Origin: Thermincola carboxydiphila | GTDB lineage: Bacteria > Bacillota > Thermincolia > Thermincolales > UBA2595 | NCBI GenBank assembly: GCA_016841045.1 | Contig: JAENZX010000003.1 | Coordinates: 147,282 to 211,281, forward strand | DNA length: 64,000 nt | Reading direction: 5' to 3' | Part shown: in pieces, positions 1 through 64,000 of the stretch | Layout of the letters: the number at the start of each line of letters is the position of its first letter | How positions within the stretch are numbered: position 1 is the first letter of the stretch | The notes under the pieces: generated by a model | What the model was told of the DNA's origin: nothing | Databases searched by the model: none | Seen by the model: the letters and a program-made list of their open reading frames with translations, nothing else | Translations under genes and position numbers: made by a program

Positions 1-1
1 T

Positions 2-334
2 CCCATGATTGATAGAGTACTGGGCCGTACAGACGACATGATTAAAGTTAAAGGTGTCAACATATACCCAGGTCAAATTGACCATGTTCTTAAAATGACA
101 CCTGGCGCGTGCAGCGAGTATCAGATAATACTTACCCGTGTAAATGCCAAGGATAGTATTCTTATAAAGGTTGAAGCAGTAGAAGGCAATGATTTAAAGA
201 AGGTTGCCGATGATTGTAAAAAGAACATTAAAAATAAAATCGGTATTGTAGCCGATGTTGAAGCCCTTTCTCAGGGGTCTTTACCTCGAAGCGAGAAGAA
301 AAGTAAACGGGTGTTTGATAATAGGGACTGTTAA
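2..334 (+). CDS. phenylacetate-CoA ligase family protein, C-terminal fragment
   Basis: This is the last ~110 residues of an AMP-forming acyl-CoA ligase of the PaaK type; the rest lies upstream of the window. The hinge-like segment GRTDDMIKVKGVNIYP near the start is the family signature joining the large domain to the mobile C-terminal domain. The remainder (VEAL near residue 85, GSLPRSEKKSKR near 92-103) fits the C-terminal domain, where a basic tail closes over the adenylate. The frame is open to the window edge, so the ATG at 5 is internal and not a start. Such enzymes activate aryl acids such as phenylacetate or indoleacetate; the substrate cannot be read here. The family call is secure, the substrate is not. 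Confidence 0.85.
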   Translation, partial: PMIDRVLGRTDDMIKVKGVNIYPGQIDHVLKMTPGACSEYQIILTRVNAKDSILIKVEAVEGNDLKKVADDCKKNIKNKIGIVADVEALSQGSLPRSEKKSKRVFDNRDC

Positions 335-469
335 CTATGAAATACCAAGTCTCATCAGCAGTTCTCATTTAATTTAGGTGAGTGGGGTAAAATAGTAATA
401 GATTGTTGTCAGGATTTAATTTAATATTTTACTCTGAAAGTTATCAAATATGGGAGGAGTTCAGAAGAG

Positions 470-1828
470 ATGAGTGAAACGAAAATTTTGTTGTCTGAAA
501 AGGAAATGCCGACAGCGTGGTACAACGTAATGGCAGATATGCCAAACCTGCCAAAACCACCTCTGCACCCCGGAACCAAACAACCTGTTGGTCCGCAGGA
601 TTTAGGTGCAATATTTCCAGAGGAATTGATTAAGCAGGAGGTTTCCACCGAACGTTGGATTGAAATTCCTGAAGAGGTGCAGCAAATCTACAAACTCTGG
701 CGCCCTTCTCCCTTATACAGGGCCCAACGGCTTGAAAAAGCTCTGGATACACCCGCTAAAATTTATTACAAATATGAAGGAGTAAGCCCTGCCGGAAGCC
801 ATAAGCCAAATACCTCCATTCCGCAGGCATACTATAACAAAAAGGCCGGTATCAAGCGCCTAGCTACAGAAACCGGAGCAGGTCAGTGGGGGAGTGCCCT
901 AAGCCTTTCCTGTAAGTTTTTCGACATGGAATGTATAGTGTACATGGTTAAAGTAAGTTACCAGCAAAAACCTTACCGCCGCATATTTATGCAGACTTAT
1001 GGCGCAGATGTTATTGCAAGCCCCAGCAACCTGACTGAGTCAGGCCGGAAAATACTTGAGGCTGATCCCGAAACTATGGGAAGTCTGGGAATTGCCATCA
1101 GTGAAGCAGTTGAAGATGCCGCAAAACGTGATGATACTAATTACGCGTTGGGAAGCGTGCTTAACCACGTTATGCTTCATCAGACAGTAATAGGTCTGGA
1201 AGCAAAGAAACAGCTTGAGATGGTAGACGAATATCCTGATATAGTTGTAGGTTGTTGTGGTGGAGGCAGTAATTTCGCCGGAGTGTCCTTCCCCTTCGTC
1301 TATGACAAACTTACCAATGGGACGAAAGTCAGGGCCATTGCCGTAGAACCTGCAGCATGCCCGACTCTGACCAAAGGAAAGTTCGCATATGATTTTGGTG
1401 ACACCGTTGGTATGGTACCAATTCTAAATATGTATACCCTTGGACACGATTTCATGCCTCCCGGAATTCATGCAGGTGGTCTTCGCTATCACGGTGACTC
1501 ACCCCTTGTGAGCCAGTTGTATCATGATGGTATTATTGAGGCACAATCAAAGACTCAGAAAGCCTGCTTTGAGGCAGCTGTAATGTTTGCACAAAACGAA
1601 GCTATTTTACCAGCTCCAGAGTCTTCTCATGCTATTCGTGTTGCAATTGATGAAGCTCTTAAGTGCAAAGAAACAGGAGAAGCAAAAACAATCCTGTTCT
1701 GTCTGAGCGGGAACGGTTACCTTGATCTCCCATCATATGATGCCTTCAATAGTGGCAAAATTGAAGATTACGAGTATCCAGACTCGTTAATAGAAGATTC
1801 GCTTAAGAAACTTCCTATTACTGAGTAG
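470..1828 (+). CDS. TrpB-like pyridoxal-phosphate-dependent enzyme (TrpB2 type)
   Basis: A 452-residue fold-type II PLP enzyme of the TrpB2 branch of tryptophan synthase beta chains. It would join indole and serine to make tryptophan, or use a related beta-replacement. The PLP lysine lies in GSHKPNT near residue 112 and the phosphate-binding loop is CCGGGSN near residue 263. The long N-terminal region ([15 protein letters not shown]) and the length above 440 residues are typical of TrpB2 and differ from the ~395-residue TrpB1. A strong GGAGGAG site precedes the ATG. No trpA or other trp gene lies beside it, so it may act alone as an indole-salvage enzyme. The next gene is ilvE, about 230 bp downstream. 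Confidence 0.9.
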
Positions 1829-1836
1829 AATGTTTT

Positions 1837-1863
1837 TGGGGCTGTCTTTAACAGGCAGCCTCA
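1837..1863 (+). terminator. possible weak terminator after trpB2
   Basis: A hairpin with arms GGCTG and CAGCC (about 1841-1861) lies just past the stop codon. It has only a few T residues after it, so termination here is uncertain. Confidence 0.3.
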
Positions 1864-1977
1864 TTCAATTGTCTAGTTGATACCTCAACTTTTTTAAAAA
1901 AATACTTGACTTACTATGCCAGTTAGAGAGAAAATAATAGATATAATGTTACAAAAATATCTTGAAATTACACGTTT

Positions 1978-2003
1978 GCGGTGTTCTAGGGCATAGAACC
2001 GCG
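1978..2003 (+). promoter_or_regulatory. leader hairpin upstream of ilvE
   Basis: Arms GCGGTGTTCT and AGAACCGC pair with a 2-nt bulge and are followed by a T-rich stretch. This could be a leader attenuator or a terminator. The AGGG...ACCGCG part superficially resembles a T-box but has the wrong spacing, so no riboswitch is called. Confidence 0.3.
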
Positions 2004-2055
2004 AACTTTATTTTTATAGCTTTTTATAATAATTCTTATATTAGGGGGAAGATGA

Positions 2056-3126
2056 ATGAGCAGCGACCTAAAAGTCACATTAACTAACAATCCTAAGGAA
2101 AAACCTCAGGATGACAAACTGGGCTTTGGACAGATATTCACAGACCATATGTTTGTGATGGATTACGAAACGGGAAAGGGATGGCACGATGCCAGGATTG
2201 AACCTTATGGTCCTTTTTCCATTGACCCATCTATGATGGTCCTCCACTATGGACAGGCAATATTTGAGGGGATGAAAGCTTATCGTAATATTGACGGAAA
2301 GATAAAAGTATTCCGGCCCAAATCTTTTTTAGCCAGGATGAACAGGTCTGCAGCCCGTGTTTGCATCCCGCAAATTGATACGGAATTTGTTGCTACTGCT
2401 TTGAAAAAACTTATCAGCATAGATAAGGACTGGGTACCTTCCAAAGAAGGAACTTCATTATACATAAGGCCATTTATTGTAGCTACTGACCCTTACCTGG
2501 GAGTGCGTCCTTCACATAAATACAGATTCTTTATTATCCTTTCACCTGTGGGTGCATATTATCCGGAAGGTCTAAATCCAGTTAAGATATGGGTAGAAAC
2601 TAAATATGTCAGGGCTGTGCCTGGTGGATTAGGTGAAGCAAAAACTCCAGCCAACTATGCAGCCAGTATCCTTGCTGCAGAAGAGGCAAAAGAACATGGG
2701 TATACACAGGTACTTTGGCTGGATGGTGTCGAAAGGAAGTACGTTGAAGAAGTAGGTACAATGAATATATTCTTCAAAATAAATAATAAGATTGTAACTC
2801 CTGCCTTAAATGGCAGTATCCTTGGCGGAATGACCAGGGATTCAGTTATGCGTTTGGCCAGGGAATGGGGCATGGAAGTGGAAGAAGTTAAGATTTCCAT
2901 TGAAGAAGTTTACGAAGCTCATGCCAACGGAAGCTTGCAGGAGATTTTTGGTACCGGAACTGCTGCCGTAATCTCCCCTGTGTCATCACTTAACTGGGCT
3001 GGGAAAATTATCACAGTAAATGACGGCAAATCAGGTGAAACCTCCTTAAGACTTTACGATGAGATTACCGGAATTCAATATGGTAAATTCCCGGATATCT
3101 TTGAATGGATGGAAGAAGTGGAATAA
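2056..3126 (+). CDS. ilvE: branched-chain amino acid aminotransferase
   Basis: A 356-residue class IV PLP aminotransferase that interconverts leucine, isoleucine and valine with their 2-oxo acids. The Schiff-base lysine lies in GEAKTPANYAAS near residue 198. The family signature follows as VEEVGTMNIFF (near 230) and the LNGSILGGMTRDSV phosphate-binding region (near 251-264). The length fits the type II (eukaryote-like/BCAT) bacterial enzymes. A GGGGGAAG site precedes the ATG. The upstream 230 bp contains a GC-rich imperfect hairpin at 1978-2003 followed by T-rich sequence, which might attenuate transcription. Confidence 0.95.
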   Translation: MSSDLKVTLTNNPKEKPQDDKLGFGQIFTDHMFVMDYETGKGWHDARIEPYGPFSIDPSMMVLHYGQAIFEGMKAYRNIDGKIKVFRPKSFLARMNRSAARVCIPQIDTEFVATALKKLISIDKDWVPSKEGTSLYIRPFIVATDPYLGVRPSHKYRFFIILSPVGAYYPEGLNPVKIWVETKYVRAVPGGLGEAKTPANYAASILAAEEAKEHGYTQVLWLDGVERKYVEEVGTMNIFFKINNKIVTPALNGSILGGMTRDSVMRLAREWGMEVEEVKISIEEVYEAHANGSLQEIFGTGTAAVISPVSSLNWAGKIITVNDGKSGETSLRLYDEITGIQYGKFPDIFEWMEEVE

Positions 3127-3169
3127 TAAAAACAGCTAATTTAGTGGAATTTATGACTCGGGTGAGATG

Positions 3170-3375
3170 ACAAACCTTTACTATACGCAGAGGGTATGAG
3201 ATATTTCCTCCAGGGCGGCAACACCTCAGCCTGTTACCGAAACGCTTCGCTCTCCCTCCACAGGACAACGGGGCTCTAAGCGCTAAAGACGCTAAGAGCC
3301 CCGACGTCGACAGGTGGATGGCAGACTCGCCCTTCCGGAAAGATCTCATACCCTCTTTCGTCTGGGCAGGTTTGT
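3170..3375 (+). repeat. MITE-like dispersed element, copy 1
   Basis: A 206-bp non-coding element in the ilvE/metE-like gap. Its ends are inverted: ACAAACC at 3170-3176 mirrors GGTTTGT at 3369-3375. A second inverted block, AGAGGGTATGAGAT, lies just inside the left end and is mirrored at about 3347-3360. The centre holds a strong hairpin (3270-3302) with arms GGGGCTCT and AGAGCCCC. A second copy lies in the opposite orientation at 24563-24770. No transposase is encoded, so any movement would need one supplied in trans. Confidence 0.8.
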
Positions 3376-3593
3376 GATCAATTCGAGTAGGTTCTTCGCT
3401 TAGTATTAGCCTTTTTGTATTAATCTGGGGAAAGTGTTGTAAAATAAAAGCACTAACAGGGACAACAGATTATTATCCTTCACTCAACGAGCTCCGTGTG
3501 ATGTTGTGAAAATTTAACAACTTCTTTTGATTTATATCACATACGTTCGAGCTTGCTGGAATTATAATTAAGAAAAGTAAGGAGGGATTGGCT
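3376..3593. other. intergenic region with FNR-like and Rex-like palindromes
   Basis: This is the rest of the ~465-bp gap before the MetE-like gene. TTGAT-TTAT-ATCAC at 3527-3540 matches the FNR half-sites TTGAT-N4-ATCAA at nine of ten positions. TTGTGAA-AAT-TTAACAA at 3504-3520 is a near palindrome resembling a Rex site with one base missing from the spacer. Both are suggestive only. Confidence 0.3.
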
Positions 3594-4622
3594 ATGAAAC
3601 TTAAAGGAAACTGTATGACAACGGCTATGGGGATTCTGCCGCATAAGGACATTGAGGAGGCTATGAAGATAGCATTCAGTGTAGATATTCCGTTTTGGCC
3701 CCAACTGCCCCACGTCAACTTTTATGAGGATATGTACGTACAGGTGACCGAAAACTTTCCTGGCATAACAGTTGATGATGTTAACTACAAAATATTTTTT
3801 GACACAGCACGTTTCTATGAGGAACTCCCACTTTACGTAGAAAACTATGATAATGATGACTTTTACCGTATTGCCGGTAAGTATTCAGCGGTTTATCACA
3901 GATTTTTAAGTGACCCGCGTTTAAAGAATTATGATATAATCAGGGGCCAGTCCATTGGACCAATTAGCTTTGGCCTGAAAATAGCCGATGAGAATAAGAG
4001 GCCAATAATCTATAACGATGAAGTTAAGTCATTTTTGTATGAGTTTATGGCAAAGAAAATAAATGTGGAACGACGGGAACTGGCAGCAATTAACCCAAAT
4101 GCCTTTGTCTGGATAGATGAACCGGGCTTAAGTTTCATATTTGGTTCTTTTACGGGATATACTGCTGAAGTGGCAAAAAAGGACTATAAAGCATTCATTG
4201 ACCAATTGGAAGGTCCAAAGGGAGTTCACCTTTGCGGTAATCCCGACTGGTCATTCCTGCTGGAACTTAATCTTGATATACTTTCTATCGATGTACTTAG
4301 TAACGGTCCAATTTTTATAAAGTACGTTGACCAGATAAAGAACTTTTTAAATAATGGTGGTATTATCTCCTGGGGAATTGTACCGACACTGACAGAAGAA
4401 TTTGTTCAAGAATCTATTGATTCTCTCATCACAAAAATGGAAGAAATGTGGAATTACCTTGATGCTCATGGAATCCCCAAAGAGCAGGTAGTTCGCCAGG
4501 CCTGGATTGCACCTGCCAGGTGCTGTCTGGTTAATGTGGACGGAAATGAGACAGTAGAAAAGGCCTTCAACTATCTAAATGAAGTAAGCAGGCAGTTAAA
4601 GGAGAAGTATGCTTTAGGGTAA
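3594..4622 (+). CDS. core MetE-like methyltransferase (MetE/UroD superfamily)
   Basis: A ~342-residue protein equivalent to the C-terminal catalytic barrel of cobalamin-independent methionine synthase. It lacks the N-terminal half of the ~750-residue MetE. Zinc-ligand positions are visible as HLCGNPDW (His and first Cys, near residue 209) and the late Cys pair in ARCCLV (near 307). WIDEPGLSF near 167 is another MetE-like motif. Such short proteins are thought to take a methyl group from a corrinoid protein or another non-folate donor. The donor here is unknown. The ATG at 3594 is preferred over the TTG at 3588 because GGAGG at 3581-3585 is spaced correctly only for the ATG. An FNR-like site lies upstream. 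Confidence 0.75.
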   Translation: MKLKGNCMTTAMGILPHKDIEEAMKIAFSVDIPFWPQLPHVNFYEDMYVQVTENFPGITVDDVNYKIFFDTARFYEELPLYVENYDNDDFYRIAGKYSAVYHRFLSDPRLKNYDIIRGQSIGPISFGLKIADENKRPIIYNDEVKSFLYEFMAKKINVERRELAAINPNAFVWIDEPGLSFIFGSFTGYTAEVAKKDYKAFIDQLEGPKGVHLCGNPDWSFLLELNLDILSIDVLSNGPIFIKYVDQIKNFLNNGGIISWGIVPTLTEEFVQESIDSLITKMEEMWNYLDAHGIPKEQVVRQAWIAPARCCLVNVDGNETVEKAFNYLNEVSRQLKEKYALG

Positions 4623-4907
4623 TAGATTCTATAGTAATCAAATTCAATTAATGTTTCAGGAAAAGCACTTCAATGTCAATCAGATCTTTCTTTGCGTCCT
4701 CTGCGTCCTTTGCGGTTAGGTTTCTTGTAAGAGGTACTCGGATTTAGAAGCAATTTGTATGTATCGGTAATATCATAAAGAAGATACATTGATATACCAT
4801 ACCCTGGCAATCCATTTGTATTGACTGCCCAATTTTAATATGATAAAATTTAAGGAATATTTTATATGGTGTATTAAAATTCTTATAGTCTATAGGAGGT
4901 AACTGTT
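4623..4907. other. intergenic region with a GCGTCC-rich repeat
   Basis: This 285-bp gap holds no gene. A run at 4690-4718 is built from the tandem near-repeats TTTGCGTCC, TCTGCGTCC and TTTGCGG. From memory, similar strings recur as scattered repeats in unrelated bacterial genomes. The lysA ribosome binding site AGGAGG is at 4894-4899. Confidence 0.45.
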
Positions 4908-6260
4908 TTGGTTAAGCTGCACGGAACTATGCAGGTAAGTGAGAATGGCCGCCTGGAAATTGGGGGCTGTGATACAACAGAGTTGGTTAAAAAGTTTGGA
5001 ACACCTCTTTATGTGATGGACGAAGAACTTGTTAGACAAAAATGTAGAGGCTATTATGATTCCTTTACCGGTACTTACCCTAATTCTCAGGTGATTTATG
5101 CCAGCAAGGCATTCATGACAACTGCTATGTGCCATATTGTTGAGTCAGAAGGACTGGGACTTGATGTGGTATCAGGGGGCGAACTCTATACAGCATTAAA
5201 TGCCAAGTTCCCTGTTGAACGTATATATTTCCACGGTAACAATAAAACACATGATGAATTAAAAATGGCCCTAGAGGCGGGCATTGGTAGAATTGTAGTT
5301 GATAACATCTACGAGATGGAAAACTTGAACCGCATTTGTTCTGAAATGAAAACAAAAGCTAACATTCTTATTCGTATTACACCCGGTATAGAGGCACATA
5401 CCCACGAATACATTCAGACAGGGCAGATTGACTCCAAGTTCGGGCTTGTAATGAGTAACGGCCAGGCTATGGAGGGTATCAAAAAGGCCCTGCAGCTGGA
5501 AAACCTTATATTAAAGGGTCTGCACTGTCACATTGGATCACAGATTTTTGAGCTGGAGTCCTATCAGCATGCGGCACAGATAATGATGGAATTTCTGAAT
5601 AAAGTATATTTGGAAACAGGGCATAGATTTGAAGAACTTAACCTCGGCGGCGGCTTTGGAATTTACTATGTTGCTGGTGATAAACCTGCAAGTATCAAAA
5701 CTTATGCGGCACTGGTAATGGAGACAACCAAGAAGGTTGCCGATGAAATGAATTACCCTATGCCGAAAGTCATCGTTGAGCCTGGACGATCCATTGCGGG
5801 TGAGGCCGGTACAACACTCTATACCATTGGTTCAGTTAAAAACATCCCAGATGTAAGAAAATATGTTGCAGTTGACGGCGGCATGACAGACAACCCGCGA
5901 CCAGCTCTCTACCAGGCTCGTTATGATGCTGTTCTGGCAAATAAAATGAATCAACCCAAAACAGAAGTAGTTTCTATTGCCGGAAAGTGCTGTGAATCAG
6001 GAGACATGCTCATTTGGGATATTCAGCTGCCTGATATTGAATCAGGTGATATACTGGCTGTATTTAGCACCGGAGCTTATAACTATTCAATGTCCAATAA
6101 TTATAACAGACTGCTAAGACCTGCCGTTGTATTTGTAAAAGACGGGCGTGCCGATTTGGTGGTTAAACGTGAAACTCTTCAGGATATTGTCAGAAATGAC
6201 GTGGTACCCGAACGGTTCAAGAATAAATCAGGGGATATAACTGCTGCAAGCCAGAGTTAA
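4908..6260 (+). CDS. lysA: diaminopimelate decarboxylase
   Basis: A 450-residue fold-type III PLP enzyme that decarboxylates meso-diaminopimelate to lysine, the last step of lysine synthesis. The PLP lysine is in YASKAF near residue 66. Other family motifs are HCHIGSQ (near 206), LNLGGGFG (near 244), EPGRSIAGEAG (near 288) and the substrate-binding Cys in CCESGD (near 363). The start is TTG at 4908, placed eight bases after AGGAGG. Upstream in-frame sequence offers no better start. It is a single-gene unit closed by a strong terminator. Length and motifs are normal. Confidence 0.96.
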   Translation: MVKLHGTMQVSENGRLEIGGCDTTELVKKFGTPLYVMDEELVRQKCRGYYDSFTGTYPNSQVIYASKAFMTTAMCHIVESEGLGLDVVSGGELYTALNAKFPVERIYFHGNNKTHDELKMALEAGIGRIVVDNIYEMENLNRICSEMKTKANILIRITPGIEAHTHEYIQTGQIDSKFGLVMSNGQAMEGIKKALQLENLILKGLHCHIGSQIFELESYQHAAQIMMEFLNKVYLETGHRFEELNLGGGFGIYYVAGDKPASIKTYAALVMETTKKVADEMNYPMPKVIVEPGRSIAGEAGTTLYTIGSVKNIPDVRKYVAVDGGMTDNPRPALYQARYDAVLANKMNQPKTEVVSIAGKCCESGDMLIWDIQLPDIESGDILAVFSTGAYNYSMSNNYNRLLRPAVVFVKDGRADLVVKRETLQDIVRNDVVPERFKNKSGDITAASQS

Positions 6261-6309
6261 GCAAATAAAAAGAATCGCTGTTTAAAGGGCAGCGATTCTT
6301 TTTATTTGC
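6261..6309 (+). terminator. bidirectional rho-independent terminator after lysA
   Basis: A perfect 20-bp inverted repeat (6261-6280 against 6290-6309) has a GC core AATCGCTG/CAGCGATT and A- and T-runs at its two ends, so it can act on both strands. Confidence 0.9.
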
Positions 6310-6311
6310 AG

Positions 6312-6375
6312 TGGGGAGTGGAGAGTGGGTGGTGAGGAGTGAGTGAGATACCCCCTCACTCTCTACTCCTCACTT
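6312..6375. repeat. GTGAGGAG-type purine-rich inverted repeat
   Basis: GTGAGGAGTGAGTGAG (6332-6347) pairs with CTCACTCTCTACTCCTCAC (6355-6373) apart from a 3-nt bulge, and is preceded by more GGGGAGTGGAGAGTGG units. It lies between the lysA terminator and the promoter region of the next gene. It looks like a dispersed simple-sequence repeat. Confidence 0.45.
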
Positions 6376-6429
6376 TATATTACTGGTAAAATATGATATA
6401 ATATTTCGTAATATTCTTAGGGGGTAATT

Positions 6430-9099
6430 ATGGAGATTATAGTCAGCCATAATAACACAGATTTTGATGGCCTGGCAGCTATGATAGCCGCAAAGAAACT
6501 TTACCCTGAGGCCGAATTTGTATATGGTGGAAAACTTCATAGTAACGTAAGGGAGTTTATGGCTCTTCACAAGGACACTTTTGTGTTTAGGTCGGCTAAA
6601 GATATACCTCTCAAAGAAGTTACCAGAATCATAATGGTGGACACCAAAAACCCGGCGAGAATAGGTGAAGCACGGGTAGTTCTCCAGAACACCGGAATTG
6701 ATATTCATATTTTCGACCATCATCCTTTAAGCCCTGATGATATTAGCGGAAGTTACGAAATCGTTGAACAAGTCGGGGCAGCAACCACGATTTTAGTCGA
6801 ACATATAAGAGAACAGAATATTTCAATAAACTCCTTTGAGGCAACGATTTTTGCCCTTGGAATATATGAAGATACCGGCAGCCTTACTTTTGGCACAACA
6901 ACTCCAAAAGACGCGGAGGCTGTGGCTTACCTCCTGGCAAAAGGTGCAAAACTCGCAATTGTTTCAGAATTCATTGACAGGCCACTATCAGACAGGCAGA
7001 AGTCCATGTTGAATAAACTGTTGCTTTCTGCAGATACATTTAAAGCAGCTGGAGTCAAAGTCCTCTTAAGCAAAGGCGAATTTGACGAATATATTGACGG
7101 TTTGGCACTAGTAGTTCACAAAATGATGGATGTTATTAATACTGATGTAGCAGTTGCGGTAGTGAAGATGGAGGATAGGGTGCATATTGTAGCCCGCAGC
7201 AGTGACGATATTGTTGATTTATCAAAAATTCTTTCCAGGTTTAATGGGAGCGGACACCCGTCAGCATCATCAGCCGTGGTACGTGACGGAAGCGTTCACC
7301 AAATTACTGATAACATCAAAGGGCTGCTGAAGGAAAATATCCGGCCCGAAATAACCAGCGAGAATATAATGTCTTCGCCTGTGAAGACAATCTCTAAGGA
7401 AAAATCTATAGACGAAGCTGCAAAAATACTTCTGCGCTATGGACATACAGGGATTCCAGTAGTTGATAACGAGATTCTCATAGGGATAATATCACGCCGT
7501 GATATTGAAAAAGCAAAGCATCACGGTCTAGGACATGCTCCGGTTAAGGGGTTTATGTCAAGAAAAGTAGTTACTATTAATCGAAATACTACAATATCCG
7601 AAATACAGAATTTAATGATAGAAAAAAATATTGGCAGACTGCCGGTGGTTGAAAACGGAAGAATTATCGGCATAGTCTCCAGGACTGATGTATTAAGAAC
7701 ACTTCACGGGGAAAATTATCCGGGAAGGTATGAGCATGTATATAATATTACCTATCCTATTACTTGTGTAGGGGATAACGTGGGTGCTCTGTTAAAAGAA
7801 CTCCCAGTCAAAATCCGCGATTTAATTGGCAAAATCAGCTACCTGGCTGATAACACAGGGTACCGTGTTTATGCTGTAGGTGGCTTTGTCAGAGACCTAA
7901 TGCTTGGGGTGGAAAACCTTGATATTGACCTCGTGGTAGAAGGGGATGGACCGTCATTTGCACGTAAACTGGCAGAGTTTTTATGCGGCAGTGTACGAAT
8001 TCACGAAAAATTCGGGACAGCAATAGTATTTGCTCCAGGCAATGTAAAGGTTGATGTGGTGACCGCACGCACGGAATATTACGAGTACCCGGCTGCCTTA
8101 CCTACCATTGAGGAATCCTCTTTAAAACATGATTTATATAGAAGAGATTTTAGCATAAATGCAATGGCAATAAACCTGTGTTCTTCAGCCTTTGGAGATG
8201 TAATTGATTTTTTTGGCGGTCGTAAAGACCTGGATGAAGGCGTTATTCGTGTGCTATATAATTTGAGTTTCATTGAAGACCCGACAAGAATTCTTCGTGC
8301 CGTGCGGTTTGAGCAAAGATACGGTTTTAAAATAGAGTCACAGACTCTGGAATTGGCAAGAAATGCTATTAAAACAAAAATGCTTTCAAAAGTGTCTGCT
8401 GACAGGATAAGGGAAGAGTTAAAGCATATTCTTGGTGAAGCTTCTCCCCAAAAGTCAATTATTAGAATGGATGAACTTGGAATCTGGCAGTATCTTTTGC
8501 CCGAAGCTCTTATTGATAACCAAACGGTTGAAGTACTGAATAAAATACCGGAGGCTATTGAAACAGTTCAAAAATGGAAGTTCGGTGATATAAATAAATG
8601 GATTATTTACCTGGCAATCCTAGTGAGGGCAGATGAGCAAAACATTTCTTCAGTGATTGAGAGGTTAAAGCTAACCAAAGAGGAAAGCAGGGTGCTGGAA
8701 GAAATTCTTACCCGTTCTTATACTGCTGTGGATGTTTTATCAAGACCCGACAGTGTTAAAATGAGTGAGATAGCTTCTGTTTTAAGGTTCATGCCGCCCG
8801 AGGGTTATGTATATGTTATGGTCACTACTGACAAAGAGTTTGTTACCGACAGGTTAAAAAAATATATGACAGCTGCATGGAACAATAAATTGCATATTTC
8901 CGGAGAAGATATAAAAACACTGGGTTTTAAACCTGGTCCACTTTATAAAAAGTCCATGGATGCCGTATGGGATGCTAAACTTGACGGAACAGTAAATACA
9001 AGGGAAGAAGAACTTGACTTTATAAAGCGCTTTATCCAGGAAGAAATAGAAAGGGGTAATCACTTTGCCGCAAATAAACATTTGGGATATGATGTATAG
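6430..9099 (+). CDS. DHH-CBS-CCA-adding enzyme/poly(A) polymerase fusion
   Basis: An 889-residue fusion. Residues ~1-310 are a DHH/DHHA1 phosphoesterase (HNNTDFDG near 7, FDHHPLS near 98). Residues ~315-435 are two CBS domains. From ~460 comes a class II tRNA nucleotidyltransferase/poly(A) polymerase with GGFVRDLMLG and the metal-binding DID that follows it, then the RRDFSINAMA motif and RNA-binding helices. Proteins of this architecture mature or repair tRNA 3' ends; some are A-adding enzymes paired with a separate CC-adding enzyme. Whether this one adds CCA or only A cannot be read. A GGGGG site precedes the ATG. The next gene overlaps its 3' end by 35 bp, so the two are probably co-translated. 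Confidence 0.9.
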   Translation: MEIIVSHNNTDFDGLAAMIAAKKLYPEAEFVYGGKLHSNVREFMALHKDTFVFRSAKDIPLKEVTRIIMVDTKNPARIGEARVVLQNTGIDIHIFDHHPLSPDDISGSYEIVEQVGAATTILVEHIREQNISINSFEATIFALGIYEDTGSLTFGTTTPKDAEAVAYLLAKGAKLAIVSEFIDRPLSDRQKSMLNKLLLSADTFKAAGVKVLLSKGEFDEYIDGLALVVHKMMDVINTDVAVAVVKMEDRVHIVARSSDDIVDLSKILSRFNGSGHPSASSAVVRDGSVHQITDNIKGLLKENIRPEITSENIMSSPVKTISKEKSIDEAAKILLRYGHTGIPVVDNEILIGIISRRDIEKAKHHGLGHAPVKGFMSRKVVTINRNTTISEIQNLMIEKNIGRLPVVENGRIIGIVSRTDVLRTLHGENYPGRYEHVYNITYPITCVGDNVGALLKELPVKIRDLIGKISYLADNTGYRVYAVGGFVRDLMLGVENLDIDLVVEGDGPSFARKLAEFLCGSVRIHEKFGTAIVFAPGNVKVDVVTARTEYYEYPAALPTIEESSLKHDLYRRDFSINAMAINLCSSAFGDVIDFFGGRKDLDEGVIRVLYNLSFIEDPTRILRAVRFEQRYGFKIESQTLELARNAIKTKMLSKVSADRIREELKHILGEASPQKSIIRMDELGIWQYLLPEALIDNQTVEVLNKIPEAIETVQKWKFGDINKWIIYLAILVRADEQNISSVIERLKLTKEESRVLEEILTRSYTAVDVLSRPDSVKMSEIASVLRFMPPEGYVYVMVTTDKEFVTDRLKKYMTAAWNNKLHISGEDIKTLGFKPGPLYKKSMDAVWDAKLDGTVNTREEELDFIKRFIQEEIERGNHFAANKHLGYDV

Positions 9100-9697
9100 T
9101 ATTCCGGCACTGCTTATAGGTCTTACTCTGCATGAAGTTGCGCATGGATATGTAGCATGGAAGCTGGGTGACCCTACAGCAAAAAACCTGGGCCGGCTGA
9201 GTTTAAACCCCCTAAAACACCTTGAATGGCTGGGAGCCTTATTTCTGCTGGTATTTGGTTTTGGCTGGGCAAAACCAGTTCCTGTCAACCCTTTGTACTT
9301 TAAGGGAGACAGGAAGAAGGGGATGTTGTGGGTATCCCTGGCTGGACCGGCAACAAACCTTATTATTGCAATTTTGACAGTACTAGTATGGAATTTTACT
9401 ACCCCTCAAAATGAAGGTATAGCTTTAATCATCGGAAAAATATTTATTATTAACGTTGTTTTAGCGGTATTTAACTTTTTACCTGTGCCACCATTAGATG
9501 GATCAAAAATACTTGCAGGGGTTCTCCCTTCAAGATTTATGCCTATGATTTTAAATCTTGAAAGATACGGTTTTGCAATACTTATTTTATTATCCCTGAC
9601 CGGTGTTTTGGGCATGATTTTGGGGCCTTTGATGCGTATTCTGGTGTTTACAATAACTGGATTATTTGGAGCAGAATCAATATTATATTATCTTTAA
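9065..9697 (+). CDS. site-2 protease family (M50) membrane metalloprotease
   Basis: A 210-residue polytopic protein with the zinc-protease motif HEVAH at residues 23-27 in the first membrane helix. The partner motif NFLPVPPLDGSKI near residue 137 supplies the third ligand Asp. This is the minimal FtsR/Rip-like M50 type found widely in Firmicutes. It is thought to cleave membrane proteins within the bilayer; its substrate is unknown. The start is TTG at 9065, inside the preceding gene, with AAAGGGG at a suitable distance. The stretch after the catalytic region adds two or three hydrophobic segments. It forms a compact cluster with trpS, scpA and scpB, an arrangement I recall from other Clostridia. 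Confidence 0.9.
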   Translation: MPQINIWDMMYSIPALLIGLTLHEVAHGYVAWKLGDPTAKNLGRLSLNPLKHLEWLGALFLLVFGFGWAKPVPVNPLYFKGDRKKGMLWVSLAGPATNLIIAILTVLVWNFTTPQNEGIALIIGKIFIINVVLAVFNFLPVPPLDGSKILAGVLPSRFMPMILNLERYGFAILILLSLTGVLGMILGPLMRILVFTITGLFGAESILYYL

Positions 9698-9724
9698 GTT
9701 TAGTAATAGGAGGAATAGAAGAGG

Positions 9725-10954
9725 ATGAGCAAAGGGATTATTTTAAGCGGCATGAGACCTACCGGAAGACTCCATATTGGTCACTTAAGTGTTTTGGAAA
9801 ATTGGGCTAAAATGCAGGATGAATATAAATGTTATTTCATGGTTGCCGACCTGCATTCACTTACTACTAAATTTGATGATACCGTCAATTTACATGAAGA
9901 TACAAGACAGATGGTTCTTGACTGGCTGGGCGCCGGAATCGACCCGGTAAAAAGCGCTGTCTTTGTCCAGTCATCAGTAAAAGAGCATGCGGAGCTTCAC
10001 TTGTATCTGTCAATGAACATACCAATATCATGGCTGGAAAGATGTCCTACCTATAAAGACCAGGTTGCCCAGTTCGGTAAACAAGGTAAGGATATTACAA
10101 CTTACGGTTTTCTTGGTTACCCGGTACTCATGGCATCTGATATTTTGCTTTATCTGTCGGATACAGTACCCGTTGGCGAAGATCAGCTTCCACATCTTGA
10201 AATGACGCGAGAAATTGCAAGGCGCTTTAATTTCTTGTATAAAACTGATTTATTTCCTGAACCAAAGGCTCTTTTGGGCAGATTTCCATTAGTTCCCGGT
10301 GTGGATGGTCGAAAAATGAGTAAGAGCTACGGTAACGACATCGCCATATCTTCCACATCTGAAGAAGTAAAAAAGCGTACCAATGCAATGATTACCGATC
10401 CTGGCAGAGTCAGGCGGGAGGATGTTGGTAATCCTGAGGTTTGTATAGTTCATAAATATCAGGAAATCTATAACAATCAAATGTTGGAATCTGTACAGAA
10501 AGCGTGTCGTTCAGCTTCCCGTGGTTGTGTAGACTGCAAAAAAGAAGTTTATCAGGTAATGGAAGACATGCTGGAACCCATCAGAAAGCGAAAGGCAGAG
10601 TACCAAAACAGCACCTACAATAACCTAAAGGAATATCTGCAAAAACTTAACAATCTGGAGGAACCCTCTAAGAATAGACAGGACGGGTCTTTAGATGAAT
10701 CATTGGTTACTGAAAAATTCGATATTTTTTGGAGAAACTCCGGTCGCAAAGACAAAGAAGTATTGAAGAAACTTGGACAGTCGGTCATTGATGACTACAA
10801 AGCTGGTCTAATCACACTAAATGATGTTCAGAGCCTGCTTGACGCAAAGTTCGATTATGTTAATCTGATAATGATTAAAGGAAAAGAGAGGGCCGGAAAA
10901 GTGGCTTCAGAAACTATAAAAAATGCAAGGGCGGCAATGAATTTAAGATTTTAG
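9725..10954 (+). CDS. trpS: tryptophanyl-tRNA synthetase with cysteine cluster and insertion
   Basis: A class Ic synthetase that charges tRNA-Trp. The HIGH motif is HIGH at residues 17-20 and the KMSKS loop is at about 196-200. At 409 residues it is longer than the usual ~330. Four cysteines at residues 240, 261, 268 and 271 (C-x20-C-x6-C-x2-C) resemble the 4Fe-4S motif known in Thermotoga TrpRS, which recognises the anticodon region. A lysine- and asparagine-rich insertion of about 70 residues (roughly 305-375) lies between the KRKAEYQN helix and the conserved C-terminal helix (GKERAGKVASETI). A GGAGG site precedes the ATG. The gene sits directly before scpA. Confidence 0.95.
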   Translation: MSKGIILSGMRPTGRLHIGHLSVLENWAKMQDEYKCYFMVADLHSLTTKFDDTVNLHEDTRQMVLDWLGAGIDPVKSAVFVQSSVKEHAELHLYLSMNIPISWLERCPTYKDQVAQFGKQGKDITTYGFLGYPVLMASDILLYLSDTVPVGEDQLPHLEMTREIARRFNFLYKTDLFPEPKALLGRFPLVPGVDGRKMSKSYGNDIAISSTSEEVKKRTNAMITDPGRVRREDVGNPEVCIVHKYQEIYNNQMLESVQKACRSASRGCVDCKKEVYQVMEDMLEPIRKRKAEYQNSTYNNLKEYLQKLNNLEEPSKNRQDGSLDESLVTEKFDIFWRNSGRKDKEVLKKLGQSVIDDYKAGLITLNDVQSLLDAKFDYVNLIMIKGKERAGKVASETIKNARAAMNLRF

Positions 10955-10965
10955 AGGTGAAGACA

Positions 10966-11712
10966 TTGGCCTATCAGATCAAACTTCAGGCTTTTGAAGG
11001 TCCCTTTGACCTGTTGTTTCACCTCATTGAAAAAAACGAGGTGGATATTTACGATATCCCAATTGCTGAAATCACCGAACAGTACGTGGAATATATCAGT
11101 AAAATGCAAATGCTTGACCTGGAGGTAGCCAGCGAGTTTCTTGTGATGGCTGCCACTTTGCTGTCCATTAAGGCCAGAATGCTATTACCAAAGCCTCCCA
11201 AAGAAGAAGTAGAATCAGATGAAGAAGATGCGGATCCTAGAGATATTTTGGTTGAAAAGCTATTGGAATATAAAAAATTTAAAATAATGGCAGAATATCT
11301 ACAACAAAAAGAATCCTTTATGACTAATGTTTTTACCAGACCCAATGAAGATGACATGTTTCTTCACCTTTTTAATGAAGAAAACCCGCTTGAAGGGATA
11401 TCGATGCATAATCTGCTGGATGCTCTACGGGAAGTCCTAGATCGTGCTGTTGAGCAGAACATCAGCGGTGAAATAGTACGGGACGAGGTAACTGTCAAAG
11501 ATAAGATGAAGGAAATTGTGAGAAGGCTTTTTTTTAATAAAAGCGGCATTATTTTTAGAGATCTTTTTAGCAGTTCCGCTAACCGTGTTGAGATTATTGT
11601 TACTTTTCTCGCTATCCTGGAATTGATTAAACTCGGTAAAATCAAGGCATATCAACCGAGGGCTTTTGCCGAACTTATGATATATGGCGGGGAAGAAGAA
11701 AATGTTAGTTAA
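10966..11712 (+). CDS. scpA: segregation and condensation protein A
   Basis: A 248-residue kleisin subunit of the bacterial condensin SMC-ScpAB, needed for chromosome compaction and segregation. The N-terminal signature AFEGPFDLLFHLIEKNEVDIYDIPI (shown here only in part: EGPFDLL near residue 12) binds SMC. The C-terminal winged helix ends in FLAILELIKLGKI. TTG at 10966 is preferred to the GTG at 10957, because GAGGTG is spaced for the TTG and the family begins AYQIK. It is followed at once by scpB, as usual in Firmicutes, and shows no disruption. Confidence 0.95.
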   Translation: MAYQIKLQAFEGPFDLLFHLIEKNEVDIYDIPIAEITEQYVEYISKMQMLDLEVASEFLVMAATLLSIKARMLLPKPPKEEVESDEEDADPRDILVEKLLEYKKFKIMAEYLQQKESFMTNVFTRPNEDDMFLHLFNEENPLEGISMHNLLDALREVLDRAVEQNISGEIVRDEVTVKDKMKEIVRRLFFNKSGIIFRDLFSSSANRVEIIVTFLAILELIKLGKIKAYQPRAFAELMIYGGEEENVS

Positions 11713-11726
11713 AAAGGGAGTGTATT

Positions 11727-12323
11727 ATGGGGCTTATGTTTCCCAAAGAGACTAGATCAATAATTGAATCACTTTTATTTGTTTCAAAAGAACCCCTTAC
11801 CTTAAAGACCCTCAGCCTGATTCTCGAAGTACCTGAGAACGATATAAAACCTCTGATTGAAGAACTCACTACTCAGTATAACTCTGCCGACCATGGAATA
11901 AACATAAGTATTGTGGCTAACGGTTACCAGATGCATACCAGACCTGAATTTGCACCATATATCGAGAAATTGTACAGACCGCAGAATACTTACGGTCTCT
12001 CAAGGGCTGCTCTTGAAACACTAGCCATTATTGCATACAAACAGCCAGTTACAAGAGCTGAAATTGAAGCTATTCGTGGTGTAAAGACAGAGAGTTCAAT
12101 CGGTACTCTGGTTGAAAAAAATCTGGTCAGGGAAGTAGGGAGAAAGGAAGGTCCCGGCAGACCGGTTCTTTTTGGTACGACCGACAGTTTCTTACGGTAT
12201 TTTGGTCTGAAAAGTATTTCAGAATTACCAGACCCAGAGAAATTTGCGGTTGAGCACGGTATATCTGACCAAATAGATTTTGACACCAAAAACAGTACGC
12301 AAATTGACCAAACGGAGGAGTAA
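11727..12323 (+). CDS. scpB: segregation and condensation protein B
   Basis: A 198-residue winged-helix partner of ScpA in the SMC condensin complex. Two winged-helix domains are visible: residues ~5-80 (IIESLLFVSKEPLT) and ~90-165 (LSRAALETLAIIAYKQPVTRAEIE, quoted in part, then GRPVLFGTT). These are the standard family motifs. The start is an ATG 14 bp past the scpA stop with GGGAG before it. The tail after residue 170 is acidic and poorly conserved, as in relatives. The next gene begins two bases after its stop, so the unit continues. Confidence 0.95.
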   Translation: MGLMFPKETRSIIESLLFVSKEPLTLKTLSLILEVPENDIKPLIEELTTQYNSADHGINISIVANGYQMHTRPEFAPYIEKLYRPQNTYGLSRAALETLAIIAYKQPVTRAEIEAIRGVKTESSIGTLVEKNLVREVGRKEGPGRPVLFGTTDSFLRYFGLKSISELPDPEKFAVEHGISDQIDFDTKNSTQIDQTEE

Positions 12324-12325
12324 CC

Positions 12326-12718
12326 ATGGATTTTGAAAAGATTATGACAGTAGCTGTAGTAGGACTGTCAGATAAGACAGAAAAGCCCAGTTTCAGGGTT
12401 GCAAATTATCTTCAGGAAAACGGCTACAGGATTATACCTGTTAACCCCACTTTAGACCGTGTTCTCGGGGAACAATGCTACAGTGAACTCAGGGATATTC
12501 CGGATACAATCGAAGTTGATGTAGTAGATATTTTTCGCAAATCAGATGCAGTTCCTGTAATTGTCCAACAGGCCGTGGCCAGGGGAAACATCAAAACAAT
12601 CTGGATGCAGGAAGGGATAATTAACGAGGAAGCTGCAAAAACTGCAGAAAAAGCCGGCATAGAAGTAATTATGGATAAATGTATGCTAAAAGAACATCAA
12701 AAATATAAGTCTGAGTAA
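12326..12718 (+). CDS. CoA-binding domain protein (YccU family)
   Basis: A 130-residue single Rossmann-fold protein of the CoA_binding family (YccU/YneT-like). AVVGLSDKTEKPSF near residue 10 forms the nucleotide-binding loop. VVDIFRKSDAVPVI near 66 and IWMQEGIINEEAA near 91 match the family. Members resemble the CoA-binding domain of succinyl-CoA synthetase and their cell role is not established. An AACGGAGGAG site overlaps the end of scpB, and the stop is followed by a terminator, so this is the last gene of the scpAB unit. Confidence 0.88.
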   Translation: MDFEKIMTVAVVGLSDKTEKPSFRVANYLQENGYRIIPVNPTLDRVLGEQCYSELRDIPDTIEVDVVDIFRKSDAVPVIVQQAVARGNIKTIWMQEGIINEEAAKTAEKAGIEVIMDKCMLKEHQKYKSE

Positions 12719-12743
12719 AAAGCAGGTTATGCCTGCTTTTTTT
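12717..12743 (+). terminator. rho-independent terminator of the scpAB unit
   Basis: AAAAAGCAGG and CCTGCTTTTTTT form a stem around a short TTATG loop, with a seven-T run. The hairpin begins inside the last stop codon region. Confidence 0.9.
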
Positions 12744-12854
12744 GCGTAAAAAATGAGATTAACTTTTCTTTTTTTTGCTTTAAAGTATAGAAGCCTCTTA
12801 TATATGTAAGAATAAAAGAGCAATGGTAATTTTGACCATAAAGGAATGGTTAGT

Positions 12855-13505
12855 TTGACTGGTATTATTATTTACCTTACGATTCTATCAGCTTTATTTT
12901 TGATGACAATGTTTCTTAGAGTCCGTTTTGACGTGGGTTATCGGAGAGATGGTGAGGATGACCATCTCAAAATAGAAATGACAATGCTGAAACGGCTGAT
13001 ACGTTATAAAACAGAAATTCCCGTTGTTGAGCTGGACAGGTTTTTTCTGGACCCTGTTTTAAAGGTTGAAACTGATATAGAAAATGTTGTTTCAGACCCT
13101 ATTGAAGATAAAGGCATGATAGTTAAAATCCCAATTATTAAGTTAATCAGAAAACTTCCCAGATTTATTAAAAACGGTCTGCACTATTTTAATAGATATA
13201 AAACGGCCCTTTACGGTTTGCTGAAATCAATCCGGTGCTATCGATTAAAGTGGATTACCCATATTGGCTTGGAAGACCCCGCGGATACTGGTATGGTCAT
13301 TGGACTCATATGGAGCATCAAGGGGTTTATGTACAGGGTATTCAGAAGTAATGTGGGTAGAATGGAACAGAAACCCGAGTTAAGCGTAATACCCAATTTT
13401 GGCAGCAGTTGTCTAAAGCTTGATTTTCATTGCATATTTGATATGCGAATCGGTCATATTATTATTGCCGGACTAAAATTTGTAAAACTTCGGTTAAAAC
13501 CATAA
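12855..13505 (+). CDS. DUF2953 domain protein (YtfI-like)
   Basis: A ~216-residue protein with one N-terminal membrane helix (IIIYLTILSALFLMTMF) followed by a basic soluble region matching DUF2953, including LEDPADTGMVIGLIWS near residue 135. In Bacillus the equivalent YtfI is encoded beside YtfJ, as here, and the pair is linked to sporulation. Its biochemical role is unknown. TTG at 12855 is favoured over the ATG at 12846 because AAGGA abuts the ATG but is well spaced for the TTG. The C-terminal region (VKLRLKP) is highly basic. It is separated from ytfJ by only 22 bp. Confidence 0.75.
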   Translation: MTGIIIYLTILSALFLMTMFLRVRFDVGYRRDGEDDHLKIEMTMLKRLIRYKTEIPVVELDRFFLDPVLKVETDIENVVSDPIEDKGMIVKIPIIKLIRKLPRFIKNGLHYFNRYKTALYGLLKSIRCYRLKWITHIGLEDPADTGMVIGLIWSIKGFMYRVFRSNVGRMEQKPELSVIPNFGSSCLKLDFHCIFDMRIGHIIIAGLKFVKLRLKP

Positions 13506-13527
13506 ATTTTGCAGGAGGGAGCTACCA

Positions 13528-13971
13528 ATGGCTGATCATCCCATAGAAGGTTTAATGAAAACAGCAATGGAAAGCATTAAAGAAATGGTAGATGTTAATA
13601 CCATCGTTGGAGACCCAGTGGAAACACCGGACGGAAGTGTGATTATTCCCGTTTCCAGAGTGGCTTGCGGTTTCGCGGCCGGCGGCGGTGAATTCGAGGC
13701 TGCAGCTGATCAAGGAAAGGGTGGTCAGAATGGTGGTGACCAGCAGCAGGCAGGAGGTGCTCTTCCCTTCGGGGGTGGCAGTGGTGCAGGAGTATCTGTT
13801 CAGCCTGTAGGTTTTCTTGTTGTCGGACACGGGCAGACAAGGCTTCTTCCGGTTGACGGGAATGCTGTTGTTGACCGCATAATTGATGTAGCACCACAGC
13901 TTGTTTCCCAAGTTCAGTCAATATTTAAACGGGATAAACGAGAACCGGAAATTGACGTTGAAACATATTAA
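13528..13971 (+). CDS. ytfJ: sporulation protein YtfJ/GerW family
   Basis: A 147-residue protein of the GerW/YtfJ family. The N-terminal PIEGLMKTAMESIKEMVDVN and the segment VGDPVETPDGSVIIPVSRV (in part) are diagnostic. A glycine- and glutamine-rich low-complexity linker (~45-90) separates them from the hydrophobic C-terminal part GFLVVGHGQTRLLPV. Family members are made in sporulation, and Bacillus GerW is needed for normal germination response. An AGGAGGGAG site precedes the ATG. Together with the upstream DUF2953 gene this forms a two-gene unit ended by a strong terminator. The glycine-rich linker is normal for the family. Confidence 0.92.
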   Translation: MADHPIEGLMKTAMESIKEMVDVNTIVGDPVETPDGSVIIPVSRVACGFAAGGGEFEAAADQGKGGQNGGDQQQAGGALPFGGGSGAGVSVQPVGFLVVGHGQTRLLPVDGNAVVDRIIDVAPQLVSQVQSIFKRDKREPEIDVETY

Positions 13972-13989
13972 GTAAAATCTACTTATTCT

Positions 13990-14025
13990 AAATAGCGGAC
14001 ACGGCAGTGTCCGCTATTTATTTCC
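13990..14025 (+). terminator. rho-independent terminator after ytfJ
   Basis: AAATAGCGGACAC and GTGTCCGCTATTT form a perfect 13-bp stem around GGCA, followed by ATTTCC. The AT flanks could let it work in both directions. Confidence 0.85.
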
Positions 14026-14097
14026 GACATATAATAGACTAAGAAAAGTTTACATAAAAACCGGTTATTCCGGCGCATTTGGTGAGGAGGTTAATTT

Positions 14098-15387
14098 GTG
14101 AAAATCGTAGTTGGCGGAAGTGGTTGGGCGGGATGCTCTGCAGCCTATTTCGCTGCCAGAGAAGGAGCCAGTGTTACACTTCTGGAAAAAACGGATTTAT
14201 TGTTAGGAACCGGCCTTGTTGGTGGGATTATGTATAACAATGGTCGCAAAACAGCGTATCTGGAAGCGGATGCTCTGGGTATAGGAAAAATTTTTAGTGT
14301 GATTGCCTCTGTAACCAGGCATAAGAACATAGATTTTCCTGGTCACAAACACGCAGCCTTATATGATGTTGAAAGAATAGAACCAGCTATAAGGAAATTC
14401 CTGAAAGAAGCAGGTGTGGATATACGATTTAAAGCGCATGTTAATACAGCAGAAGTAACTGACGCCACTTTAAATTCCATTTCATATGATGCAAAAGACA
14501 GCAGTGGAAACGCTCTTAAAGTAAAAGTTGAGGGCGATGTTTTTATTGATACAACAGGAACAGCAGGACCTATTCAAAACTGTATTAAATACGGTACCGG
14601 TTGTGCAATGTGTGTCTTGAGGTGTCCATCATTTGGGCCTAGGATAAGTCTGTCAAGTTTGGCCGGAGTTAATGAAATAAAGGCGGGAGGCGCCAGCAGT
14701 GGCTTTGAAGCTATGAGTGGTTCATGTAAAATTGATAAAAGGTCATTAAAGAAGACTCTTGTTCAAAAGCTGGAGAAAGAAGGGAAACTTGTTATACCTC
14801 TACCTGAGGAGTTTCGTAAAAAAGATTCCTTAAGTAAGAAAGCCTGCCAGCAGTATGCTATAGAAGAGTTCGCTGCTAACCTTATTATTCTTGATACAGG
14901 CCAGGCAAAGCTGATGACCCCTTATTTTCCTATTGAGAATCTGCGGCAAATAGATGGTTTCAGAGAAGCCAAATTTGCAGATCCGTACTCTGGTGGCAAA
15001 GGTAACTCTGTTAGATTTATGGCAATGGCTCCATGTGACGGGGCAATGAAGGTAAAGGGGGTAAAGAACCTTTTTTGTGCAGGTGAAAAAGTAGGTCCCA
15101 TCGTTGGGCATACTGAGGCGATTATAACAGGTGCTCTGGCAGGAATAAACGCGGTTAGGGCAGCTAAGGGTCAAAAACTGCATGTACTGCCCTCAGAATT
15201 GGCCGTGGGTGACATAATAGAGTTTATGCATGGGCAGATTGAATCAGGGGAAGGTACAAAAAATAAATATAGTTTTTCCGGCTCAGTCTATTTTAATAGA
15301 ATGCTGGAAAAACAATTATATTCCCCAGATAAAGATGTAATCGATAAGAGAATAAAAAGTCTTGGAATAAACGGAATGCTTGCTTAG
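14098..15387 (+). CDS. FAD-dependent oxidoreductase
   Basis: A 429-residue flavoprotein of the FAD_oxidored type. The N-terminal dinucleotide motif is GGSGWAGCSAAYFAAREGA, a variant of GxGxxG, followed by the ribose-binding acidic residue in TLLEKTD. A cysteine group CAMCVLRC lies near residue 169. The C-terminal FAD segment is LFCAGEKVGPIVGHTEA near 324-340. The substrate is unknown; GidA/TrmFO-like folds are distant relatives. The start is GTG at 14098, eight bases after GAGGAGG. It lies just upstream of spmA/spmB but a palindromic terminator separates them. Motifs are intact, so it is probably functional. Confidence 0.85.
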   Translation: MKIVVGGSGWAGCSAAYFAAREGASVTLLEKTDLLLGTGLVGGIMYNNGRKTAYLEADALGIGKIFSVIASVTRHKNIDFPGHKHAALYDVERIEPAIRKFLKEAGVDIRFKAHVNTAEVTDATLNSISYDAKDSSGNALKVKVEGDVFIDTTGTAGPIQNCIKYGTGCAMCVLRCPSFGPRISLSSLAGVNEIKAGGASSGFEAMSGSCKIDKRSLKKTLVQKLEKEGKLVIPLPEEFRKKDSLSKKACQQYAIEEFAANLIILDTGQAKLMTPYFPIENLRQIDGFREAKFADPYSGGKGNSVRFMAMAPCDGAMKVKGVKNLFCAGEKVGPIVGHTEAIITGALAGINAVRAAKGQKLHVLPSELAVGDIIEFMHGQIESGEGTKNKYSFSGSVYFNRMLEKQLYSPDKDVIDKRIKSLGINGMLA

Positions 15388-15388
15388 T

Positions 15389-15416
15389 AGAACTCTTAAG
15401 AGTTCTATTTTTTTTG
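15389..15416 (+). terminator. rho-independent terminator before spmA
   Basis: AGAACTCTTAAGAGTTCT is a complete palindrome directly followed by ATTTTTTTT. Confidence 0.8.
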
Positions 15417-15480
15417 GAAATAACATAGTTATCATAGAAATCATTGAAATACTGAAAGCTTACGAACAGGAGGGACAGCA

Positions 15481-16077
15481 GTGGTCAACCTCATTTGGGT
15501 CAGTATGCTTATTATAGGTATCACTGTTGCAGCTATTAACGGCAATATTGAAGTTGTTACAACTGCTGCATTAAGCGGAGCACAGACAGCAGTGGATTTT
15601 GCTCTGGGACTAATAGCTATAATGGCTTTCTGGCTTGGAATAATGAAAGTTGCCGAGGAAGCCGGCGTCATAAGATTGATTTCAAGACTGGTCAAACCAC
15701 TTACCTCATTCTTGTTTCCCAGTGTGCCTAAAGACCATCCGGCAATGGGCGCAATAATCATGAATTTAAGTGCAAATGTACTTGGCCTAGGTAATGCGGC
15801 AACTCCTATGGGACTAATTGCAATGAAAGAACTTCAAAAGTTAAACCGTTACTCTCCAAATACAGCAAGTGATGCCATGTGTACTTTTCTTGCCCTCAAC
15901 ACTTCGTGTATCACACTGATTCCCGCAACAATAATAGGAATACGGATAAAAACAGGGTCAGCAAATCCTACCGAAATTGTTGGTACTACCATTTTTGCTA
16001 CGGCCTGTTCTATGATTGTCGCAATTTTGGCAGATAGGATACTGAGAAGGGTGTTTAGCTACAGGAGATGGAGGTAA
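15481..16077 (+). CDS. spmA: spore maturation protein A
   Basis: A 198-residue polytopic protein with a nucleoside-recognition (Gate) domain. It has about five membrane segments and the conserved stretches GLIAIMAFWLGIMKVAEEAG (near 43-62) and NLSANVLGLGNAATPMG (near 96-112). In Bacillus, SpmA and SpmB are required for spore core dehydration and heat resistance. The start is GTG at 15481, seven bases after AGGAGGG. The downstream spmB begins within ten bases, so the two are co-expressed. In some bacteria the two parts are one fused protein; here they are separate. Confidence 0.93.
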   Translation: MVNLIWVSMLIIGITVAAINGNIEVVTTAALSGAQTAVDFALGLIAIMAFWLGIMKVAEEAGVIRLISRLVKPLTSFLFPSVPKDHPAMGAIIMNLSANVLGLGNAATPMGLIAMKELQKLNRYSPNTASDAMCTFLALNTSCITLIPATIIGIRIKTGSANPTEIVGTTIFATACSMIVAILADRILRRVFSYRRWR

Positions 16078-16083
16078 GAGTTG

Positions 16084-16614
16084 ATGAGCATAGTAGCACT
16101 TGTAGCAAAGTGGGCCATCCCTGTAATTTTGTTTACGGTTACTCTTTATGCTTTTATAAGAAGGGTCAATGTTTATGAGGCTTTTATCGAAGGAGCCCAT
16201 GAAGGCTTTGGCACAGCCATTAAAACAATACCTTTTTTAGTAGCAATGTTTGTGGCGATCAGTGTCTTTCGTGCATCAGGAGCAATGGAACTTTTTACAA
16301 AATTAATATCTCCGGTAACAAGCCTTTTTGGTATTCCAGCAGAGGTTATCCCTTTAGGTATAATGCGTCCTTTATCAGGTGGAGGTGCGTTAGGTATTAC
16401 AGCGGAGCTAATAAAAACCTTTGGACCCGACAGTTTTATCGGCAGGCTGGCTTCCACCCTTCAAGGTAGTACTGATACCACGTTCTTTGTTCTAACACTG
16501 TATTTTGGCTCAGTTGGGGTAACCCGTTACAGGTATTCTGTAATTTCCGGGCTATCTGCCGATATAACAGGTTTTATTGCATCTGTAATTGTTTGTAATA
16601 TTGTATTTCGATAA
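16084..16614 (+). CDS. spmB: spore maturation protein B
   Basis: A 176-residue polytopic partner of SpmA with the second nucleoside-recognition domain. Conserved features are VNVYEAFIEGAHEGFGTAI (near 27-45), RPLSGGGALG (near 97-106) and QGSTDTTFFVL (near 128-138). It is expected in the inner spore or forespore membrane system and contributes to spore dehydration. TTG at 16081 and ATG at 16084 are both possible; GGAGGT at 16070-16075 is best spaced for the ATG. No terminator is obvious before rluB, which begins about 90 bp later with its own binding site. Confidence 0.93.
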   Translation: MSIVALVAKWAIPVILFTVTLYAFIRRVNVYEAFIEGAHEGFGTAIKTIPFLVAMFVAISVFRASGAMELFTKLISPVTSLFGIPAEVIPLGIMRPLSGGGALGITAELIKTFGPDSFIGRLASTLQGSTDTTFFVLTLYFGSVGVTRYRYSVISGLSADITGFIASVIVCNIVFR

Positions 16615-16706
16615 GTATTTTTGCATTAACTTCTAAAATTAAGTATAATAGGTAAATAGTAAGCGGTGCAGGCAGAAAAGTTAAATAAAAAAGAGAGGTT
16701 AGACTG

Positions 16707-17432
16707 TTGGAAAGACTTCAGAAATTTCTAGCCCACGCAGGTATTGCTTCGCGAAGAACCTGTGAGGAGTTAATTTCGTTAGGTAAAGTTAAGGTTAACG
16801 GTTTAGTTGTACGTGAAATGGGTGTGAAAGTTGATCCTGAAAAAGATCGTGTAGAAGTGGCCGGTAAAGAAGTGCATATTGAGGAAGAAAAATGTTACCT
16901 GGTTTTAAATAAACCAAAAGGCTATGTAACTACTCTCAGAGACCCACAAAGAAGGCCAAAAGTAGCTGATTTGCTCGAAGACGTTAAAGCTCGTGTATAC
17001 CCAGTGGGAAGGCTTGACTTTGATACTTCGGGCCTTCTGCTCATGACTAATGACGGAGACATTACATACCGCCTGACCCATCCGAAACATGAAATAGGAA
17101 AGACTTATCAAGCTTTAGTAAAAGGTGTTCCTGATCAGGACAAGCTAAAACGCTTTCAGAAGGGTCTTCGACTCGCAGATGGTATCACCGCCCCTGCTAA
17201 GGTAAGACTTTTAAAAAAACAGGGAAGCAACTGCCTGCTTGAAATAACCATTTATGAAGGGAGAAACAGGCAAATCCGTCGGATGTGTGAAACTATTGGG
17301 CATCCGGTTATAGACTTGAAACGGGTTTCAATGGGGTTTTTAAATCTTGATGGCTTGGAAGTCGGCAAATACCGCTCCCTGACTCGTTCGGAAGTAGCAA
17401 AACTAAAACGACTTACTGAAAAACCGGTATAA
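16707..17432 (+). CDS. rluB: 23S rRNA pseudouridine synthase (RluB/RsuA family)
   Basis: A 241-residue enzyme that converts a uridine in ribosomal RNA to pseudouridine. An N-terminal S4 RNA-binding domain (residues ~1-60: RLQKFLAHAGIASRRTCEEL) precedes the catalytic domain. The catalytic Asp is in VGRLDFDTSGLLLMTNDG near 94-111. The C-terminal motif EGRNRQIRRMCETIGHPV lies near 185-202. RluB modifies 23S rRNA near position 2605 in E. coli; RsuA acts on 16S, so the exact target is inferred. The start is TTG at 16707 with GAGAGG before it. A terminator overlaps the stop codon. In many Firmicutes this gene lies in the scpAB/spmAB neighbourhood, as here. Confidence 0.92.
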   Translation: MERLQKFLAHAGIASRRTCEELISLGKVKVNGLVVREMGVKVDPEKDRVEVAGKEVHIEEEKCYLVLNKPKGYVTTLRDPQRRPKVADLLEDVKARVYPVGRLDFDTSGLLLMTNDGDITYRLTHPKHEIGKTYQALVKGVPDQDKLKRFQKGLRLADGITAPAKVRLLKKQGSNCLLEITIYEGRNRQIRRMCETIGHPVIDLKRVSMGFLNLDGLEVGKYRSLTRSEVAKLKRLTEKPV

Positions 17433-17448
17433 CAACCGGTTTTTGTCT
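17420..17448 (+). terminator. rho-independent terminator after rluB
   Basis: AAAACCGGT and ACCGGTTTT pair around ATAACA and are followed by TGTCTTT. The stem begins within the last codons of rluB. Confidence 0.85.
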
Positions 17449-17580
17449 TTAATCCGAAAATGTTAAATTTTGGACTTGCCCAATAAATACATGTAATTAT
17501 TTAAAAAGGGAGGAGTTTAATGATTTTTGTTGAATAATGTCAAAAAACCAAAAATACAAATCCCGGAAAGGGGTAGTATT

Positions 17581-18045
17581 ATGAAGGCTGAAGTAGTTAA
17601 CCCATTTTATATTGCAGCAAAAGAGATTTTAGAAATAGAGACCGATGTTAAGTGTGAGCGCGGTAAGTTATCTCTTGCGTCTTCCAAATGGACTACTCAG
17701 GAGATAACCATTATCATAAATGTAATTGGCCAAGTCAGGGGGGCATTCATTATTGGAATGTCCAGTGCAACCGGAAAATTAACAGCGGAAAAAATGATTT
17801 GTGAAAAGGTGGAAACAATAAACGAATTGGTAGTAAGCTGTTTAGCCGAATTAGGAAATATTATTGCCGGCAGGGCGTTGTCAAAACTGGAAACCGTGGG
17901 ATACCTGGCCGATATTACTCCACCAATGTTTTTATATGGGGAAAAAGCATACATATCTACACTAAATCGCCAGAGAATTCAGATACCGCTGAATACTGAA
18001 ATAGGGGTTATTGAACTAAGTATAGCATTGGAAATAAAATCTTAA
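17581..18045 (+). CDS. chemotaxis phosphatase CheX-like protein
   Basis: A 154-residue protein of the CheX/CheC superfamily. The catalytic-type motif E-x2-N is present as CLAELGNIIAGRA near residue 98. The sequence begins MKAEVVNPFYIAAKEIL, as family members do. CheX removes phosphate from CheY-P or related response regulators. No chemotaxis genes are nearby, so the partner is unknown. The ATG at 17581 (GGAAAGGGG upstream) is preferred. An upstream in-frame TTG at 17527, 11 bases after a strong GGAGG, would add 18 residues. That GGAGG also serves a five-codon ORF at 17520-17537. Confidence 0.82.
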   Translation: MKAEVVNPFYIAAKEILEIETDVKCERGKLSLASSKWTTQEITIIINVIGQVRGAFIIGMSSATGKLTAEKMICEKVETINELVVSCLAELGNIIAGRALSKLETVGYLADITPPMFLYGEKAYISTLNRQRIQIPLNTEIGVIELSIALEIKS

Positions 18046-18079
18046 ACTAAAAGTACAATGGCTTAACGAGGTGAAGAAA

Positions 18080-18802
18080 ATGATTTTCTCTCAATTTAAT
18101 TTCGATGGATGCTTGTCTTACGTTATCGGATGTGATAAGGAACTCGTTGGAGCCGTAATAGACCCAAGTAATGATATTGACGTGTTTACAAATTACGCAA
18201 GAAAAAAGCACCTGAAAATACTTTATGTAATTGATACTCACAGCCACTCTGACCATTTATCATCTGTTGAAGAACTTGCTGCGAAATTTAAGGCAAAAAC
18301 AGTAATGAACAGTTTTTTTATAAAGCAGAGGATGGTAAATATTAATTTCGATGAGATTTTTGGTCTTGGTGATATTCTTAAGCGTAATTCTAAAATACCT
18401 ATAGACATACATCTCAGTGAAGGAGACAAGTTGAAAATTGGCAGTCTTCTTTTGAAAGTCATACATACACCGGGACATACCATGGATTCAATGAGCCTTT
18501 TAGGAAAAGACAGGATTTTTACCGGAGACACACTAATGGCTGGACAATGTGGCAGAACTGATCTACCAGGAGGAAGTTCTGAGGATTTGTCTGACAGTAT
18601 CTTTAATAAACTGTTAAAATTACCCGACAATATACTGGTTTACCCGTCTCATGATTTTGGTAGAAGCTCAGTAACAACTATTGGTCATGAACGAAAAAAC
18701 AATTCGTTTATTAAAAGCATGGCAGTCTTACAGCAATTAAAGGCTGCAGGAAAAACGAGAGAGTTAAAACGAGAGAATCAATCGATAACTAAGATAGTCT
18801 AA
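18080..18802 (+). CDS. MBL-fold metallo-hydrolase (glyoxalase II/ETHE1-like)
   Basis: A 240-residue metallo-beta-lactamase-fold hydrolase. Metal ligands are visible as THSHSDHL near residue 56 (HxHxDH), GHTMDSM near 133, FTGDTLMAG near 151 and YPSHDFG near 193. The opening FNFDGCLSYVIG and AVIDPSNDID match persulfide dioxygenase/glyoxalase II relatives. Plausible roles are hydrolysis of a glutathione- or bacillithiol-type thioester or oxidation of persulfides; neither can be decided from sequence. ATG at 18080 is preferred over GTG at 18071, because GAGGTG is itself the binding site. The gene ends at a shared terminator facing the minus-strand stress gene. Confidence 0.85.
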   Translation: MIFSQFNFDGCLSYVIGCDKELVGAVIDPSNDIDVFTNYARKKHLKILYVIDTHSHSDHLSSVEELAAKFKAKTVMNSFFIKQRMVNINFDEIFGLGDILKRNSKIPIDIHLSEGDKLKIGSLLLKVIHTPGHTMDSMSLLGKDRIFTGDTLMAGQCGRTDLPGGSSEDLSDSIFNKLLKLPDNILVYPSHDFGRSSVTTIGHERKNNSFIKSMAVLQQLKAAGKTRELKRENQSITKIV

Positions 18803-18827
18803 AGAAATATTTAATTTTGAAATTTTG

Positions 18828-18861
18828 CAGGCAGGTTTGACTAAAACCTGCCTGTTTTTTT
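18828..18861 (+). terminator. rho-independent terminator after the MBL gene
   Basis: CAGGCAGGTTT and AAACCTGCCTG pair around a short loop and are followed by seven T residues. It lies between convergent genes. Confidence 0.9.
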
Positions 18862-18896
18862 ACTATAAAGCGGCGTTATTAAAGGAATCTGTTACT

Positions 18897-19403
18897 TTAG
18901 TTCCATGGTTTTAAAGGTTTTTCTATGGTTTTACTCCACTTCTCTACCAGGTGTGCACCATACCCACTTAAAAGATTTGCAACTTCCCCAGATTTTGTAC
19001 TATTAGTCTCTATAACTGCAAGTACATACCCGTCATCAACAAAGTTCTCAATTTCAGCTGCTCTTTCGCCGCCTACACCGTAATAGGTGAGTGCTGCGGC
19101 TAATGTTTTATCTCCCTGTATAAGGGCGCCGGCCAGGGGTCCACCGGCCATTACGCTTCCTATCCCAGGAAGGTCAATTGCATCTGCCTGGACAAGAAAA
19201 CTGTCAAAGTCATGAAGCATTCCAATAGAAGGGTCACCTGTTATTTCTTCAGCATACTCCATATTATTTGAGAAGTTGGGCTCATGCTGCTTTTTTATGA
19301 CTAATGAGATTTGACTGTTTGCGTAGCCTTCTGTTTCAATTTGACTTAAAGCTCTCTCGGCCTGGTGCATAGATTTAAATACCCCAATTACGGTTCGACG
19401 CAA
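18897..19403 (-). CDS. general stress protein 17M-like domain protein
   Basis: A 168-residue protein whose N terminus (RRTVIGVFKSMHQAERAL, then GYANSQISLVIKK) matches the general stress protein 17M-like/YflT domain. A glycine- and alanine-rich stretch near the middle (GIGSVMAGGPLAGALIQG) is typical of the longer members that shield a hydrophobic hairpin. VGGERAAEIENFVDDGYVLAVIE near residues 126-148 (in part) is also characteristic. The function is unknown; relatives are induced in stress or sporulation. The start is TTG at 19403, eight bases after AAAGGGTGG on the minus strand. It converges on the MBL gene. Confidence 0.78.
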   Translation of the reverse strand: MRRTVIGVFKSMHQAERALSQIETEGYANSQISLVIKKQHEPNFSNNMEYAEEITGDPSIGMLHDFDSFLVQADAIDLPGIGSVMAGGPLAGALIQGDKTLAAALTYYGVGGERAAEIENFVDDGYVLAVIETNSTKSGEVANLLSGYGAHLVEKWSKTIEKPLKPWN

Positions 19404-19551
19404 AAAAAACCACCCTTTCCAAAAATCAAAATAAATATTTGATTGTAGTGTTTATTGCCTGCAGTTTTTTATGCATATTAATTATTGGTATGTTTAATCA
19501 TAAGTATAGTTAAATAAAGTCAACCTCAACATAACAAGGAGTTGAAAATGC

Positions 19552-19794
19552 ATGCCACGATGCGCTAGATGCGGTAACACCCTCAGTTTTGGAAGTTCTT
19601 ATGTTCCATCTACTGCTCCAACTGCAAACGGCCCGGTTTCAGGATTAGTAGCTAACTTTGATAATGAAGGTTATATCACTGAAATGGATAGTCTTACATC
19701 CGACTTAAATGCAGTTCAGGAAGCTTGGGAAAGGCCTGAAGAGTACTTTGACATATGCTATAATTGCGGCAGTGAGGATATATATTGGGAGTAA
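19552..19794 (+). CDS. small zinc-ribbon protein
   Basis: An 80-residue protein with two CxxC pairs, CARCGN at residues 4-9 and CYNCGS near 69-74, which together could bind one zinc ion. The region between them is acidic and contains no further recognisable motif. I do not recognise a named family, and no function is proposed. The ATG at 19552 is 12 bases from AAGGAG. A different-frame ATG at 19548 sits closer to that site but gives only six codons before a stop. The gene stands alone between the stress gene (divergent) and a hypothetical gene. Confidence 0.7.
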   Translation: MPRCARCGNTLSFGSSYVPSTAPTANGPVSGLVANFDNEGYITEMDSLTSDLNAVQEAWERPEEYFDICYNCGSEDIYWE

Positions 19795-19824
19795 CGGAAT
19801 TATACTGAGGAGGAGTATGTTTTA

Positions 19825-19864
19825 CCTGCTGTTACAAGTTTTTGTATCTAACGGCAGGATTTTT
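19825..19864 (+). terminator. probable terminator after the zinc-ribbon gene
   Basis: CCTGCTGTTA and TAACGGCAGG pair with one wobble around a 14-nt loop and are followed by ATTTTTG. Confidence 0.65.
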
Positions 19865-19941
19865 GTTTATATTGGCGAAAAATAACAAAAGATGAAAATG
19901 TTATTGAACAAAAAGGATGCTGCAAAGGTTGGTGGTTTCAG

Positions 19942-20376
19942 GTGAGTACAGGAATTAGGGTTAAAGTGAGGCTTGACTATAAAGGATATCAGAAGCCAAG
20001 TAAATTTTTCTTTGGCGGTAAGAATATAGAAGAGGCTGCTGAGGAAGTAAGGGATCAGCAGGTTAGTATGCTCAGGAATGTACCTTTACAGGGTATAGCA
20101 ATTGAAGAAGTCGACATGAGCGGAGATGTTTATGTTGTGTTTGATGAAATTGCTAACAACGATGTTGCCTTTGCACCTGTTATTTTAACTATCACTGCTG
20201 ATAGCCTTGAAGACATTGTCAGGTTTATTGCAAGAGAAGAGTTTAAAAAAGTGGAAATTCTTCATCCTGAGTCTATGACACTCAACAGGATTGATGTTGA
20301 ACGAGTGCTTTTCAGAGTTAGTGAAGAACTTCGTGGCTACAGGCTAGTACTTGAAAGAAAGTATCATGGCAGATAA
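19942..20376 (+). CDS. hypothetical protein
   Basis: A 144-residue soluble protein that I do not recognise. It has no signal peptide or membrane helix. A basic N-terminal part (RVKVRLDYKGYQKPSKFFFGG) is followed by an alternating acidic and hydrophobic pattern suggesting an alpha/beta domain (VDMSGDVYVVFDEI, then TADSLEDIVRFIAREEF). The start is GTG at 19942 with a weak purine-rich AAAGGTTGG upstream. The HDOD gene begins 30 bp after its stop, so the two are likely co-transcribed and this protein may take part in the same signalling pathway. That link is inference only. Confidence 0.65.
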   Translation: MSTGIRVKVRLDYKGYQKPSKFFFGGKNIEEAAEEVRDQQVSMLRNVPLQGIAIEEVDMSGDVYVVFDEIANNDVAFAPVILTITADSLEDIVRFIAREEFKKVEILHPESMTLNRIDVERVLFRVSEELRGYRLVLERKYHGR

Positions 20377-20405
20377 ATCCGGGATTATTAGAGAGGACGG
20401 TTGTA

Positions 20406-21254
20406 ATGGGGCATAGTTTAACTGAAATACTTAATAAAGTTGAAGAGTTACCGACATTATCCCCTGTCACTCAACAGGTTCTCAAGTTAACTGGTGACCC
20501 GGCGATTTCTGTGACCGAACTTGCTGATGCCATAGTTAAAGATCAGGTGTTGACTGCTAAAGTCCTTAAAATGGCAAACTCGGCATATTACGGTTATTCC
20601 AGGAAAATATTTAATATTAATGAGGCTATAATGGTAATGGGTTTTAACGGGATTCGGAGCCTGGTCCTGGCGGCTTCTGCTTATAATATTATGAACAGAG
20701 AAGTTGAGGGTTATTTTCTACCTAAAGGTGACTTATGGAAACATTCCATGACTACAGCTTTGTTTGCTCGCACACTGGCCCAAAAGACTGACCTTGGCTT
20801 ACGCGAACATGCGTTTATTGCAGGACTTATTCATGATATAGGAAAAATTGTTCTTAGTACTTATTTGAAGGAGCAGTTTAAAGTTGTTTTAGATCTGGTA
20901 GAAGTGGAAAACATTCCTTTTATGGACGCTGAACAACAGGTTCTGGGTTATAACCATGCTGCCATTGGAGCCATAGTAGCTGAGAAGTGGAACCTACCAC
21001 CAATGCTTACAGAGGCAATAGCTCTCCACCATAGTCCCAGTGAAGCATCTACCAATCCAACCTTGACCAGTCTTATTCATGTGGCTGACGCATTGAGTAT
21101 GTCAATAGGTGCTGGTCTGGGTGGTGACGGGATGCTTTATCCTTTTGACGGATTTGCCTTGGAGCGACTCAGTTTGACATCTGATATTCTGGATGAAACA
21201 GTTGCTGCCATGACTGAGCACATTTCACTCGATGAGACAATAAATCTTGAATAG
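20406..21254 (+). CDS. HDOD domain signalling protein
   Basis: A 282-residue HDOD protein. Residues ~15-215 cover the HD-related output domain, with LPTLSPVTQQVLKL, ILTANSAYYG-like KMANSAYYGYSRKI (near 58-71) and HAFIAGLIHDIGKIVL (near 137-152). The HD pair in LIHDIG is retained, unlike many HDOD proteins. The family acts in signal transduction, often with two-component or c-di-GMP systems, but the activity is uncertain. A GAGAGGACGG site precedes the ATG. A paralogue with the same motifs lies at 48562-49389. A strong terminator follows. Confidence 0.88.
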   Translation: MGHSLTEILNKVEELPTLSPVTQQVLKLTGDPAISVTELADAIVKDQVLTAKVLKMANSAYYGYSRKIFNINEAIMVMGFNGIRSLVLAASAYNIMNREVEGYFLPKGDLWKHSMTTALFARTLAQKTDLGLREHAFIAGLIHDIGKIVLSTYLKEQFKVVLDLVEVENIPFMDAEQQVLGYNHAAIGAIVAEKWNLPPMLTEAIALHHSPSEASTNPTLTSLIHVADALSMSIGAGLGGDGMLYPFDGFALERLSLTSDILDETVAAMTEHISLDETINLE

Positions 21255-21284
21255 TATCCAGTAGTTTCATTAAAGAAGGAATAC

Positions 21285-21318
21285 AAAAATCCCTCTTTTA
21301 AGAAGAGAGGGATTTTTT
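21285..21318 (+). terminator. rho-independent terminator after HDOD gene
   Basis: AAAAATCCCTCTT and AAGAGAGGGATTTTTT form a long stem ending in six T residues. Confidence 0.92.
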
Positions 21319-21417
21319 ACATTGTTTTTTAGACTCGAGAAACCTTAATGCCTGATAACATTAGGAGAGAAGGAGGGAAGTATTGAACTATAAAATTTAG
21401 GGTTCAATGCAATAACT

Positions 21418-21816
21418 ATGTCAGCAAACAAAATACCCGAAAAAAAGGGTGTAAAAGTTCTGGAAGGGTTTGTGATCATTTTATTTACCCAGAGTCTCGG
21501 TACTTTTTTATCAGACAAGTATGACCTTATCTTACCTGGTAACCTTACGGGCCTGTTACTTTTATTTTTAGCACTAACATTTAAAATTGTTAAACTTGAA
21601 ACAGTTGAAGGTGCTGCAAATCTCCTTCTTGACAATATGATGGCATTATTTATCCCACTTAACGTGGGTCTCATAACCATTTTACCAAAGTTAAAGCAGG
21701 AATGGCTAGCTATTCTGGTCAGTCTTTTAGCAAGTACAATTATTGTAATGGTCGTAACAGCTAAAACAGTAGAATTCACAGAAGGGAGGAGAAAAAATGT
21801 TAAACTCCCTTCTTAG
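21418..21816 (+). CDS. lrgA: CidA/LrgA family holin-like protein
   Basis: A 132-residue membrane protein with about four helices and the family core LPGNLTGLLLLFLAL (near 40-54) and FIPLNVGLI (near 79-87). LrgA and LrgB together modulate murein hydrolase activity and cell lysis, or export small acids such as pyruvate. The ATG at 21418 has no binding site at normal distance. The only strong site, AAGGAGGG at 21370-21377, serves a five-codon ORF starting with TTG at 21383. The lrgA frame has no ATG, GTG or TTG between its upstream stop and 21418. The 3' end overlaps lrgB by 20 bp. Confidence 0.88.
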   Translation: MSANKIPEKKGVKVLEGFVIILFTQSLGTFLSDKYDLILPGNLTGLLLLFLALTFKIVKLETVEGAANLLLDNMMALFIPLNVGLITILPKLKQEWLAILVSLLASTIIVMVVTAKTVEFTEGRRKNVKLPS

Positions 21817-22492
21817 TGAGAATTTATTTCAGATAACATTTACATTGGTAATCTATACTGTTGTTAACCGCTTATATAAAAGAATTCACTTTTTCCTTTT
21901 CAATCCACTTATTTTAGCTCCAGCCATAATGCTATTTGTTTTGCATTATGCCAGAGTTGATTACGAAGTCTATGCTAAGGGTGGAGATATGATAAAGTTT
22001 CTTCTTGGACCGGCTACTGTGGCACTGGGAGTGCCGCTTTACAAGCAGATTCCCATTATCAGGTCCAAGCTAAGGCCTATTTTGACGGGCGTCTTTGTCG
22101 GAAGTATAACAGCAGTTGTCAGTACTGTTTTTTTAGCCAAGGCTTTAGGCGCAAACACAGATACTCTTATTTCAATTGCAGCCAAATCAACTACGATGCC
22201 CATCGCCTTAGGAATAACAGAAATGCTCGGTGGGAACGATAAGCTTATTGTACTGGGTGTAGCTGTGACAGGAATCTTTGGCGGCAGCATTGGACCGGAG
22301 GTTATGCGATTAGTCAGGGTAAAAAGCAAGATAGCTATTGGGGTAGGAATTGGAACATCATCTCACGCAGGAGGAACCTCAAGGGCACTGCTTTTGGGTG
22401 AGACAGAAGGTTCTATGAGCGGTGCTGCTATAGTTCTGACAGGTTTAGTTACAGCTTTGATAGTTCCGTATTTAGTAAAAATACTTATATAA
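21797..22492 (+). CDS. lrgB: LrgB family protein
   Basis: A 231-residue polytopic protein of the LrgB/CidB family. Conserved stretches are KFLLGPATVALGVPLYKQ (near 75-92), SITPKSVTTPIA-like AAKSTTMPIALGI (near 127-139), and GGSIGPEVMRL (near 157-167) followed by ASHGIGTA-like GIGTSSHAGGTSRAL. It pairs with LrgA in the membrane. The ATG at 21797 follows GGGAGGAG at ideal spacing inside lrgA, which points to coupled translation. Length and motifs are normal. The YhiN-type flavoprotein follows 23 bp later. Confidence 0.93.
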   Translation: MLNSLLSENLFQITFTLVIYTVVNRLYKRIHFFLFNPLILAPAIMLFVLHYARVDYEVYAKGGDMIKFLLGPATVALGVPLYKQIPIIRSKLRPILTGVFVGSITAVVSTVFLAKALGANTDTLISIAAKSTTMPIALGITEMLGGNDKLIVLGVAVTGIFGGSIGPEVMRLVRVKSKIAIGVGIGTSSHAGGTSRALLLGETEGSMSGAAIVLTGLVTALIVPYLVKILI

Positions 22493-22515
22493 TATAATGT
22501 TTCGGAAGGTGCTGT

Positions 22516-23754
22516 ATGAATATTATAGTCTTAGGGGCTGGAGCTGCGGGGTTAATTGCTGCAGGACAGGCAGCAGCGGAGGGGGCCCAGGTTACGGTTA
22601 TAGAAAAAAACGATCGGCCAGGAAGAAAACTTTTGATTACGGGTAAAGGGCGATGTAATATAACTAATACTGAACAGATGCCTGATTTTCTTAAACATAT
22701 TCCCGGTAATGGTCAATTTTTATATAGTTCCTTGTCCAGATTTGGCAATAATGATTTAATTAATTTTTTAAATGAACTAGGTCTAGAGACAAAGATTGAG
22801 AGAGGAGGGAGGGTCTTTCCGGTCAGCGACAAGGCTGAAGATGTTGTTAAGACCTTGACTTCCTTCTGCTTATCGCAGGATGTTAAATTTAAGTATGATC
22901 TAAGTGCTGAAGAAATAGTAACTGAGCAGGGAAAAGTTACTGCCGTCCGGTGTGCAAACGGGTCTTTGCATGAATGTGATGCGGCTATAATTGCCACGGG
23001 AGGTGCATCGTACCCAGGCACTGGCTCAACCGGAGACGGCTATGAAATAGCCCGCAGGCTGGGTCATACTGTGACACCGCTTAAACCTGCTCTGGTGCCA
23101 TTGGAAACAAAGGAAGAATGGGTAAAAGGATTGCAGGGTCTTTCACTGAAAAATGTTGAAGTAACTGTTTCTCACAATGGTAAAAAGCAAATTTCTGAGT
23201 TTGGGGAAATGATTTTTACACATTTTGGATTATCAGGGCCAATAATTTTAACTGTTAGTAGAACAATAGTGCCATTACTTGATAAAGATAAAGGTGTAAC
23301 ATTAAAACTGGACCTCAAGCCCGCCCTGTCTGAGGAACAGCTGGATGCAAGGGTTCAGCGAGATTTTAACAAATATGCGAGAAAACAGTTTCAAAATTCA
23401 CTAGATGAACTATTACCAAAATCGATGATTCCAGTAATAGTTAAATTATCTGGTATTAAGCCTGATAAACCTGTTCATCAGGTTACCAGGGAAGAAAGAT
23501 TAAAGTTAGTTGAGCTTTTTAAGTCCTTAACTATCACAATAACAAAGCCCCGTTCACTAAAGGAAGCTATTGTGACAGCAGGAGGAGTTTCAATAAAGGA
23601 AATAAACCCGAAAACCATGGAGTCAAAGTTAGTGAAAGGTCTGTACTTCGCGGGTGAAGTTGTCGATGTTGATGCCTATACAGGCGGTTTTAACCTTCAG
23701 GCGGCATTCAGCATGGGGTATGTAGCAGGGATAAGCGCTGCGACTAGTGGCTAG
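22516..23754 (+). CDS. YhiN/HI0933-type NAD(P)/FAD-dependent oxidoreductase
   Basis: A 412-residue flavoprotein of the HI0933/YhiN group. The N-terminal FAD motif GAGAAGLIAAGQAA lies at residues 7-20, followed by RPGRKLLITGKGRCNITN near 35-52, the family signature. Other hallmarks are ATGGASYPGTGSTGDGY near 160-176 and YFAGEVVDVDAYTGGFNLQ near 377-395. The reaction is not firmly known; annotations such as aminoacetone oxidase exist. A GGAAGG site precedes the ATG. Only 23 bp separate it from lrgB, so it is probably in the same unit. Confidence 0.9.
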   Translation: MNIIVLGAGAAGLIAAGQAAAEGAQVTVIEKNDRPGRKLLITGKGRCNITNTEQMPDFLKHIPGNGQFLYSSLSRFGNNDLINFLNELGLETKIERGGRVFPVSDKAEDVVKTLTSFCLSQDVKFKYDLSAEEIVTEQGKVTAVRCANGSLHECDAAIIATGGASYPGTGSTGDGYEIARRLGHTVTPLKPALVPLETKEEWVKGLQGLSLKNVEVTVSHNGKKQISEFGEMIFTHFGLSGPIILTVSRTIVPLLDKDKGVTLKLDLKPALSEEQLDARVQRDFNKYARKQFQNSLDELLPKSMIPVIVKLSGIKPDKPVHQVTREERLKLVELFKSLTITITKPRSLKEAIVTAGGVSIKEINPKTMESKLVKGLYFAGEVVDVDAYTGGFNLQAAFSMGYVAGISAATSG

Positions 23755-23782
23755 CCACAATTATGAAGGGAGCACGATAGCG

Positions 23783-24082
23783 TTGGCTTCAGTACGGATA
23801 ATCTTATTACTTTTAGTTATCTTTGCCGTTATTTCCGGTTTTACCGTTTTACTGCATTATTTGTTTAGAAAAATTGTATTTATAAAATATATCCCAGGGC
23901 TTTTATTTTTACTGGCCGGTCTATACTTATTTTATATGTCTCGGCAGGTAGAGGCGGGGTTTAGGGATATTGCCATGCTGATTATGGCTTTTATGGCCAT
24001 GGCCGGCTTTGGCGGTGGAATCGTAACAGCCGTCTTCATAGATGCATTACTTCCTATTATCAGAAGTACAAAGGAAATGTAA
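23783..24082 (+). CDS. small membrane protein of unknown function
   Basis: A ~99-residue protein with three hydrophobic segments: RIILLLLVIFAVISGFTVLL, YIPGLLFLLAGLYLFYM and a glycine-rich third helix (MAMAGFGGGIVTAVFIDALL). I do not recognise it beyond a general likeness to small Firmicutes membrane proteins encoded near YhiN-type flavoproteins. TTG at 23783, about ten bases after GAAGGGAG, is preferred over GTG at 23747, which overlaps the flavoprotein gene. No function is proposed. A terminator follows its stop. Confidence 0.6.
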   Translation: MASVRIILLLLVIFAVISGFTVLLHYLFRKIVFIKYIPGLLFLLAGLYLFYMSRQVEAGFRDIAMLIMAFMAMAGFGGGIVTAVFIDALLPIIRSTKEM

Positions 24083-24118
24083 AAGAGGGCGTGTACATGG
24101 CCCCTTTTTCTTTTAAAT
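24083..24118 (+). terminator. probable terminator after the small membrane gene
   Basis: GGGC and GCCC pair around the small palindrome TGTACA and are followed by CTTTTTCTTTT. Confidence 0.6.
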
Positions 24119-24169
24119 TGTAGTCTCCCGAAACTTAGGCCGGGGAATCCGGTGAGGCAATCGGAATGA

Positions 24170-24212
24170 TGGTGGGCGTGAAACTTCCAGTTTCGCGCCC
24201 ACCGTTTTTCTA
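24170..24212 (+). terminator. strong rho-independent hairpin
   Basis: GGTGGGCGTGAAACT and AGTTTCGCGCCCACC pair over 15 bp with one G-T wobble and are followed by GTTTTTCT. It lies between the convergent membrane-protein gene and the AbrB-like gene. Confidence 0.8.
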
Positions 24213-24231
24213 ATTGCATTACGCTAATATA

Positions 24232-24447
24232 TTACTCCCTGACTTTAACCTTCTGCCCCAGGGAGTTACTGATTTCTGTTGCTTTTTCCATTACTTCCAT
24301 CGGGAGTTTTCCCATAACCAGGTGTTCTCCGGTATGGTCAAATCTCAAAACCATCTTATCTCCTGGCTCCAAAGTCAATTTTGCCTGTACTTCAGAAGGA
24401 ATGTCAATACTATTATTCTGATTCACCTCAACGATATATTCCGACAC
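24232..24447 (-). CDS. SpoVT/AbrB-like swapped-hairpin domain protein
   Basis: A 71-residue protein resembling the AbrB/MazE/SpoVT DNA-binding domain. VNQNNSIDIPSEVQAKLTLEPGDKMVLRF (in part) has the pattern of a swapped-hairpin beta barrel with the I-P-x-x-V/I-x-x-x-L-x-L-x-x-G-D signature. Such proteins act as transition-state regulators or as antitoxins, but no toxin gene lies next to it. GTG at 24447 is preferred because GGAGGG is seven bases away; the TTG at 24465 would place the binding site inside the gene. It is a single gene, downstream of typA on the same strand. Confidence 0.7.
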   Translation of the reverse strand: MSEYIVEVNQNNSIDIPSEVQAKLTLEPGDKMVLRFDHTGEHLVMGKLPMEVMEKATEISNSLGQKVKVRE

Positions 24448-24524
24448 TATAAATCCCTCCATCAATATTTTCTCTTTTATCTTGTTAATAATCAGGCTTA
24501 AATATTCAGCAGATCACCTAAAAT

Positions 24525-24551
24525 AAAAAAGACAGGTATCCATAACCTATC
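24525..24551 (-). terminator. possible typA terminator, minus strand
   Basis: On the minus strand GATAGGT and ACCTGTC form a stem with one mismatch followed by TTTTTTATTTT. Also, AAAAAAGACAGGTA (24525-24538) is the exact inverse of sequence at 24793-24806, so the two may once have formed one hairpin. Confidence 0.5.
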
Positions 24552-24562
24552 TTAGAATATAA

Positions 24563-24770
24563 ACAAACCCTTGAAAATGTAAAAGGGGATGGAATTTTTC
24601 CGGAAAGGCGAGTCTGCCATCCGCCTGTCGGCGTCGGGGCTCTTAGCGTCTTTAGCGCTTAAAGCCCCGTTGTCCTGTGGAGGGAGAGCGTAAGCGATCC
24701 GATAACAGGCTGAGCTGTTGCCGCCCTGAAGGAAATGTCCTATCCTCTTTAACCTATAAAAAGGGTTTGT
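24563..24770 (-). repeat. MITE-like dispersed element, copy 2
   Basis: A 208-bp element closely matching the copy at 3170-3375 but inverted. Ends are ACAAACC (24563-24569) and GGTTTGT (24764-24770). The central hairpin at 24636-24668 uses arms GGGGCTCTTAGCG and CGCTTAAAGCCCC. It lies between typA and its likely terminator, and inside a 14-bp inverted repeat (24525-24538 with 24793-24806). Confidence 0.8.
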
Positions 24771-24812
24771 CAACTACACTGAGACAATTTAGTACCTGTC
24801 TTTTTTTCTTTG

Positions 24813-26642
24813 TTATGCTTTCTGCGCATTAGCCTGTTTATTATACTTCACGCGTTCTTCACGGCTTAAATATTTCTTTCTCATTCTAATATTGAGAGGG
24901 GTTATTTCTACAAATTCATCTTCGTTTATAAATTCGATGGCTTCTTCTAGACTTAGCAGTCTCGGTTCTTTAAGCTTAACGGTATCATCAGACCCACTAG
25001 ACCTCATGTTTGTCAGCTGCTTACGTTTACAGACGTTAACTTCAAGGTCCTTATCTCGATTATGCAATCCGACAATCATTCCTTCATATACTTTTGTTCC
25101 CGGCTCGATAAAAAGTATACCGCGGTCCTCAATCTGAAGCATTCCGTAGGTCACGGATTCACCGGTTTCATACGCAATGAGGGCTCCATTGTATCTGTTT
25201 CTGATTTCTCCTTTTAACGGCTGGTACCCGTTAAAAGTATGGTTCATAGTTCCTCGACCTCTTGTCTCGGTAAGAAACTCAGAGCGAAAACCAATTAATC
25301 CCCGGGCAGGGATGTCAAATTCTATTCTGGCATCTCCAGCTGCGCCAGGAGCCATATTGAGCATCTCAGCTTTACGGCGGCCCAGGTTCTCTATAACAGG
25401 TCCCATGCTGTCCTCGGGGAGGTCTACGACAAGGTGTTCGATAGGTTCCATTAATTTGCCGTCAATTTCCTTAAATATTACTTCGGGCTTGGAAACCTGT
25501 AGTTCGTAGCCTTCCCGCCTCATATTTTCAATCAGAATTGACAGGTGAAGTTCACCACGTCCAGAGACCTGAAATGCATCGGGACTGTCTGTTTCTTCAA
25601 CCCGCAGGCTTACATTGGAATCAAGCTCACGGAACAGTCGCTCGCGAAGCTTTCGTGAGGTAACGAATTCACCCTCTGTACCAGCAAAAGGGCTGTTATT
25701 CACCATAAAAGTCATCGTTAGAGTGGGTTCGTCCACTGTGATTACAGGAAGTTGTTCCGGGTTGTTAAAGTCAGCAAGAGTTTCACCTATATTAACATCT
25801 TCAATCCCGGCGATAGCCACAACATCGCCGGCCACCGCCTGATCTACCTCAAGCTTCTTTAAACCGCTGTATACAAAGAGCTTTGCTATCTTTCCGCGGG
25901 CTATGGTCCCGGTGTGCCTGATTAGGGCAACATTTTCTCCTTGCCTGACAACACCTCTGGAAATTCTGCCAACTGCATATTTACCAAGGTAATTATCATA
26001 CTCGAGGTTAGCAACCAGCATCTGAAAAGAACCTTGTTCAGTGCAGCTAGGAGGATCTACGTTTTCGATTATAGCATCAAAAAGCGGCTTCATATTTATA
26101 CTGGAATCTTCGACTTCGCTCCGCGCCCATCCATCCCGGGCAGAAGAATATATGATAGGAAAATCCAGCTGCCTGTCGTTAGCGCCTAGTTCAACGAACA
26201 GATCGAACACCTCATCGATGACTGCGTGAGGCCGGGCATCTGGTCGGTCAACTTTATTGACAACAACTACAGGGTTTAGCCCTGCTTCGAGGGCTTTTCT
26301 AAGGACAAATTTAGTTTGGGGCATCGGCCCTTCGAAGGCATCTACAATTAATAAAACTCCGTCTACCATACTCAGGGCACGTTCAACTTCTCCACCGAAG
26401 TCGGCATGTCCTGGAGTGTCAACAATATTAATTTTTATTCCGTTATAATTAACCGCTGTATTTTTTGCAAGGATTGTAATTCCTCTTTCGCGTTCTAGAT
26501 CATTAGAGTCCATAACACGTTCTTTGACAGCTTCGTTTTCTCGGAATATCCCGCTTTGTCTAAGCATACAGTCGACCAGGGTAGTTTTACCATGGTCAAC
26601 GTGAGCAATAATAGCTATATTTCTAATTCCTGAAAACTCCAT
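24813..26642 (-). CDS. typA: translational GTPase TypA/BipA
   Basis: A 609-residue ribosome-associated GTPase of the elongation factor family that helps ribosome assembly and stress adaptation. The P-loop is AHVDHGKTT near residues 12-20. Then come [10 protein letters not shown] (switch I), [15 protein letters not shown] (switch II) and NKVDRPDA (base recognition). The C-terminal half matches EF-G domains III and V plus the TypA-specific domain ([23 protein letters not shown]). An upstream extension of the open frame to 26801 is not part of the gene. ATG at 26642 is nine bases from GGAGGT, whereas the ATG at 26648 is too close. Confidence 0.95.
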
Positions 26643-26999
26643 ATCCATACACCTCCGATTAACGCAATATTTTAAGTATAACAGCTGAAAGCAGAAGTAG
26701 CAAGAAAAGATATAATCAACCGTAAAGTTAAATAACCCGGTTAAATAACCGTCCAATAATTTTTTCCGGACAAAAGGGGGCTTATTTAAAATATTTGACA
26801 TAAAGGAAAGGTGGTCTCATATATATATAATGTTAATGTATGCCAATGGTAAACTTTGGTTCAAAAGAAAGCATTGGACTAATTTTTTCTTATTACCAAA
26901 TTTGCAACATTATTTATCTTAGCGTAACAGGGGAGGGATGGCCAGGAGAAATAGCGATAAACACTTCAAATAAGATTGAAATGAAAGGAGTGTGTAAAC
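26643..26999. other. divergent intergenic region between typA and spoIVA
   Basis: This 357-bp gap has no convincing gene. An 11-bp direct repeat GTTAAATAACC occurs at 26727-26737 and 26740-26750. A TTGACA at 26795-26800 precedes an AT-rich run but without a -10 box at the right distance. AAAGGAG at 26984-26990 is the spoIVA binding site. Confidence 0.4.
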
Positions 27000-28478
27000 T
27001 TGGAAAAACTGGACATCTTTCGTGACATAGCTGAACGTACCGGAGGGGACATTTATTTAGGCGTTGTCGGTCCGGTTAGAACCGGTAAATCAACATTTAT
27101 AAAACATTTTATGGAAATGCTTGTTCTGAACAATATTAACAATGTACATGACAGGGAAAGAGCCCGTGATGAACTGCCACAAAGCGGAGCAGGCCGCACC
27201 ATCATGACCACGGAGCCCAAGTTTATTCCAAATGAGGCGGTTGAAATTCCCGTTTCAGAGGGGCTCAAAGTAAAAATGAGAGTTGTTGATTGTGTTGGCT
27301 ACACAGTTGATGGAGCTCTTGGATACGAGGAAGATGAAGGACCAAGAATGGTCAGGACACCTTGGTTTGACGATGAAATACCGTTTCAGGAAGCTGCTGA
27401 AATAGGAACACGCAAAGTAATTGCTGACCATTCCACCATAGGCCTAGTAGTAACCACTGATGGAAGCATTACTGATATTCCAAGAAGTAACTACATCAAG
27501 GCAGAGGAGAGAGTGGTTCAAGAGCTAAAGGAACTCGACAAACCTTTTGTTATAGTTCTAAATTCTATTAAGCCAAAATCTCCTGAAACTCATGAGCTTG
27601 CTCTAAGCCTGCAGGAACTTTATGATGTTCCTGTTCTGGCAATGGATGTTGCTGAAATGGGACAGGAAGATATACTTGATTTACTGGAAGAAATACTATA
27701 CGAGTTCCCAGTAAACGAAGTTAATATAACGCTGCCTAAATGGATTGAGGAACTTGAAGACAAACACTGGCTGCGTACCAAATTTGAGGAAGCTGTCCGC
27801 GACACTGTTAGAGGAGTATCCCGCTTAAGAGACATTGATAATGCTATTGAACAGCTTGGAAAATTTGATTTTGTCGGGCTGGTTAACCTGCGGGAAATGA
27901 ATATGGGAACAGGTGTAGCAACTATTGATATGGATGCAGAAGAAGGACTTTTCTATCAAATCCTACAGGAAGTATCAGGTTTTGAAATTGAAGGCGAACA
28001 TACATTGCTTCGCTTGATGAAGGATCTTGCATACTCTAAGAAGGAGTTTGATAAAGTATCTTCGGCGCTTACTGAAGTTAAAGAGTCTGGTTACGGTGTG
28101 GTAACTCCGCGTCTGGATGAAATGAATCTTGAAGAACCTGAACTCATCCGCCAGGGCAGCAGGTTTGGCGTAAGGCTTAAGGCCAGCGCTCCCTCACTTC
28201 ATATCATCAGGGCTGATATCACTACGGAGATTACTCCCATTATTGGAACAGAAAAACAATGCGAAGAGCTTGTTCGCTACATGCTTAACGAGTTTGAAGA
28301 GAATCCGAAGAAGATATGGGATTCCAATATCTTTGGTAAGTCTCTGCACGATCTTGTCAGAGAGGGAATTCAGAACAAGCTGCACCGCATGCCTGAAAAT
28401 GCACAGGGCAAGCTTCAAGAAACCCTGCAAAGAATCGTCAATGACGGCAGCGGCGGCTTAGTATGTATAATAATTTGA
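27000..28478 (+). CDS. spoIVA: stage IV sporulation protein A
   Basis: A 492-residue ATPase that polymerises to form the base of the spore coat on the forespore surface. The Walker A motif is GPVRTGKSTF near residues 24-33. The next segments (GAGRTIMTTEPKFIP near 61-75 and VDCVGYTVDGALG near 97-109) are characteristic. The hydrophobic C terminus ending GGLVCIII is the region that docks onto SpoVM and the membrane. Length is normal (~492). The start is TTG at 27000, nine bases after AAAGGAG. It stands alone and ends in a strong terminator; expression in the mother cell late in sporulation is expected from the family. Confidence 0.97.
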   Translation: MEKLDIFRDIAERTGGDIYLGVVGPVRTGKSTFIKHFMEMLVLNNINNVHDRERARDELPQSGAGRTIMTTEPKFIPNEAVEIPVSEGLKVKMRVVDCVGYTVDGALGYEEDEGPRMVRTPWFDDEIPFQEAAEIGTRKVIADHSTIGLVVTTDGSITDIPRSNYIKAEERVVQELKELDKPFVIVLNSIKPKSPETHELALSLQELYDVPVLAMDVAEMGQEDILDLLEEILYEFPVNEVNITLPKWIEELEDKHWLRTKFEEAVRDTVRGVSRLRDIDNAIEQLGKFDFVGLVNLREMNMGTGVATIDMDAEEGLFYQILQEVSGFEIEGEHTLLRLMKDLAYSKKEFDKVSSALTEVKESGYGVVTPRLDEMNLEEPELIRQGSRFGVRLKASAPSLHIIRADITTEITPIIGTEKQCEELVRYMLNEFEENPKKIWDSNIFGKSLHDLVREGIQNKLHRMPENAQGKLQETLQRIVNDGSGGLVCIII

Positions 28479-28507
28479 TGATTTAAAATTAAAAGTAAAT
28501 TTTACCG

Positions 28508-28535
28508 GAAACCCGAAACTCGGGTTTCTTTTTTG
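28508..28535 (+). terminator. rho-independent terminator after spoIVA
   Basis: GAAACCCGA and TCGGGTTTC form a perfect 9-bp stem with a loop of three, followed by TTTTTTG. Confidence 0.92.
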
Positions 28536-28620
28536 TTTTATTTGGCAGGAATGGGTAAAGTTATGTCGAATATGAAGAAAAAACTGCCAGTTCTTGTGGT
28601 TTTAAGGAGGTATTATCCCA

Positions 28621-30225
28621 GTGTTTAGAAACAAATTTGCAATTGCACTAATTTTGATAGTATCCGTTGCAGCATTTGGATGCACAAGTTCCAAGACGAC
28701 TCAGGTAAACCAAAAGGAGCAGCTAATCCGCTATAACTTGGGGACAGAACCTGAGACACTTGACCCGGCAAAAATGACTGGCCTTCCTGAGGGCACCTTG
28801 GAAAACGCGTTGTTTGAAGGTTTGGTTAGGTATGATTCAAAAAATAATATACAGCCTGGAATGGCTGAGAGTTGGACAATTTCAAAAGATCAATTAGTCT
28901 ACACTTTTAAGCTTAGGGAAGCAAAGTGGAGTAATGGCGATGACGTGACAGCAGAGGATTTCAAATTCGCCTGGCTTAGGGCATTAAGCCCTGAAATGGC
29001 CTCTGACTATGCATATCAAATGTATTACATAAGAGGTGCAGAGGCATATAATACTAACCAGGGAAAAGCTGAGGACGTTGCAATTAGGGTCCTTGACAAA
29101 CACACCCTTGAAGTGACCCTCAACTCGCCGACAAATCAATTTTTGGGTCTTATGGCATTTCAAACCTTTTATCCCCTTAACAAAAAGGTTGTCCAAGCCC
29201 ATCCTGACTGGCACACTTCTCCTGAATTCTTTGTCAGTAATGGCCCTTTTCTTTTGGAGAAATGGGATCGGCGGCAGAAGATAACACTTGTCAAGAACGA
29301 TAATTATTGGGACGAAAAATCGGTAAGACTTAGAAAACTGGAATTTTACACAATTGAAGACAACAACACAGCATATGCCATGTACAAAACTGGTAAGCTT
29401 GACTTTATAGAACAGCCTCCTGTTCAGGAAATACCAAAATTAAAAGGCACAACTGATTATAAAATATTTTCGGATATGTCAGTGTATTTTTACAGTTTTA
29501 ATGTAAATAAAAAGCCTTTTGACAATCCCAAGGTAAGAAAAGCTCTGGCATTGGCCATTGACCGCCAACTGATAGTAGATAAAATTATGCAGGCAGGACA
29601 GAAATCTGCTTACGCATTGGTACCGTATGGCTACTTAGAACCAGACGGTACAGACTACAGATCGGTAGGAGGTAACAGCTTCTTTAAAGAGGATATTGCA
29701 GAGGCGCAACAACTTCTGGCTGAAGCCGGCTTCCCGGGTGGAACAGGATTTCCTAAAACTGATATTCTAATTAATAACAACGAAATTCATCAAAAAATAG
29801 CACAGGTTATTCAGCAGATGTGGAAAAAGAACCTGGGAATTGAAATTGGTATTGTCAGCAGAGAAGGTCAGGTTTACATTAAAGATTTGCAGACTATGAA
29901 TTATGATATTGCGCGTTCCGGGTGGACTCCAGACTATCTTGATCCTATGACCTTTATTGATATTTTTGTAACGGACGGAGGAAACAATGTTACCGGTTGG
30001 AGCAACTCCGAATATGACCAGCTGGTGAAAAATGCTAATTCTACTGGAGATAGTGCAGAGAGAATAAAGGCAATGCACCTTGCTGAAAGCATCTTAATGA
30101 GCGAATTACCTGTAATACCTTTATATTTCTATACCAACGATAACCTTATTAAGCCAAATATAAAAGATGTGGTTGTTCCTCCATTTGGGGTTAGTGCTGA
30201 ATTTAAATGGGCTTACATTGACTAG
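28621..30225 (+). CDS. oppA: oligopeptide ABC transporter substrate-binding lipoprotein
   Basis: A 534-residue family 5 extracellular solute-binding protein. The N terminus is a lipoprotein signal (MFRNKFAIALILIVSVAAFG) with the lipobox AAFGC, so Cys-21 is lipidated. Family motifs are GTEPETLDPAKM near residue 42, the AMAESWTISKD-like segment near 82 and YKTGKLDFIEQP near 257. It captures peptides outside the membrane for the OppBCDF permease encoded next. The start is GTG at 28621 after AAGGAGG. The oppA-oppB gap contains a perfect hairpin, which may keep oppA mRNA more abundant than the rest. Confidence 0.93.
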   Translation: MFRNKFAIALILIVSVAAFGCTSSKTTQVNQKEQLIRYNLGTEPETLDPAKMTGLPEGTLENALFEGLVRYDSKNNIQPGMAESWTISKDQLVYTFKLREAKWSNGDDVTAEDFKFAWLRALSPEMASDYAYQMYYIRGAEAYNTNQGKAEDVAIRVLDKHTLEVTLNSPTNQFLGLMAFQTFYPLNKKVVQAHPDWHTSPEFFVSNGPFLLEKWDRRQKITLVKNDNYWDEKSVRLRKLEFYTIEDNNTAYAMYKTGKLDFIEQPPVQEIPKLKGTTDYKIFSDMSVYFYSFNVNKKPFDNPKVRKALALAIDRQLIVDKIMQAGQKSAYALVPYGYLEPDGTDYRSVGGNSFFKEDIAEAQQLLAEAGFPGGTGFPKTDILINNNEIHQKIAQVIQQMWKKNLGIEIGIVSREGQVYIKDLQTMNYDIARSGWTPDYLDPMTFIDIFVTDGGNNVTGWSNSEYDQLVKNANSTGDSAERIKAMHLAESILMSELPVIPLYFYTNDNLIKPNIKDVVVPPFGVSAEFKWAYID

Positions 30226-30252
30226 ATAATTTTTTGAATCAAGGGTTCAGAT

Positions 30253-30284
30253 GTTGAGGTATGTAATTTGCATACCTCAACAAT
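30253..30284 (+). promoter_or_regulatory. intercistronic hairpin between oppA and oppB
   Basis: GTTGAGGTATG (30253-30263) and CATACCTCAAC (30271-30281) form a perfect 11-bp stem with a 7-nt loop. Only a weak T-run follows, so it probably attenuates or protects the oppA transcript 3' end. Confidence 0.6.
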
Positions 30285-30313
30285 ATTTTAGGTTAAAACC
30301 CGGGGTGAAGATA

Positions 30314-31246
30314 TTGGCAAAATACCTTTTTAAAAGATTATTAGTTACAGTGTTAAGTCAATTGTTAATAGTAACAGTTGTCTTTTTGGTAATACATGCA
30401 ATACCAGGTGGGCCCTTTGCCAGAGAAAAAAAGCTTCCTCCTGAGATAATCAAAAATTTAAACGAACGTTATCACCTTAATGATTCATTGTGGAAACAGT
30501 ATACAGATTATATGGGTAATCTTTTAAAGGGCGATCTTGGTCCGTCTTTCAGGTATGAGGACCAGTCAGTTAATGATTTAATAAAACGGGGTTTCCCTGT
30601 TTCTGCCACCCTGGGTGCAATAGTTGTTCTTTTTTCCCTAATTGTTGGAAGCTTAACAGGCATAGTGGCAGCATTAAACCACAATAAATGGCCAGATTTT
30701 CTTGCGATGCTTCTGGCAATGGTTAACTTTTCTGTACCCAGTTTTATTTTGGCTCCGTTGCTGCTATATGTCTTTGCCCTAAAGCTTAATTGGTTCCCAC
30801 CGGCAATGTGGGGAGAGCCCGAACAGATAATTTTACCGAGTCTTGCCCTTAGTGCCGGGCCAACTGCATTTATTGCCAGCCTTGTTAGATCAAGCATGCT
30901 TGAAACGATGGTTCAGGATTATATAAAAACTGCTCGTGCTAAAGGTTTATCCGAAAAATCAGTAATTTTCAGACATGCTTTTAAGAATGCTGTAATTCCG
31001 GTAGTAACATATCTTGGTCCTTTAATCGCTGGTGTTTTTACCGGAAGTTTCGTAATTGAACGTGTATTTGCTATTCCGGGACTTGGAGAACATTTTGTTA
31101 CCAGTATTTCAAACCGGGATTATACTGTAATTATGGGTGTAACCATCTTCTACAGTACATTTTTAATGGTTATGAACCTCCTCGTAGATATTTTGTATGT
31201 TGTTATTGATCCAAGAATTAAACTTACGGACAATAGGCAGGTGTAA
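30314..31246 (+). CDS. oppB: oligopeptide ABC transporter permease
   Basis: A 310-residue inner-membrane permease, one half of the peptide channel. The N terminus MAKYLFKRLLVTVLSQLLIV is the canonical OppB/DppB start and the first membrane helix. IHAIPGGPF follows as the periplasmic loop signature. The EAA motif that contacts the ATPases is DYIKTARAKGLSEKSVIFRH (near 195-214). TTG at 30314 is preferred over the upstream in-frame ATG at 30251 because GGGGTG is at 30302-30307 and the added residues would cover the intergenic hairpin. oppC begins three bases after its stop. Confidence 0.93.
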   Translation: MAKYLFKRLLVTVLSQLLIVTVVFLVIHAIPGGPFAREKKLPPEIIKNLNERYHLNDSLWKQYTDYMGNLLKGDLGPSFRYEDQSVNDLIKRGFPVSATLGAIVVLFSLIVGSLTGIVAALNHNKWPDFLAMLLAMVNFSVPSFILAPLLLYVFALKLNWFPPAMWGEPEQIILPSLALSAGPTAFIASLVRSSMLETMVQDYIKTARAKGLSEKSVIFRHAFKNAVIPVVTYLGPLIAGVFTGSFVIERVFAIPGLGEHFVTSISNRDYTVIMGVTIFYSTFLMVMNLLVDILYVVIDPRIKLTDNRQV

Positions 31247-31248
31247 AC

Positions 31249-32172
31249 ATGGTATTTGAACCTGAATTGTTTGAAAAGCTTGAACCAGGCTATGCTGATA
31301 CATACGCTTATTTACGAAAGAACGAACCTTCAAAGAGCGGTTTTTGGCGGCGGCTCAGTAAAAATGGGGCTGCTGTTATTGGTTTAACTTTGATTTTCAT
31401 TCTAACCCTTTTGGCTATTTTTGGGCCTGAAATCTCAGGTTATTCATATGATGAACAGGACTTGTCCAAGATAAACCAACCACCTGGACTGGACCACTGG
31501 TTTGGAACCGACAGTCTTGGCAGGGACATGTTTACCCGCATCTGGTACGGAGCTAGAATTTCCTTAACAGTGGGTTTGGCTACCAGTATGATATGCCTTG
31601 TTCTAGGAGTTGGTTACGGTGGAATTGCGGGATATTTGGGGGGGCGCATTGATAATGTGATGATGCGTTTAATCGAGGTGCTTTCTGGAATCCCCTTCAT
31701 ATTATATGCCATATTGCTACTAGTTGTATTAGAACCTGGACTAATGTCGATTATAACTGCGCTGGGAATAAGTCTCTGGGTTACAATGGCAAGAATTGTC
31801 AGGGGTGAGATGCTGAGGTTAAGGGAACAGGAGTATGTACTAGCAGCAAAAACTATGGGCGGCGGTTTAAGACACATCCTTTTCAGGCATCTTATCCCAA
31901 ATTCAATGGGAGCAATTATCGTTACTGTTACGTTTACTATTCCGGAAGCAATCTTTTCTGAGGCTTTTCTTAGTTTTCTGGGTCTTGGTGTTAATATCCC
32001 CAAAGCAAGCTGGGGGGTGATTGCCAGTGAAGGGGTTGCCAGTATAGGTATTTACCCTTGGCAAATGTTGTTTCCGGCTGCATTAATTACTATCACAATG
32101 CTGGCTTTCAACTTTATGGGCAATGGATTACGGGAAGCGCTTGACCCCCGCTTGGGAAATAAGGAGGCTTAA
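31249..32172 (+). CDS. oppC: oligopeptide ABC transporter permease
   Basis: A 307-residue partner permease of OppB. It has an N-terminal cytoplasmic segment (residues ~1-35), a first helix near 40-60, the HWFGTDSLGRDMFTRIWYGAR signature (in part) near 85-104, and the EAA loop EYVLAAKTMGGGLRHILFRH near 195-214. The C-terminal FNFMGNGLREALDPRL is also standard for OppC/DppC. The ATG follows AGGTGTAAAC by a normal distance. It is co-transcribed with oppB, oppD and oppF. Nothing unusual is seen. Confidence 0.94.
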   Translation: MVFEPELFEKLEPGYADTYAYLRKNEPSKSGFWRRLSKNGAAVIGLTLIFILTLLAIFGPEISGYSYDEQDLSKINQPPGLDHWFGTDSLGRDMFTRIWYGARISLTVGLATSMICLVLGVGYGGIAGYLGGRIDNVMMRLIEVLSGIPFILYAILLLVVLEPGLMSIITALGISLWVTMARIVRGEMLRLREQEYVLAAKTMGGGLRHILFRHLIPNSMGAIIVTVTFTIPEAIFSEAFLSFLGLGVNIPKASWGVIASEGVASIGIYPWQMLFPAALITITMLAFNFMGNGLREALDPRLGNKEA

Positions 32173-32177
32173 TTTCT

Positions 32178-33170
32178 TTGAATAAGGTTTTAGATATTCA
32201 GAGCCTAACGATAAGTTTCTCCACTATTGAAGGCCGGATAACAGCTGTCAGGGGAGTAGACCTAACAGTTAACAAGGGTGAGGCTGTAGGCATTGTGGGT
32301 GAATCAGGGAGTGGCAAATCTGTAACAGCCCATGCTATAATGCGGCTGCTGAAGGAACCGGCGGCACGTATCGATGAAGGGAAAATACTATTTAATAACC
32401 TTGATTTACGGCTGGTATCAGAAAAAGAAATGCAGGATATACGCGGCAAGGATATATCAATCATTTTTCAGGATGCACTAAACTGTCTCAATCCCACTAT
32501 GAAAATAGGAAAACAGATTGAAGAAGTATTTATTAAGCACGGACAACTTACAGCAGATGAAGCGAGTAACAGAAGTTTAGAATTACTGAAAAACGTAGGG
32601 ATAAACATGCCTGATAAACGGCTGGAACAATATCCTCATGAATTAAGCGGGGGTATGAGGCAGAGGGTAATAATAGCCATGGCAGTTGCCTGCAATCCAC
32701 AACTCCTTTTAGCCGATGAACCTACAACATCTGTGGATCCTACAAATCAAGCACAGATAATTGAAATTATAAAGGAATTACAGCGCAAGAATGGAACCTC
32801 CGTTCTATTAATTACTCATAATTTTGGTATTATTTCCATGCTATGCAGCAGAATAGCGGTAATGTACGCAGGAAAAATTGTTGAAGCAGGTTCGGCTGAA
32901 GATATATTTTATAATCCTTCTCATCCGTATACAGATGGGTTATTGAAATCAGTCCCGAGGATTACCAGAAACAGTAGACAGGATCTTAGCGTAATACCGG
33001 GGCAGCCACCCAATTTAGCAGAGATTCCATCAGGTTGTTCATTTTGGCCGCGATGTAAACAGGCCATGAGAATTTGTGTCTTGGAAGAACCGCCTGCTGC
33101 AGAAATTTCTAACGGTCATTCAGCACGGTGCTGGGTACATCATAAAACTAAAGGAGGTCTTGCCGGGTGA
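32178..33170 (+). CDS. oppD: oligopeptide ABC transporter ATP-binding protein
   Basis: A 330-residue ATPase. Walker A is GESGSGKSVTAHA near residue 40. The ABC signature is LSGGMRQRV near 157 and Walker B is LLLADEPTTSVDPT near 177. The C-terminal oligopeptide-transport domain carries a four-cysteine pattern (CSFWPRCKQAMRIC plus CW near 288-323) that in related proteins may bind an iron-sulfur cluster. The start is TTG at 32178, ten bases after AAGGAGG. The stop overlaps the oppF GTG start, which points to coupled translation. Confidence 0.94.
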   Translation: MNKVLDIQSLTISFSTIEGRITAVRGVDLTVNKGEAVGIVGESGSGKSVTAHAIMRLLKEPAARIDEGKILFNNLDLRLVSEKEMQDIRGKDISIIFQDALNCLNPTMKIGKQIEEVFIKHGQLTADEASNRSLELLKNVGINMPDKRLEQYPHELSGGMRQRVIIAMAVACNPQLLLADEPTTSVDPTNQAQIIEIIKELQRKNGTSVLLITHNFGIISMLCSRIAVMYAGKIVEAGSAEDIFYNPSHPYTDGLLKSVPRITRNSRQDLSVIPGQPPNLAEIPSGCSFWPRCKQAMRICVLEEPPAAEISNGHSARCWVHHKTKGGLAG

Positions 33171-34120
33171 GTGATACCCTCCTTGAACTATATGACGTCA
33201 AAAAGTACTTTTTCCCCGGCAAGAGACAGGTTATTAAAGCTGTAGATGGTATCAGCCTGAATATTGAACAAGGGGAAACTGTCGGATTGGTAGGAGAAAG
33301 CGGCTGTGGCAAAACCACTTTGGCAAGAATCATCATGAGGTTATATAAACCTACAGAGGGCAAGATAACATATCGTGGTATCGATATTTCAAAGGTCAGC
33401 GGACCTGATTCTCTCATGTTATGCAGGAATATCCAGATGGTTTTCCAAGATCCTTATGCAGCTTTAAACCCAAGAATGACTATAGAAGACATTATAGGAG
33501 AGCCCCTTGATATTCATCAGCTTGCAAAAGGTAAAGAACGAAAGAAAATAATACACGAATTACTTTCAATGGTAGGTTTAGACATTCGTGATTCACAAAG
33601 GTTTCCACACGAATTCAGTGGAGGACAGAAGCAGCGTATAGGGATAGCGAGGGCTCTTGCTGTTGAACCGTCATTTATAGTTTTTGATGAACCTGTTTCC
33701 GCCCTTGATGTATCAATTCAGGCTCAGATAATCAACTTACTGTCAAAACTGCAAGAAGCTCGCAATCTAACATGCCTTTTTATATCACACGACATAGCCA
33801 TGGTTGAGAATATAAGCAGACGAGTTGCTGTTATGTACATGGGTGCAATTGTTGAAATTGCAGAGAGCGGGAAGCTAAGTACAAATGCTCTGCATCCTTA
33901 TACCAAAGCACTGCTTTCATCAATACCAATTCCAGATCCCCATTTTGAAAAAGCAAGAATGCCGGTGAAACTAAAAGATGAAGGAACCAGTTATCAGCGG
34001 CAGAATAATGGGTGTATATATGTCTCATGGTGTCCCAATGTCTATGACATCTGTCTTTATGAAAGACCATTGCTAAAATCTAAAGGCAGTAATCACCTAG
34101 TTGCCTGCCACTTATTTTAA
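33167..34120 (+). CDS. oppF: oligopeptide ABC transporter ATP-binding protein
   Basis: A 317-residue ATPase paired with OppD. Walker A is GESGCGKTTLAR near residues 43-54. The signature is FSGGQKQRIGIARAL near 144-158 and Walker B is FIVFDEPVSALDVS near 165-178. The C-terminal oligopeptide domain includes CIYVSWCPNVYDIC near 283-296. The start is GTG at 33167, overlapping the oppD stop by four bases; GGAGG lies eight bases upstream. It is the last gene of the opp unit and is followed by a convergent terminator. Confidence 0.94.
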   Translation: MSDTLLELYDVKKYFFPGKRQVIKAVDGISLNIEQGETVGLVGESGCGKTTLARIIMRLYKPTEGKITYRGIDISKVSGPDSLMLCRNIQMVFQDPYAALNPRMTIEDIIGEPLDIHQLAKGKERKKIIHELLSMVGLDIRDSQRFPHEFSGGQKQRIGIARALAVEPSFIVFDEPVSALDVSIQAQIINLLSKLQEARNLTCLFISHDIAMVENISRRVAVMYMGAIVEIAESGKLSTNALHPYTKALLSSIPIPDPHFEKARMPVKLKDEGTSYQRQNNGCIYVSWCPNVYDICLYERPLLKSKGSNHLVACHLF

Positions 34121-34150
34121 TTCATACCCACCTGCAGGTGGATGACTTAA

Positions 34151-34184
34151 AAAAAAAGCTCCTGAAAATCTAGGAGCTTTTCGT
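34151..34184. terminator. bidirectional terminator, opp unit against DUF2892 gene
   Basis: AAAAGCTCCT (34154-34163) and AGGAGCTTTT (34172-34181) form a symmetric stem flanked by A- and T-runs between convergent genes. Confidence 0.88.
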
Positions 34185-34194
34185 ATGTAGGCTG

Positions 34195-34407
34195 TTAACA
34201 GGCTTTTTTCTGTGGCAGGCCCAACAATTTAAGAATCATTTCCATAGGGCAAAAACCTGTTGACGAAGAAATCATTAGCATTAAACCAACAAGACTTGTA
34301 AAATAGAGCCAATTTGGATCAACAAATTTCCCCAACATAACACTACCAAGAACGAAAAAACCGGCTATAAGTCGTATTAAAGAACCTTTCCCGTTAATTA
34401 CGTACAT
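34195..34407 (-). CDS. DUF2892 (YgaP-like transmembrane domain) protein
   Basis: A 70-residue membrane protein of the DUF2892/YgaP transmembrane family. The N terminus NGKGSLIRLIAGFFVLGSVM and C-terminal GFCPMEMILKLLG fit the family, with two membrane helices between. In YgaP this domain anchors a rhodanese; here it stands alone and keeps the FCPM cysteine. ATG at 34407 is preferred because GGAGGT is seven bases upstream, and the ATGs at 34413 and 34422 overlap that site. Its promoter carries a perfect CsoR-like palindrome. This suggests control by copper or reactive sulfur, an inference from the operator type. Confidence 0.8.
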   Translation of the reverse strand: MYVINGKGSLIRLIAGFFVLGSVMLGKFVDPNWLYFTSLVGLMLMISSSTGFCPMEMILKLLGLPQKKAC

Positions 34408-34430
34408 TGGCATTACCTCCATTCGTTTTT

Positions 34431-34447
34431 ATACCCCCAGGGGGTAT
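34431..34447 (-). promoter_or_regulatory. CsoR/CstR-like operator
   Basis: ATACCCCCAGGGGGTAT is a perfect 17-bp palindrome of the type bound by CsoR-family repressors. It sits at the start-point of the minus-strand DUF2892 gene, just downstream of its -10 box. Confidence 0.7.
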
Positions 34448-34451
34448 TTTT

Positions 34452-34481
34452 ATTATATAACTGTTATGACAGTGGTGTCAA
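34452..34481 (-). promoter_or_regulatory. sigma-A type promoter of the DUF2892 gene
   Basis: On the minus strand TTGACA (34476-34481) and TATAAT (34452-34457) are 18 bp apart, both perfect consensus. The CsoR-like operator follows within five bases. Confidence 0.8.
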
Positions 34482-34518
34482 CATCTGTACATGCTATATT
34501 TATTAAAACCCAAATTGG

Positions 34519-34570
34519 TTGACCCATTTCTAAAATTAGAGTAAAATATTCTCATACCCCCACGAGGTAT
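34519..34570 (+). promoter_or_regulatory. sigma-A type promoter with CsoR-like operator
   Basis: TTGACC (34519-34524) and TAAAAT (34542-34547) are 17 bp apart. Directly downstream, ATACCCCCACGAGGTAT (34554-34570) is an imperfect version of the palindrome found across the divergent region. Confidence 0.7.
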
Positions 34571-34591
34571 AAGTATTTTGGAGGTGTTTTA

Positions 34592-34825
34592 ATGAGCTTG
34601 TTAGAGGAGTACTTAAAAAAATCGGTAGATGAGTTGGAAACTATGCTAAAAACATTAAATAGTGACTTAGAAGAAGTGGAAGAGGAACGAATGTTCACCC
34701 TGGGACAAACGGGTATTCATTTGCCTGGGGCAACGGTGAGAAAGTACGAAGCAGAAGTAAAAAGTCTAAAAGATAAAATTGAAAATTGCAAAGCTGCAAT
34801 TGAACAGAAGAAAAGCGGTAACTAA
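34592..34825 (+). CDS. small coiled-coil protein under CsoR-like control
   Basis: A 77-residue, highly charged, mostly helical protein. Residues ~3-33 and ~50-75 have heptad-like hydrophobic spacing, joined by a short loop with HLPGATV, so a helical hairpin is likely. There is one cysteine near residue 67. It is not a CsoR itself, as the Cys-His-Cys copper ligands are absent. I do not recognise a family. A GGAGGTG site precedes the ATG. The divergent arrangement with the DUF2892 gene and the shared operator type suggest a common stress response. Confidence 0.65.
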   Translation: MSLLEEYLKKSVDELETMLKTLNSDLEEVEEERMFTLGQTGIHLPGATVRKYEAEVKSLKDKIENCKAAIEQKKSGN

Positions 34826-34838
34826 GCTAGCTATCATG

Positions 34839-34869
34839 AGGGTGACCAAATAGGTTACCCTTTATTTTT
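34839..34869 (+). terminator. rho-independent terminator after the coiled-coil gene
   Basis: AGGGTGACC and GGTTACCCT pair with one wobble around AAATA and are followed by TTATTTTTT. Confidence 0.85.
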
Positions 34870-34967
34870 TAGTGAGCTATTGATAATAGGTTCATCAGAT
34901 GGTATACTTTTATTTGAGTCCACCACGGGCGGAAGATTATCCGCGTACGAGGGACAGAGGTGTTGTT

Positions 34968-35417
34968 ATGAATAAAAATGATGAGAAAAAGTATTACATA
35001 GTAGCACAGGATATTCTCCCTGAAGCAATAAGAAAAACAGCCGAGGTTAAGGAACTGCTAATTAGGGGTGAAGCTTCGACGATTAATGCTGCTGTTGATA
35101 AGGTGGGAATAAGCAGAAGCGCTTTTTATAAGTATAGAGATGGAGTTTTTGCATTTCACAGGGCTGACCATGACAAGGTTATTACACTGTCACTTCTACT
35201 TGAACATAAAGCCGGAGTTTTATCGACTATTTTGAACACTATAGCTGCCGAACAAGGAAATATTTTAACTATTAATCAGGGTATTCCACTGCAAGGCCTT
35301 GCTAACGCGGCAATATCTATTGACACATCAGGAATGCAGGTTTCTATCGAAACAATGCTCAGAGCTCTAAATCTTATAAGAGGAGTAAACAAAGTTGAAG
35401 TAATAGGAGAAAGTTAA
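34968..35417 (+). CDS. ACT domain protein (PheB/UPF0735 family)
   Basis: A 149-residue protein with an N-terminal helix-turn-helix-like part (AAVDKVGISRSAFYKYRDGV near 43-62) and a C-terminal ACT domain (VITLSLLLEHKAGVLSTIL near 74-92). It belongs to the UPF0735 family, sometimes named PheB. Its position directly before hom and thrB suggests a role in sensing amino acids or regulating aspartate-family synthesis, which is inference. The ATG at 34968 with AGAGGTG is preferred; an earlier in-frame start at 34899 lies next to the upstream terminator and lacks a binding site. Confidence 0.88.
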   Translation: MNKNDEKKYYIVAQDILPEAIRKTAEVKELLIRGEASTINAAVDKVGISRSAFYKYRDGVFAFHRADHDKVITLSLLLEHKAGVLSTILNTIAAEQGNILTINQGIPLQGLANAAISIDTSGMQVSIETMLRALNLIRGVNKVEVIGES

Positions 35418-35460
35418 ATACCTTCAACTACATTAATATATAAATTATAGGAGGATTATC

Positions 35461-36753
35461 ATGGATAGCAAAAATATTTATGTTGGTTTATTGGGCTGCG
35501 GAACTGTTGGCAGCGGGGTTTGGAAGGTTTTAAATAAAAATAGGGAACTTATCCATAACAGGGCTGGAATTAGTGTTACTGTAAAACGTGTTTTGGAAAT
35601 TGACCCCAATAAGACAGCTGCTGCAGGAGTGCCTGAGAGTATAGTTACGTCTGATTTTTCAGAGATAATCAACGATGACCAAATTGATATAGTTGTCGAG
35701 GTCATCGGTGGTACTACCATTGCCGGAGAATTTTTAAGAGAAGCGATGAAAGCCGGTAAAAGTGTTGTAACTGCCAATAAAGACCTCCTAGCTCAAGAGG
35801 GTGAAGAACTTTATAGAATTGCTGAAGAAAACGGTGTTGACTTATTTTTTGAGGCCAGTGTAGGGGGCGGTATACCCATCATTCGTCCAATGAAGGAATC
35901 CCTCACAGGTAACAGAATTGAGAAAATTTACGGTATATTAAATGGTACCACAAATTACATGCTGTCTAAAATGAGTGCAGGGGGAAGCAATTACTCTGAT
36001 GTTCTTGAAGAAGCACAGAAGAGAGGGTATGCGGAGGCTGACCCTACTTCGGATGTTGAGGGTTACGACGCAGCACGTAAACTTGCAATTCTGGCATCAA
36101 TAGCCTTTAATACAAGAGTGGCTTTGAAAGACGTATATGTAGAAGGTATCACCAGGATCACCGCACGGGATATTATGTATGCCAAAGAACTTAATTATTC
36201 AGTAAAGCTTCTTGCTATTGGAAAAGAAAAAGATGGCGAAATTGAAGTCAGGGTTCACCCTACTTTTATACCTCAAAATCATCCACTCGCATCGGTAAAT
36301 GACGTCTTTAATGCCATTTTTGTGACTGGCGATGCTGTCGGCGATGTAATGTTTTATGGAAGGGGAGCAGGTGAGCTTCCAACCGCTTCTGCGGTTGTTG
36401 GGGATATAATAGATGCCGCTCGTAATAAGATAAAAGGGACCACCGGCAAACTTTTGTGTACTTGTTTTGATCATAAAACTATTAAAAACGTAGGCGAAAC
36501 AATAACCAAATATTATGTACGCATGAAAGTAACCGATAGACCTGGTGTTCTAGCGGCAATTGCGACTGTTTTTGGAAATCAGGAAGTAAGTATCGCTTCT
36601 GTGCTTCAAAAGAGAAATATTGATAACATAGCCGAAATTGTTTGGGTAACCCATGATGTTTATGAAAAAAATATTCAGGATGCCTTGAAAATTATTGAAG
36701 GTTTATCTATAGTTGAAGAGATAAGTAATGTGATAAGAGTCGAGGGAGAATAA
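35461..36753 (+). CDS. hom: homoserine dehydrogenase
   Basis: A 430-residue NAD(P)-dependent enzyme that reduces aspartate semialdehyde to homoserine for threonine and methionine. The N-terminal Rossmann loop is GLLGCGTVGSGVWKVL. VVTANKDLLAQEG near 101-113 and the catalytic region GILNGTTNYMLSKM near 159-172, plus YAEADPTSDVEGYDAARK near 190-207, are intact. The C-terminal ACT domain (MKVTDRPGVLAAIATVFG near 356-373) suggests feedback control by threonine. A TAGGAGG site precedes the ATG. thrB follows 21 bp later, giving an ACT protein-hom-thrB unit. Confidence 0.96.
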   Translation: MDSKNIYVGLLGCGTVGSGVWKVLNKNRELIHNRAGISVTVKRVLEIDPNKTAAAGVPESIVTSDFSEIINDDQIDIVVEVIGGTTIAGEFLREAMKAGKSVVTANKDLLAQEGEELYRIAEENGVDLFFEASVGGGIPIIRPMKESLTGNRIEKIYGILNGTTNYMLSKMSAGGSNYSDVLEEAQKRGYAEADPTSDVEGYDAARKLAILASIAFNTRVALKDVYVEGITRITARDIMYAKELNYSVKLLAIGKEKDGEIEVRVHPTFIPQNHPLASVNDVFNAIFVTGDAVGDVMFYGRGAGELPTASAVVGDIIDAARNKIKGTTGKLLCTCFDHKTIKNVGETITKYYVRMKVTDRPGVLAAIATVFGNQEVSIASVLQKRNIDNIAEIVWVTHDVYEKNIQDALKIIEGLSIVEEISNVIRVEGE

Positions 36754-36774
36754 CCCGACGGGAGGATATATCTT

Positions 36775-37680
36775 ATGGTTCGCGTACAGATACCTGCTAC
36801 AACGGCAAACATGGGGCCAGGATTTGATACTCTGGGTATGGCGTTGAAATTATATAACATAGTCGAAATGGATACATACGGGCAAGGACTCCAAATTGAG
36901 GTTGAAGGCGACGGAGCGGAAAAAATCCCGCGTGATTCCGGCAATATCGTATATATAGCTGCGACGAGAGTTTTCAGGCAGGTAGATTTTGAGCCTAAAG
37001 GCCTTCGTATCCGCATCATTAATAATATACCTTTGGCTCGCGGCTTAGGGAGCAGTGCAGCTGCAATTGTTGGAGGACTTATTGCAGCCAACATTCTGAC
37101 AGGTAGTAAGTTAAACGAAAAAGAGATTTTGAGTATAGCTACAGATATAGAGGGTCATCCCGATAACGTGGCCCCCGCCCTGCTGGGTGGTATTATTGTA
37201 AGTGTACAGTCTGAGGGAGAAGTTAAATATTCCAAAATAGAGCCTCCAAGCAAGTTGAAATGCGTTGTGGCAATTCCTGATTTTACGTTACCCACAAAAC
37301 TAGCTAGAGAAGTCCTTCCTTCGAGCGTTTCAATTATAGATGCTGTCTATAATATAAGCAGGACAGCGCTCTTGGTAACAGCCTTGATAAAACAGGACTT
37401 TAACCTCCTTGCGTCATCTATGGATGATAGACTACACCAGCCTTACAGGGCCAATCTCATCCCGGGCATGAAAAAGGTATTTGCCGCAGCTAAACTGGCT
37501 GGAGCAAGAGGGATTGTCCTAAGTGGTGCAGGACCTACACTTATTGCATTCTGTGACGAAAATGCGGCTCATATCGCTGGGGTTATGAAAGAAACTTTTC
37601 TACAGAGCGGAGTGATCACAAAAGTAATGGAACTGGAACCAAATCCTGTAGGTGCTGTAGCCTTTGAGGTTATGAAGTAA
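36775..37680 (+). CDS. thrB: homoserine kinase
   Basis: A 301-residue GHMP kinase that phosphorylates homoserine for threonine synthesis. The N-terminal PATTANMGPGFDTLG and the ATP-binding loop PLARGLGSSAAAIVGGL near residues 86-102 are the family signatures. The C-terminal GHMP motif is LSGAGPTLIAFC near 250-261. A GGGAGG site precedes the ATG. It ends the hom-thrB unit; thrC is not in the window. Length is typical. Confidence 0.96.
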   Translation: MVRVQIPATTANMGPGFDTLGMALKLYNIVEMDTYGQGLQIEVEGDGAEKIPRDSGNIVYIAATRVFRQVDFEPKGLRIRIINNIPLARGLGSSAAAIVGGLIAANILTGSKLNEKEILSIATDIEGHPDNVAPALLGGIIVSVQSEGEVKYSKIEPPSKLKCVVAIPDFTLPTKLAREVLPSSVSIIDAVYNISRTALLVTALIKQDFNLLASSMDDRLHQPYRANLIPGMKKVFAAAKLAGARGIVLSGAGPTLIAFCDENAAHIAGVMKETFLQSGVITKVMELEPNPVGAVAFEVMK

Positions 37681-37727
37681 TAGAATAACAGCGAAAAAAC
37701 TTTTACTTAGATGGCATAAAATTCACC

Positions 37728-37756
37728 TTGCAAAAAAATCTTCGATAGTATATAAT
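37728..37756 (+). promoter_or_regulatory. sigma-A type promoter of tRNA-Pro
   Basis: TTGCAA (37728-37733) and TATAAT (37751-37756) are separated by 17 bp, placing the start-point a few bases before the tRNA. Confidence 0.8.
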
Positions 37757-37767
37757 AAATTTTGTGT

Positions 37768-37844
37768 CGGGGCGTAGCTCAGTTTGGTAGAGCGCTACCT
37801 TGGGGTGGTAGAGGCCGCATGTTCGAATCATGTCGCTCCGACCA
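37768..37844 (+). tRNA. tRNA-Pro (GGG anticodon)
   Basis: A 77-nt cloverleaf. The acceptor stem CGGGGCG pairs with CGCTCCG, and the anticodon stem CTACC/GGTAG encloses the loop TTGGGGT, which gives anticodon GGG. The T-arm contains GTTCGAATC. The 3' CCA is encoded. Confidence 0.95.
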
Positions 37845-37910
37845 TTAAAATTTAGACACCCCATAATAATTGGATAATTAAAATATTGATTTGACAACAG
37901 GTTAGTACAA

Positions 37911-37946
37911 AAGCCCAGGCCATAAGCCTGGGCTTAAAGTTTTTTT
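37911..37946 (+). terminator. rho-independent terminator after tRNA-Pro
   Basis: AAGCCCAGGC and GCCTGGGCTT form a perfect 10-bp stem around CATAA, with AAAGTTTTTTT after it. Confidence 0.9.
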
Positions 37947-37948
37947 GT

Positions 37949-38001
37949 CAAAAGCGAACAGACACTATGTAATGCATAGTGTTTGTTCGCTTTATTTTTT
38001 A
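37949..38001. repeat. flanking hairpin repeat, left copy
   Basis: CAAAAGCGAACAG (37949-37961) begins a long hairpin (arms to CTATG and CATAG) that ends in CGCTTTATTTTTT. The same 13 bases begin a similar hairpin at 45715, on the other side of the respiratory island. It also works as a terminator for the minus-strand cytochrome side or for the tRNA side. Confidence 0.7.
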
Positions 38002-38124
38002 AGTTAGCTTTTGATTATAGCACCAAAAAACAATCTTTTAAAATCAATTTTAACAGTCATTTTTCATGTTTATGAACATATGTTATCATTGCAATGCCAT
38101 GGCATACTTGAAAAAAGGTATCTT

Positions 38125-38240
38125 TCAGCGGAGCCAATGACATTGATTACAGTATGTTCCTGTAACCTTAACCCCTGGCTTTGGCTGTTCAAGGTTATGG
38201 CAGGTCAGACAATTCTGGATACCTCTTTCTGCTGCCTTTT
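38125..38240 (-). pseudogene. out-of-frame tail of the multiheme cytochrome
   Basis: Directly past the cytochrome stop, another frame encodes AAERGIQNCLTCHNLEQPKP and, further on, TYCNQCHWLR before a stop at 38125-38127. These are two more CxxCH heme sites. Adding one A to the CCCAAAAGG run (38237-38240 on the plus strand as TTTT) would join this tail to the main frame. It is either a sequencing error at the homopolymer or a real frameshift. Confidence 0.75.
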
Positions 38241-39092
38241 GGGATGTACCGGCATCATTGAATCCTCATGCATTTCAGGCCGTTTAAGATGGCAGCTGTA
38301 GCAAAACTCCTGGGCTCGTGAAAAGTCGGCTGCCAGATTGCCGGTAGATGGAGTTTCAAACTTGTCGACACCGGGTGTGACATGGCATTTGGCGCAGTCG
38401 CTGATATTGTCCCTGGCAAACCTTCCGTGCTGGGTGTTCCAGTTAGGCTGGTCATGGGAGGGAAGCGATTGGATAGCGGTATGGCAGGTATTGCACTTAC
38501 GTGATACGCTGGCCTGGCGGTGGCAATTGACACAAGTCCACATGTTGGGCTTCGAATAATAACTGGTTGCCAATTTTTTTGCTACTCCCGGGTTCCAGGA
38601 CTGGTAATTGGCAAGGTCTGCTTCGGAAGTAAGGTCCCGGTCGGCAATCCTGGCGTGCACCACTCCGCTATGGCATTTGACGCATGTTACTCCAGCGGCA
38701 GCATGACGATCGTGGGGAATAATCAGGTCGCCGGATGGGGTATACTCGCGATTTTCGGTGTGGCACTCATTACAAACCTCATTGGGAATGCCATCCTTAA
38801 TTTTGATGGGTTTGGAAAAGGTCTTATTATCATGTTTGGATTTGTAGTCCGTGGTGTTTCCGGTATGGCATTTGGTGCACGGTATTTTACTGTGTGAAGA
38901 AATCTGCCAGGTCATTATTTCCGGCAGCATTTCGTGGCACTCGGTACATTCTGTTGTATCTTCCCGGACAGCGGCCTGTCGGCCCTGCGGGCCGGTTTCC
39001 CTTGGTATCACCCTGGTGTAAGTCACCCCAAACAGAATAATGAAAAGCAGGATACCAAACACAGATAGCACTATTTCGCGACGTTCCTGCAT
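38205..39092 (-). CDS. membrane-anchored multiheme cytochrome c (frameshifted 3' end)
   Basis: A 295-residue protein with an uncleaved N-terminal membrane anchor (VLSVFGILLFIILFGVTY) and eight CxxCH heme motifs: CTECH, CTKCH, CNECH, CVKCH, CVNCH, CNTCH, CAKCH and CYSCH. Two further CxxCH sites follow in another frame, so the intact protein would be a decaheme cytochrome. The overall type resembles NapC/NrfH-linked or octaheme electron carriers on the outer face of the membrane, moving electrons between quinol and an external acceptor or reductase. AAAGGGGAG precedes the ATG. It is the second gene after the slipin on the minus strand, facing the regulator genes. Confidence 0.85.
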   Translation of the reverse strand: MQERREIVLSVFGILLFIILFGVTYTRVIPRETGPQGRQAAVREDTTECTECHEMLPEIMTWQISSHSKIPCTKCHTGNTTDYKSKHDNKTFSKPIKIKDGIPNEVCNECHTENREYTPSGDLIIPHDRHAAAGVTCVKCHSGVVHARIADRDLTSEADLANYQSWNPGVAKKLATSYYSKPNMWTCVNCHRQASVSRKCNTCHTAIQSLPSHDQPNWNTQHGRFARDNISDCAKCHVTPGVDKFETPSTGNLAADFSRAQEFCYSCHLKRPEMHEDSMMPVHPKRQQKEVSRIV

Positions 39093-39106
39093 AATACCGC
39101 TCCCCT

Positions 39107-39949
39107 TTATGTTTCCCTGGATAGGGAACTGAGGCCGGTAATGGTTCCCAGACCCATGGTTTCCACTGCTGAGCTGGGTACCACTACCAGGGCGCCTTTT
39201 TCTTTTAGACCTTCATAAAGGATGTTCATAGCCCTTAACTGCAGAGCCAGCGGGTTACCCTCATAGGATCTGGAGGCTTCAGAGAATTTTTGGGCAATCT
39301 CGGTTTCTGCAGTGCCGAGGATTATTCTCGCCTTGCGCTCCCGTTCTGCCTGTGCTTCCCGGGACATGGCATCCTGTAAGGTGGAGGGGATAAGCACATC
39401 TCTGATTTCTACTGACTGTACAGAAATGCCCCAAGGCTCTGTCTTGGTGTCAATAACCTTACGCAGTTCCTGGTCAATATGTTCTCTGTCAGCCAGCATC
39501 TCAGATAGAAGGGTGCGTCCGATAATATCCCTCAGTGTTGTCTGGGCTGCCCAAGATACGGCGCTTTTGTATTCCTTTACCTCCAGTGCTGCTTTTTCGG
39601 CGTCCCAAACCTTCCAGAAAAGCACTGCATCAACATCTACCGGCACTGTATCTTTGGTTAGTGTCTGCTCAGCAGTGAAGGAGGTGACTGAAACCCTCTG
39701 ATCTATCCATGTGGTTACGGAGTCTATTACCGGGATTACGAAGAAAAGACCGGGTCCGGCCAGCCTGTGGAATTTACCGAGCCGTAAAACAACCCCCTTT
39801 TCCCATTGTTTGGCCATCCTGATGGCAGCCAGGATGAAAAGGGCAACAGGCATTGTCGCAAAGACATACATACGGTCTCCGGTCATGGCGGTGACGGCGA
39901 GTCCGCCGCAGGCAACAGCTGCAAAGAGAAGCAGTGCGAAAAAGTTCAT
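39107..39949 (-). CDS. slipin (stomatin/SPFH family) protein
   Basis: A 280-residue SPFH/band 7 protein. An N-terminal hydrophobic region (~1-45, two segments) anchors it. The SPFH domain begins VVLRLGKFHRLAGPGLFFVIP near residue 53 and includes QTLTKDTVPVDVDAVLFWKV (in part) near 95-110. SVEIRDVLIPSTLQDAMSREAQAERE (in part) and a helical tail follow. Slipins form large membrane scaffolds, and bacterial ones are often beside NfeD proteases, which is not the case here. Position next to the cytochrome suggests a scaffold for the respiratory complex (inference). It is divergent from the kinase gene. Confidence 0.88.
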   Translation of the reverse strand: MNFFALLLFAAVACGGLAVTAMTGDRMYVFATMPVALFILAAIRMAKQWEKGVVLRLGKFHRLAGPGLFFVIPVIDSVTTWIDQRVSVTSFTAEQTLTKDTVPVDVDAVLFWKVWDAEKAALEVKEYKSAVSWAAQTTLRDIIGRTLLSEMLADREHIDQELRKVIDTKTEPWGISVQSVEIRDVLIPSTLQDAMSREAQAERERKARIILGTAETEIAQKFSEASRSYEGNPLALQLRAMNILYEGLKEKGALVVVPSSAVETMGLGTITGLSSLSRET

Positions 39950-40133
39950 AATTCATCCTTCCTTTCTTACAATCAGTATTTGACTTTATTATAGATCGGT
40001 GCACATGACAAATTCTCCTGTCAACCGACACATTTCAATATGATAAATGACACGGTCATGCAACACATACAAATTATACTAAGGGTAGGTATAATTTAAT
40101 TAATAGACGGTCTTTATACGGAGGCCTTGAGCC
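39950..40133. promoter_or_regulatory. divergent regulatory region, slipin/histidine kinase
   Basis: This 184-bp region holds two palindromes: TGACA-N8-TGTCA at 40006-40023 and ATGAC-ACG-GTCAT at 40047-40059. A TATAAT lies at 40090-40095. These are candidate regulator sites for the divergent genes. Confidence 0.4.
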
Positions 40134-41579
40134 ATGAGCAAAATTTTGCAACCAAATGTACTGTTAATGTTTTTTGTATACGGATTGTCCTTTTATACCA
40201 TGGGCATTGCCATTGCCCTTCAGTACCGCAGTTACAGCAGTTTCCGAATGGCTAATAGTCTAAGCCTGCTTGCGGCCTTTGCACTGCTTCACAGCCTGAG
40301 TGAATGGGGCAGCGTATTCATACCTGTAAAGGTACCTGACTTTGGTAATTTTCCCTTGTGGAAACTATTGGCCATCCAGCGTTTGCTGCAGTCAGTATCA
40401 TATTTTTTTCTTTTTTGTTTTGGAACCAAACTCATTTCTGACTTCCGAAAACAAAATTTTTACTGGTGGCTTACTCTACCGACTGCAATTTTCATTGGCT
40501 GGTTGGTTGGCTTTTCACGCTTTATTCCACTTGCGGGCACTAATCAACAGATTGAATTACTTGTTCATAGTGAGTACTGGTCCCGCTATCTTTTGGCTTT
40601 TCCGGCCGGTTTGTTTACGACGTATGGCCTTTATCTTCAGGTTCCGGAACTGAAACAGATTAATGACAGGATAGTACTCAGAAACCTATGGCTGGCCATT
40701 ATTGCCTTTGCGCTCTTTGCTCTTTTCAGCGGTCTTGTGGTGCCTCACCGGATAGGCTGGTTTTCGGGCCTGCTGAATGCAGATGTACTGAGACGGGTTA
40801 CCGGCTTACCCATCGAACTTCTACGCACTGCCACGGCTATTCTGGCCACCTGGTCTATTACCAGCATGCTGGCCATATTTGACTTGGAGAAACAGCGTCA
40901 CATCATGGAGAGAAGAAGGCTGGAAGCAGTTTTCCGGGAACGGGAGCGTTTTGCCCGGGACCTGCATGATGATGTAATACAGTCAATATTTGGCATAGGA
41001 CTTGAACTACAGATAACTATTCCGATTATGGAGAAGGACCTGAAACAGGCTGCTAAACATATAAACTCTGCGGTGGAGCATTTAAACAATGTCATTCATA
41101 CCCTGCGTGCTTATATTCATGGGTTAGAAACCGAAAAAGGTGAACAGGATTTAAAAACCATTCTGGCAGCTATGATAAAACAATTCCAGGATAAGAACAG
41201 ACTGAAAATAAGCCTTAATTTCCCGGCAATCGCATTTGATTATATCCGTCCAACCGTCGTGGTGCGCGATTGGCAGAACCAATTGCTGCAGATTATCCGC
41301 GAGGCCCTAAATAATATCGTACATCATGCCCATGCATCCTGGGCGGAAGTGGATATCCGTATGGAACCTGGACGCCTGATTGTCACTGTCAGTGATAACG
41401 GCCAAGGCATGGCAATCGGATATTCGATTACGGATGTAGAAGGCCGAAGCCACTTGGGGCTGCGTAACATGCAGGCGCGGGCGGTGCTGCTGGGTGGAGA
41501 GCTGCTAATATACTCCCGTCACGGGAAAGGGACCCGGCTGGTCGTCAGTATTCCCTTGGCAATAGAACAGCCTGTTTAA
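40134..41579 (+). CDS. NarL-family sensor histidine kinase
   Basis: A 481-residue membrane sensor. The first ~245 residues contain about seven hydrophobic segments and form an integral sensor. A linker helix follows, then the HisKA_3 dimerisation domain with the phosphorylated His in RERFARDLHDDVIQSIFG near residue 277. The HATPase domain includes EALNNIVHHAHAS near 386, VTVSDNGQGM near 418 and HLGLRNMQARA near 442. It pairs with the response regulator encoded 60 bp downstream. In the island it most likely controls the cytochrome and NrfD genes in response to a membrane or redox cue, which is inferred from position. Confidence 0.9.
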   Translation: MSKILQPNVLLMFFVYGLSFYTMGIAIALQYRSYSSFRMANSLSLLAAFALLHSLSEWGSVFIPVKVPDFGNFPLWKLLAIQRLLQSVSYFFLFCFGTKLISDFRKQNFYWWLTLPTAIFIGWLVGFSRFIPLAGTNQQIELLVHSEYWSRYLLAFPAGLFTTYGLYLQVPELKQINDRIVLRNLWLAIIAFALFALFSGLVVPHRIGWFSGLLNADVLRRVTGLPIELLRTATAILATWSITSMLAIFDLEKQRHIMERRRLEAVFRERERFARDLHDDVIQSIFGIGLELQITIPIMEKDLKQAAKHINSAVEHLNNVIHTLRAYIHGLETEKGEQDLKTILAAMIKQFQDKNRLKISLNFPAIAFDYIRPTVVVRDWQNQLLQIIREALNNIVHHAHASWAEVDIRMEPGRLIVTVSDNGQGMAIGYSITDVEGRSHLGLRNMQARAVLLGGELLIYSRHGKGTRLVVSIPLAIEQPV

Positions 41580-41642
41580 AGTTCAAGCCTGTCAAATATC
41601 AGTATTGGTTATAATTCCTTCAACGAAAGGAGACAGATGTTT

Positions 41643-42293
41643 ATGAGCAAAATTAAGGTGTTAGTTGTAGATGATCATGAAATCGTTCGCCTGGGCCTGA
41701 AACATTTTATGGAGCAGTACCCGGATATCGAAGTGGTGGATGGTGCCAGCAGTCTCAGTGAGACTCTTGTCAAAGTTGAGCAGTACCGCCCGGATGTGGT
41801 GACTATGGACATTTGCCTCAAGAAAAGCAGCGGTATTGATGCTTGCCGAGAAATTGTTGGATGTTTTCCCGATACCAAGGTCATTATGCTGACCTCCTAT
41901 GGCGATGAGGAAATGCTCATGGAAGCTATTTTTGCCGGCGCTAAGGGTTACGTATTAAAGGATGTGGGTAATGACGAGATTATTAGAGCCGTGCGGGCTG
42001 TGCATAGAGATGAGTCTTTGCTCGACTCAGTGGTTACTAAAAAGCTTCTGGAGCAGATGCGGAAAAGCGGGCAAAAGGCTAACGACTCCTTAGAACAACT
42101 GTCAACTACGGAGAAAAAGGTACTTGTTCTCATAGCCGAAGGTAAGACTAACAAGGAAATTGCCGAAACTATTTATCTTAGCGAAAAGACCGTGCGAAAT
42201 TACGTTAGCAGCATTTTAGCCAAGTTAAACCTAGTCAACCGTACCGAGGCAGCAGCATTTGCCGCCAAACGGAACCTTTTAGGTCAAGTCTGA
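41643..42293 (+). CDS. NarL/FixJ-family response regulator
   Basis: A 216-residue regulator. The receiver domain (~1-120) has the acidic pair DDHE near 10, the phospho-acceptor Asp in TMDICL near 56 and the conserved Lys in YVLKDVG near 105. A LuxR-type helix-turn-helix follows near 145-205 (LSTTEKKVLVLIAEGKTNKEIA in part, and SEKTVRNYVSSIL). It is phosphorylated by the upstream kinase. ATG at 41643 is preferred since GGAGA is nine bases away; ATG at 41637 is too near. Candidate targets are the slipin/cytochrome promoter and the 42.3 kb promoter region. Confidence 0.92.
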   Translation: MSKIKVLVVDDHEIVRLGLKHFMEQYPDIEVVDGASSLSETLVKVEQYRPDVVTMDICLKKSSGIDACREIVGCFPDTKVIMLTSYGDEEMLMEAIFAGAKGYVLKDVGNDEIIRAVRAVHRDESLLDSVVTKKLLEQMRKSGQKANDSLEQLSTTEKKVLVLIAEGKTNKEIAETIYLSEKTVRNYVSSILAKLNLVNRTEAAAFAAKRNLLGQV

Positions 42294-42494
42294 TTTATAT
42301 CAGGCTTGTTATTTTTTTGGAGATTTCCCATCTGACCCGGTATAACTGTAACCTTTTTCCCTCGATATAAAAGGACACATACCCATGACATTCGGAGTAT
42401 TATTGGTGACTGATGACATCTGACTTTACTCTGTATCGACAGTATAATTATTTTAACAAAGAAAATGATAATGATTTTTGACAGGGGTGATAAG

Positions 42495-42992
42495 GTGACA
42501 ATAAGGCAAGAAGATGGAAACCCGAGCGCACAGGCCGTTTTTCGTATTGGAGTCATATTAGTTCTAGCAGTAGTTATATTCGTTATTGTGCGGCAGATGA
42601 TGATACCAGCGTCCTTTGGACAGTACGGACGCTACCGGGGGAATAGTATAAGTGAAAATGCTTCCCTAAATGCAGCCTATGCCGGGAGCAGCAATGACTG
42701 CGGCGAATGTCACCAGCAGGAATTTATGGCTTTGGCCCAGGCCCAGCACCGCGAAATTGACTGCCAGTCTTGCCATGGACCGGCGGCAAAACATGTCAGC
42801 AAGCCGGCGGTCACGTCCCCAATAGTACAGGAAACAGCAGAATTATGCAATTCCTGTCATAGGCAGATTGCCGGCAGACAGGATGGAAAAATTGTTACCG
42901 TCAGACCGCTGTTACATAGTGGTGGGGTAAACTGTACAAGGTGCCACAACCCTCACCGGCCACAGCTAAGCTTTGAGGGGGATAAGTCATGA
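42495..42992 (+). CDS. membrane-anchored tetraheme cytochrome c
   Basis: A 165-residue protein with one N-terminal membrane helix (FRIGVILVLAVVIFVIV) and four heme motifs: CGECH, CQSCH, CNSCH and CTRCH. It resembles short cytochrome subunits of NrfD-linked complexes and would carry electrons between the Fe-S protein and an external acceptor. GTG at 42495, eight bases after AGGGG, is preferred over an ATG at 42465 that lacks a site. It overlaps the Fe-S gene start by four bases, so cytochrome, Fe-S and NrfD genes form one unit. It shares no obvious length or motif order with the multiheme cytochrome on the minus strand. Confidence 0.85.
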   Translation: MTIRQEDGNPSAQAVFRIGVILVLAVVIFVIVRQMMIPASFGQYGRYRGNSISENASLNAAYAGSSNDCGECHQQEFMALAQAQHREIDCQSCHGPAAKHVSKPAVTSPIVQETAELCNSCHRQIAGRQDGKIVTVRPLLHSGGVNCTRCHNPHRPQLSFEGDKS

Positions 42993-43816
42993 AGGAAGAA
43001 ACATTAAAAGTAAAAACATCGAATAAGGCTGTGGAAGAACATATGAAGAAAGTAGTTCCCCGCCGGGTTTTTCTGACTACCGCCTGTAAAATGCTGGCAG
43101 CAGGGATACTGGCGCCTATGGGCAGTCTTGCGGCAATATTAAACTCCTCTTTTGCCGGGGAGTCAGGAGAGACCAGTGACTGGACCCGGGTCTGGGCAGG
43201 CAAAGAATGGGGGTTTATTGTTGATACAGAGAAATGTATTGGATGTGCCAGGTGTGTCGACGCCTGTAAACAGGAGAATCAGGTTCCTCCTGACAAAGAG
43301 GTTTTTCGCACCTGGGTGGAACGTTATGTTGAGACCACCCAAGGGGTAAGTATCGATTCCCCTAATGGGGGACTGGATTTCGAACCGCTGGCAGAGACAG
43401 AGGAAAAACAATTTTTCGTACCCAAGCTCTGCAACCAGTGTGAAAATCCTCCCTGTGTTCAGGTTTGCCCGGTGAGTGCAACTTACCGGACAGGTGACGG
43501 TGTCATCCTGGTTGATGGCAAGCGATGTGTTGGCTGCCGTTATTGCATCCAGGCCTGTCCCTATGGGGCTCGGTTCATGCACCCCAAAACCCATGTGGCT
43601 GATAAATGTACCTGGTGTTATCATCGAATCGCAAAAGGCATGCGACCGGCCTGTGTCACCGTGTGTCCTGTGGGGGCCAGAAAATTTGGTAACCTTAGAG
43701 ATTTAAAAGATCCAGTTACACAAATAATCAGGAAGGAACGGGTAAGGGGATTAAAGACTGACATGGGCACAAAACCACAGGTCTTCTATCTTGGCCTGGA
43801 CGAGGTGGTGGTTTAA
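42989..43816 (+). CDS. Tat-exported ferredoxin-like Fe-S subunit
   Basis: A 275-residue electron-transfer subunit of the DmsB/NrfC/PsrB type. A twin-arginine signal (PRRVFLTTACKMLAAG) is visible near residues 24-39. Four cysteine groups for 4Fe-4S clusters follow: CIGCARCVDAC near 82, CNQCENPPCVQVC near 151, CVGCRYCIQAC near 182 and CTWC...CVTVC near 209-230. It would sit on the outer face with the NrfD protein encoded next. No molybdopterin catalytic subunit is encoded nearby, so it probably passes electrons from or to the membrane quinone and the cytochromes. Confidence 0.92.
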   Translation: MKEETLKVKTSNKAVEEHMKKVVPRRVFLTTACKMLAAGILAPMGSLAAILNSSFAGESGETSDWTRVWAGKEWGFIVDTEKCIGCARCVDACKQENQVPPDKEVFRTWVERYVETTQGVSIDSPNGGLDFEPLAETEEKQFFVPKLCNQCENPPCVQVCPVSATYRTGDGVILVDGKRCVGCRYCIQACPYGARFMHPKTHVADKCTWCYHRIAKGMRPACVTVCPVGARKFGNLRDLKDPVTQIIRKERVRGLKTDMGTKPQVFYLGLDEVVV

Positions 43817-45097
43817 ATGGGGTATGTATTTCCTAACGAGTTGGAAATTAACTGGGGTTTATTTATCGTGTTATATCCCTATCTGACTGGCTTGGTCGCC
43901 GGGGCGTTCATAGTTTCCTCCCTCTACCATGTTTTCAGGATTTCCAGTCTTAAACCTGTTTCAAGGCTGGCCCTAATTGCCGCATTAGCCGTTCTCCTGG
44001 TGGCCCCAATGACTTTAATCTCTCACCTGGGCCAGCCGCTAAGGGCACTAAATATGCTGTGGACACCCAGTCCCACATCGGCTATGGCGGGATTCGGTTA
44101 TATCTACAGTTTCTATTTAATCATTGTTCTGCTGGAAATATGGTTTATGTACCGCAAGGACCTGGTGAAATTTGCCGCTATTAAGGACGGATGGACCGGA
44201 AAGTTTTATAATCTTTTAACCCTGGGTGCCAAGGATGTTTCAGAAAAGGCGCTGCATATCGATCATAAAGTGGTAGGCATCCTTGCCATTATTGGTATCC
44301 CATCAGCAGCCTTTCTGCACGGTTATGTAGGATTCATTTTCGGGGCCATCAAGGCCAATCCGTGGTGGTCAACGCCCTTAATGCCTGTAATTTTCCTCCT
44401 ATCAGCCATTGTTTCTGGAATTGCCCTGCTGATTGTTATTTTTGAAGTGACTTGCTGGATCAGGCGGGTCAAGATTGATTTTGAATGTATGATGGCTATG
44501 AATAAGTATCTTTGGGTCTTTCTGATTTTGGCCTTCGTGCTGGAGATTCTGGAAATTATCTTTATTGGTTACGAAGGAAAAGAAGAATGGCCGGCCATCA
44601 AAGGACTGATTTTCGAGGTTATTCCGGTTACCTTCTTTGGAGTACAGATTGCCGGTATGGTGTTGGCCTTTTTTCTTCTGCTGGCATCAAGAAAGAAGAA
44701 CATTTCCCAATTTGCAGCCCGGATTATGACATTTGTTTCGGGCGGGGCTATACTGTTAAGTGTACTGGCCATGAGGTTTAACGTAGTTATAGGCGGCCAG
44801 CTGGTTTCCAAAAGCCTGGTTGGCTATACAAAGTTCCATATACCGATATGGGAAGAGGGAATTATACCAACCTTGATTTTTTTGGTTCTACCTTTTGTAC
44901 TGATGACAATTATGGTTAAGCTCCTGCCGCCCTGGCTTGACGAAGAGCCTTTGGCAGCGGTCACTGTAAAGCGCCGCCGTGATTTCCAGGCGGCAAGAGG
45001 CATAGAAGGTGAAGGGGCAGCGGAAGAAATACCGACTTTGTGGGGAAGAGCAGCATCTACACTGGTGTTTGGAAAAATTTTTAAGGAGGTTGAATAA
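43817..45097 (+). CDS. nrfD: NrfD/PsrC-type membrane subunit
   Basis: A 426-residue integral membrane protein with about ten hydrophobic segments. It begins INWGLFIVLYPYLTGLVAGAF and includes LISHLGQPLRALNMLWTP near 75-92, a conserved motif at the quinone site of NrfD/PsrC. It would oxidise or reduce menaquinone and exchange electrons with the Fe-S subunit. Its ATG begins at the base after the stop codon of the Fe-S gene. The C-terminal ~45 residues are soluble and basic (KRRRDFQAARGI). Two small membrane proteins follow directly. The symbol is for the family, not proof of nitrite reduction. Confidence 0.9.
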   Translation: MGYVFPNELEINWGLFIVLYPYLTGLVAGAFIVSSLYHVFRISSLKPVSRLALIAALAVLLVAPMTLISHLGQPLRALNMLWTPSPTSAMAGFGYIYSFYLIIVLLEIWFMYRKDLVKFAAIKDGWTGKFYNLLTLGAKDVSEKALHIDHKVVGILAIIGIPSAAFLHGYVGFIFGAIKANPWWSTPLMPVIFLLSAIVSGIALLIVIFEVTCWIRRVKIDFECMMAMNKYLWVFLILAFVLEILEIIFIGYEGKEEWPAIKGLIFEVIPVTFFGVQIAGMVLAFFLLLASRKKNISQFAARIMTFVSGGAILLSVLAMRFNVVIGGQLVSKSLVGYTKFHIPIWEEGIIPTLIFLVLPFVLMTIMVKLLPPWLDEEPLAAVTVKRRRDFQAARGIEGEGAAEEIPTLWGRAASTLVFGKIFKEVE

Positions 45098-45098
45098 A

Positions 45099-45449
45099 AT
45101 GTTGACAATCCTAATATTAACCCTGGGTTTGGCCGGCTTGTTCGGATTCCTTTTAGGTATTTACTTTTTTACCTATCGGGTTAGTCTTCCAGGGCTGCTG
45201 CAATGGATGGGTGGAGCGGTGGGTGGACTGTTTATGGGGGCAATTATGATTGTCGTTACCCTGTTGATGATCTGGCCGCCCTTTAACATCTTCTTCCTTA
45301 TAGTCGGGCTGGTTTTCTACTGCATTATGACTGCCATGATCCTATGCAGAAAACCTGCGGGGACATTACAATGTCCTGTGCAAGGAGGTGTGGATCATGA
45401 AGGTGTGGACTCTTATATGCTTGATATTGACGCTGGCACTGGGTCTTAG
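45099..45449 (+). CDS. small membrane protein 1 of the NrfD unit
   Basis: A 116-residue protein with three membrane segments (ILTLGLAGLFGFLLGIYFF, GAVGGLFMGAIMIVVTLLMI, FFLIVGLVFYCIMTAMIL) and the motif MIWPPFNIFF. It is paralogous to the next gene: the WPP(F/Y)N motif lies at the same place between the second and third helices. Function unknown; location at the end of the NrfD unit suggests an accessory or assembly subunit. ATG at 45099 is eight bases after AAGGAGG. Its last 53 bases overlap the next gene. Confidence 0.75.
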   Translation: MLTILILTLGLAGLFGFLLGIYFFTYRVSLPGLLQWMGGAVGGLFMGAIMIVVTLLMIWPPFNIFFLIVGLVFYCIMTAMILCRKPAGTLQCPVQGGVDHEGVDSYMLDIDAGTGS

Positions 45450-45702
45450 TATAAGCGGGCTTGTTATTGGGTTTCGCCAGGGATTATGGGAAAACATAGC
45501 CCGGTACTTCATGGTAGGCTTAATGGGTGTAGCTATTTCAGCAACAAGCATTGTATTGATAATTGTAGCTGTCTGGCCTCCTTACAATGTATTCTCGCTT
45601 ATTCTGCCATTTGGGTTTATACTACTTGTCTTAGGTGTATTGTATTTTGTCAGGGCTACCAATACAACGGATATCATTAAAACATCCGGAGAGGGCGAAT
45701 AA
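45397..45702 (+). CDS. small membrane protein 2 of the NrfD unit
   Basis: A 101-residue paralogue of the preceding protein with the same topology: LILTLALGLSISGLVIGF, a second helix near 38-56 and VWPPYNVFSLILPFGFILL. The shared WPP(F/Y)NxF motif and similar N termini indicate a tandem duplication. ATG at 45397 follows AAGGAGG by eight bases and lies 53 bases inside the previous gene, so translation is probably coupled. I do not know a named family. It is the last gene before the right-hand flanking hairpin. Confidence 0.75.
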   Translation: MKVWTLICLILTLALGLSISGLVIGFRQGLWENIARYFMVGLMGVAISATSIVLIIVAVWPPYNVFSLILPFGFILLVLGVLYFVRATNTTDIIKTSGEGE

Positions 45703-45714
45703 ATAACTGATTAA

Positions 45715-45760
45715 CAAAAGCGAACAGCCACTACATAATCGTAGTGACTGTTAACTTTTT
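45715..45760. repeat. flanking hairpin repeat, right copy
   Basis: CAAAAGCGAACAG (45715-45727) starts a hairpin with arms CACTAC and GTAGTG and ends in a T-run. It matches the left copy at 37949 in 13 of 13 leading bases and most of the next dozen. It also serves as terminator for the NrfD unit. Confidence 0.7.
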
Positions 45761-45838
45761 AGCAGTTTATGATTAAGCCCTTTTAAAGCACTTCATTTAT
45801 TAATCAATTTATAATTTCTAACTAAATTAAAGCGAAAA

Positions 45839-46429
45839 TTAATTTTTAAATACCGGACTTCCTATTGGCAGCATCTCTTTACCGAACAGTTCATTTAAGT
45901 ACAGGGCACATGCTACATAAATCATACCTACAGTGAAAATTAACAATAAATAACTACCAATCATATCAGATGCTGCGCCTAAAACCCCTAGCATTGACAA
46001 GCCAAGCAGCCAAAGTGATACATCAAGAATACCCATAAGTACAAATAAGAATTTGCTGACAAGTCCCATAGCAACAAATAATGCAATAGCCCAAATTGCT
46101 ACTACCACAAACCCAACCCCGCTTATGGTGGCAGGAACTGTCATATCTTTAATCCATATTTTTATTACTTCTCCGATTGCCGGCGACATAGTTACCATAA
46201 AGCCCAAAATCAATAATGGTGTAGCAAACATTAATCCGCCGCGTCTAGCCTCAATGATTCCAGTTACTGCCTGAAGCAGCCCCGAAAATATTAACCAGGC
46301 AATTAAAACTGGCGCTCCTTCAGGCCCAATCCATCCTAGTTTTAAAATAACTAACGGAATAACTCCACAACACAAGCCCATAATTCCTGCTGCTGACGGA
46401 TTTGCCCAAGCAATTTCTTTTTCCTGCAT
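45839..46429 (-). CDS. SatP/GPR1-FUN34-YaaH family acetate transporter
   Basis: A 196-residue membrane protein with six hydrophobic segments and the family start WANPSAAGIMGL near residue 9, a variant of the NPxPxGL signature. It would transport acetate or succinate; members form homohexameric channels. ATG at 46429 is eight bases after AAGGAGG; the GTG at 46447 overlaps that site. It is divergent from the kinase gene. No acetate-metabolism gene lies next to it, so the substrate assignment rests on the family. Confidence 0.85.
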   Translation of the reverse strand: MQEKEIAWANPSAAGIMGLCCGVIPLVILKLGWIGPEGAPVLIAWLIFSGLLQAVTGIIEARRGGLMFATPLLILGFMVTMSPAIGEVIKIWIKDMTVPATISGVGFVVVAIWAIALFVAMGLVSKFLFVLMGILDVSLWLLGLSMLGVLGAASDMIGSYLLLIFTVGMIYVACALYLNELFGKEMLPIGSPVFKN

Positions 46430-46447
46430 TACTAAGTCCTCCTTCAC

Positions 46448-46844
46448 GGTTTCATAATTTTTTATTTCCCCTTTATGAAGTTGTGCCTTTCCCCCCTTTG
46501 TCCTATAATAATAAGTAGCTGCGATTCGTTCTGCATAATAAACACAGTTTTGCTGTATCGATAATTTTAGTATATATATGGTTTTTATCCTGGAATACAG
46601 ATTGAAGTTGAACAGGAATATTAAGAGAGTGAATGGTAAAAATCATGCTTGATTTATATTATTTTGTATCAATAACGATTTAAGTTCATGTGAATACATA
46701 GTCAGTCGGTATTACGGCCTTTCAGCATTTTACACAATATTTTAATTAGGCTTTTATTTTCTAAATATTTTTCCTCTGCAGAATTTTCGACAATGTTTTA
46801 AGGACACAGACAAGGATACTCATTATAATTTATGTTGTCGGTTT
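46448..46844. other. AT-rich divergent intergenic region
   Basis: This ~400-bp region between the SatP-type gene and the kinase gene holds no convincing coding frame or structured RNA. A TATAAT at 46824-46829 lies just before the kinase start but without a clear -35 box. Confidence 0.5.
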
Positions 46845-48584
46845 TTGGTTGGAAAATTGATTAAAATGGGGAATTTTGCCATGGAAGCTGTTATAGCTAC
46901 TCAGGGTATAAGTGAACATAAACTTATAGCAAATTTACTTGAAGCAGCTGTAAATGATCTATCAATTGAACAATTTAGTGAACTTGCATTGGAAACTGTA
47001 TTATCAATGTCCTTTCTAAATAAAAAAGGAATTATTTATTTACTGGAAGAGCCAGATATCCTGGTCTTAAAGACCTATAAAGGTGTAGATGAAAATTCGC
47101 TGCATAAAAGTGTTCACGTAAAAGAATGTACTTGTAGGAAACTTGATAATAGCAACCAGTTATTTTTTACTATTGGAACCCAATGTAAATATCTTCATGA
47201 TTTAGGGATTATAAATTATCTCTGTATTCCTGTCATCAAAGGCGATAATTTATTGGGTGTTATTAGCGTTTCATTAAAGGGTAAAATTTTATCAACAGTT
47301 CAAAGAGAGTATCTTACCGTTATCGCCAATTCAATGGCAAATTTCATAGCCAGAAAAAAGGCTGAAGAAGAGTTAATTAAACACCGGGATATGCTTGAAA
47401 AGCTGGTAAAGGAACAAACTGAAGAGTTACAAGACGAGATAAATGAACGAAGAAGACTTGAAGAAAGGTTTGCGATAGCTTTTAATGCAAGTCCCAGTGC
47501 AATGACTATTACTAATTTAGATGGTATTTATATTGATGTTAACAAGAGCTTTGAACGGATTACAGGCTATTCAAAAGATGAAGCATTGGAACATACCGCT
47601 TTTAAGCTTGGTTTATGGCGTGATAAATTAAAAATGGAAAAATTGTTTAATAAGCTCATGAAAAAGGGCTTTTATAATAATTACGAAGCCGAATTATTAA
47701 CAAAATTCAACGACATTAGAACTATCCTGGCTTCTCTGGAGATAATTACCATCAGTGGAGAGAAACACATACTTACGGTCTTTGATGATATTACGGAGCA
47801 GAAACAATTTGAAAAAGAAATGGCCCGCTTAGACCGGCTTAGTCTTATCGGCCAAATGGCCGGAGGAATCGGGCATGAAGTTAGAAATCCCATGACCAGT
47901 GTAAAAGGCTTCCTGCAGATTCTTGCCAGCAAAGAGACCGATGCCAAGAAAAGTGAATACTATGCTATAATGATTGATGAAATTGATAGGGCAAATTCCA
48001 TTATTACTGAGTATTTATCTCTGGCAAAAGATAGAATAGTAAATTTAGAACCCGCTTCATTAAACGACATAATTGATAAAATATATCCATTGATCTTAAC
48101 CGATGCGATAAAACAGGATGTTCATATCAACCTGACTAAGGGTGACATACCACAGATTCCCCTTAACGAAAAAGAGATTCGCCAACTAATAATTAATCTT
48201 GTCAGGAACGGTTTAGAAGCGATGCCATCTGAGGGAAGGATTAATATTGGTACAAAATTTAATGATAGTGAAGTTATTCTTTCCGTAGAAGACGAAGGTA
48301 CAGGAATTAATCCTGAAATATTGGACAAACTGGGGCATCCGTTTGTGACAACTAAAGATTATGGCACAGGATTAGGGCTTGCAGTATGTTATAGTATTGC
48401 TAACAAACATAATGCTAAAATTGAAGTGAAGACGGGTTCATCAGGTACTTCGTTTTTTATTAGATTCCAATTACCAAATTACATGACAGTTACAAAACAG
48501 CAAAAGGAAATTGGCGGAAAATGTCGAATATCTAATAAAAAATCAGGCGGAGGAAATATGAATGGACCAATTAACTCTGGCTAA
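46845..48584 (+). CDS. GAF/PAS sensor histidine kinase
   Basis: A 579-residue soluble kinase. Residues ~15-170 form a GAF-like domain (EQFSELALETVLSMSFLNKKG, quoted in part). A coiled coil follows (~170-205), then a PAS domain near 207-325 (FNASPSAMTITNLDG, SFERITGYSKDEAL). The HisKA His is in GQMAGGIGHEVRNPMTSVKGF near residue 345 and the HATPase domain has NLVRNGLEAMPSEG and DEGTGINPEI. It is similar to the Bacillus sporulation kinases. No response regulator is beside it, as with phosphorelay orphan kinases. The start is uncertain: TTG at 46845 or an ATG at 46881. It overlaps the HDOD gene by 23 bp. Confidence 0.85.
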   Translation: MVGKLIKMGNFAMEAVIATQGISEHKLIANLLEAAVNDLSIEQFSELALETVLSMSFLNKKGIIYLLEEPDILVLKTYKGVDENSLHKSVHVKECTCRKLDNSNQLFFTIGTQCKYLHDLGIINYLCIPVIKGDNLLGVISVSLKGKILSTVQREYLTVIANSMANFIARKKAEEELIKHRDMLEKLVKEQTEELQDEINERRRLEERFAIAFNASPSAMTITNLDGIYIDVNKSFERITGYSKDEALEHTAFKLGLWRDKLKMEKLFNKLMKKGFYNNYEAELLTKFNDIRTILASLEIITISGEKHILTVFDDITEQKQFEKEMARLDRLSLIGQMAGGIGHEVRNPMTSVKGFLQILASKETDAKKSEYYAIMIDEIDRANSIITEYLSLAKDRIVNLEPASLNDIIDKIYPLILTDAIKQDVHINLTKGDIPQIPLNEKEIRQLIINLVRNGLEAMPSEGRINIGTKFNDSEVILSVEDEGTGINPEILDKLGHPFVTTKDYGTGLGLAVCYSIANKHNAKIEVKTGSSGTSFFIRFQLPNYMTVTKQQKEIGGKCRISNKKSGGGNMNGPINSG

Positions 48585-49389
48585 AATTATGATGAAAGTT
48601 AATGAATTGCCAGTCTTTTCTCAGATAACTAGTAGAATAATCGAAATAATAAATGACCCTAAAACAACAACTGATCAAATTTGCGATGTTATAGGGCAGG
48701 ATCAGGTAATTGTTACAAAGGCACTAAAGATTGTTAATTCAGCTTATTATGGTTTACCCAGAAAAATTGCTACTATAAAAGAAGCAGTTACTATGCTGGG
48801 AACTGACACTTTAAGAACCCTGGTTATTGGGGCTTCTGTTTACACTACACTGGAGCATCTTTCAGGAGGAAAGAAACAAGTTGTAGAAAGCATGTGGCGA
48901 CATGCTGCTGCCTGTGCAGCAGCATCCCGAATAATAGCCTTAAGAATTGGTATTCATGATCAGGAACACGCTTTTGTAGCAGGTCTTCTCCATGATATAG
49001 GAAAAAGTCTGCTATTGTTTGTAAAACCTAAGGAATACTATAATGTAATTACTAGTACGGAATCAGGCTTTAATCTTATCGAGACTGAACAGGAACTTCT
49101 GGGCTTAACTCACACTCAAGTAGGCAAGATAGCTGCTGAAAAATGGAACCTTCCACCTTTGTTGGTAAGTGTAATAGGTGATCATCATGATGACAACCAA
49201 CAAGATTCTCAATTATTGACTGTTGTGAGAATTGCAGACTCTGTTTCTAATTTGGCAGGATACTCATTTGGTGGGTCAAATAATATTACAATAAGTACGG
49301 ACTTATTGACAGACTGTGGACTTACTTACGAAGACCTTTGCCGCATTTCTGACGAATTAAGAGGTAAAATCAGTATCGATTTTTTATAG
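48562..49389 (+). CDS. HDOD domain signalling protein (second copy)
   Basis: A 275-residue HDOD protein, clearly paralogous to the one at 20406-21254. LPVFSQITSRIIEII near 15-29, KIVNSAYYGLPRKI near 55-68 and HAFVAGLLHDIGKSLL near 135-150 line up with the first copy. The HD pair is retained. ATG at 48562 is nine bases after GGCGGAGG and overlaps the kinase gene end. Coupling to a PAS kinase suggests it works in that pathway, but this is inference. A terminator follows. Confidence 0.88.
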   Translation: MDQLTLAKIMMKVNELPVFSQITSRIIEIINDPKTTTDQICDVIGQDQVIVTKALKIVNSAYYGLPRKIATIKEAVTMLGTDTLRTLVIGASVYTTLEHLSGGKKQVVESMWRHAAACAAASRIIALRIGIHDQEHAFVAGLLHDIGKSLLLFVKPKEYYNVITSTESGFNLIETEQELLGLTHTQVGKIAAEKWNLPPLLVSVIGDHHDDNQQDSQLLTVVRIADSVSNLAGYSFGGSNNITISTDLLTDCGLTYEDLCRISDELRGKISIDFL

Positions 49390-49432
49390 TTAATAATAAA
49401 TTCTCTTTTAATCAAATATAATGACTTTTTGT

Positions 49433-49468
49433 AACCACCAGCAAAAAAAGCTGGTGGTTTTCGTTTGT
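49433..49468 (+). terminator. rho-independent terminator after the HDOD gene
   Basis: AACCACCAGC and GCTGGTGGTT form a perfect 10-bp stem around a seven-A loop, followed by TTCGTTTGTTT. Confidence 0.9.
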
Positions 49469-49520
49469 TTAAGAAATTAATTTTTAACCAGAGCTGTAAA
49501 ACATTTAGACATAGCAATAC

Positions 49521-51755
49521 TTGGAAACAATAATTTTGGCAACAATAAAAGAAAAGAGCAATGAAGCTGTAAAAAGGATGATATTTTTGTTGCCACCTGC
49601 AATAACTTGTAAACTAACTAAAATCTTTATTTTTATTGTATTAACTGTTGTTTTAATTTTAGCAGCCAGACCTGCTGATGCAAAAATCCATAGCACCCAA
49701 CAAATGAAGGCAGATAAAGTAGTAGTTCTTGTTATTGATGATTTAGGTATTGAAGACCTCAAAAATACAACACTGAAAAACCTCAATAAGATAGCTGCAT
49801 CCAGCATAATAGGTATGATGAACACACGCACAAAGAGCTTTACTGCTCAAGGTAGACAGGATGCCTATTTGACTATTGGTATGGGAACAAGGGTGCATGT
49901 ACCCAGGTCTGGAATTGAAAATGAGACTTTTGTAGACAGTCTAAAAAAAATATATCCCAATAATGTTCCGGGTAAAATCGGAGAGGTAGCAAATAAAACA
50001 GGAAAGAGGATTGCACTTTTAGGAAACACAGATACTGACAACAAAATCAATTATACCCTACTAATGGCAATGGATAGTTTTGGATATGTGGACACAATGG
50101 AAGTTGGAAGTCAATTTTTGACGGGTAATCCGAAAGATATATGGAGCATGAGAACTGATAGTAAGAGGCTGTTGTTCTCCTGCAAAAAGGCTGTCCAAAC
50201 AAATGATATTATTTTTATTGATTTTGGCGATACAACAAGGGTAGCTGAGGCTAGAGACAGACTTGGCATAAATGGGGATGTTTTAAAAAAAATGAGGTCC
50301 CAGGCTCTGAAAAGAGCGGATAAGTTCCTTGGCGAATTTGTCAAAATCATTGATAACAAAAATGTCTTACTGTTGGTGGTTAGTCCTACCTCACCTGTGG
50401 ATAATAATTTTACCGGTATTAAAAATCTTGCCCCCGTTTTACTATACAAAAACGGAAACATAAAAGGGCTTCTTATATCAAACACCACCCGACGAGAAGG
50501 ATTAATATCAAATATTGATATTGCCCCAAGTATATTTGCGTTTTTGGGTGTGGATACCACAAAGATGCAGTTCACAGGAGAGAAAATGACAATAGTGACT
50601 GATATTGATCCCCTAAAGACTATCGGAACTAACTTTAATAAATATTCAGGTCTCAAAAAATTCCGTTACATTCTTCACGGAGTATATGTAATTTTGTTGC
50701 TTCTCGTATTTTATTATATTTATTTTCCGGTCTTACAAAAAAAGCAGCAAGTCAGTCAAAGGTTTAGCAGGGCGATTTCTGTAATGATATTTGCACTCCC
50801 AATTATTAGTTCTGTTTCTGCCTTATGGCTGCAAAATTTAACTGCAGCAGTTGCTGGTTTTTTTATCCTATTGTTATTTACAGGGTATTTTCTGTCTGTA
50901 ACCATTGAAATTTCCTTAATAGGTATGGCAACAATCAGCCTGGCAACATCAGCATTATTAATTTTTGATCTCATTACCGGGCTGGGTTGTCTGGTTAATA
51001 CGCCGCTAGGGTTTAATGACGTTTTTACCGGTGGACGTTATTACGGTATAAATAATGACAGTATGGGAATTTTGCTCGGTTCAACAGTTTTTGGAGTAAT
51101 CAGTATTCTTAAGCGATTTGCATCCAAGGTTTCCGTGCAGATTACCGTTACTGCAGGTGTCTTTTTTTTAGCGTTTTTATCTCAAACTCCAGGATTAGGA
51201 GCAAATGTCGGAGGGACCATTGCTGCAATTACTACCGGAACTTTGGCGTGTTTTATGTTGGCGTCAGGACAGCCACCTTCTATGAAAAGCCTTCTTTTAG
51301 TAATTATTTTGGCTTTAGCAGCAGAGTTTTCTATATCCTTTATGGAGACTTTATCGGCAAGCCAGACCCATGCAGGGAAAACAGTGGCTAGATTACTTTC
51401 AGATAATTTTACCAGTTATTTGATAGAAATTATCAGTTCCAAAATAAGTGTTTTTTTGGCAATGTTGATGCTTCCCCCATGGAACGTACTGTTTTTTGGG
51501 CAGCTTTATCTCTACCGAAGAGTCACAATGAGTAATTTTGATGAAATAAAAAATATCGAAATAAACGATTCATTGACTTTAAAATCATTCCAAATAATTT
51601 TATATGGCTCTTTTGCTGCACTCATTTTCAATGACACCGGAATAATTGCCGCTGCAATGATGCTTATATACTTGACTGTTCCTTTTGGAATGCTGCTGGT
51701 AAGAGAAGGATATCGTATAGATGAATATGGAGAGGCTATTACACAAAGAATATGA
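49521..51755 (+). CDS. alkaline-phosphatase-like ectodomain/polytopic membrane protein A
   Basis: A 744-residue protein. An N-terminal hydrophobic helix (~35-50) is followed by an outside domain (~60-365) with the alkaline-phosphatase superfamily pattern: KVVVLVIDDLG, AYLTIGMGT, FIDFGDTTR and SNIDIAPSIFAFLG. The usual SDH metal ligands are replaced by SPTSP (VVSPTSPVDN), so it may be inactive or use different ligands. From ~385 on there are about ten membrane segments, including GGRYYGINNDSMGILLGS. A close paralogue follows at 54100. The start is unclear; TTG at 49521 and ATG at 49578 both lack a strong site. Likely role: cell-envelope polymer assembly (inference). Confidence 0.7.
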   Translation: METIILATIKEKSNEAVKRMIFLLPPAITCKLTKIFIFIVLTVVLILAARPADAKIHSTQQMKADKVVVLVIDDLGIEDLKNTTLKNLNKIAASSIIGMMNTRTKSFTAQGRQDAYLTIGMGTRVHVPRSGIENETFVDSLKKIYPNNVPGKIGEVANKTGKRIALLGNTDTDNKINYTLLMAMDSFGYVDTMEVGSQFLTGNPKDIWSMRTDSKRLLFSCKKAVQTNDIIFIDFGDTTRVAEARDRLGINGDVLKKMRSQALKRADKFLGEFVKIIDNKNVLLLVVSPTSPVDNNFTGIKNLAPVLLYKNGNIKGLLISNTTRREGLISNIDIAPSIFAFLGVDTTKMQFTGEKMTIVTDIDPLKTIGTNFNKYSGLKKFRYILHGVYVILLLLVFYYIYFPVLQKKQQVSQRFSRAISVMIFALPIISSVSALWLQNLTAAVAGFFILLLFTGYFLSVTIEISLIGMATISLATSALLIFDLITGLGCLVNTPLGFNDVFTGGRYYGINNDSMGILLGSTVFGVISILKRFASKVSVQITVTAGVFFLAFLSQTPGLGANVGGTIAAITTGTLACFMLASGQPPSMKSLLLVIILALAAEFSISFMETLSASQTHAGKTVARLLSDNFTSYLIEIISSKISVFLAMLMLPPWNVLFFGQLYLYRRVTMSNFDEIKNIEINDSLTLKSFQIILYGSFAALIFNDTGIIAAAMMLIYLTVPFGMLLVREGYRIDEYGEAITQRI

Positions 51756-51787
51756 GGGACATTTATCATAGGAGTTGATAATATTAG

Positions 51788-52762
51788 ATGAAATATGTTT
51801 TACTTTTTTTTACCAAGACAAAACTTGGTTTATTAACAATATCAGTAATTTTAACAGCTAGTATATTATTGTTATTTGCAGGATTTTGCTTAGCTGAAGT
51901 TAAACATGGAGTTTGCTGTCCCGAAGAACTTAATTCAGTTATTTTTAGTTACTCGGAGCCTGTAGTTAAATGTGAAGAAATTACAGAAATCCAAACCGCC
52001 TTGGTGAAATTAGGGTTTTACCACGGAGAAACAACAGGAATCTTTGACAAAAAAACTGAAGAAGCTGTTAAAAAATTTCAGGTCTCCAGTAAGCTTAAAG
52101 TAGACGGGGTTTTTGGACAAAAGACACGAAATGCATTATCTGAAAAGTTTGAGAATCACTCATTAAGTGTATCCACTCGCATAGAACCTAAAGGAGAAGT
52201 TCATTTAATAATCAATGCAGACAAAAAAAGGCTGTATGTGTATGACGACAATAAGTTGATAAAAGAATTCCCGGTAGCAGTCGGAACAAAAAAAACACCG
52301 ACTCCAATAGGAGATTGGAAAATAAAAAGAAAAGCCAAGAACTGGGGAACTGGATTTGGGACCAGATGGATGGGATTAAATGTTGCTTGGGGGATTTATG
52401 GAATTCACGGTACTAATAAACCCTGGTCTATAGGGACCAGAGCCAGTCACGGCTGCATTCGGATGTTAAATCATGAAGTTGAACAGTTGTATGAATTGGT
52501 AAAAGTTGGAACACGTGTCAAGATAGAGGGCACCGTTTTTCCTGCTTATTATGAAAAAAGATTTCCGGTACACAAAGGGCACAAAGGAAGTGAGGTAGTA
52601 CTTGTACAAAAAGGCTTAATCGCAGAAGGGTATTTAAAAGGAGAACCCGACGGAATTTTTGGTCAGGCAACAGAAGATGCGTTAAAAAAGCTTCAAAAAG
52701 ACAAAGGTTTCGAAGTTACTGGACAAGTAGACACAGACATTTGGGGAGTACTTGGATTATAA
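51788..52762 (+). CDS. L,D-transpeptidase with two peptidoglycan-binding domains
   Basis: A 324-residue secreted enzyme. A signal/anchor helix (LGLLTISVILTASILLLFAG) leads to a PG_binding_1 domain near 62-120 (ALVKLGFYHGETTGIFD...). The YkuD catalytic domain spans ~138-255 and carries the active-site motif HGTNKPWSIGTRASHGCIRM (in two parts), with the nucleophile Cys near 222. A second PG_binding_1 domain near 265-322 (LIAEGYLKGEPDGIFG) closes the protein. It would cross-link peptidoglycan through L,D bonds. It lies between two envelope genes and the spacing to the first is 32 bp, so co-transcription is likely. Confidence 0.92.
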   Translation: MKYVLLFFTKTKLGLLTISVILTASILLLFAGFCLAEVKHGVCCPEELNSVIFSYSEPVVKCEEITEIQTALVKLGFYHGETTGIFDKKTEEAVKKFQVSSKLKVDGVFGQKTRNALSEKFENHSLSVSTRIEPKGEVHLIINADKKRLYVYDDNKLIKEFPVAVGTKKTPTPIGDWKIKRKAKNWGTGFGTRWMGLNVAWGIYGIHGTNKPWSIGTRASHGCIRMLNHEVEQLYELVKVGTRVKIEGTVFPAYYEKRFPVHKGHKGSEVVLVQKGLIAEGYLKGEPDGIFGQATEDALKKLQKDKGFEVTGQVDTDIWGVLGL

Positions 52763-52779
52763 ATATTTACCGATAGTGA

Positions 52780-52812
52780 GGATGGGATTAGAAACCCATC
52801 CCTTTAATCTTT
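52780..52812 (+). terminator. weak terminator after the L,D-transpeptidase gene
   Basis: GGATGGG and CCCATCC form a 7-bp stem with an 8-nt loop, followed by CTTTAATCTTTC, which is only moderately T-rich. Confidence 0.5.
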
Positions 52813-52910
52813 CACGAAAGATTTGAAAATACTCAAATTGGCTAAAATATAACAATAATGTTTTAGACAGGATGAACGAAACAGGAAAACATTGACAGGG
52901 GGATTAATCT

Positions 52911-54071
52911 ATTACTTCCGCAAACATAAATGGTTTTAAAATACTTCACGTTATAAGACCGGCTGAAGGTGGAATGAAAACCCACCTGTTAGAATTGTTA
53001 CAGGGTCTGAGAAAACGCGGGTTTAATGTTGAAACAGCATGCCCGAGCAATTCTGCTCTCTTTAATGAAGTATCTGGAATGGGTATTAAGACTCACCCTG
53101 TAAATATTGTCGGACCAATCAGCCCTAAGGATGATGTTATATGTATAAATCAGTTGAGAAAAATAATCTTAGCTGGCGATTATGACATTATTCATTTTCA
53201 TGGTTCAAAGGCCGGGATGGTTGGAAGAATTGCTGCTCTTTCAGCAAGGTATAAGAATAATGTGATGACTGTTCATAATTTTATAATTTATCAGGAAGTA
53301 AATCCAGCCCAAAGGGTGTTATTCAAATATGGTGAAAAACTTTTAAGCACAGCCACATCAAAGATAATAACTGTTTCTGCGGCACTAAAGAATGATTTGG
53401 TAAAGAATTTTGGAATTCCGGAGAAAAAAATAGTATCTATTTATAATGGGATTGACATACACAAATATTCTGATACTTGTGATGGAATAAAAACGAGGGA
53501 GAAATACGGCTTAAATACTGACGCTTTGATTGTGGGTACCCTGGCCAGAATGGCTCCGCAAAAGGGACTGGAATACTTCATTAAGGCTATTCCACTTATA
53601 CAGAAAAACACTAATACTAAATATATTATTGCTGGAGACGGTCCGCTGCTGCCTTTATTAAAATCACAGGCCACGGAGCTTGGGTTAAGTGAAAGACTAT
53701 CTTTTACCGGACATGTGGAAAACGTACCTGAGTTCTTATCTTGTCTGGATATTTTTGTGGTACCATCAATAGCAGAGGGGTTATCCATAACGACAATTGA
53801 AGCCATGAGTGTCGGCCTGCCTGTAATTGCTTCTAGGACGGGTGGGCTCCCTGAACTTGTTAAACACGGAGAAACCGGCCTGCTGGTGGAGCCAAGAGAC
53901 CCGGCGAAGTTAGCACAAGCAGTAACTGAACTGCTTATTAACAAGAATAAACGACAGCTAATGGGGCTGTATGCTCATAAAAAAGCTTCGGAAATGTTCA
54001 GCCTTGAGACAATGATCGGTGAAACATGCCGAGTTTACGATGAAATTATAACAGATTCCGCATACTTGTAG
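52911..54071 (+). CDS. GT4 family glycosyltransferase, ATT start
   Basis: A ~386-residue GT-B glycosyltransferase. The frame before the first ATG (52974) encodes GFKILHVIRPAEGGMKTHLL, the standard GT4 N terminus with the donor-loop glycines. So the gene must begin further upstream, yet the frame has only ATT at 52911 before its stop at 52905. ATT at 52911 is about seven bases after AGGGGG. The C-terminal half has GTLARMAPQKGLEYFIKAIP near 202 and FVVPSIAEGLSITTIEAMS near 280-298, the E-x7-E donor motif. It likely transfers a sugar from an NDP donor to a lipid or wall polymer. The ATT start is inferred. Confidence 0.8.
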   Translation: MTSANINGFKILHVIRPAEGGMKTHLLELLQGLRKRGFNVETACPSNSALFNEVSGMGIKTHPVNIVGPISPKDDVICINQLRKIILAGDYDIIHFHGSKAGMVGRIAALSARYKNNVMTVHNFIIYQEVNPAQRVLFKYGEKLLSTATSKIITVSAALKNDLVKNFGIPEKKIVSIYNGIDIHKYSDTCDGIKTREKYGLNTDALIVGTLARMAPQKGLEYFIKAIPLIQKNTNTKYIIAGDGPLLPLLKSQATELGLSERLSFTGHVENVPEFLSCLDIFVVPSIAEGLSITTIEAMSVGLPVIASRTGGLPELVKHGETGLLVEPRDPAKLAQAVTELLINKNKRQLMGLYAHKKASEMFSLETMIGETCRVYDEIITDSAYL

Positions 54072-54099
54072 TATGTTTAGGATACCAGGGAGTGTAATC

Positions 54100-56385
54100 A
54101 TGAAAAAAAATGCAATGCGTATCAAAATTATGCTTTTTACTGCAGTTCTGATTTTGTCGCTAATAACATTTTACATTGCTTCAATTCCGTTCGCAGCTGG
54201 TGAAATCATTAATGGTTCAATTCAGAAAACCGGTAGAGTTGTAATGGTCGTCATTGACCAGTTATCATGGGATGATGTTTCAGGTAATAATTTACCCGTT
54301 ACTAGAAAAATAATTTCCTCAGGCGCAGTAGGGCTAATGACAACAAATCCTGGAGCAGGAGGGCTTAGAACACCTGAAAACACTTATGCTACCATTGGTG
54401 CCGGTACAAAGATATTGGGAGGAGATTCTGGAGGAGATGGGTTTAACGTCTGGGAAGAATATGAAAACGGAAAGGCAGAAATATCTTATTTCAGGCGCAC
54501 TGGAAGAAAAGCAGACGGTCAAGTGGTTAACGTCGGAATAGCCCAAATAGAAACAGCCAACAGAAACCTCAACTATAACTATGTCCCCGGTTCCATCGGG
54601 ACAGTTCTCCACCGGTATGGCGTTAAAACCGGCGTTATTGGGAATTCCGATGTCTTCGGACTACAGGAAAGAGATAAATTCAGACGTTATGCGGTAAATA
54701 TTGCGATGGACAGAAACGGTCAGGTTGACTATGGTGAAGTGGGTTCTTCATGTTTGACCCCAGACGAGGCTTTCTTAGGTGGCTTTAGGTCTGATTATAG
54801 TTTTTTATTAAAAAAATTCAGAGAAATAAAAGATTATGCAGGCTTTTTAGTCATTGATACAGGTGACATCTCTCGTCTAGAGAGTCAAGGTACTCTGGCT
54901 TCTGCCGCAGTCCTCCAAAATCAAAAGAAAAATACCTTAGCCCGCATAGATGTTTTTCTTGGGGAATTATTGCAAGAGGTCGACCTTAGTAAAGACCTGC
55001 TAATGATTGTAGTTCCAGGTCCCTCTTACCAATCCATGAACAACGGTGACTTTCTGACTCCTTTCTTTATGGCAGGTAAAGGTGTTAAGCAGGGGATAGT
55101 TTATTCAGGCACTACCAGACGTGATGGACTTATATCCAATACCGATATAGCTGCAACAGTGGTTGATTTTTTTGGATTTCCGCCTGTTGTAAAAGGTACC
55201 AGGGATAAAAAGGATATTATATTAGGGGGGCAAGTAATTGCTGGAAACCCATCAGTACACCCTGTAGATGAGGTCTCTGTTTTGAGCAAGAAAACAATGT
55301 TTATGCATAATACCAGGTACCCGTTTGTAAAAACATATATAAATCTCTGCCTTATAATATTGACAGTGTCAGTAGCGGCTATTAAGCTTGATATAAAGGC
55401 AGGGGGGGTGATTAAACCTATCTTGCTGGCAGTGACCTTTATCCCTGCAGTTTATCTGCTGGCTGATTTAATGTCCCATTTTTCGCAGGGAATAGTCGGT
55501 CTGCTGATGAGTTTAATAACTCTGGCTATGGTTTTATTCTCAATTTATTTATCTAAAACCTTACGTTTTAGTCCATTTCTGATAAGCAGTGGGTTAACAA
55601 CAGCACTTTTAATATTTGATATTTTCAGCGGTGGGAATCTCTCAAAAACCTCTCCCCTCAGTTATGATGCAACAGCAGGTGCCAGATTTTACGGGATAGG
55701 GAACGAATATATGGGTGTTCTAATTGGTGCAGCTATTACCTTTATAACTCTTTCTCTGGAAAAGTTCAGGTCGGGCATTTCTTTGGCAGCTAAAATTGCA
55801 GTTACACTTATTAGTTTAATTGTGGTATACACTATTTCTGCCCCAAACCTTGGCACTAATGCCGGAGGAGCAATTGCCTCCATTGCCGGTTTAGGCACTG
55901 CGGGAATCATCCTTTACGGCAGAAAATTCAGTTTAAAAACATTAGCACCTATTGCTGTGGTTACTGTCTCTGTTCTTACGATGTTTGTTATCTTTGATTT
56001 TACCAGATCTGTCGAAACACAATCACATATGGGGCGAACTTTAGGACTAATTCAACAAAACGGAGTTAGCGAAATTTTATCTATCGTTAGCAGGAAAACA
56101 GAGATTAACTTAAAACTTATTAAATATACCACCTGGAGCTGGTATTTCTTTCTAAGCCTAGGAGTTATCGTTTTTCGGCACAGACTGTTTCCCTGCGAAA
56201 TAGAACAGTGGGAGGAGCAGAATCCCTGGCTCAACAGAATGCTGCCCGGGATTGTTGCAGGTTGTCTGGCAGCCCTGATTTTCAACGATTCTGGTGTAGT
56301 TGCGTCAGCAACAATGATTAGCTTCGGAATCCCCCCAATTTTATGGAGCTTAATTCAAACTAAGGAGAGGACAGTGCAACAATGA
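54100..56385 (+). CDS. alkaline-phosphatase-like ectodomain/polytopic membrane protein B
   Basis: A 761-residue paralogue of the gene at 49521. After the first helix (IMLFTAVLILSLITFYIASI) the outside domain carries VVMVVIDQLSWDD, ENTYATIGAGT, FLVIDTGDISRLES and TRRDGLISNTDIAATVVDFFG, spread over residues ~45-380. The Asp-His pair is again absent: the segment reads MIVVPGPSYQSM. The membrane half has about ten helices and the paralogous GARFYGIGNEYMGVLIGAA motif. ATG at 54100 has AGGGAG seven bases upstream; ATG at 54073 does not. It overlaps hslO by four bases. Both paralogues together suggest a heteromeric or two-step envelope function. Confidence 0.72.
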   Translation: MKKNAMRIKIMLFTAVLILSLITFYIASIPFAAGEIINGSIQKTGRVVMVVIDQLSWDDVSGNNLPVTRKIISSGAVGLMTTNPGAGGLRTPENTYATIGAGTKILGGDSGGDGFNVWEEYENGKAEISYFRRTGRKADGQVVNVGIAQIETANRNLNYNYVPGSIGTVLHRYGVKTGVIGNSDVFGLQERDKFRRYAVNIAMDRNGQVDYGEVGSSCLTPDEAFLGGFRSDYSFLLKKFREIKDYAGFLVIDTGDISRLESQGTLASAAVLQNQKKNTLARIDVFLGELLQEVDLSKDLLMIVVPGPSYQSMNNGDFLTPFFMAGKGVKQGIVYSGTTRRDGLISNTDIAATVVDFFGFPPVVKGTRDKKDIILGGQVIAGNPSVHPVDEVSVLSKKTMFMHNTRYPFVKTYINLCLIILTVSVAAIKLDIKAGGVIKPILLAVTFIPAVYLLADLMSHFSQGIVGLLMSLITLAMVLFSIYLSKTLRFSPFLISSGLTTALLIFDIFSGGNLSKTSPLSYDATAGARFYGIGNEYMGVLIGAAITFITLSLEKFRSGISLAAKIAVTLISLIVVYTISAPNLGTNAGGAIASIAGLGTAGIILYGRKFSLKTLAPIAVVTVSVLTMFVIFDFTRSVETQSHMGRTLGLIQQNGVSEILSIVSRKTEINLKLIKYTTWSWYFFLSLGVIVFRHRLFPCEIEQWEEQNPWLNRMLPGIVAGCLAALIFNDSGVVASATMISFGIPPILWSLIQTKERTVQQ

Positions 56386-57260
56386 ATGACTATCTTGTTA
56401 TAGGTACAGATAAAAAAGGGCATTTTCGTGCATATGCGGCTATTACAACGGGTCTTGTAGAAGAAGCAAGGCAAAGACATAATACTTCCCCCACGGCAAC
56501 TGCAGCTTTAGGAAGAGCTTTGACCGCGGGAGTGCTTATGTCTGCAAACCTTAAGGGTGATGACCTTCTAACCTTGAGGATTATTGGCAGCGGTCCTCTT
56601 GGGGCTGTTGTGGTCACAGCTGATTCACTGGGAAATGTTCGGGGATATGTTCAGTCACCCGAGGCTGATCTCCCCTCAAAAAATGGAAAACTTGATGTTG
56701 GTGGAGGTATCGGTAACGATGGTGAGCTTTCCGTTACAAAAAATATGGGGTTAAAAGACCCTTATACGGGAAGTGTTCCGCTGGTTTCAGGAGAAATAGG
56801 GGAAGATATTGCCTATTACTATGCAAAATCTGAACAAATCCCATCTTTGGTGGCTCTCGGTGTATTGGTAAAAGAGGATATTTCTGTGCAGGCAGCCGGG
56901 GGATATCTTATTCAGGCTTTTCCCGGAGTTGAAGATGAACACCTGAAAAGCCTGGAAGATAGGGCAATGAGTCTGCCAAATGTCAGCAGTCTGTATAATA
57001 ATAATTTAAAACCTGAAGAGGTGCTGCAAAAACTTCTTGGTTCGGACTTTGTTGAATTGGAGCGAAAAACAGTAGATTTTAAATGCGGGTGTTCAAAGGA
57101 AAAACTGGAACGTATTTTAATTAGTTTGGGTAAAGAAGAACTTGCTGACATAATTGAGAAACAAAATAACGCTGAAATACAGTGTCACTTTTGTGGAGAC
57201 CAATATAATTTCAGCACCGGTGAGTTAGAAACTCTTCTAAAAGAGGCTTCTTCGAATTAA
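56382..57260 (+). CDS. hslO: redox-regulated chaperone Hsp33
   Basis: A 292-residue chaperone activated by oxidation. The N-terminal core includes GRALTAGVLMSANLKGDDLL (near 44-63) and GGYLIQAFPG near 177. The C-terminal zinc switch has the four cysteines CGC near 235 and CHFCGDQY near 266. When oxidised, the cysteines form disulfides and release zinc, exposing the client site. The ATG overlaps the preceding gene by four bases, with AAGGAGAGG about 12 bases upstream. It may share the envelope locus transcript. Length is normal. Confidence 0.95.
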   Translation: MNDYLVIGTDKKGHFRAYAAITTGLVEEARQRHNTSPTATAALGRALTAGVLMSANLKGDDLLTLRIIGSGPLGAVVVTADSLGNVRGYVQSPEADLPSKNGKLDVGGGIGNDGELSVTKNMGLKDPYTGSVPLVSGEIGEDIAYYYAKSEQIPSLVALGVLVKEDISVQAAGGYLIQAFPGVEDEHLKSLEDRAMSLPNVSSLYNNNLKPEEVLQKLLGSDFVELERKTVDFKCGCSKEKLERILISLGKEELADIIEKQNNAEIQCHFCGDQYNFSTGELETLLKEASSN

Positions 57261-57293
57261 TAATGAAAGCAAGTGGATTTGTTTAGACAACTA

Positions 57294-57331
57294 AAAAAGC
57301 GCTTTTCCAATTCATATTGGAAAGCGCCTTC
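57294..57331 (-). terminator. rho-independent terminator after rpmB, minus strand
   Basis: GGCGCTTTCCAAT and ATTGGAAAAGCGC pair on the minus strand and are followed by TTTTTTAG. It lies between convergent hslO and rpmB and may serve both. Confidence 0.85.
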
Positions 57332-57349
57332 GTAGTTGAATTTAACTGA

Positions 57350-57538
57350 TTAGATTGCTCTGGTAACCTTACCTGAACGCAGGCATCTTGAGCAAACATT
57401 AAGTCTAGTAGGAGTGCCGTTGACTAGGGCACGTACTTTTTGAATATTAGGTTTCCAGGTTCTTTTGGTACGGATGTGAGAGTGGCTGACCTGAAGTCCA
57501 ACCCGTACACCTTTACCGCAAATTTCACATTTAGCCAC
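57350..57538 (-). CDS. rpmB: 50S ribosomal protein L28
   Basis: A 62-residue large-subunit protein. AKCEICGKGVRVGLQVSHSH and RTWKPNIQKVRA are the L28 signature, and the CxxC pairs (CEIC near the start and CSRC near 50) show the zinc-binding form. GTG at 57538 is preferred, since GGGGG lies about eight bases upstream and it gives the usual 62 residues. A longer reading from 57565 would add nine unusual residues. It is a single gene, divergent from the DUF1858 gene. Confidence 0.94.
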   Translation of the reverse strand: MAKCEICGKGVRVGLQVSHSHIRTKRTWKPNIQKVRALVNGTPTRLNVCSRCLRSGKVTRAI

Positions 57539-57734
57539 GGAGATACACCCCCTTTGCGAATTCATAGCTTTACTATTTTATCAAATAATTTATTAAAATG
57601 CAATAGATGTGAAACTTTTAAATAACATGCAAATTCTAAAAGGATTTAAGTCAGTTTTTATAGAACTCTACATAATATACAATATAAGGATATACTTAGA
57701 ATTTTTAAATAAAATTAAGGAGGGCGATTTAGAC

Positions 57735-57944
57735 ATGTTCCGAAAAGAGATGTCCATAATGGAAGCCCTACAGTTTCACCCTAAGGTAAGAGAAGTATTT
57801 CAGAAGCATGGAATGGGTTGTTTTGGCTGCATGGGGGCAATGGAAGAATCGGTAGAAGCAGGTGCAAATATGCATGGCATTGACGTAAATACGCTTGTGG
57901 ACGAACTAAACAGTCTATTGGAACCTGACTCACCCATATCATAG
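57735..57944 (+). CDS. DUF1858 domain protein
   Basis: A 69-residue soluble protein with the DUF1858/ScdA N-terminal domain. EALQFHPKVREVFQKHGMGC (near 10-29) followed by FGCMGAMEESVEAGA is diagnostic, and the GMGCFGC cysteine pair is a likely redox disulfide. Members often occur with hybrid cluster or iron-sulfur repair proteins, none of which lies beside it here. ATG at 57735 is ten bases after GGAGGG. The upstream reading from 57609 includes AT-rich intergenic sequence and is not supported. It is a single gene with its own terminator. Confidence 0.85.
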   Translation: MFRKEMSIMEALQFHPKVREVFQKHGMGCFGCMGAMEESVEAGANMHGIDVNTLVDELNSLLEPDSPIS

Positions 57945-57975
57945 GTCCGGCATAAACATAACCCGGAAATCAGAG

Positions 57976-58010
57976 AAAAAAAGATGAGGGCACCCTCATC
58001 TTTTTTAAAG
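57976..58010 (+). terminator. rho-independent terminator after the DUF1858 gene
   Basis: AAAAAAAGATGAGGG and CCCTCATCTTTTTT form a near-perfect stem with a tight loop, flanked by A- and T-runs. Confidence 0.92.
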
Positions 58011-58081
58011 TAAAGATTTTAAATCTCCAAAATCAAGAATCTAGAATATTGTTAATAAAACAAAGGAGGGGGATAGTAAAA

Positions 58082-58438
58082 TTGATTGAAAAAAACGAAT
58101 TTGGAAATATAAATATATCTGAAGAAGTTATATCTACAATTGCTGGAGCTGCCACCGTTGAATGTTACGGTTTGGTCGGTATGGCTGCAGTTAATCTAAA
58201 AGATGGTTTGGCAGAGATTCTGGGCAAGGAAGACCTGAAAAGAGGGGTAGAAGTCCAAATAAACGGTCAGGAAGTGGTACTAAACCTTTATATAATAGTG
58301 GGGTATGGAGTGAATATTGCAGAGGTTGCACGGAATGTTATGGAACGTGTAAAATATAGTGTAGAAAAACAAACAGGACTTAAAGTAAACCATATTAATG
58401 TCAATGTACAGGGAGTAAGATTTACGACTGAAAAATAA
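58082..58438 (+). CDS. Asp23/Gls24 family envelope stress protein
   Basis: A 118-residue protein of the Asp23/Gls24 family (Bacillus YloU). The conserved parts are GNINISEEVISTIAGAATVE near 7-26 and INGQEVVLNLYIIVGYGVNI (near 60-79). Such proteins form soluble multimers linked to the envelope. The start is TTG at 58082, ten bases after AAAGGAGGGGG; the frame reaching back to 58049 would place that site inside the coding region. It is followed by the YloV-type gene, as in Bacillus, where yloU precedes yloV. Confidence 0.92.
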   Translation: MIEKNEFGNINISEEVISTIAGAATVECYGLVGMAAVNLKDGLAEILGKEDLKRGVEVQINGQEVVLNLYIIVGYGVNIAEVARNVMERVKYSVEKQTGLKVNHINVNVQGVRFTTEK

Positions 58439-58453
58439 CTCCGGGAGGAATAT

Positions 58454-60040
58454 GTGGACGCTGAAAATATTAATGGTTATAATCTATACAATATGCTTGC
58501 CTCTGGACTTGCAGCACTCAGCAAAAGATATAAAGAAGTAGACTTACTAAATGTCTTTCCTGTCCCTGATGGAGATACCGGTACTAACATGTTTCATACC
58601 CTGTCGGCAGCCGTGGAGGAAGCTGCTGCACATAACACTTCTTCTGTCGGCAAAATTGCCAAGGCGGCATCACAGGGCGCTTTAATGGGTGCAAGGGGAA
58701 ACTCTGGAGTAATACTTTCCCAGTTGCTGAGAGGATTTGCCCAGGCACTGATTGATAAGGAAACCATTACTGCAAAAGATTTTTCCAGAGCACTTGTGGA
58801 AGGTGTAAATATAGCTGTTAAGGCCGTCATGAAGCCTGTGGAAGGTACGATTCTTACCGTTGCCAGAGAAGCTTCCAAGACTGCAGTTAGGGAGGCCAAT
58901 AAAAATCAGCCCTTAAAACAGGTTTTACTGGAAACCTGCAAAACTGCGGAATCAACCCTTATGAATACCCCTGATTTACTCCCGGTTCTTAAAGAAGCCA
59001 GGGTCGTAGATGCTGGAGGTATGGGTTGGCTTATTATCTTACAGGGATTTTATGCCTGGTTTTCTGGTGACTCTAAATGGATAAGTGAAAGGGAACAATA
59101 CCACTCGGAAGAAAACACAAACAAAGCTCCTGATTTTGAATACCCATATTGCACCGAAATTCTTTTTAAACTTGGAAACACTGATTGTGAAGGGTTGAAA
59201 GAAAAACTTATGGTTTACGGTGACAGCCTTTTAACAGCTGCTTCTGATGGCCTCTTTAAGGTGCATATCCACACAGACTGTCCGCAGGAAGTTCTAGGAA
59301 TATGTCTCAAATATGGCTCACTATCTAAAGTTAAAATAGAAAATATGAACCAACAGGCTGTCCGAAAAGAATATGAAATGCCCAAAAAACCTTTCGGGAT
59401 TATTTCTGTTGCCAGTGGTGAAGGAATTACCAAGATTATGAAAAGTCTTGGTGCTGATGATATTATATCCGGTGGTCAATCAATGAATCCAAGCATCAGC
59501 CAGATATTAGAGAAAGTTAAGAAACTGAATACCGATACTGTTATCATATTACCTAATAACAGCAATATAATCCTGTCTGCAAAGCAAGTTCCTGAAATGA
59601 CCGGTAAGACAGTCCATGTTATCCCAACCAGGACAATAGCTGAAGGTGTGGCGGCGCTTTTGTCTGCTTCCCCGGAAATGAAACCCAGCCAGGTTGTAGA
59701 TGTTATGGTTTCAGCAGCAAAGAGTATTAAAACAGGTGAGGTTACATATGCGGTTCGTGATACTACCATTAACGGTATTGAAATAAAAGAAGGAAATTCA
59801 ATTGGTCTTTTTGAAGATAAAGTTACGGTTGGAGATAATTTGAATGATACAGTAATTAAACTGCTGGATAAAATGATTTTCCCTGACTGCGAAGTATGCA
59901 CAATATATTTCGGAGAGATGACAGATAAATACGAGGCCGAACAACTTGCCTCTGAAATTTCCGAACGTTTCCCGGAAATTGATGTTGAGTTGCTGGATGG
60001 CGGGCAGCCGGTCTATTACTATATAATATCAGTTGAATAA
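58454..60040 (+). CDS. DAK2/DhaL domain protein (YloV/FakA-like)
   Basis: A 528-residue protein with an N-terminal DhaL ATP-binding domain (residues ~8-200) and a C-terminal DegV-like half (~300-528). FPVPDGDTGTNMFHTL near 35-50 contains the ATP-metal aspartates, and GARGNSGVILSQLLRGFAQAL near 76-96 the conserved loop. This fits FakA, the kinase that phosphorylates fatty acids bound to FakB. FakB proteins are DegV-family; the next gene encodes one. GTG at 58454 fits the family N terminus; GGAGG is five to six bases upstream, slightly close. Length is normal. Confidence 0.88.
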   Translation: MDAENINGYNLYNMLASGLAALSKRYKEVDLLNVFPVPDGDTGTNMFHTLSAAVEEAAAHNTSSVGKIAKAASQGALMGARGNSGVILSQLLRGFAQALIDKETITAKDFSRALVEGVNIAVKAVMKPVEGTILTVAREASKTAVREANKNQPLKQVLLETCKTAESTLMNTPDLLPVLKEARVVDAGGMGWLIILQGFYAWFSGDSKWISEREQYHSEENTNKAPDFEYPYCTEILFKLGNTDCEGLKEKLMVYGDSLLTAASDGLFKVHIHTDCPQEVLGICLKYGSLSKVKIENMNQQAVRKEYEMPKKPFGIISVASGEGITKIMKSLGADDIISGGQSMNPSISQILEKVKKLNTDTVIILPNNSNIILSAKQVPEMTGKTVHVIPTRTIAEGVAALLSASPEMKPSQVVDVMVSAAKSIKTGEVTYAVRDTTINGIEIKEGNSIGLFEDKVTVGDNLNDTVIKLLDKMIFPDCEVCTIYFGEMTDKYEAEQLASEISERFPEIDVELLDGGQPVYYYIISVE

Positions 60041-60083
60041 AGTTAATCTGGATTTTTAATGTACCGGAAAAGAGGTGTTCTGG

Positions 60084-60932
60084 TTGAAAAAAGTACGAAT
60101 AGTCACTGACAGTACGGCAGATATTCCACATGATATCGTTAATGAACTGGGAATTATGGTTATCCCCCTTAAAGTTAGTTTTGGCAGGGATGTATACCGG
60201 GATGGCATTGATATTCAATCATCGGAATTTATTAAAAGGATAGAGACAGAAGATGAATTGCCAATCACTTCTCAGCCTTCACCAGGGGAAATTGTAGCTA
60301 TTTATGAAAAAATTATTGATAAAGGCGAAGCCATCATTTCAATACATCTTTCAGGTAAGCTCAGTGGAACCGTACAGTCGGCTAGAACTGCCAGAACATT
60401 GACTGACTCCAGAGATATTCACATAATAGATTCCAGAACGATAAGTATGGGTCTGGGTTTAATTGTCATAGCAGCGGCGAAGGCTGCCAATGAAGGGAAA
60501 TCCGTTGCTGAAATCTTATCAATGATTAATGAAAAAATCGAAAAAAGTTTCCTCATATTTTTGGTGGACACTCTTGATTACCTGGAAAAGGGTGGCAGAA
60601 TAGGTAAAGCCAGCGCTTTTTTAGGGACATTTCTAAAAATTAAACCGATTCTCTGCCTTGATGACGGACAGATCTTACCCTTAGAACGTGTTAGAGGTAA
60701 AGGTAAAGCCCTTGAACGTATTTCGCAGATAGTCGCGGATAAAACTGACTCATCTAAAAGGTATAGCTGCGCATTCGTTTATGGAAATGACTACTCATCA
60801 GTTATAAAGTTAAAGGACCACACTCATAATTTAGTAAATATCTGTGACGAGCCCATAATTACGGAACTTGGACCGGTAATTATGGCACATACCGGTCCTG
60901 GTGTGGCGGGTATTATATTATGCCCTGAATAG
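60084..60932 (+). CDS. DegV family fatty-acid binding protein (FakB-like)
   Basis: A 282-residue DegV protein. VRIVTDSTADIPHDIVNELG at the N terminus and the conserved TSQPSPGEIVAIYEKI near 67-82, plus SIHLSGKLSGTVQSAR near 90-105, are diagnostic. It would bind a fatty acid for phosphorylation by the YloV/FakA kinase encoded just before. The start is TTG at 60084; AGAGGTG gives the right spacing for it, while the GTG at 60075 is part of that site. It lies 44 bp past the kinase gene and so shares its transcript. Confidence 0.9.
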   Translation: MKKVRIVTDSTADIPHDIVNELGIMVIPLKVSFGRDVYRDGIDIQSSEFIKRIETEDELPITSQPSPGEIVAIYEKIIDKGEAIISIHLSGKLSGTVQSARTARTLTDSRDIHIIDSRTISMGLGLIVIAAAKAANEGKSVAEILSMINEKIEKSFLIFLVDTLDYLEKGGRIGKASAFLGTFLKIKPILCLDDGQILPLERVRGKGKALERISQIVADKTDSSKRYSCAFVYGNDYSSVIKLKDHTHNLVNICDEPIITELGPVIMAHTGPGVAGIILCPE

Positions 60933-60948
60933 AATTGGTTGGTGTTAA

Positions 60949-63333
60949 TTGGTGAATTCATTAATATCCACTATAGAAAAAGTCAGAGAAGCACTGGTAG
61001 TCGAAGCCAGGACAGGCTGCAAAAACGCCGCTGTATTCGGCGGTTTTAGTGCTTTCGTTATTTCACATCTCATTAAACTACATAAAGATTTACGTGACAG
61101 ATTACCGTCAGATACACTTAATGAAATTCAAACAATTACCTCAGAGCTTACTGAGTATAATGACTTAACCGGGATTGAACGAAAAAAGGTAACGGAAAAA
61201 ATATATACTTTACTGTTGACTATAAAAGGGTTTATTCATCAAGGCGGTACTCCAAAAATCCCTGTGGGTTTGAAAAAAAGCGATACAGGACTGCAGTTCC
61301 TTAAAAATGTTGGACCTAGGAGAGTAAGCCAGTTAAACCGTCTGGGTATTACATGTATTGAGGATTTATTTTATCATTTTCCCAGAAGATACGAGGATAG
61401 AAGCCAGTTGAAAAAGTTCTATCAGCTTACCAATGGTGAAACTGAAACTGTTCACGGTACTGTCGTAGGTTGTCAGGAACTTAAACCTAGAAAGAAGCTC
61501 AGCATTACAAAGATTGCTATCCATGACGGTATGTCCGTGGGTTATGCAGTCTGGTTTAACCAACCATACATAAAGAAACAGATTCCGGTAGGGAGCGAGA
61601 TACTTGTTACAGGAAAAGTTGAACGGAAGTTTGGTTTTCTGCAAATTTCCGTCACTGATTATGAATTATCTGATACGGAAGAACCAGTTCATGCCGGGCG
61701 GATAGTACCTGTTTATCCGACCACTGAAGGACTTTCACCGCGCACCCTCCGGTCAATAATAAGAAATAGCTTAGACCAGCACTTGTCACAGTATAAAGAA
61801 TTCATACCCGATTTTTTACTGGACAAGTACCAACTTCCCGGAATTTGCGAGGCCTTGTCAAAAATACATTTTCCTGAAAAAATGTCTGATGTAGAGGAGG
61901 CAAGAAGGCGGCTGGTTTTTGAAGAACTTTTTCTGCTTCAAATTGGTGTGGGATTGATTAAAGCTCCCGTATTAAAAGAAAAGGGGATAAAGCACAGGAA
62001 TAACGGGCCTTTGGTTCGTGATCTTATGGAAGTACTTCCTTTTTCACTTACCTCCGCGCAACTCCGTGTATTGGAAGAGATCTTTTCAGATATGGAATTG
62101 GACAAGCCGATGAACAGACTTGTTCAGGGTGATGTGGGTTCAGGGAAAACCGTTATTGCTGCTGCAGCTTTAGTTAAAACGGTAGAAAACGGTTATCAGG
62201 GAGTAATGATGGCTCCAACGGAAATTCTGGCTGTTCAGCATTATGAAGGCCTTAATGAACTACTTGAACCTCTGGGAGTAAAAGTCACTCTTCTTACAGG
62301 GAGTTTAAGTAAAACTGAAAAAATCAGAAGAATTAGCGACATAAGTAATGGAATGGTAGATATAGTAGTAGGTACTCATGCCATTATTCAGGATGAGGTA
62401 AAGTTTCAAAAATTAGGGCTGGCTATTACTGATGAGCAGCATAGGTTTGGTGTCAGGCAGAGAGGTAAGTTGAAAGAAAAGGGTACTAATCCGGATATTC
62501 TTGTTATGACCGCGACTCCTATTCCACGAACTTTGGCTCTTACTGTATATGGTGATCTTGACATATCTATAATTGACCAGCTCCCACCCGGCAGGCGGTC
62601 TATAAAAACCTATTGGGTTAATCATAAAATGAAAGAACGAATTTACAATTTTGTCAGAGAGCAAGTCGGAGCTGGAAGACAGGTTTACTATGTATGTCCA
62701 CTTGTTGAGGAATCAGACAAGATTGATGTTAGTGCAGCAGTTGATCTAGCTGAATATCTTCAGTCGGAAGTTTTTCAGGATCTGAAAATAGGGTTGCTGC
62801 ACGGGCGTCTTAGTCAGGATGCTAAAGACGAGGTAATGAGGGAATACAAAAATGGAAAGATAGATATTCTTGTTGCAACAACTGTAATTGAAGTCGGAGT
62901 AAATGTACCTAACTCAACAATCATGGTCATTGAAGACGCAGACAGGTTTGGTCTTGCACAGCTTCACCAGCTTAGAGGCAGGGTTGGACGTGGCTCGCAC
63001 CAATCTTACTGTATTTTGATAGCAAGTCCTTCAACAGAAGAAGGCAGGGCACGAATGAATATTATGCAGGCTACCTCTGACGGTTTCGTTATTGCCGAAG
63101 AAGACCTTAAGTTACGAGGTCCGGGAGAGTTCTTTGGGACTAGACAATCAGGCCTTCCTGACCTCAAAATAGCTGATATCATAAGAGACGTAAAAATACT
63201 TCAGATTGCAAGAGATGAAGCATTTAAACTGCTGTCAGAACATCCGGCCCTAGATGACTCAAGCTTAATCGGACTCAAGGAAAGGGTTATTCGAAAATTC
63301 AGCGGCACTACCAATTATATAGAAATTAGTTAA
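60949..63333 (+). CDS. recG: ATP-dependent DNA helicase RecG with N-terminal extension
   Basis: A 794-residue helicase that reverses stalled replication forks. Typical RecG has ~690 residues; here about 110 extra residues precede the wedge-domain region ([16 protein letters not shown] near 124). The motor domain has GDVGSGKT (Walker A) near 395, the DEQH box near 494, TATPIPRT near 523 and the C-terminal RGRVGRG near 676. The extension ([20 protein letters not shown], helical) recalls those of thermophiles and some Clostridia. The start is TTG at 60949 or GTG at 60952. It directly follows the DegV gene and precedes recA. Confidence 0.95.
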
Positions 63334-63391
63334 AATATAATAGAAAACAGTAAAACATTTAAAGTAACTTCCAAGTCATGGAAATTATTTG

Positions 63392-63449
63392 TTGACAGAT
63401 TGTATCTTAACATGTATAATTAGTTTCAGTAGGACCGAACATATGTTTG
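63392..63449 (+). promoter_or_regulatory. recA promoter with SOS box
   Basis: TTGACA (63392-63397) and TATAAT (63415-63420) are separated by 17 bp, a perfect sigma-A promoter. CGAACATATGTTTG (63436-63449) matches the Gram-positive SOS box CGAAC-N4-GTTY in nearly every position, so LexA control is expected. Confidence 0.9.
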
Positions 63450-63464
63450 AGGAGGATGTATTAC

Positions 63465-64000
63465 ATGTCAGACAAGTTAAAGGCGCTGGAAATGGCGTTA
63501 CACCAAATTGAAAAGCAATTTGGTAAGGGATCGATAATGAAGCTTGGTGAAGCATCAGCCAATATGCACATTAATGTTATTCCCACAGGTGCATTAACTC
63601 TGGACGTTGCCTTAGGTGTAGGGGGGGTCCCCAGGGGCAGGGTTATTGAAATATACGGTCCGGAATCATCCGGTAAGACTACAGTTGCCCTTCACATACT
63701 GGCCGAAGCTCAGAAAATGGGCGGTACAGCAGCTTTTATTGATGCCGAGCATGCTCTTGACCCTGTATATGCCAGGAAACTTGGAGTAGACATCGACAAT
63801 CTCCTTATATCCCAACCGGATACTGGTGAACAAGCCCTGGAAATTGCTGAGGCCCTAGTACGCAGTGGCGCTATAGATGTTATTGTCGTTGATTCTGTAG
63901 CGGCCCTTGTCCCAAGAGCGGAAATTGAAGGAGAAATGGGTGATGCTCATGTTGGCCTTCAGGCCCGGCTTATGTCCCAGGCACTTAGAAAGCTTACCGG
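63465..64000 (+). CDS. recA: recombinase RecA (N-terminal part)
   Basis: The first ~178 residues of the strand-exchange recombinase; the gene runs past the window end. The Walker A motif is GPESSGKTT near residues 65-73. [10 protein letters not shown] near 91, [20 protein letters not shown] near 116-135 and [19 protein letters not shown] near 143-161 are standard. It polymerises on single-stranded DNA and also triggers LexA self-cleavage. A GAGGAGG site lies about 11 bases before the ATG. The SOS box upstream fits autoregulated induction. Placement right after recG is common in Firmicutes. Confidence 0.97.

Follow-up and report, generated by a model that had tools for sequence, protein, structure and literature searches.

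The window, that is the whole 64,000-nucleotide stretch of Thermincola carboxydiphila DNA that was analyzed, contains two related genes, P1 and P2, each encoding an ectodomain resembling the alkaline phosphatase superfamily (AlkP) and a polytopic membrane half. They flank the genes of an L,D-transpeptidase (LDT) and a GT4 glycosyltransferase (Table 1), an arrangement claimed in the original prediction and borne out by Pfam matches and the open reading frames between P1 and P2. The LDT carries PG_binding_1 domains at its N- and C-terminal ends, and its catalytic motif SHGCIR is intact. Ahead of the N-terminal strand of the GT4, no canonical start codon was found (52898–52980). The true start is likely the ATT at 52911, 8 nt after GGGGG, which would restore the N-terminal strand KILHVIRPAEGG; read from this codon, the protein comprises 386 aa, and the median length of its homologues is 385 aa. 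The next in-frame ATG of P2 corresponds to a protein of 761 aa.

A second terminator-like hairpin was detected by pattern scan upstream of P1 (49433–49459). GT4 and P2 are separated by a single base, and P2 overlaps hslO by 4 bases. Because of this spacing and the hairpin after the LDT gene, the genes are probably organized in two transcription units, P1-LDT and GT4-P2-hslO.

Table 1. Features of the P1–P2 locus (positions in the window)
Feature	Position	Strand	Description	Basis
P1	49521..51755	+	744 aa, TTG start; N-terminal anchor, pseudo-AlkP ectodomain, membrane half ~50604-51728	Intact ORF
GGRYYGINND	51030..51059	+	P1 form of the GARFYGIGNE motif	
LDT	51788..52762	+	L,D-transpeptidase	Pfam: YkuD E 1.5e-25; PG_binding_1 E 2.1e-34
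Terminator-like hairpin	52780..52801	+	Between LDT and GT4 genes	Pattern scan; by itself no evidence of function
GT4	52911..54071	+	Glycosyltransferase; canonical ORF 52974-54071, ATG	Pfam: Glycos_transf_1 E 1.2e-43
P2	54073..56385	+	770 aa, ATG start, typical family member	Intact ORF
P2 pseudo-AlkP ectodomain	54235..55254	+	Approximately residues 55-394	
PGPS	55015..55026	+	P2 315-318, at the place of the metal-binding Asp-His pair	hhalign vs iPGM
P2 membrane half	55255..56382	+	Residues 395-770, candidate GT-C_B-like catalytic domain	Model; weak profile likeness
GARFYGIGNE	55678..55707	+	P2 536-545	
QSH	56020..56028	+	P2 650-652	
RK	56092..56097	+	P2 674-675 (Ser-Lys in P1)	
NDSG	56284..56295	+	P2 738-741, predicted outer-face loop before last helix	Model

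Distribution of the family and its gene neighborhood

P1 and P2 align end to end with 27% identity (E 5e-62). P2-like proteins were found in 30 of 41 relatives, in 135 of 200 genomes sampled from the host phylum (a few weak partial matches among them), and, in a sample taken around an Actinomycetota genome, in 47 of 101 (several partial). They are encoded on several hundred named contigs (at least 534 confirmed), and the named hosts include Thermincola, Desulfofundulus, Ammonifex, Thermoanaerobacter, and Halanaerobacter. Because the same architecture and motifs were found again in hundreds of genomes, the architecture of P1 and P2 is far beyond chance. The family appears to be undescribed in the libraries and papers searched. 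Pfam gave only weak AlkP-superfamily matches and NCBIfam none, neither holding a model for the family; the sequence search of the PDB yielded no homologue, the viral structure library no match, and PHROGs nothing useful. No description was found in the literature searched.

Clostridioides difficile possesses one family member, located downstream of radA-disA. The C. difficile record NZ_CP033217.1 (locus L143) is labeled as a 109 kb plasmid and carries fusA-like, ctsR-clpC, radA, and disA genes; it may be a chromosomal fragment. At another locus (L021, G023:C1:769311-773744), a single open frame of 1494 aa spans two complete family members, in what appears to be a tandem fusion; the same was seen in genome G125.

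Most genomes encode a P2-type protein and no P1. The original prediction of an undescribed pair of membrane factors for a wall or exopolymer was right as to the absence of a description in the sources searched and as to the genomic context; since most genomes have the P2-type protein without P1, the family does not form a two-protein system in general. The eight P1 sequences form one clade (support 1.0). Where the contig allows, the gene order is HDOD-P1-LDT, followed by GT4, polysaccharide deacetylase, or other genes, and then by P2; within the host lineage, the LDT gene always separates P1 from P2. At near-invariant sites (P2 numbering), the P1 clade shows changes of R674 to S, A, or Q, of N679 to F, of E545 to D, and of G543 to N. 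P1 retains R538, N544, H652, K675, and the ND-G motif and lacks R674 and N679. These shared changes mark P1, by its sequence, as a lineage-specific, altered relative of P2.

In 50 of 80 named loci, the direct neighbor of the family gene, on the same strand, is a homologue of the window's GT4 gene; among loci with both neighbors visible, the adjacency amounts to 46 of 71. Thermoanaerobacterium saccharolyticum (locus L072) is one species in which the P2 homologue and its GT4 are direct neighbors. Of the GT4 and YkuD association raised in the original prediction, the GT4 part is general and the YkuD part is confined to the host's own lineage. Recurring neighbors of the family are genes for GT2, PMT_2, polysaccharide deacetylase, SteA/SteB, and L,D-transpeptidase. 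Neighborhoods with menaquinone genes, AdoMet decarboxylase, tig-clpP-clpX-lon, and hslO are conserved only within sublineages and were regarded as incidental. Within the host's family, a polysaccharide deacetylase gene replaces GT4 between LDT and P2 at four loci (L348, L350, L351, L035). A third family copy, absent from the host, was found in the same bacterial family beside a PMT_2 glycosyltransferase gene and tig-clpP-clpX (L355-L361).

Conservation in the ectodomain and the membrane half

The assignment of the ectodomain to the AlkP superfamily is well supported by fold and profile homology. The nearest profile match of the family ectodomain was iPGM (hhalign, P 5e-10), and the top Foldseek entries were PH0037, ENPP7, LtaS, phosphopentomutase, and alkaline phosphatase. 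Together with the end-to-end alignment and the helices of the structure model, these matches confirm the predicted paralogs with an AlkP-superfamily ectodomain and a polytopic membrane half. A Sulfatase match over the cut-off was not obtained for P1 or P2 in Pfam. The short motifs named beforehand (VIDD/VIDQ, DIA, SPTSP/PGPS, and GGRYYGINN/GARFYGIGN) were all present as described.

Residue conservation was counted over 130 non-redundant family members and is given in P2 numbering. In the ectodomain, D62 is kept in 110 members, D265 in 127, and R268 in 129, and D358 also persists. The two-metal site of the superfamily (Asp, nucleophile, Asp/His, Asp-His pair, His) was found to be incomplete by both hhalign and conservation. 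The Asp-His metal pair has given way to other residues, usually Pro (at position 315, the place of the Asp, in 107 of 130). Neither a conserved His nor a conserved AlkP nucleophile was detected in the 130 ectodomains, and the commonest His, H180, occurs in 41. Because the Asp-His pair is gone and a conserved ectodomain His is missing, the metal enzyme appears, from these alignments, to be dead family-wide. The degenerate metal site described in the original prediction is thus genuine as regards the missing ligands, but it is not peculiar to P1 and P2. An assignment as LTA synthase or as an intact AlkP enzyme was rejected because the metal ligands are missing. LtaS and other AlkP-superfamily membrane transferases resemble the family in being membrane proteins of Gram-positive-type bacteria with an AlkP ectodomain. 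The family differs from them in the loss of metal ligands and nucleophile and in the position of the ectodomain, which precedes the main membrane domain instead of following it.

The strictest conservation lies in the membrane half and comprises D516, GAR538xYGxGN544E, P591xxGxxxGG, H652, R674K675, and ND739SG. R538, N544, G594, H652, and K675 are invariant (130 of 130), and W688 and D739 are present in 129, D516 in 128, and R674 in 127 members. This pattern suggests that the membrane half is more likely than the ectodomain to be the enzyme. The GAR motif, which had been called unassignable, is one of the most conserved parts of the family and lies in this half.

The structure model of full-length P2 reached a pLDDT of 87.2 and a pTM of 0.85; for the membrane half modeled alone from 107 sequences, the values were 95.4 and 0.94. 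The model of the membrane half contains approximately 11 helices, in the order GAR loop, two helices, P-x-x-G loop, two helices, long QSH and RK loop, two helices, NDSG, and one helix. Apart from one extra N-terminal helix, the predicted succession can be reconciled with the SEDS layout. Assuming an external ectodomain, we infer from the helix order and the basic loops that every invariant polar residue would be located in predicted outer loops. The QSH...RK...W stretch covers membrane-half residues 250-294, near the C-terminus, and is probably also on the outer side.

Relationship of the membrane half to known families

Pfam gave no family match to the 107 membrane halves beyond isolated chance matches, and the curated profiles PF01098 (SEDS) and PF04932 (Wzy_C) did not match P1, P2, or any of the 107 membrane halves. 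Because these curated profiles were tested and did not match, the family was not filed under SEDS or O-antigen ligase. In hhalign, the membrane half scored 33.9 with SEDS and 29.4 with Wzy_C, with P values of only about 1e-3. Reversed profiles of the same runs scored 16.5-24.0, and the positive control SEDS versus Wzy_C scored 62. With earlier, smaller profiles, one reversed control reached 28. In global mode, Wzy_C gave a P of 3.8e-4, and its reversed control was nearly as good (P 2e-3). The SEDS alignment covered 187 columns with the motifs in the expected order, and a different SEDS profile gave another register. Foldseek against the PDB returned RodA chains as the sole matches with a probability above 0.5 among the best 50, at a nonsignificant E of 0.34 or worse and a TM of about 0.4. 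Since the E-values were not significant and one alignment was in another register, a firm SEDS identity was rejected. A characterized LTA-synthase or polymerase family was, consistent with the original prediction, not matched significantly, and the resemblance to SEDS and Wzy_C is weak. A MurJ-like flippase (PF03023; score 14.3, P 0.58), a PMT_2-like GT-C_A protein (PF13231; 16.6, P 0.36), and UbiA (14.1) were rejected for want of hhalign profile similarity.

SEDS proteins (RodA/FtsW/SpoVE, PF01098, CAZy GT119) provide the best, though not statistically significant, solved fold match. They share with the family a similar succession of helices, the GA-R, P-x-L-G, and Q-S motifs aligned in matching order, conserved residues on the (here predicted) outer face, and work beside an extracytoplasmic wall domain. 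In contrast to SEDS, the family has no Pfam match, one extra N-terminal helix, a fused AlkP domain, usually a GT4 neighbor, and QSH and RK in place of the TDF aspartate loop. A confident alignment of the SEDS outer-loop Asp with an Asp of the family was not obtained; this loop holds H652, K675, and W688, which are invariant or nearly so. With O-antigen ligase and Wzy_C (PF04932, CAZy GT121 and related), the family has in common an R...N motif before a helix, an invariant His, positive residues on the (here predicted) outer face, and weak profile similarity. It differs in the lack of a Pfam match and in its occurrence in Gram-positive-type lineages beside GT4 and, in one lineage, L,D-transpeptidase. 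The order of Arg and His also differs, R-H-RK here versus R-R-H in O-antigen ligase, which speaks against a GT-C_B assignment.

For clan GT-C1, a survey of lipid-diphosphate glycosyltransferases describes conserved outer-face residues, a long loop close to the C-terminus, Arg residues positioned at the diphosphate, and activation of the acceptor by His, Asp, or Glu (PMC10920833). The outer-face residues and the long loop would fit the modeled topology of P2. Candidates for the Arg and acceptor-activator residues of clan GT-C1 / GT-C_B are conserved in the family (R538, R674, H652, D739, and D516), and the corresponding roles in P2 are plausible assignments only. The data are consistent with a GT-C_B fold of the membrane half, as a lead and not as proof.

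Possible role in glycan assembly outside the cell

Fold class, topology, catalysis, and substrate of P2, and its partnership with P1, are what we infer here. With a probability of roughly 0.5, P2 belongs to the GT-C_B-like enzymes (SEDS / O-antigen ligase / Wzy superfamily) or is a close analogue of them in function; with a dead AlkP domain as its fusion partner, it would polymerize or ligate a lipid-linked glycan. The cytoplasmic GT4 encoded next to it would attach a sugar to a lipid-linked precursor. Once the product is exported, P2 would use its membrane half to polymerize the glycan on the outside or to pass it to a wall acceptor there. R538 and R674/K675 may hold the lipid diphosphate, and H652 or one of the Asp residues may activate the acceptor. 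The AlkP-fold ectodomain, having lost its metal chemistry, would bind the acceptor or have a regulatory function. P1, linked to the L,D-transpeptidase, is probably either an altered partner of P2 or a copy that acts on a different acceptor. Such a protein would be analogous to RodA-PBP2 type synthases, in which a membrane polymerase is joined to an outer domain, the outer domain here being a fused pseudo-AlkP domain and not a transpeptidase.

The position of the invariant polar residues, in the membrane half and not in the ectodomain of the 130 members, supports the GT-C_B-like reading, as do the confident membrane model, the RodA matches, the hhalign scores with SEDS and Wzy_C, the GT-C1-like outer-face features, and the frequent GT4 and other glycan-related neighbors. 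It speaks against the view that the ectodomain is an AlkP enzyme with a rebuilt site (LTA-synthase-like, GPI ethanolamine-phosphate-transferase-like, or a phosphodiesterase), the membrane half being only an anchor or lipid-substrate site. This is the least probable of the alternatives: the persistence of D62, D265, R268, and D358, the presence of LtaS among the Foldseek matches, and a layout resembling PIG-N/PIG-O, which consist of an AlkP domain and many helices, agree with it, but the replacement of the Asp-His pair by Pro, the lack of a conserved ectodomain His or nucleophile, and the stronger conservation of the membrane half do not.

Somewhat less improbable, but still unlikely, is a flippase or exporter function of the membrane half for the lipid-linked glycan made by GT4, with the ectodomain receiving or guiding the exported glycan. 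A polytopic protein adjoining glycosyltransferases would suit such a function, and the invariant basic residues could bind a lipid diphosphate. However, the lack of profile similarity to MurJ, the absence of a transporter fold of meaningful probability among the best 50 Foldseek PDB matches, and the prediction of all conserved residues on one face only argue against it. A similarly low probability is assigned to a non-catalytic organizer of wall synthesis or cell separation, in which the AlkP domain and the membrane half act as binding modules. The dead ectodomain, the SteA/SteB neighborhood in Actinobacteria and Tepidanaerobacteraceae, and the loss of otherwise near-invariant residues in P1 would be explained by this, but R, N, H, K, and D residues that stay strictly invariant across two phyla are found more typically in active sites than in scaffolds.

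If the polymerase or ligase reading is right, the family works like SEDS or O-antigen-ligase enzymes. It combines a strictly conserved, predicted outer-face site with a conserved glycosyltransferase partner and yet the libraries searched give it neither a family name nor a function, although it occurs in approximately two thirds of the genomes sampled from one phylum and in about half of the Actinomycetota sample. Provided that it makes a glycan, these bacteria would possess an unrecognized pathway for a wall or surface polymer. A more far-reaching and tentative proposal is that the family constitutes a new clan of extracytoplasmic enzymes that polymerize or ligate glycans and contain a pseudo-AlkP domain for acceptor binding or regulation. 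Together with GT4, this clan would make an undescribed wall glycan in Clostridia-like Firmicutes and Actinobacteria and would be tied to cell separation via the SteA/SteB neighborhood. Under the same proviso, this neighborhood offers a direct, testable link to cell separation.

Two publications assign SteA and SteB to cell separation in Corynebacterineae (PMC6705760, PMC12977500). Some actinobacterial loci have the order recN-steA-mctB(steB)-GT2-GT4-family-x-pyrG, and in four Tepidanaerobacteraceae loci steA and its neighbors are divergent from the family gene. SteA and SteB are other proteins, are absent from the window, and share with the family only this neighborhood in some Actinobacteria and Tepidanaerobacteraceae. 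The actinobacterial loci encode, between the family gene and pyrG, a protein of 291 aa without a Pfam match (L172:11608-12480), relatives of which adjoin the Tepidanaerobacteraceae family copies.
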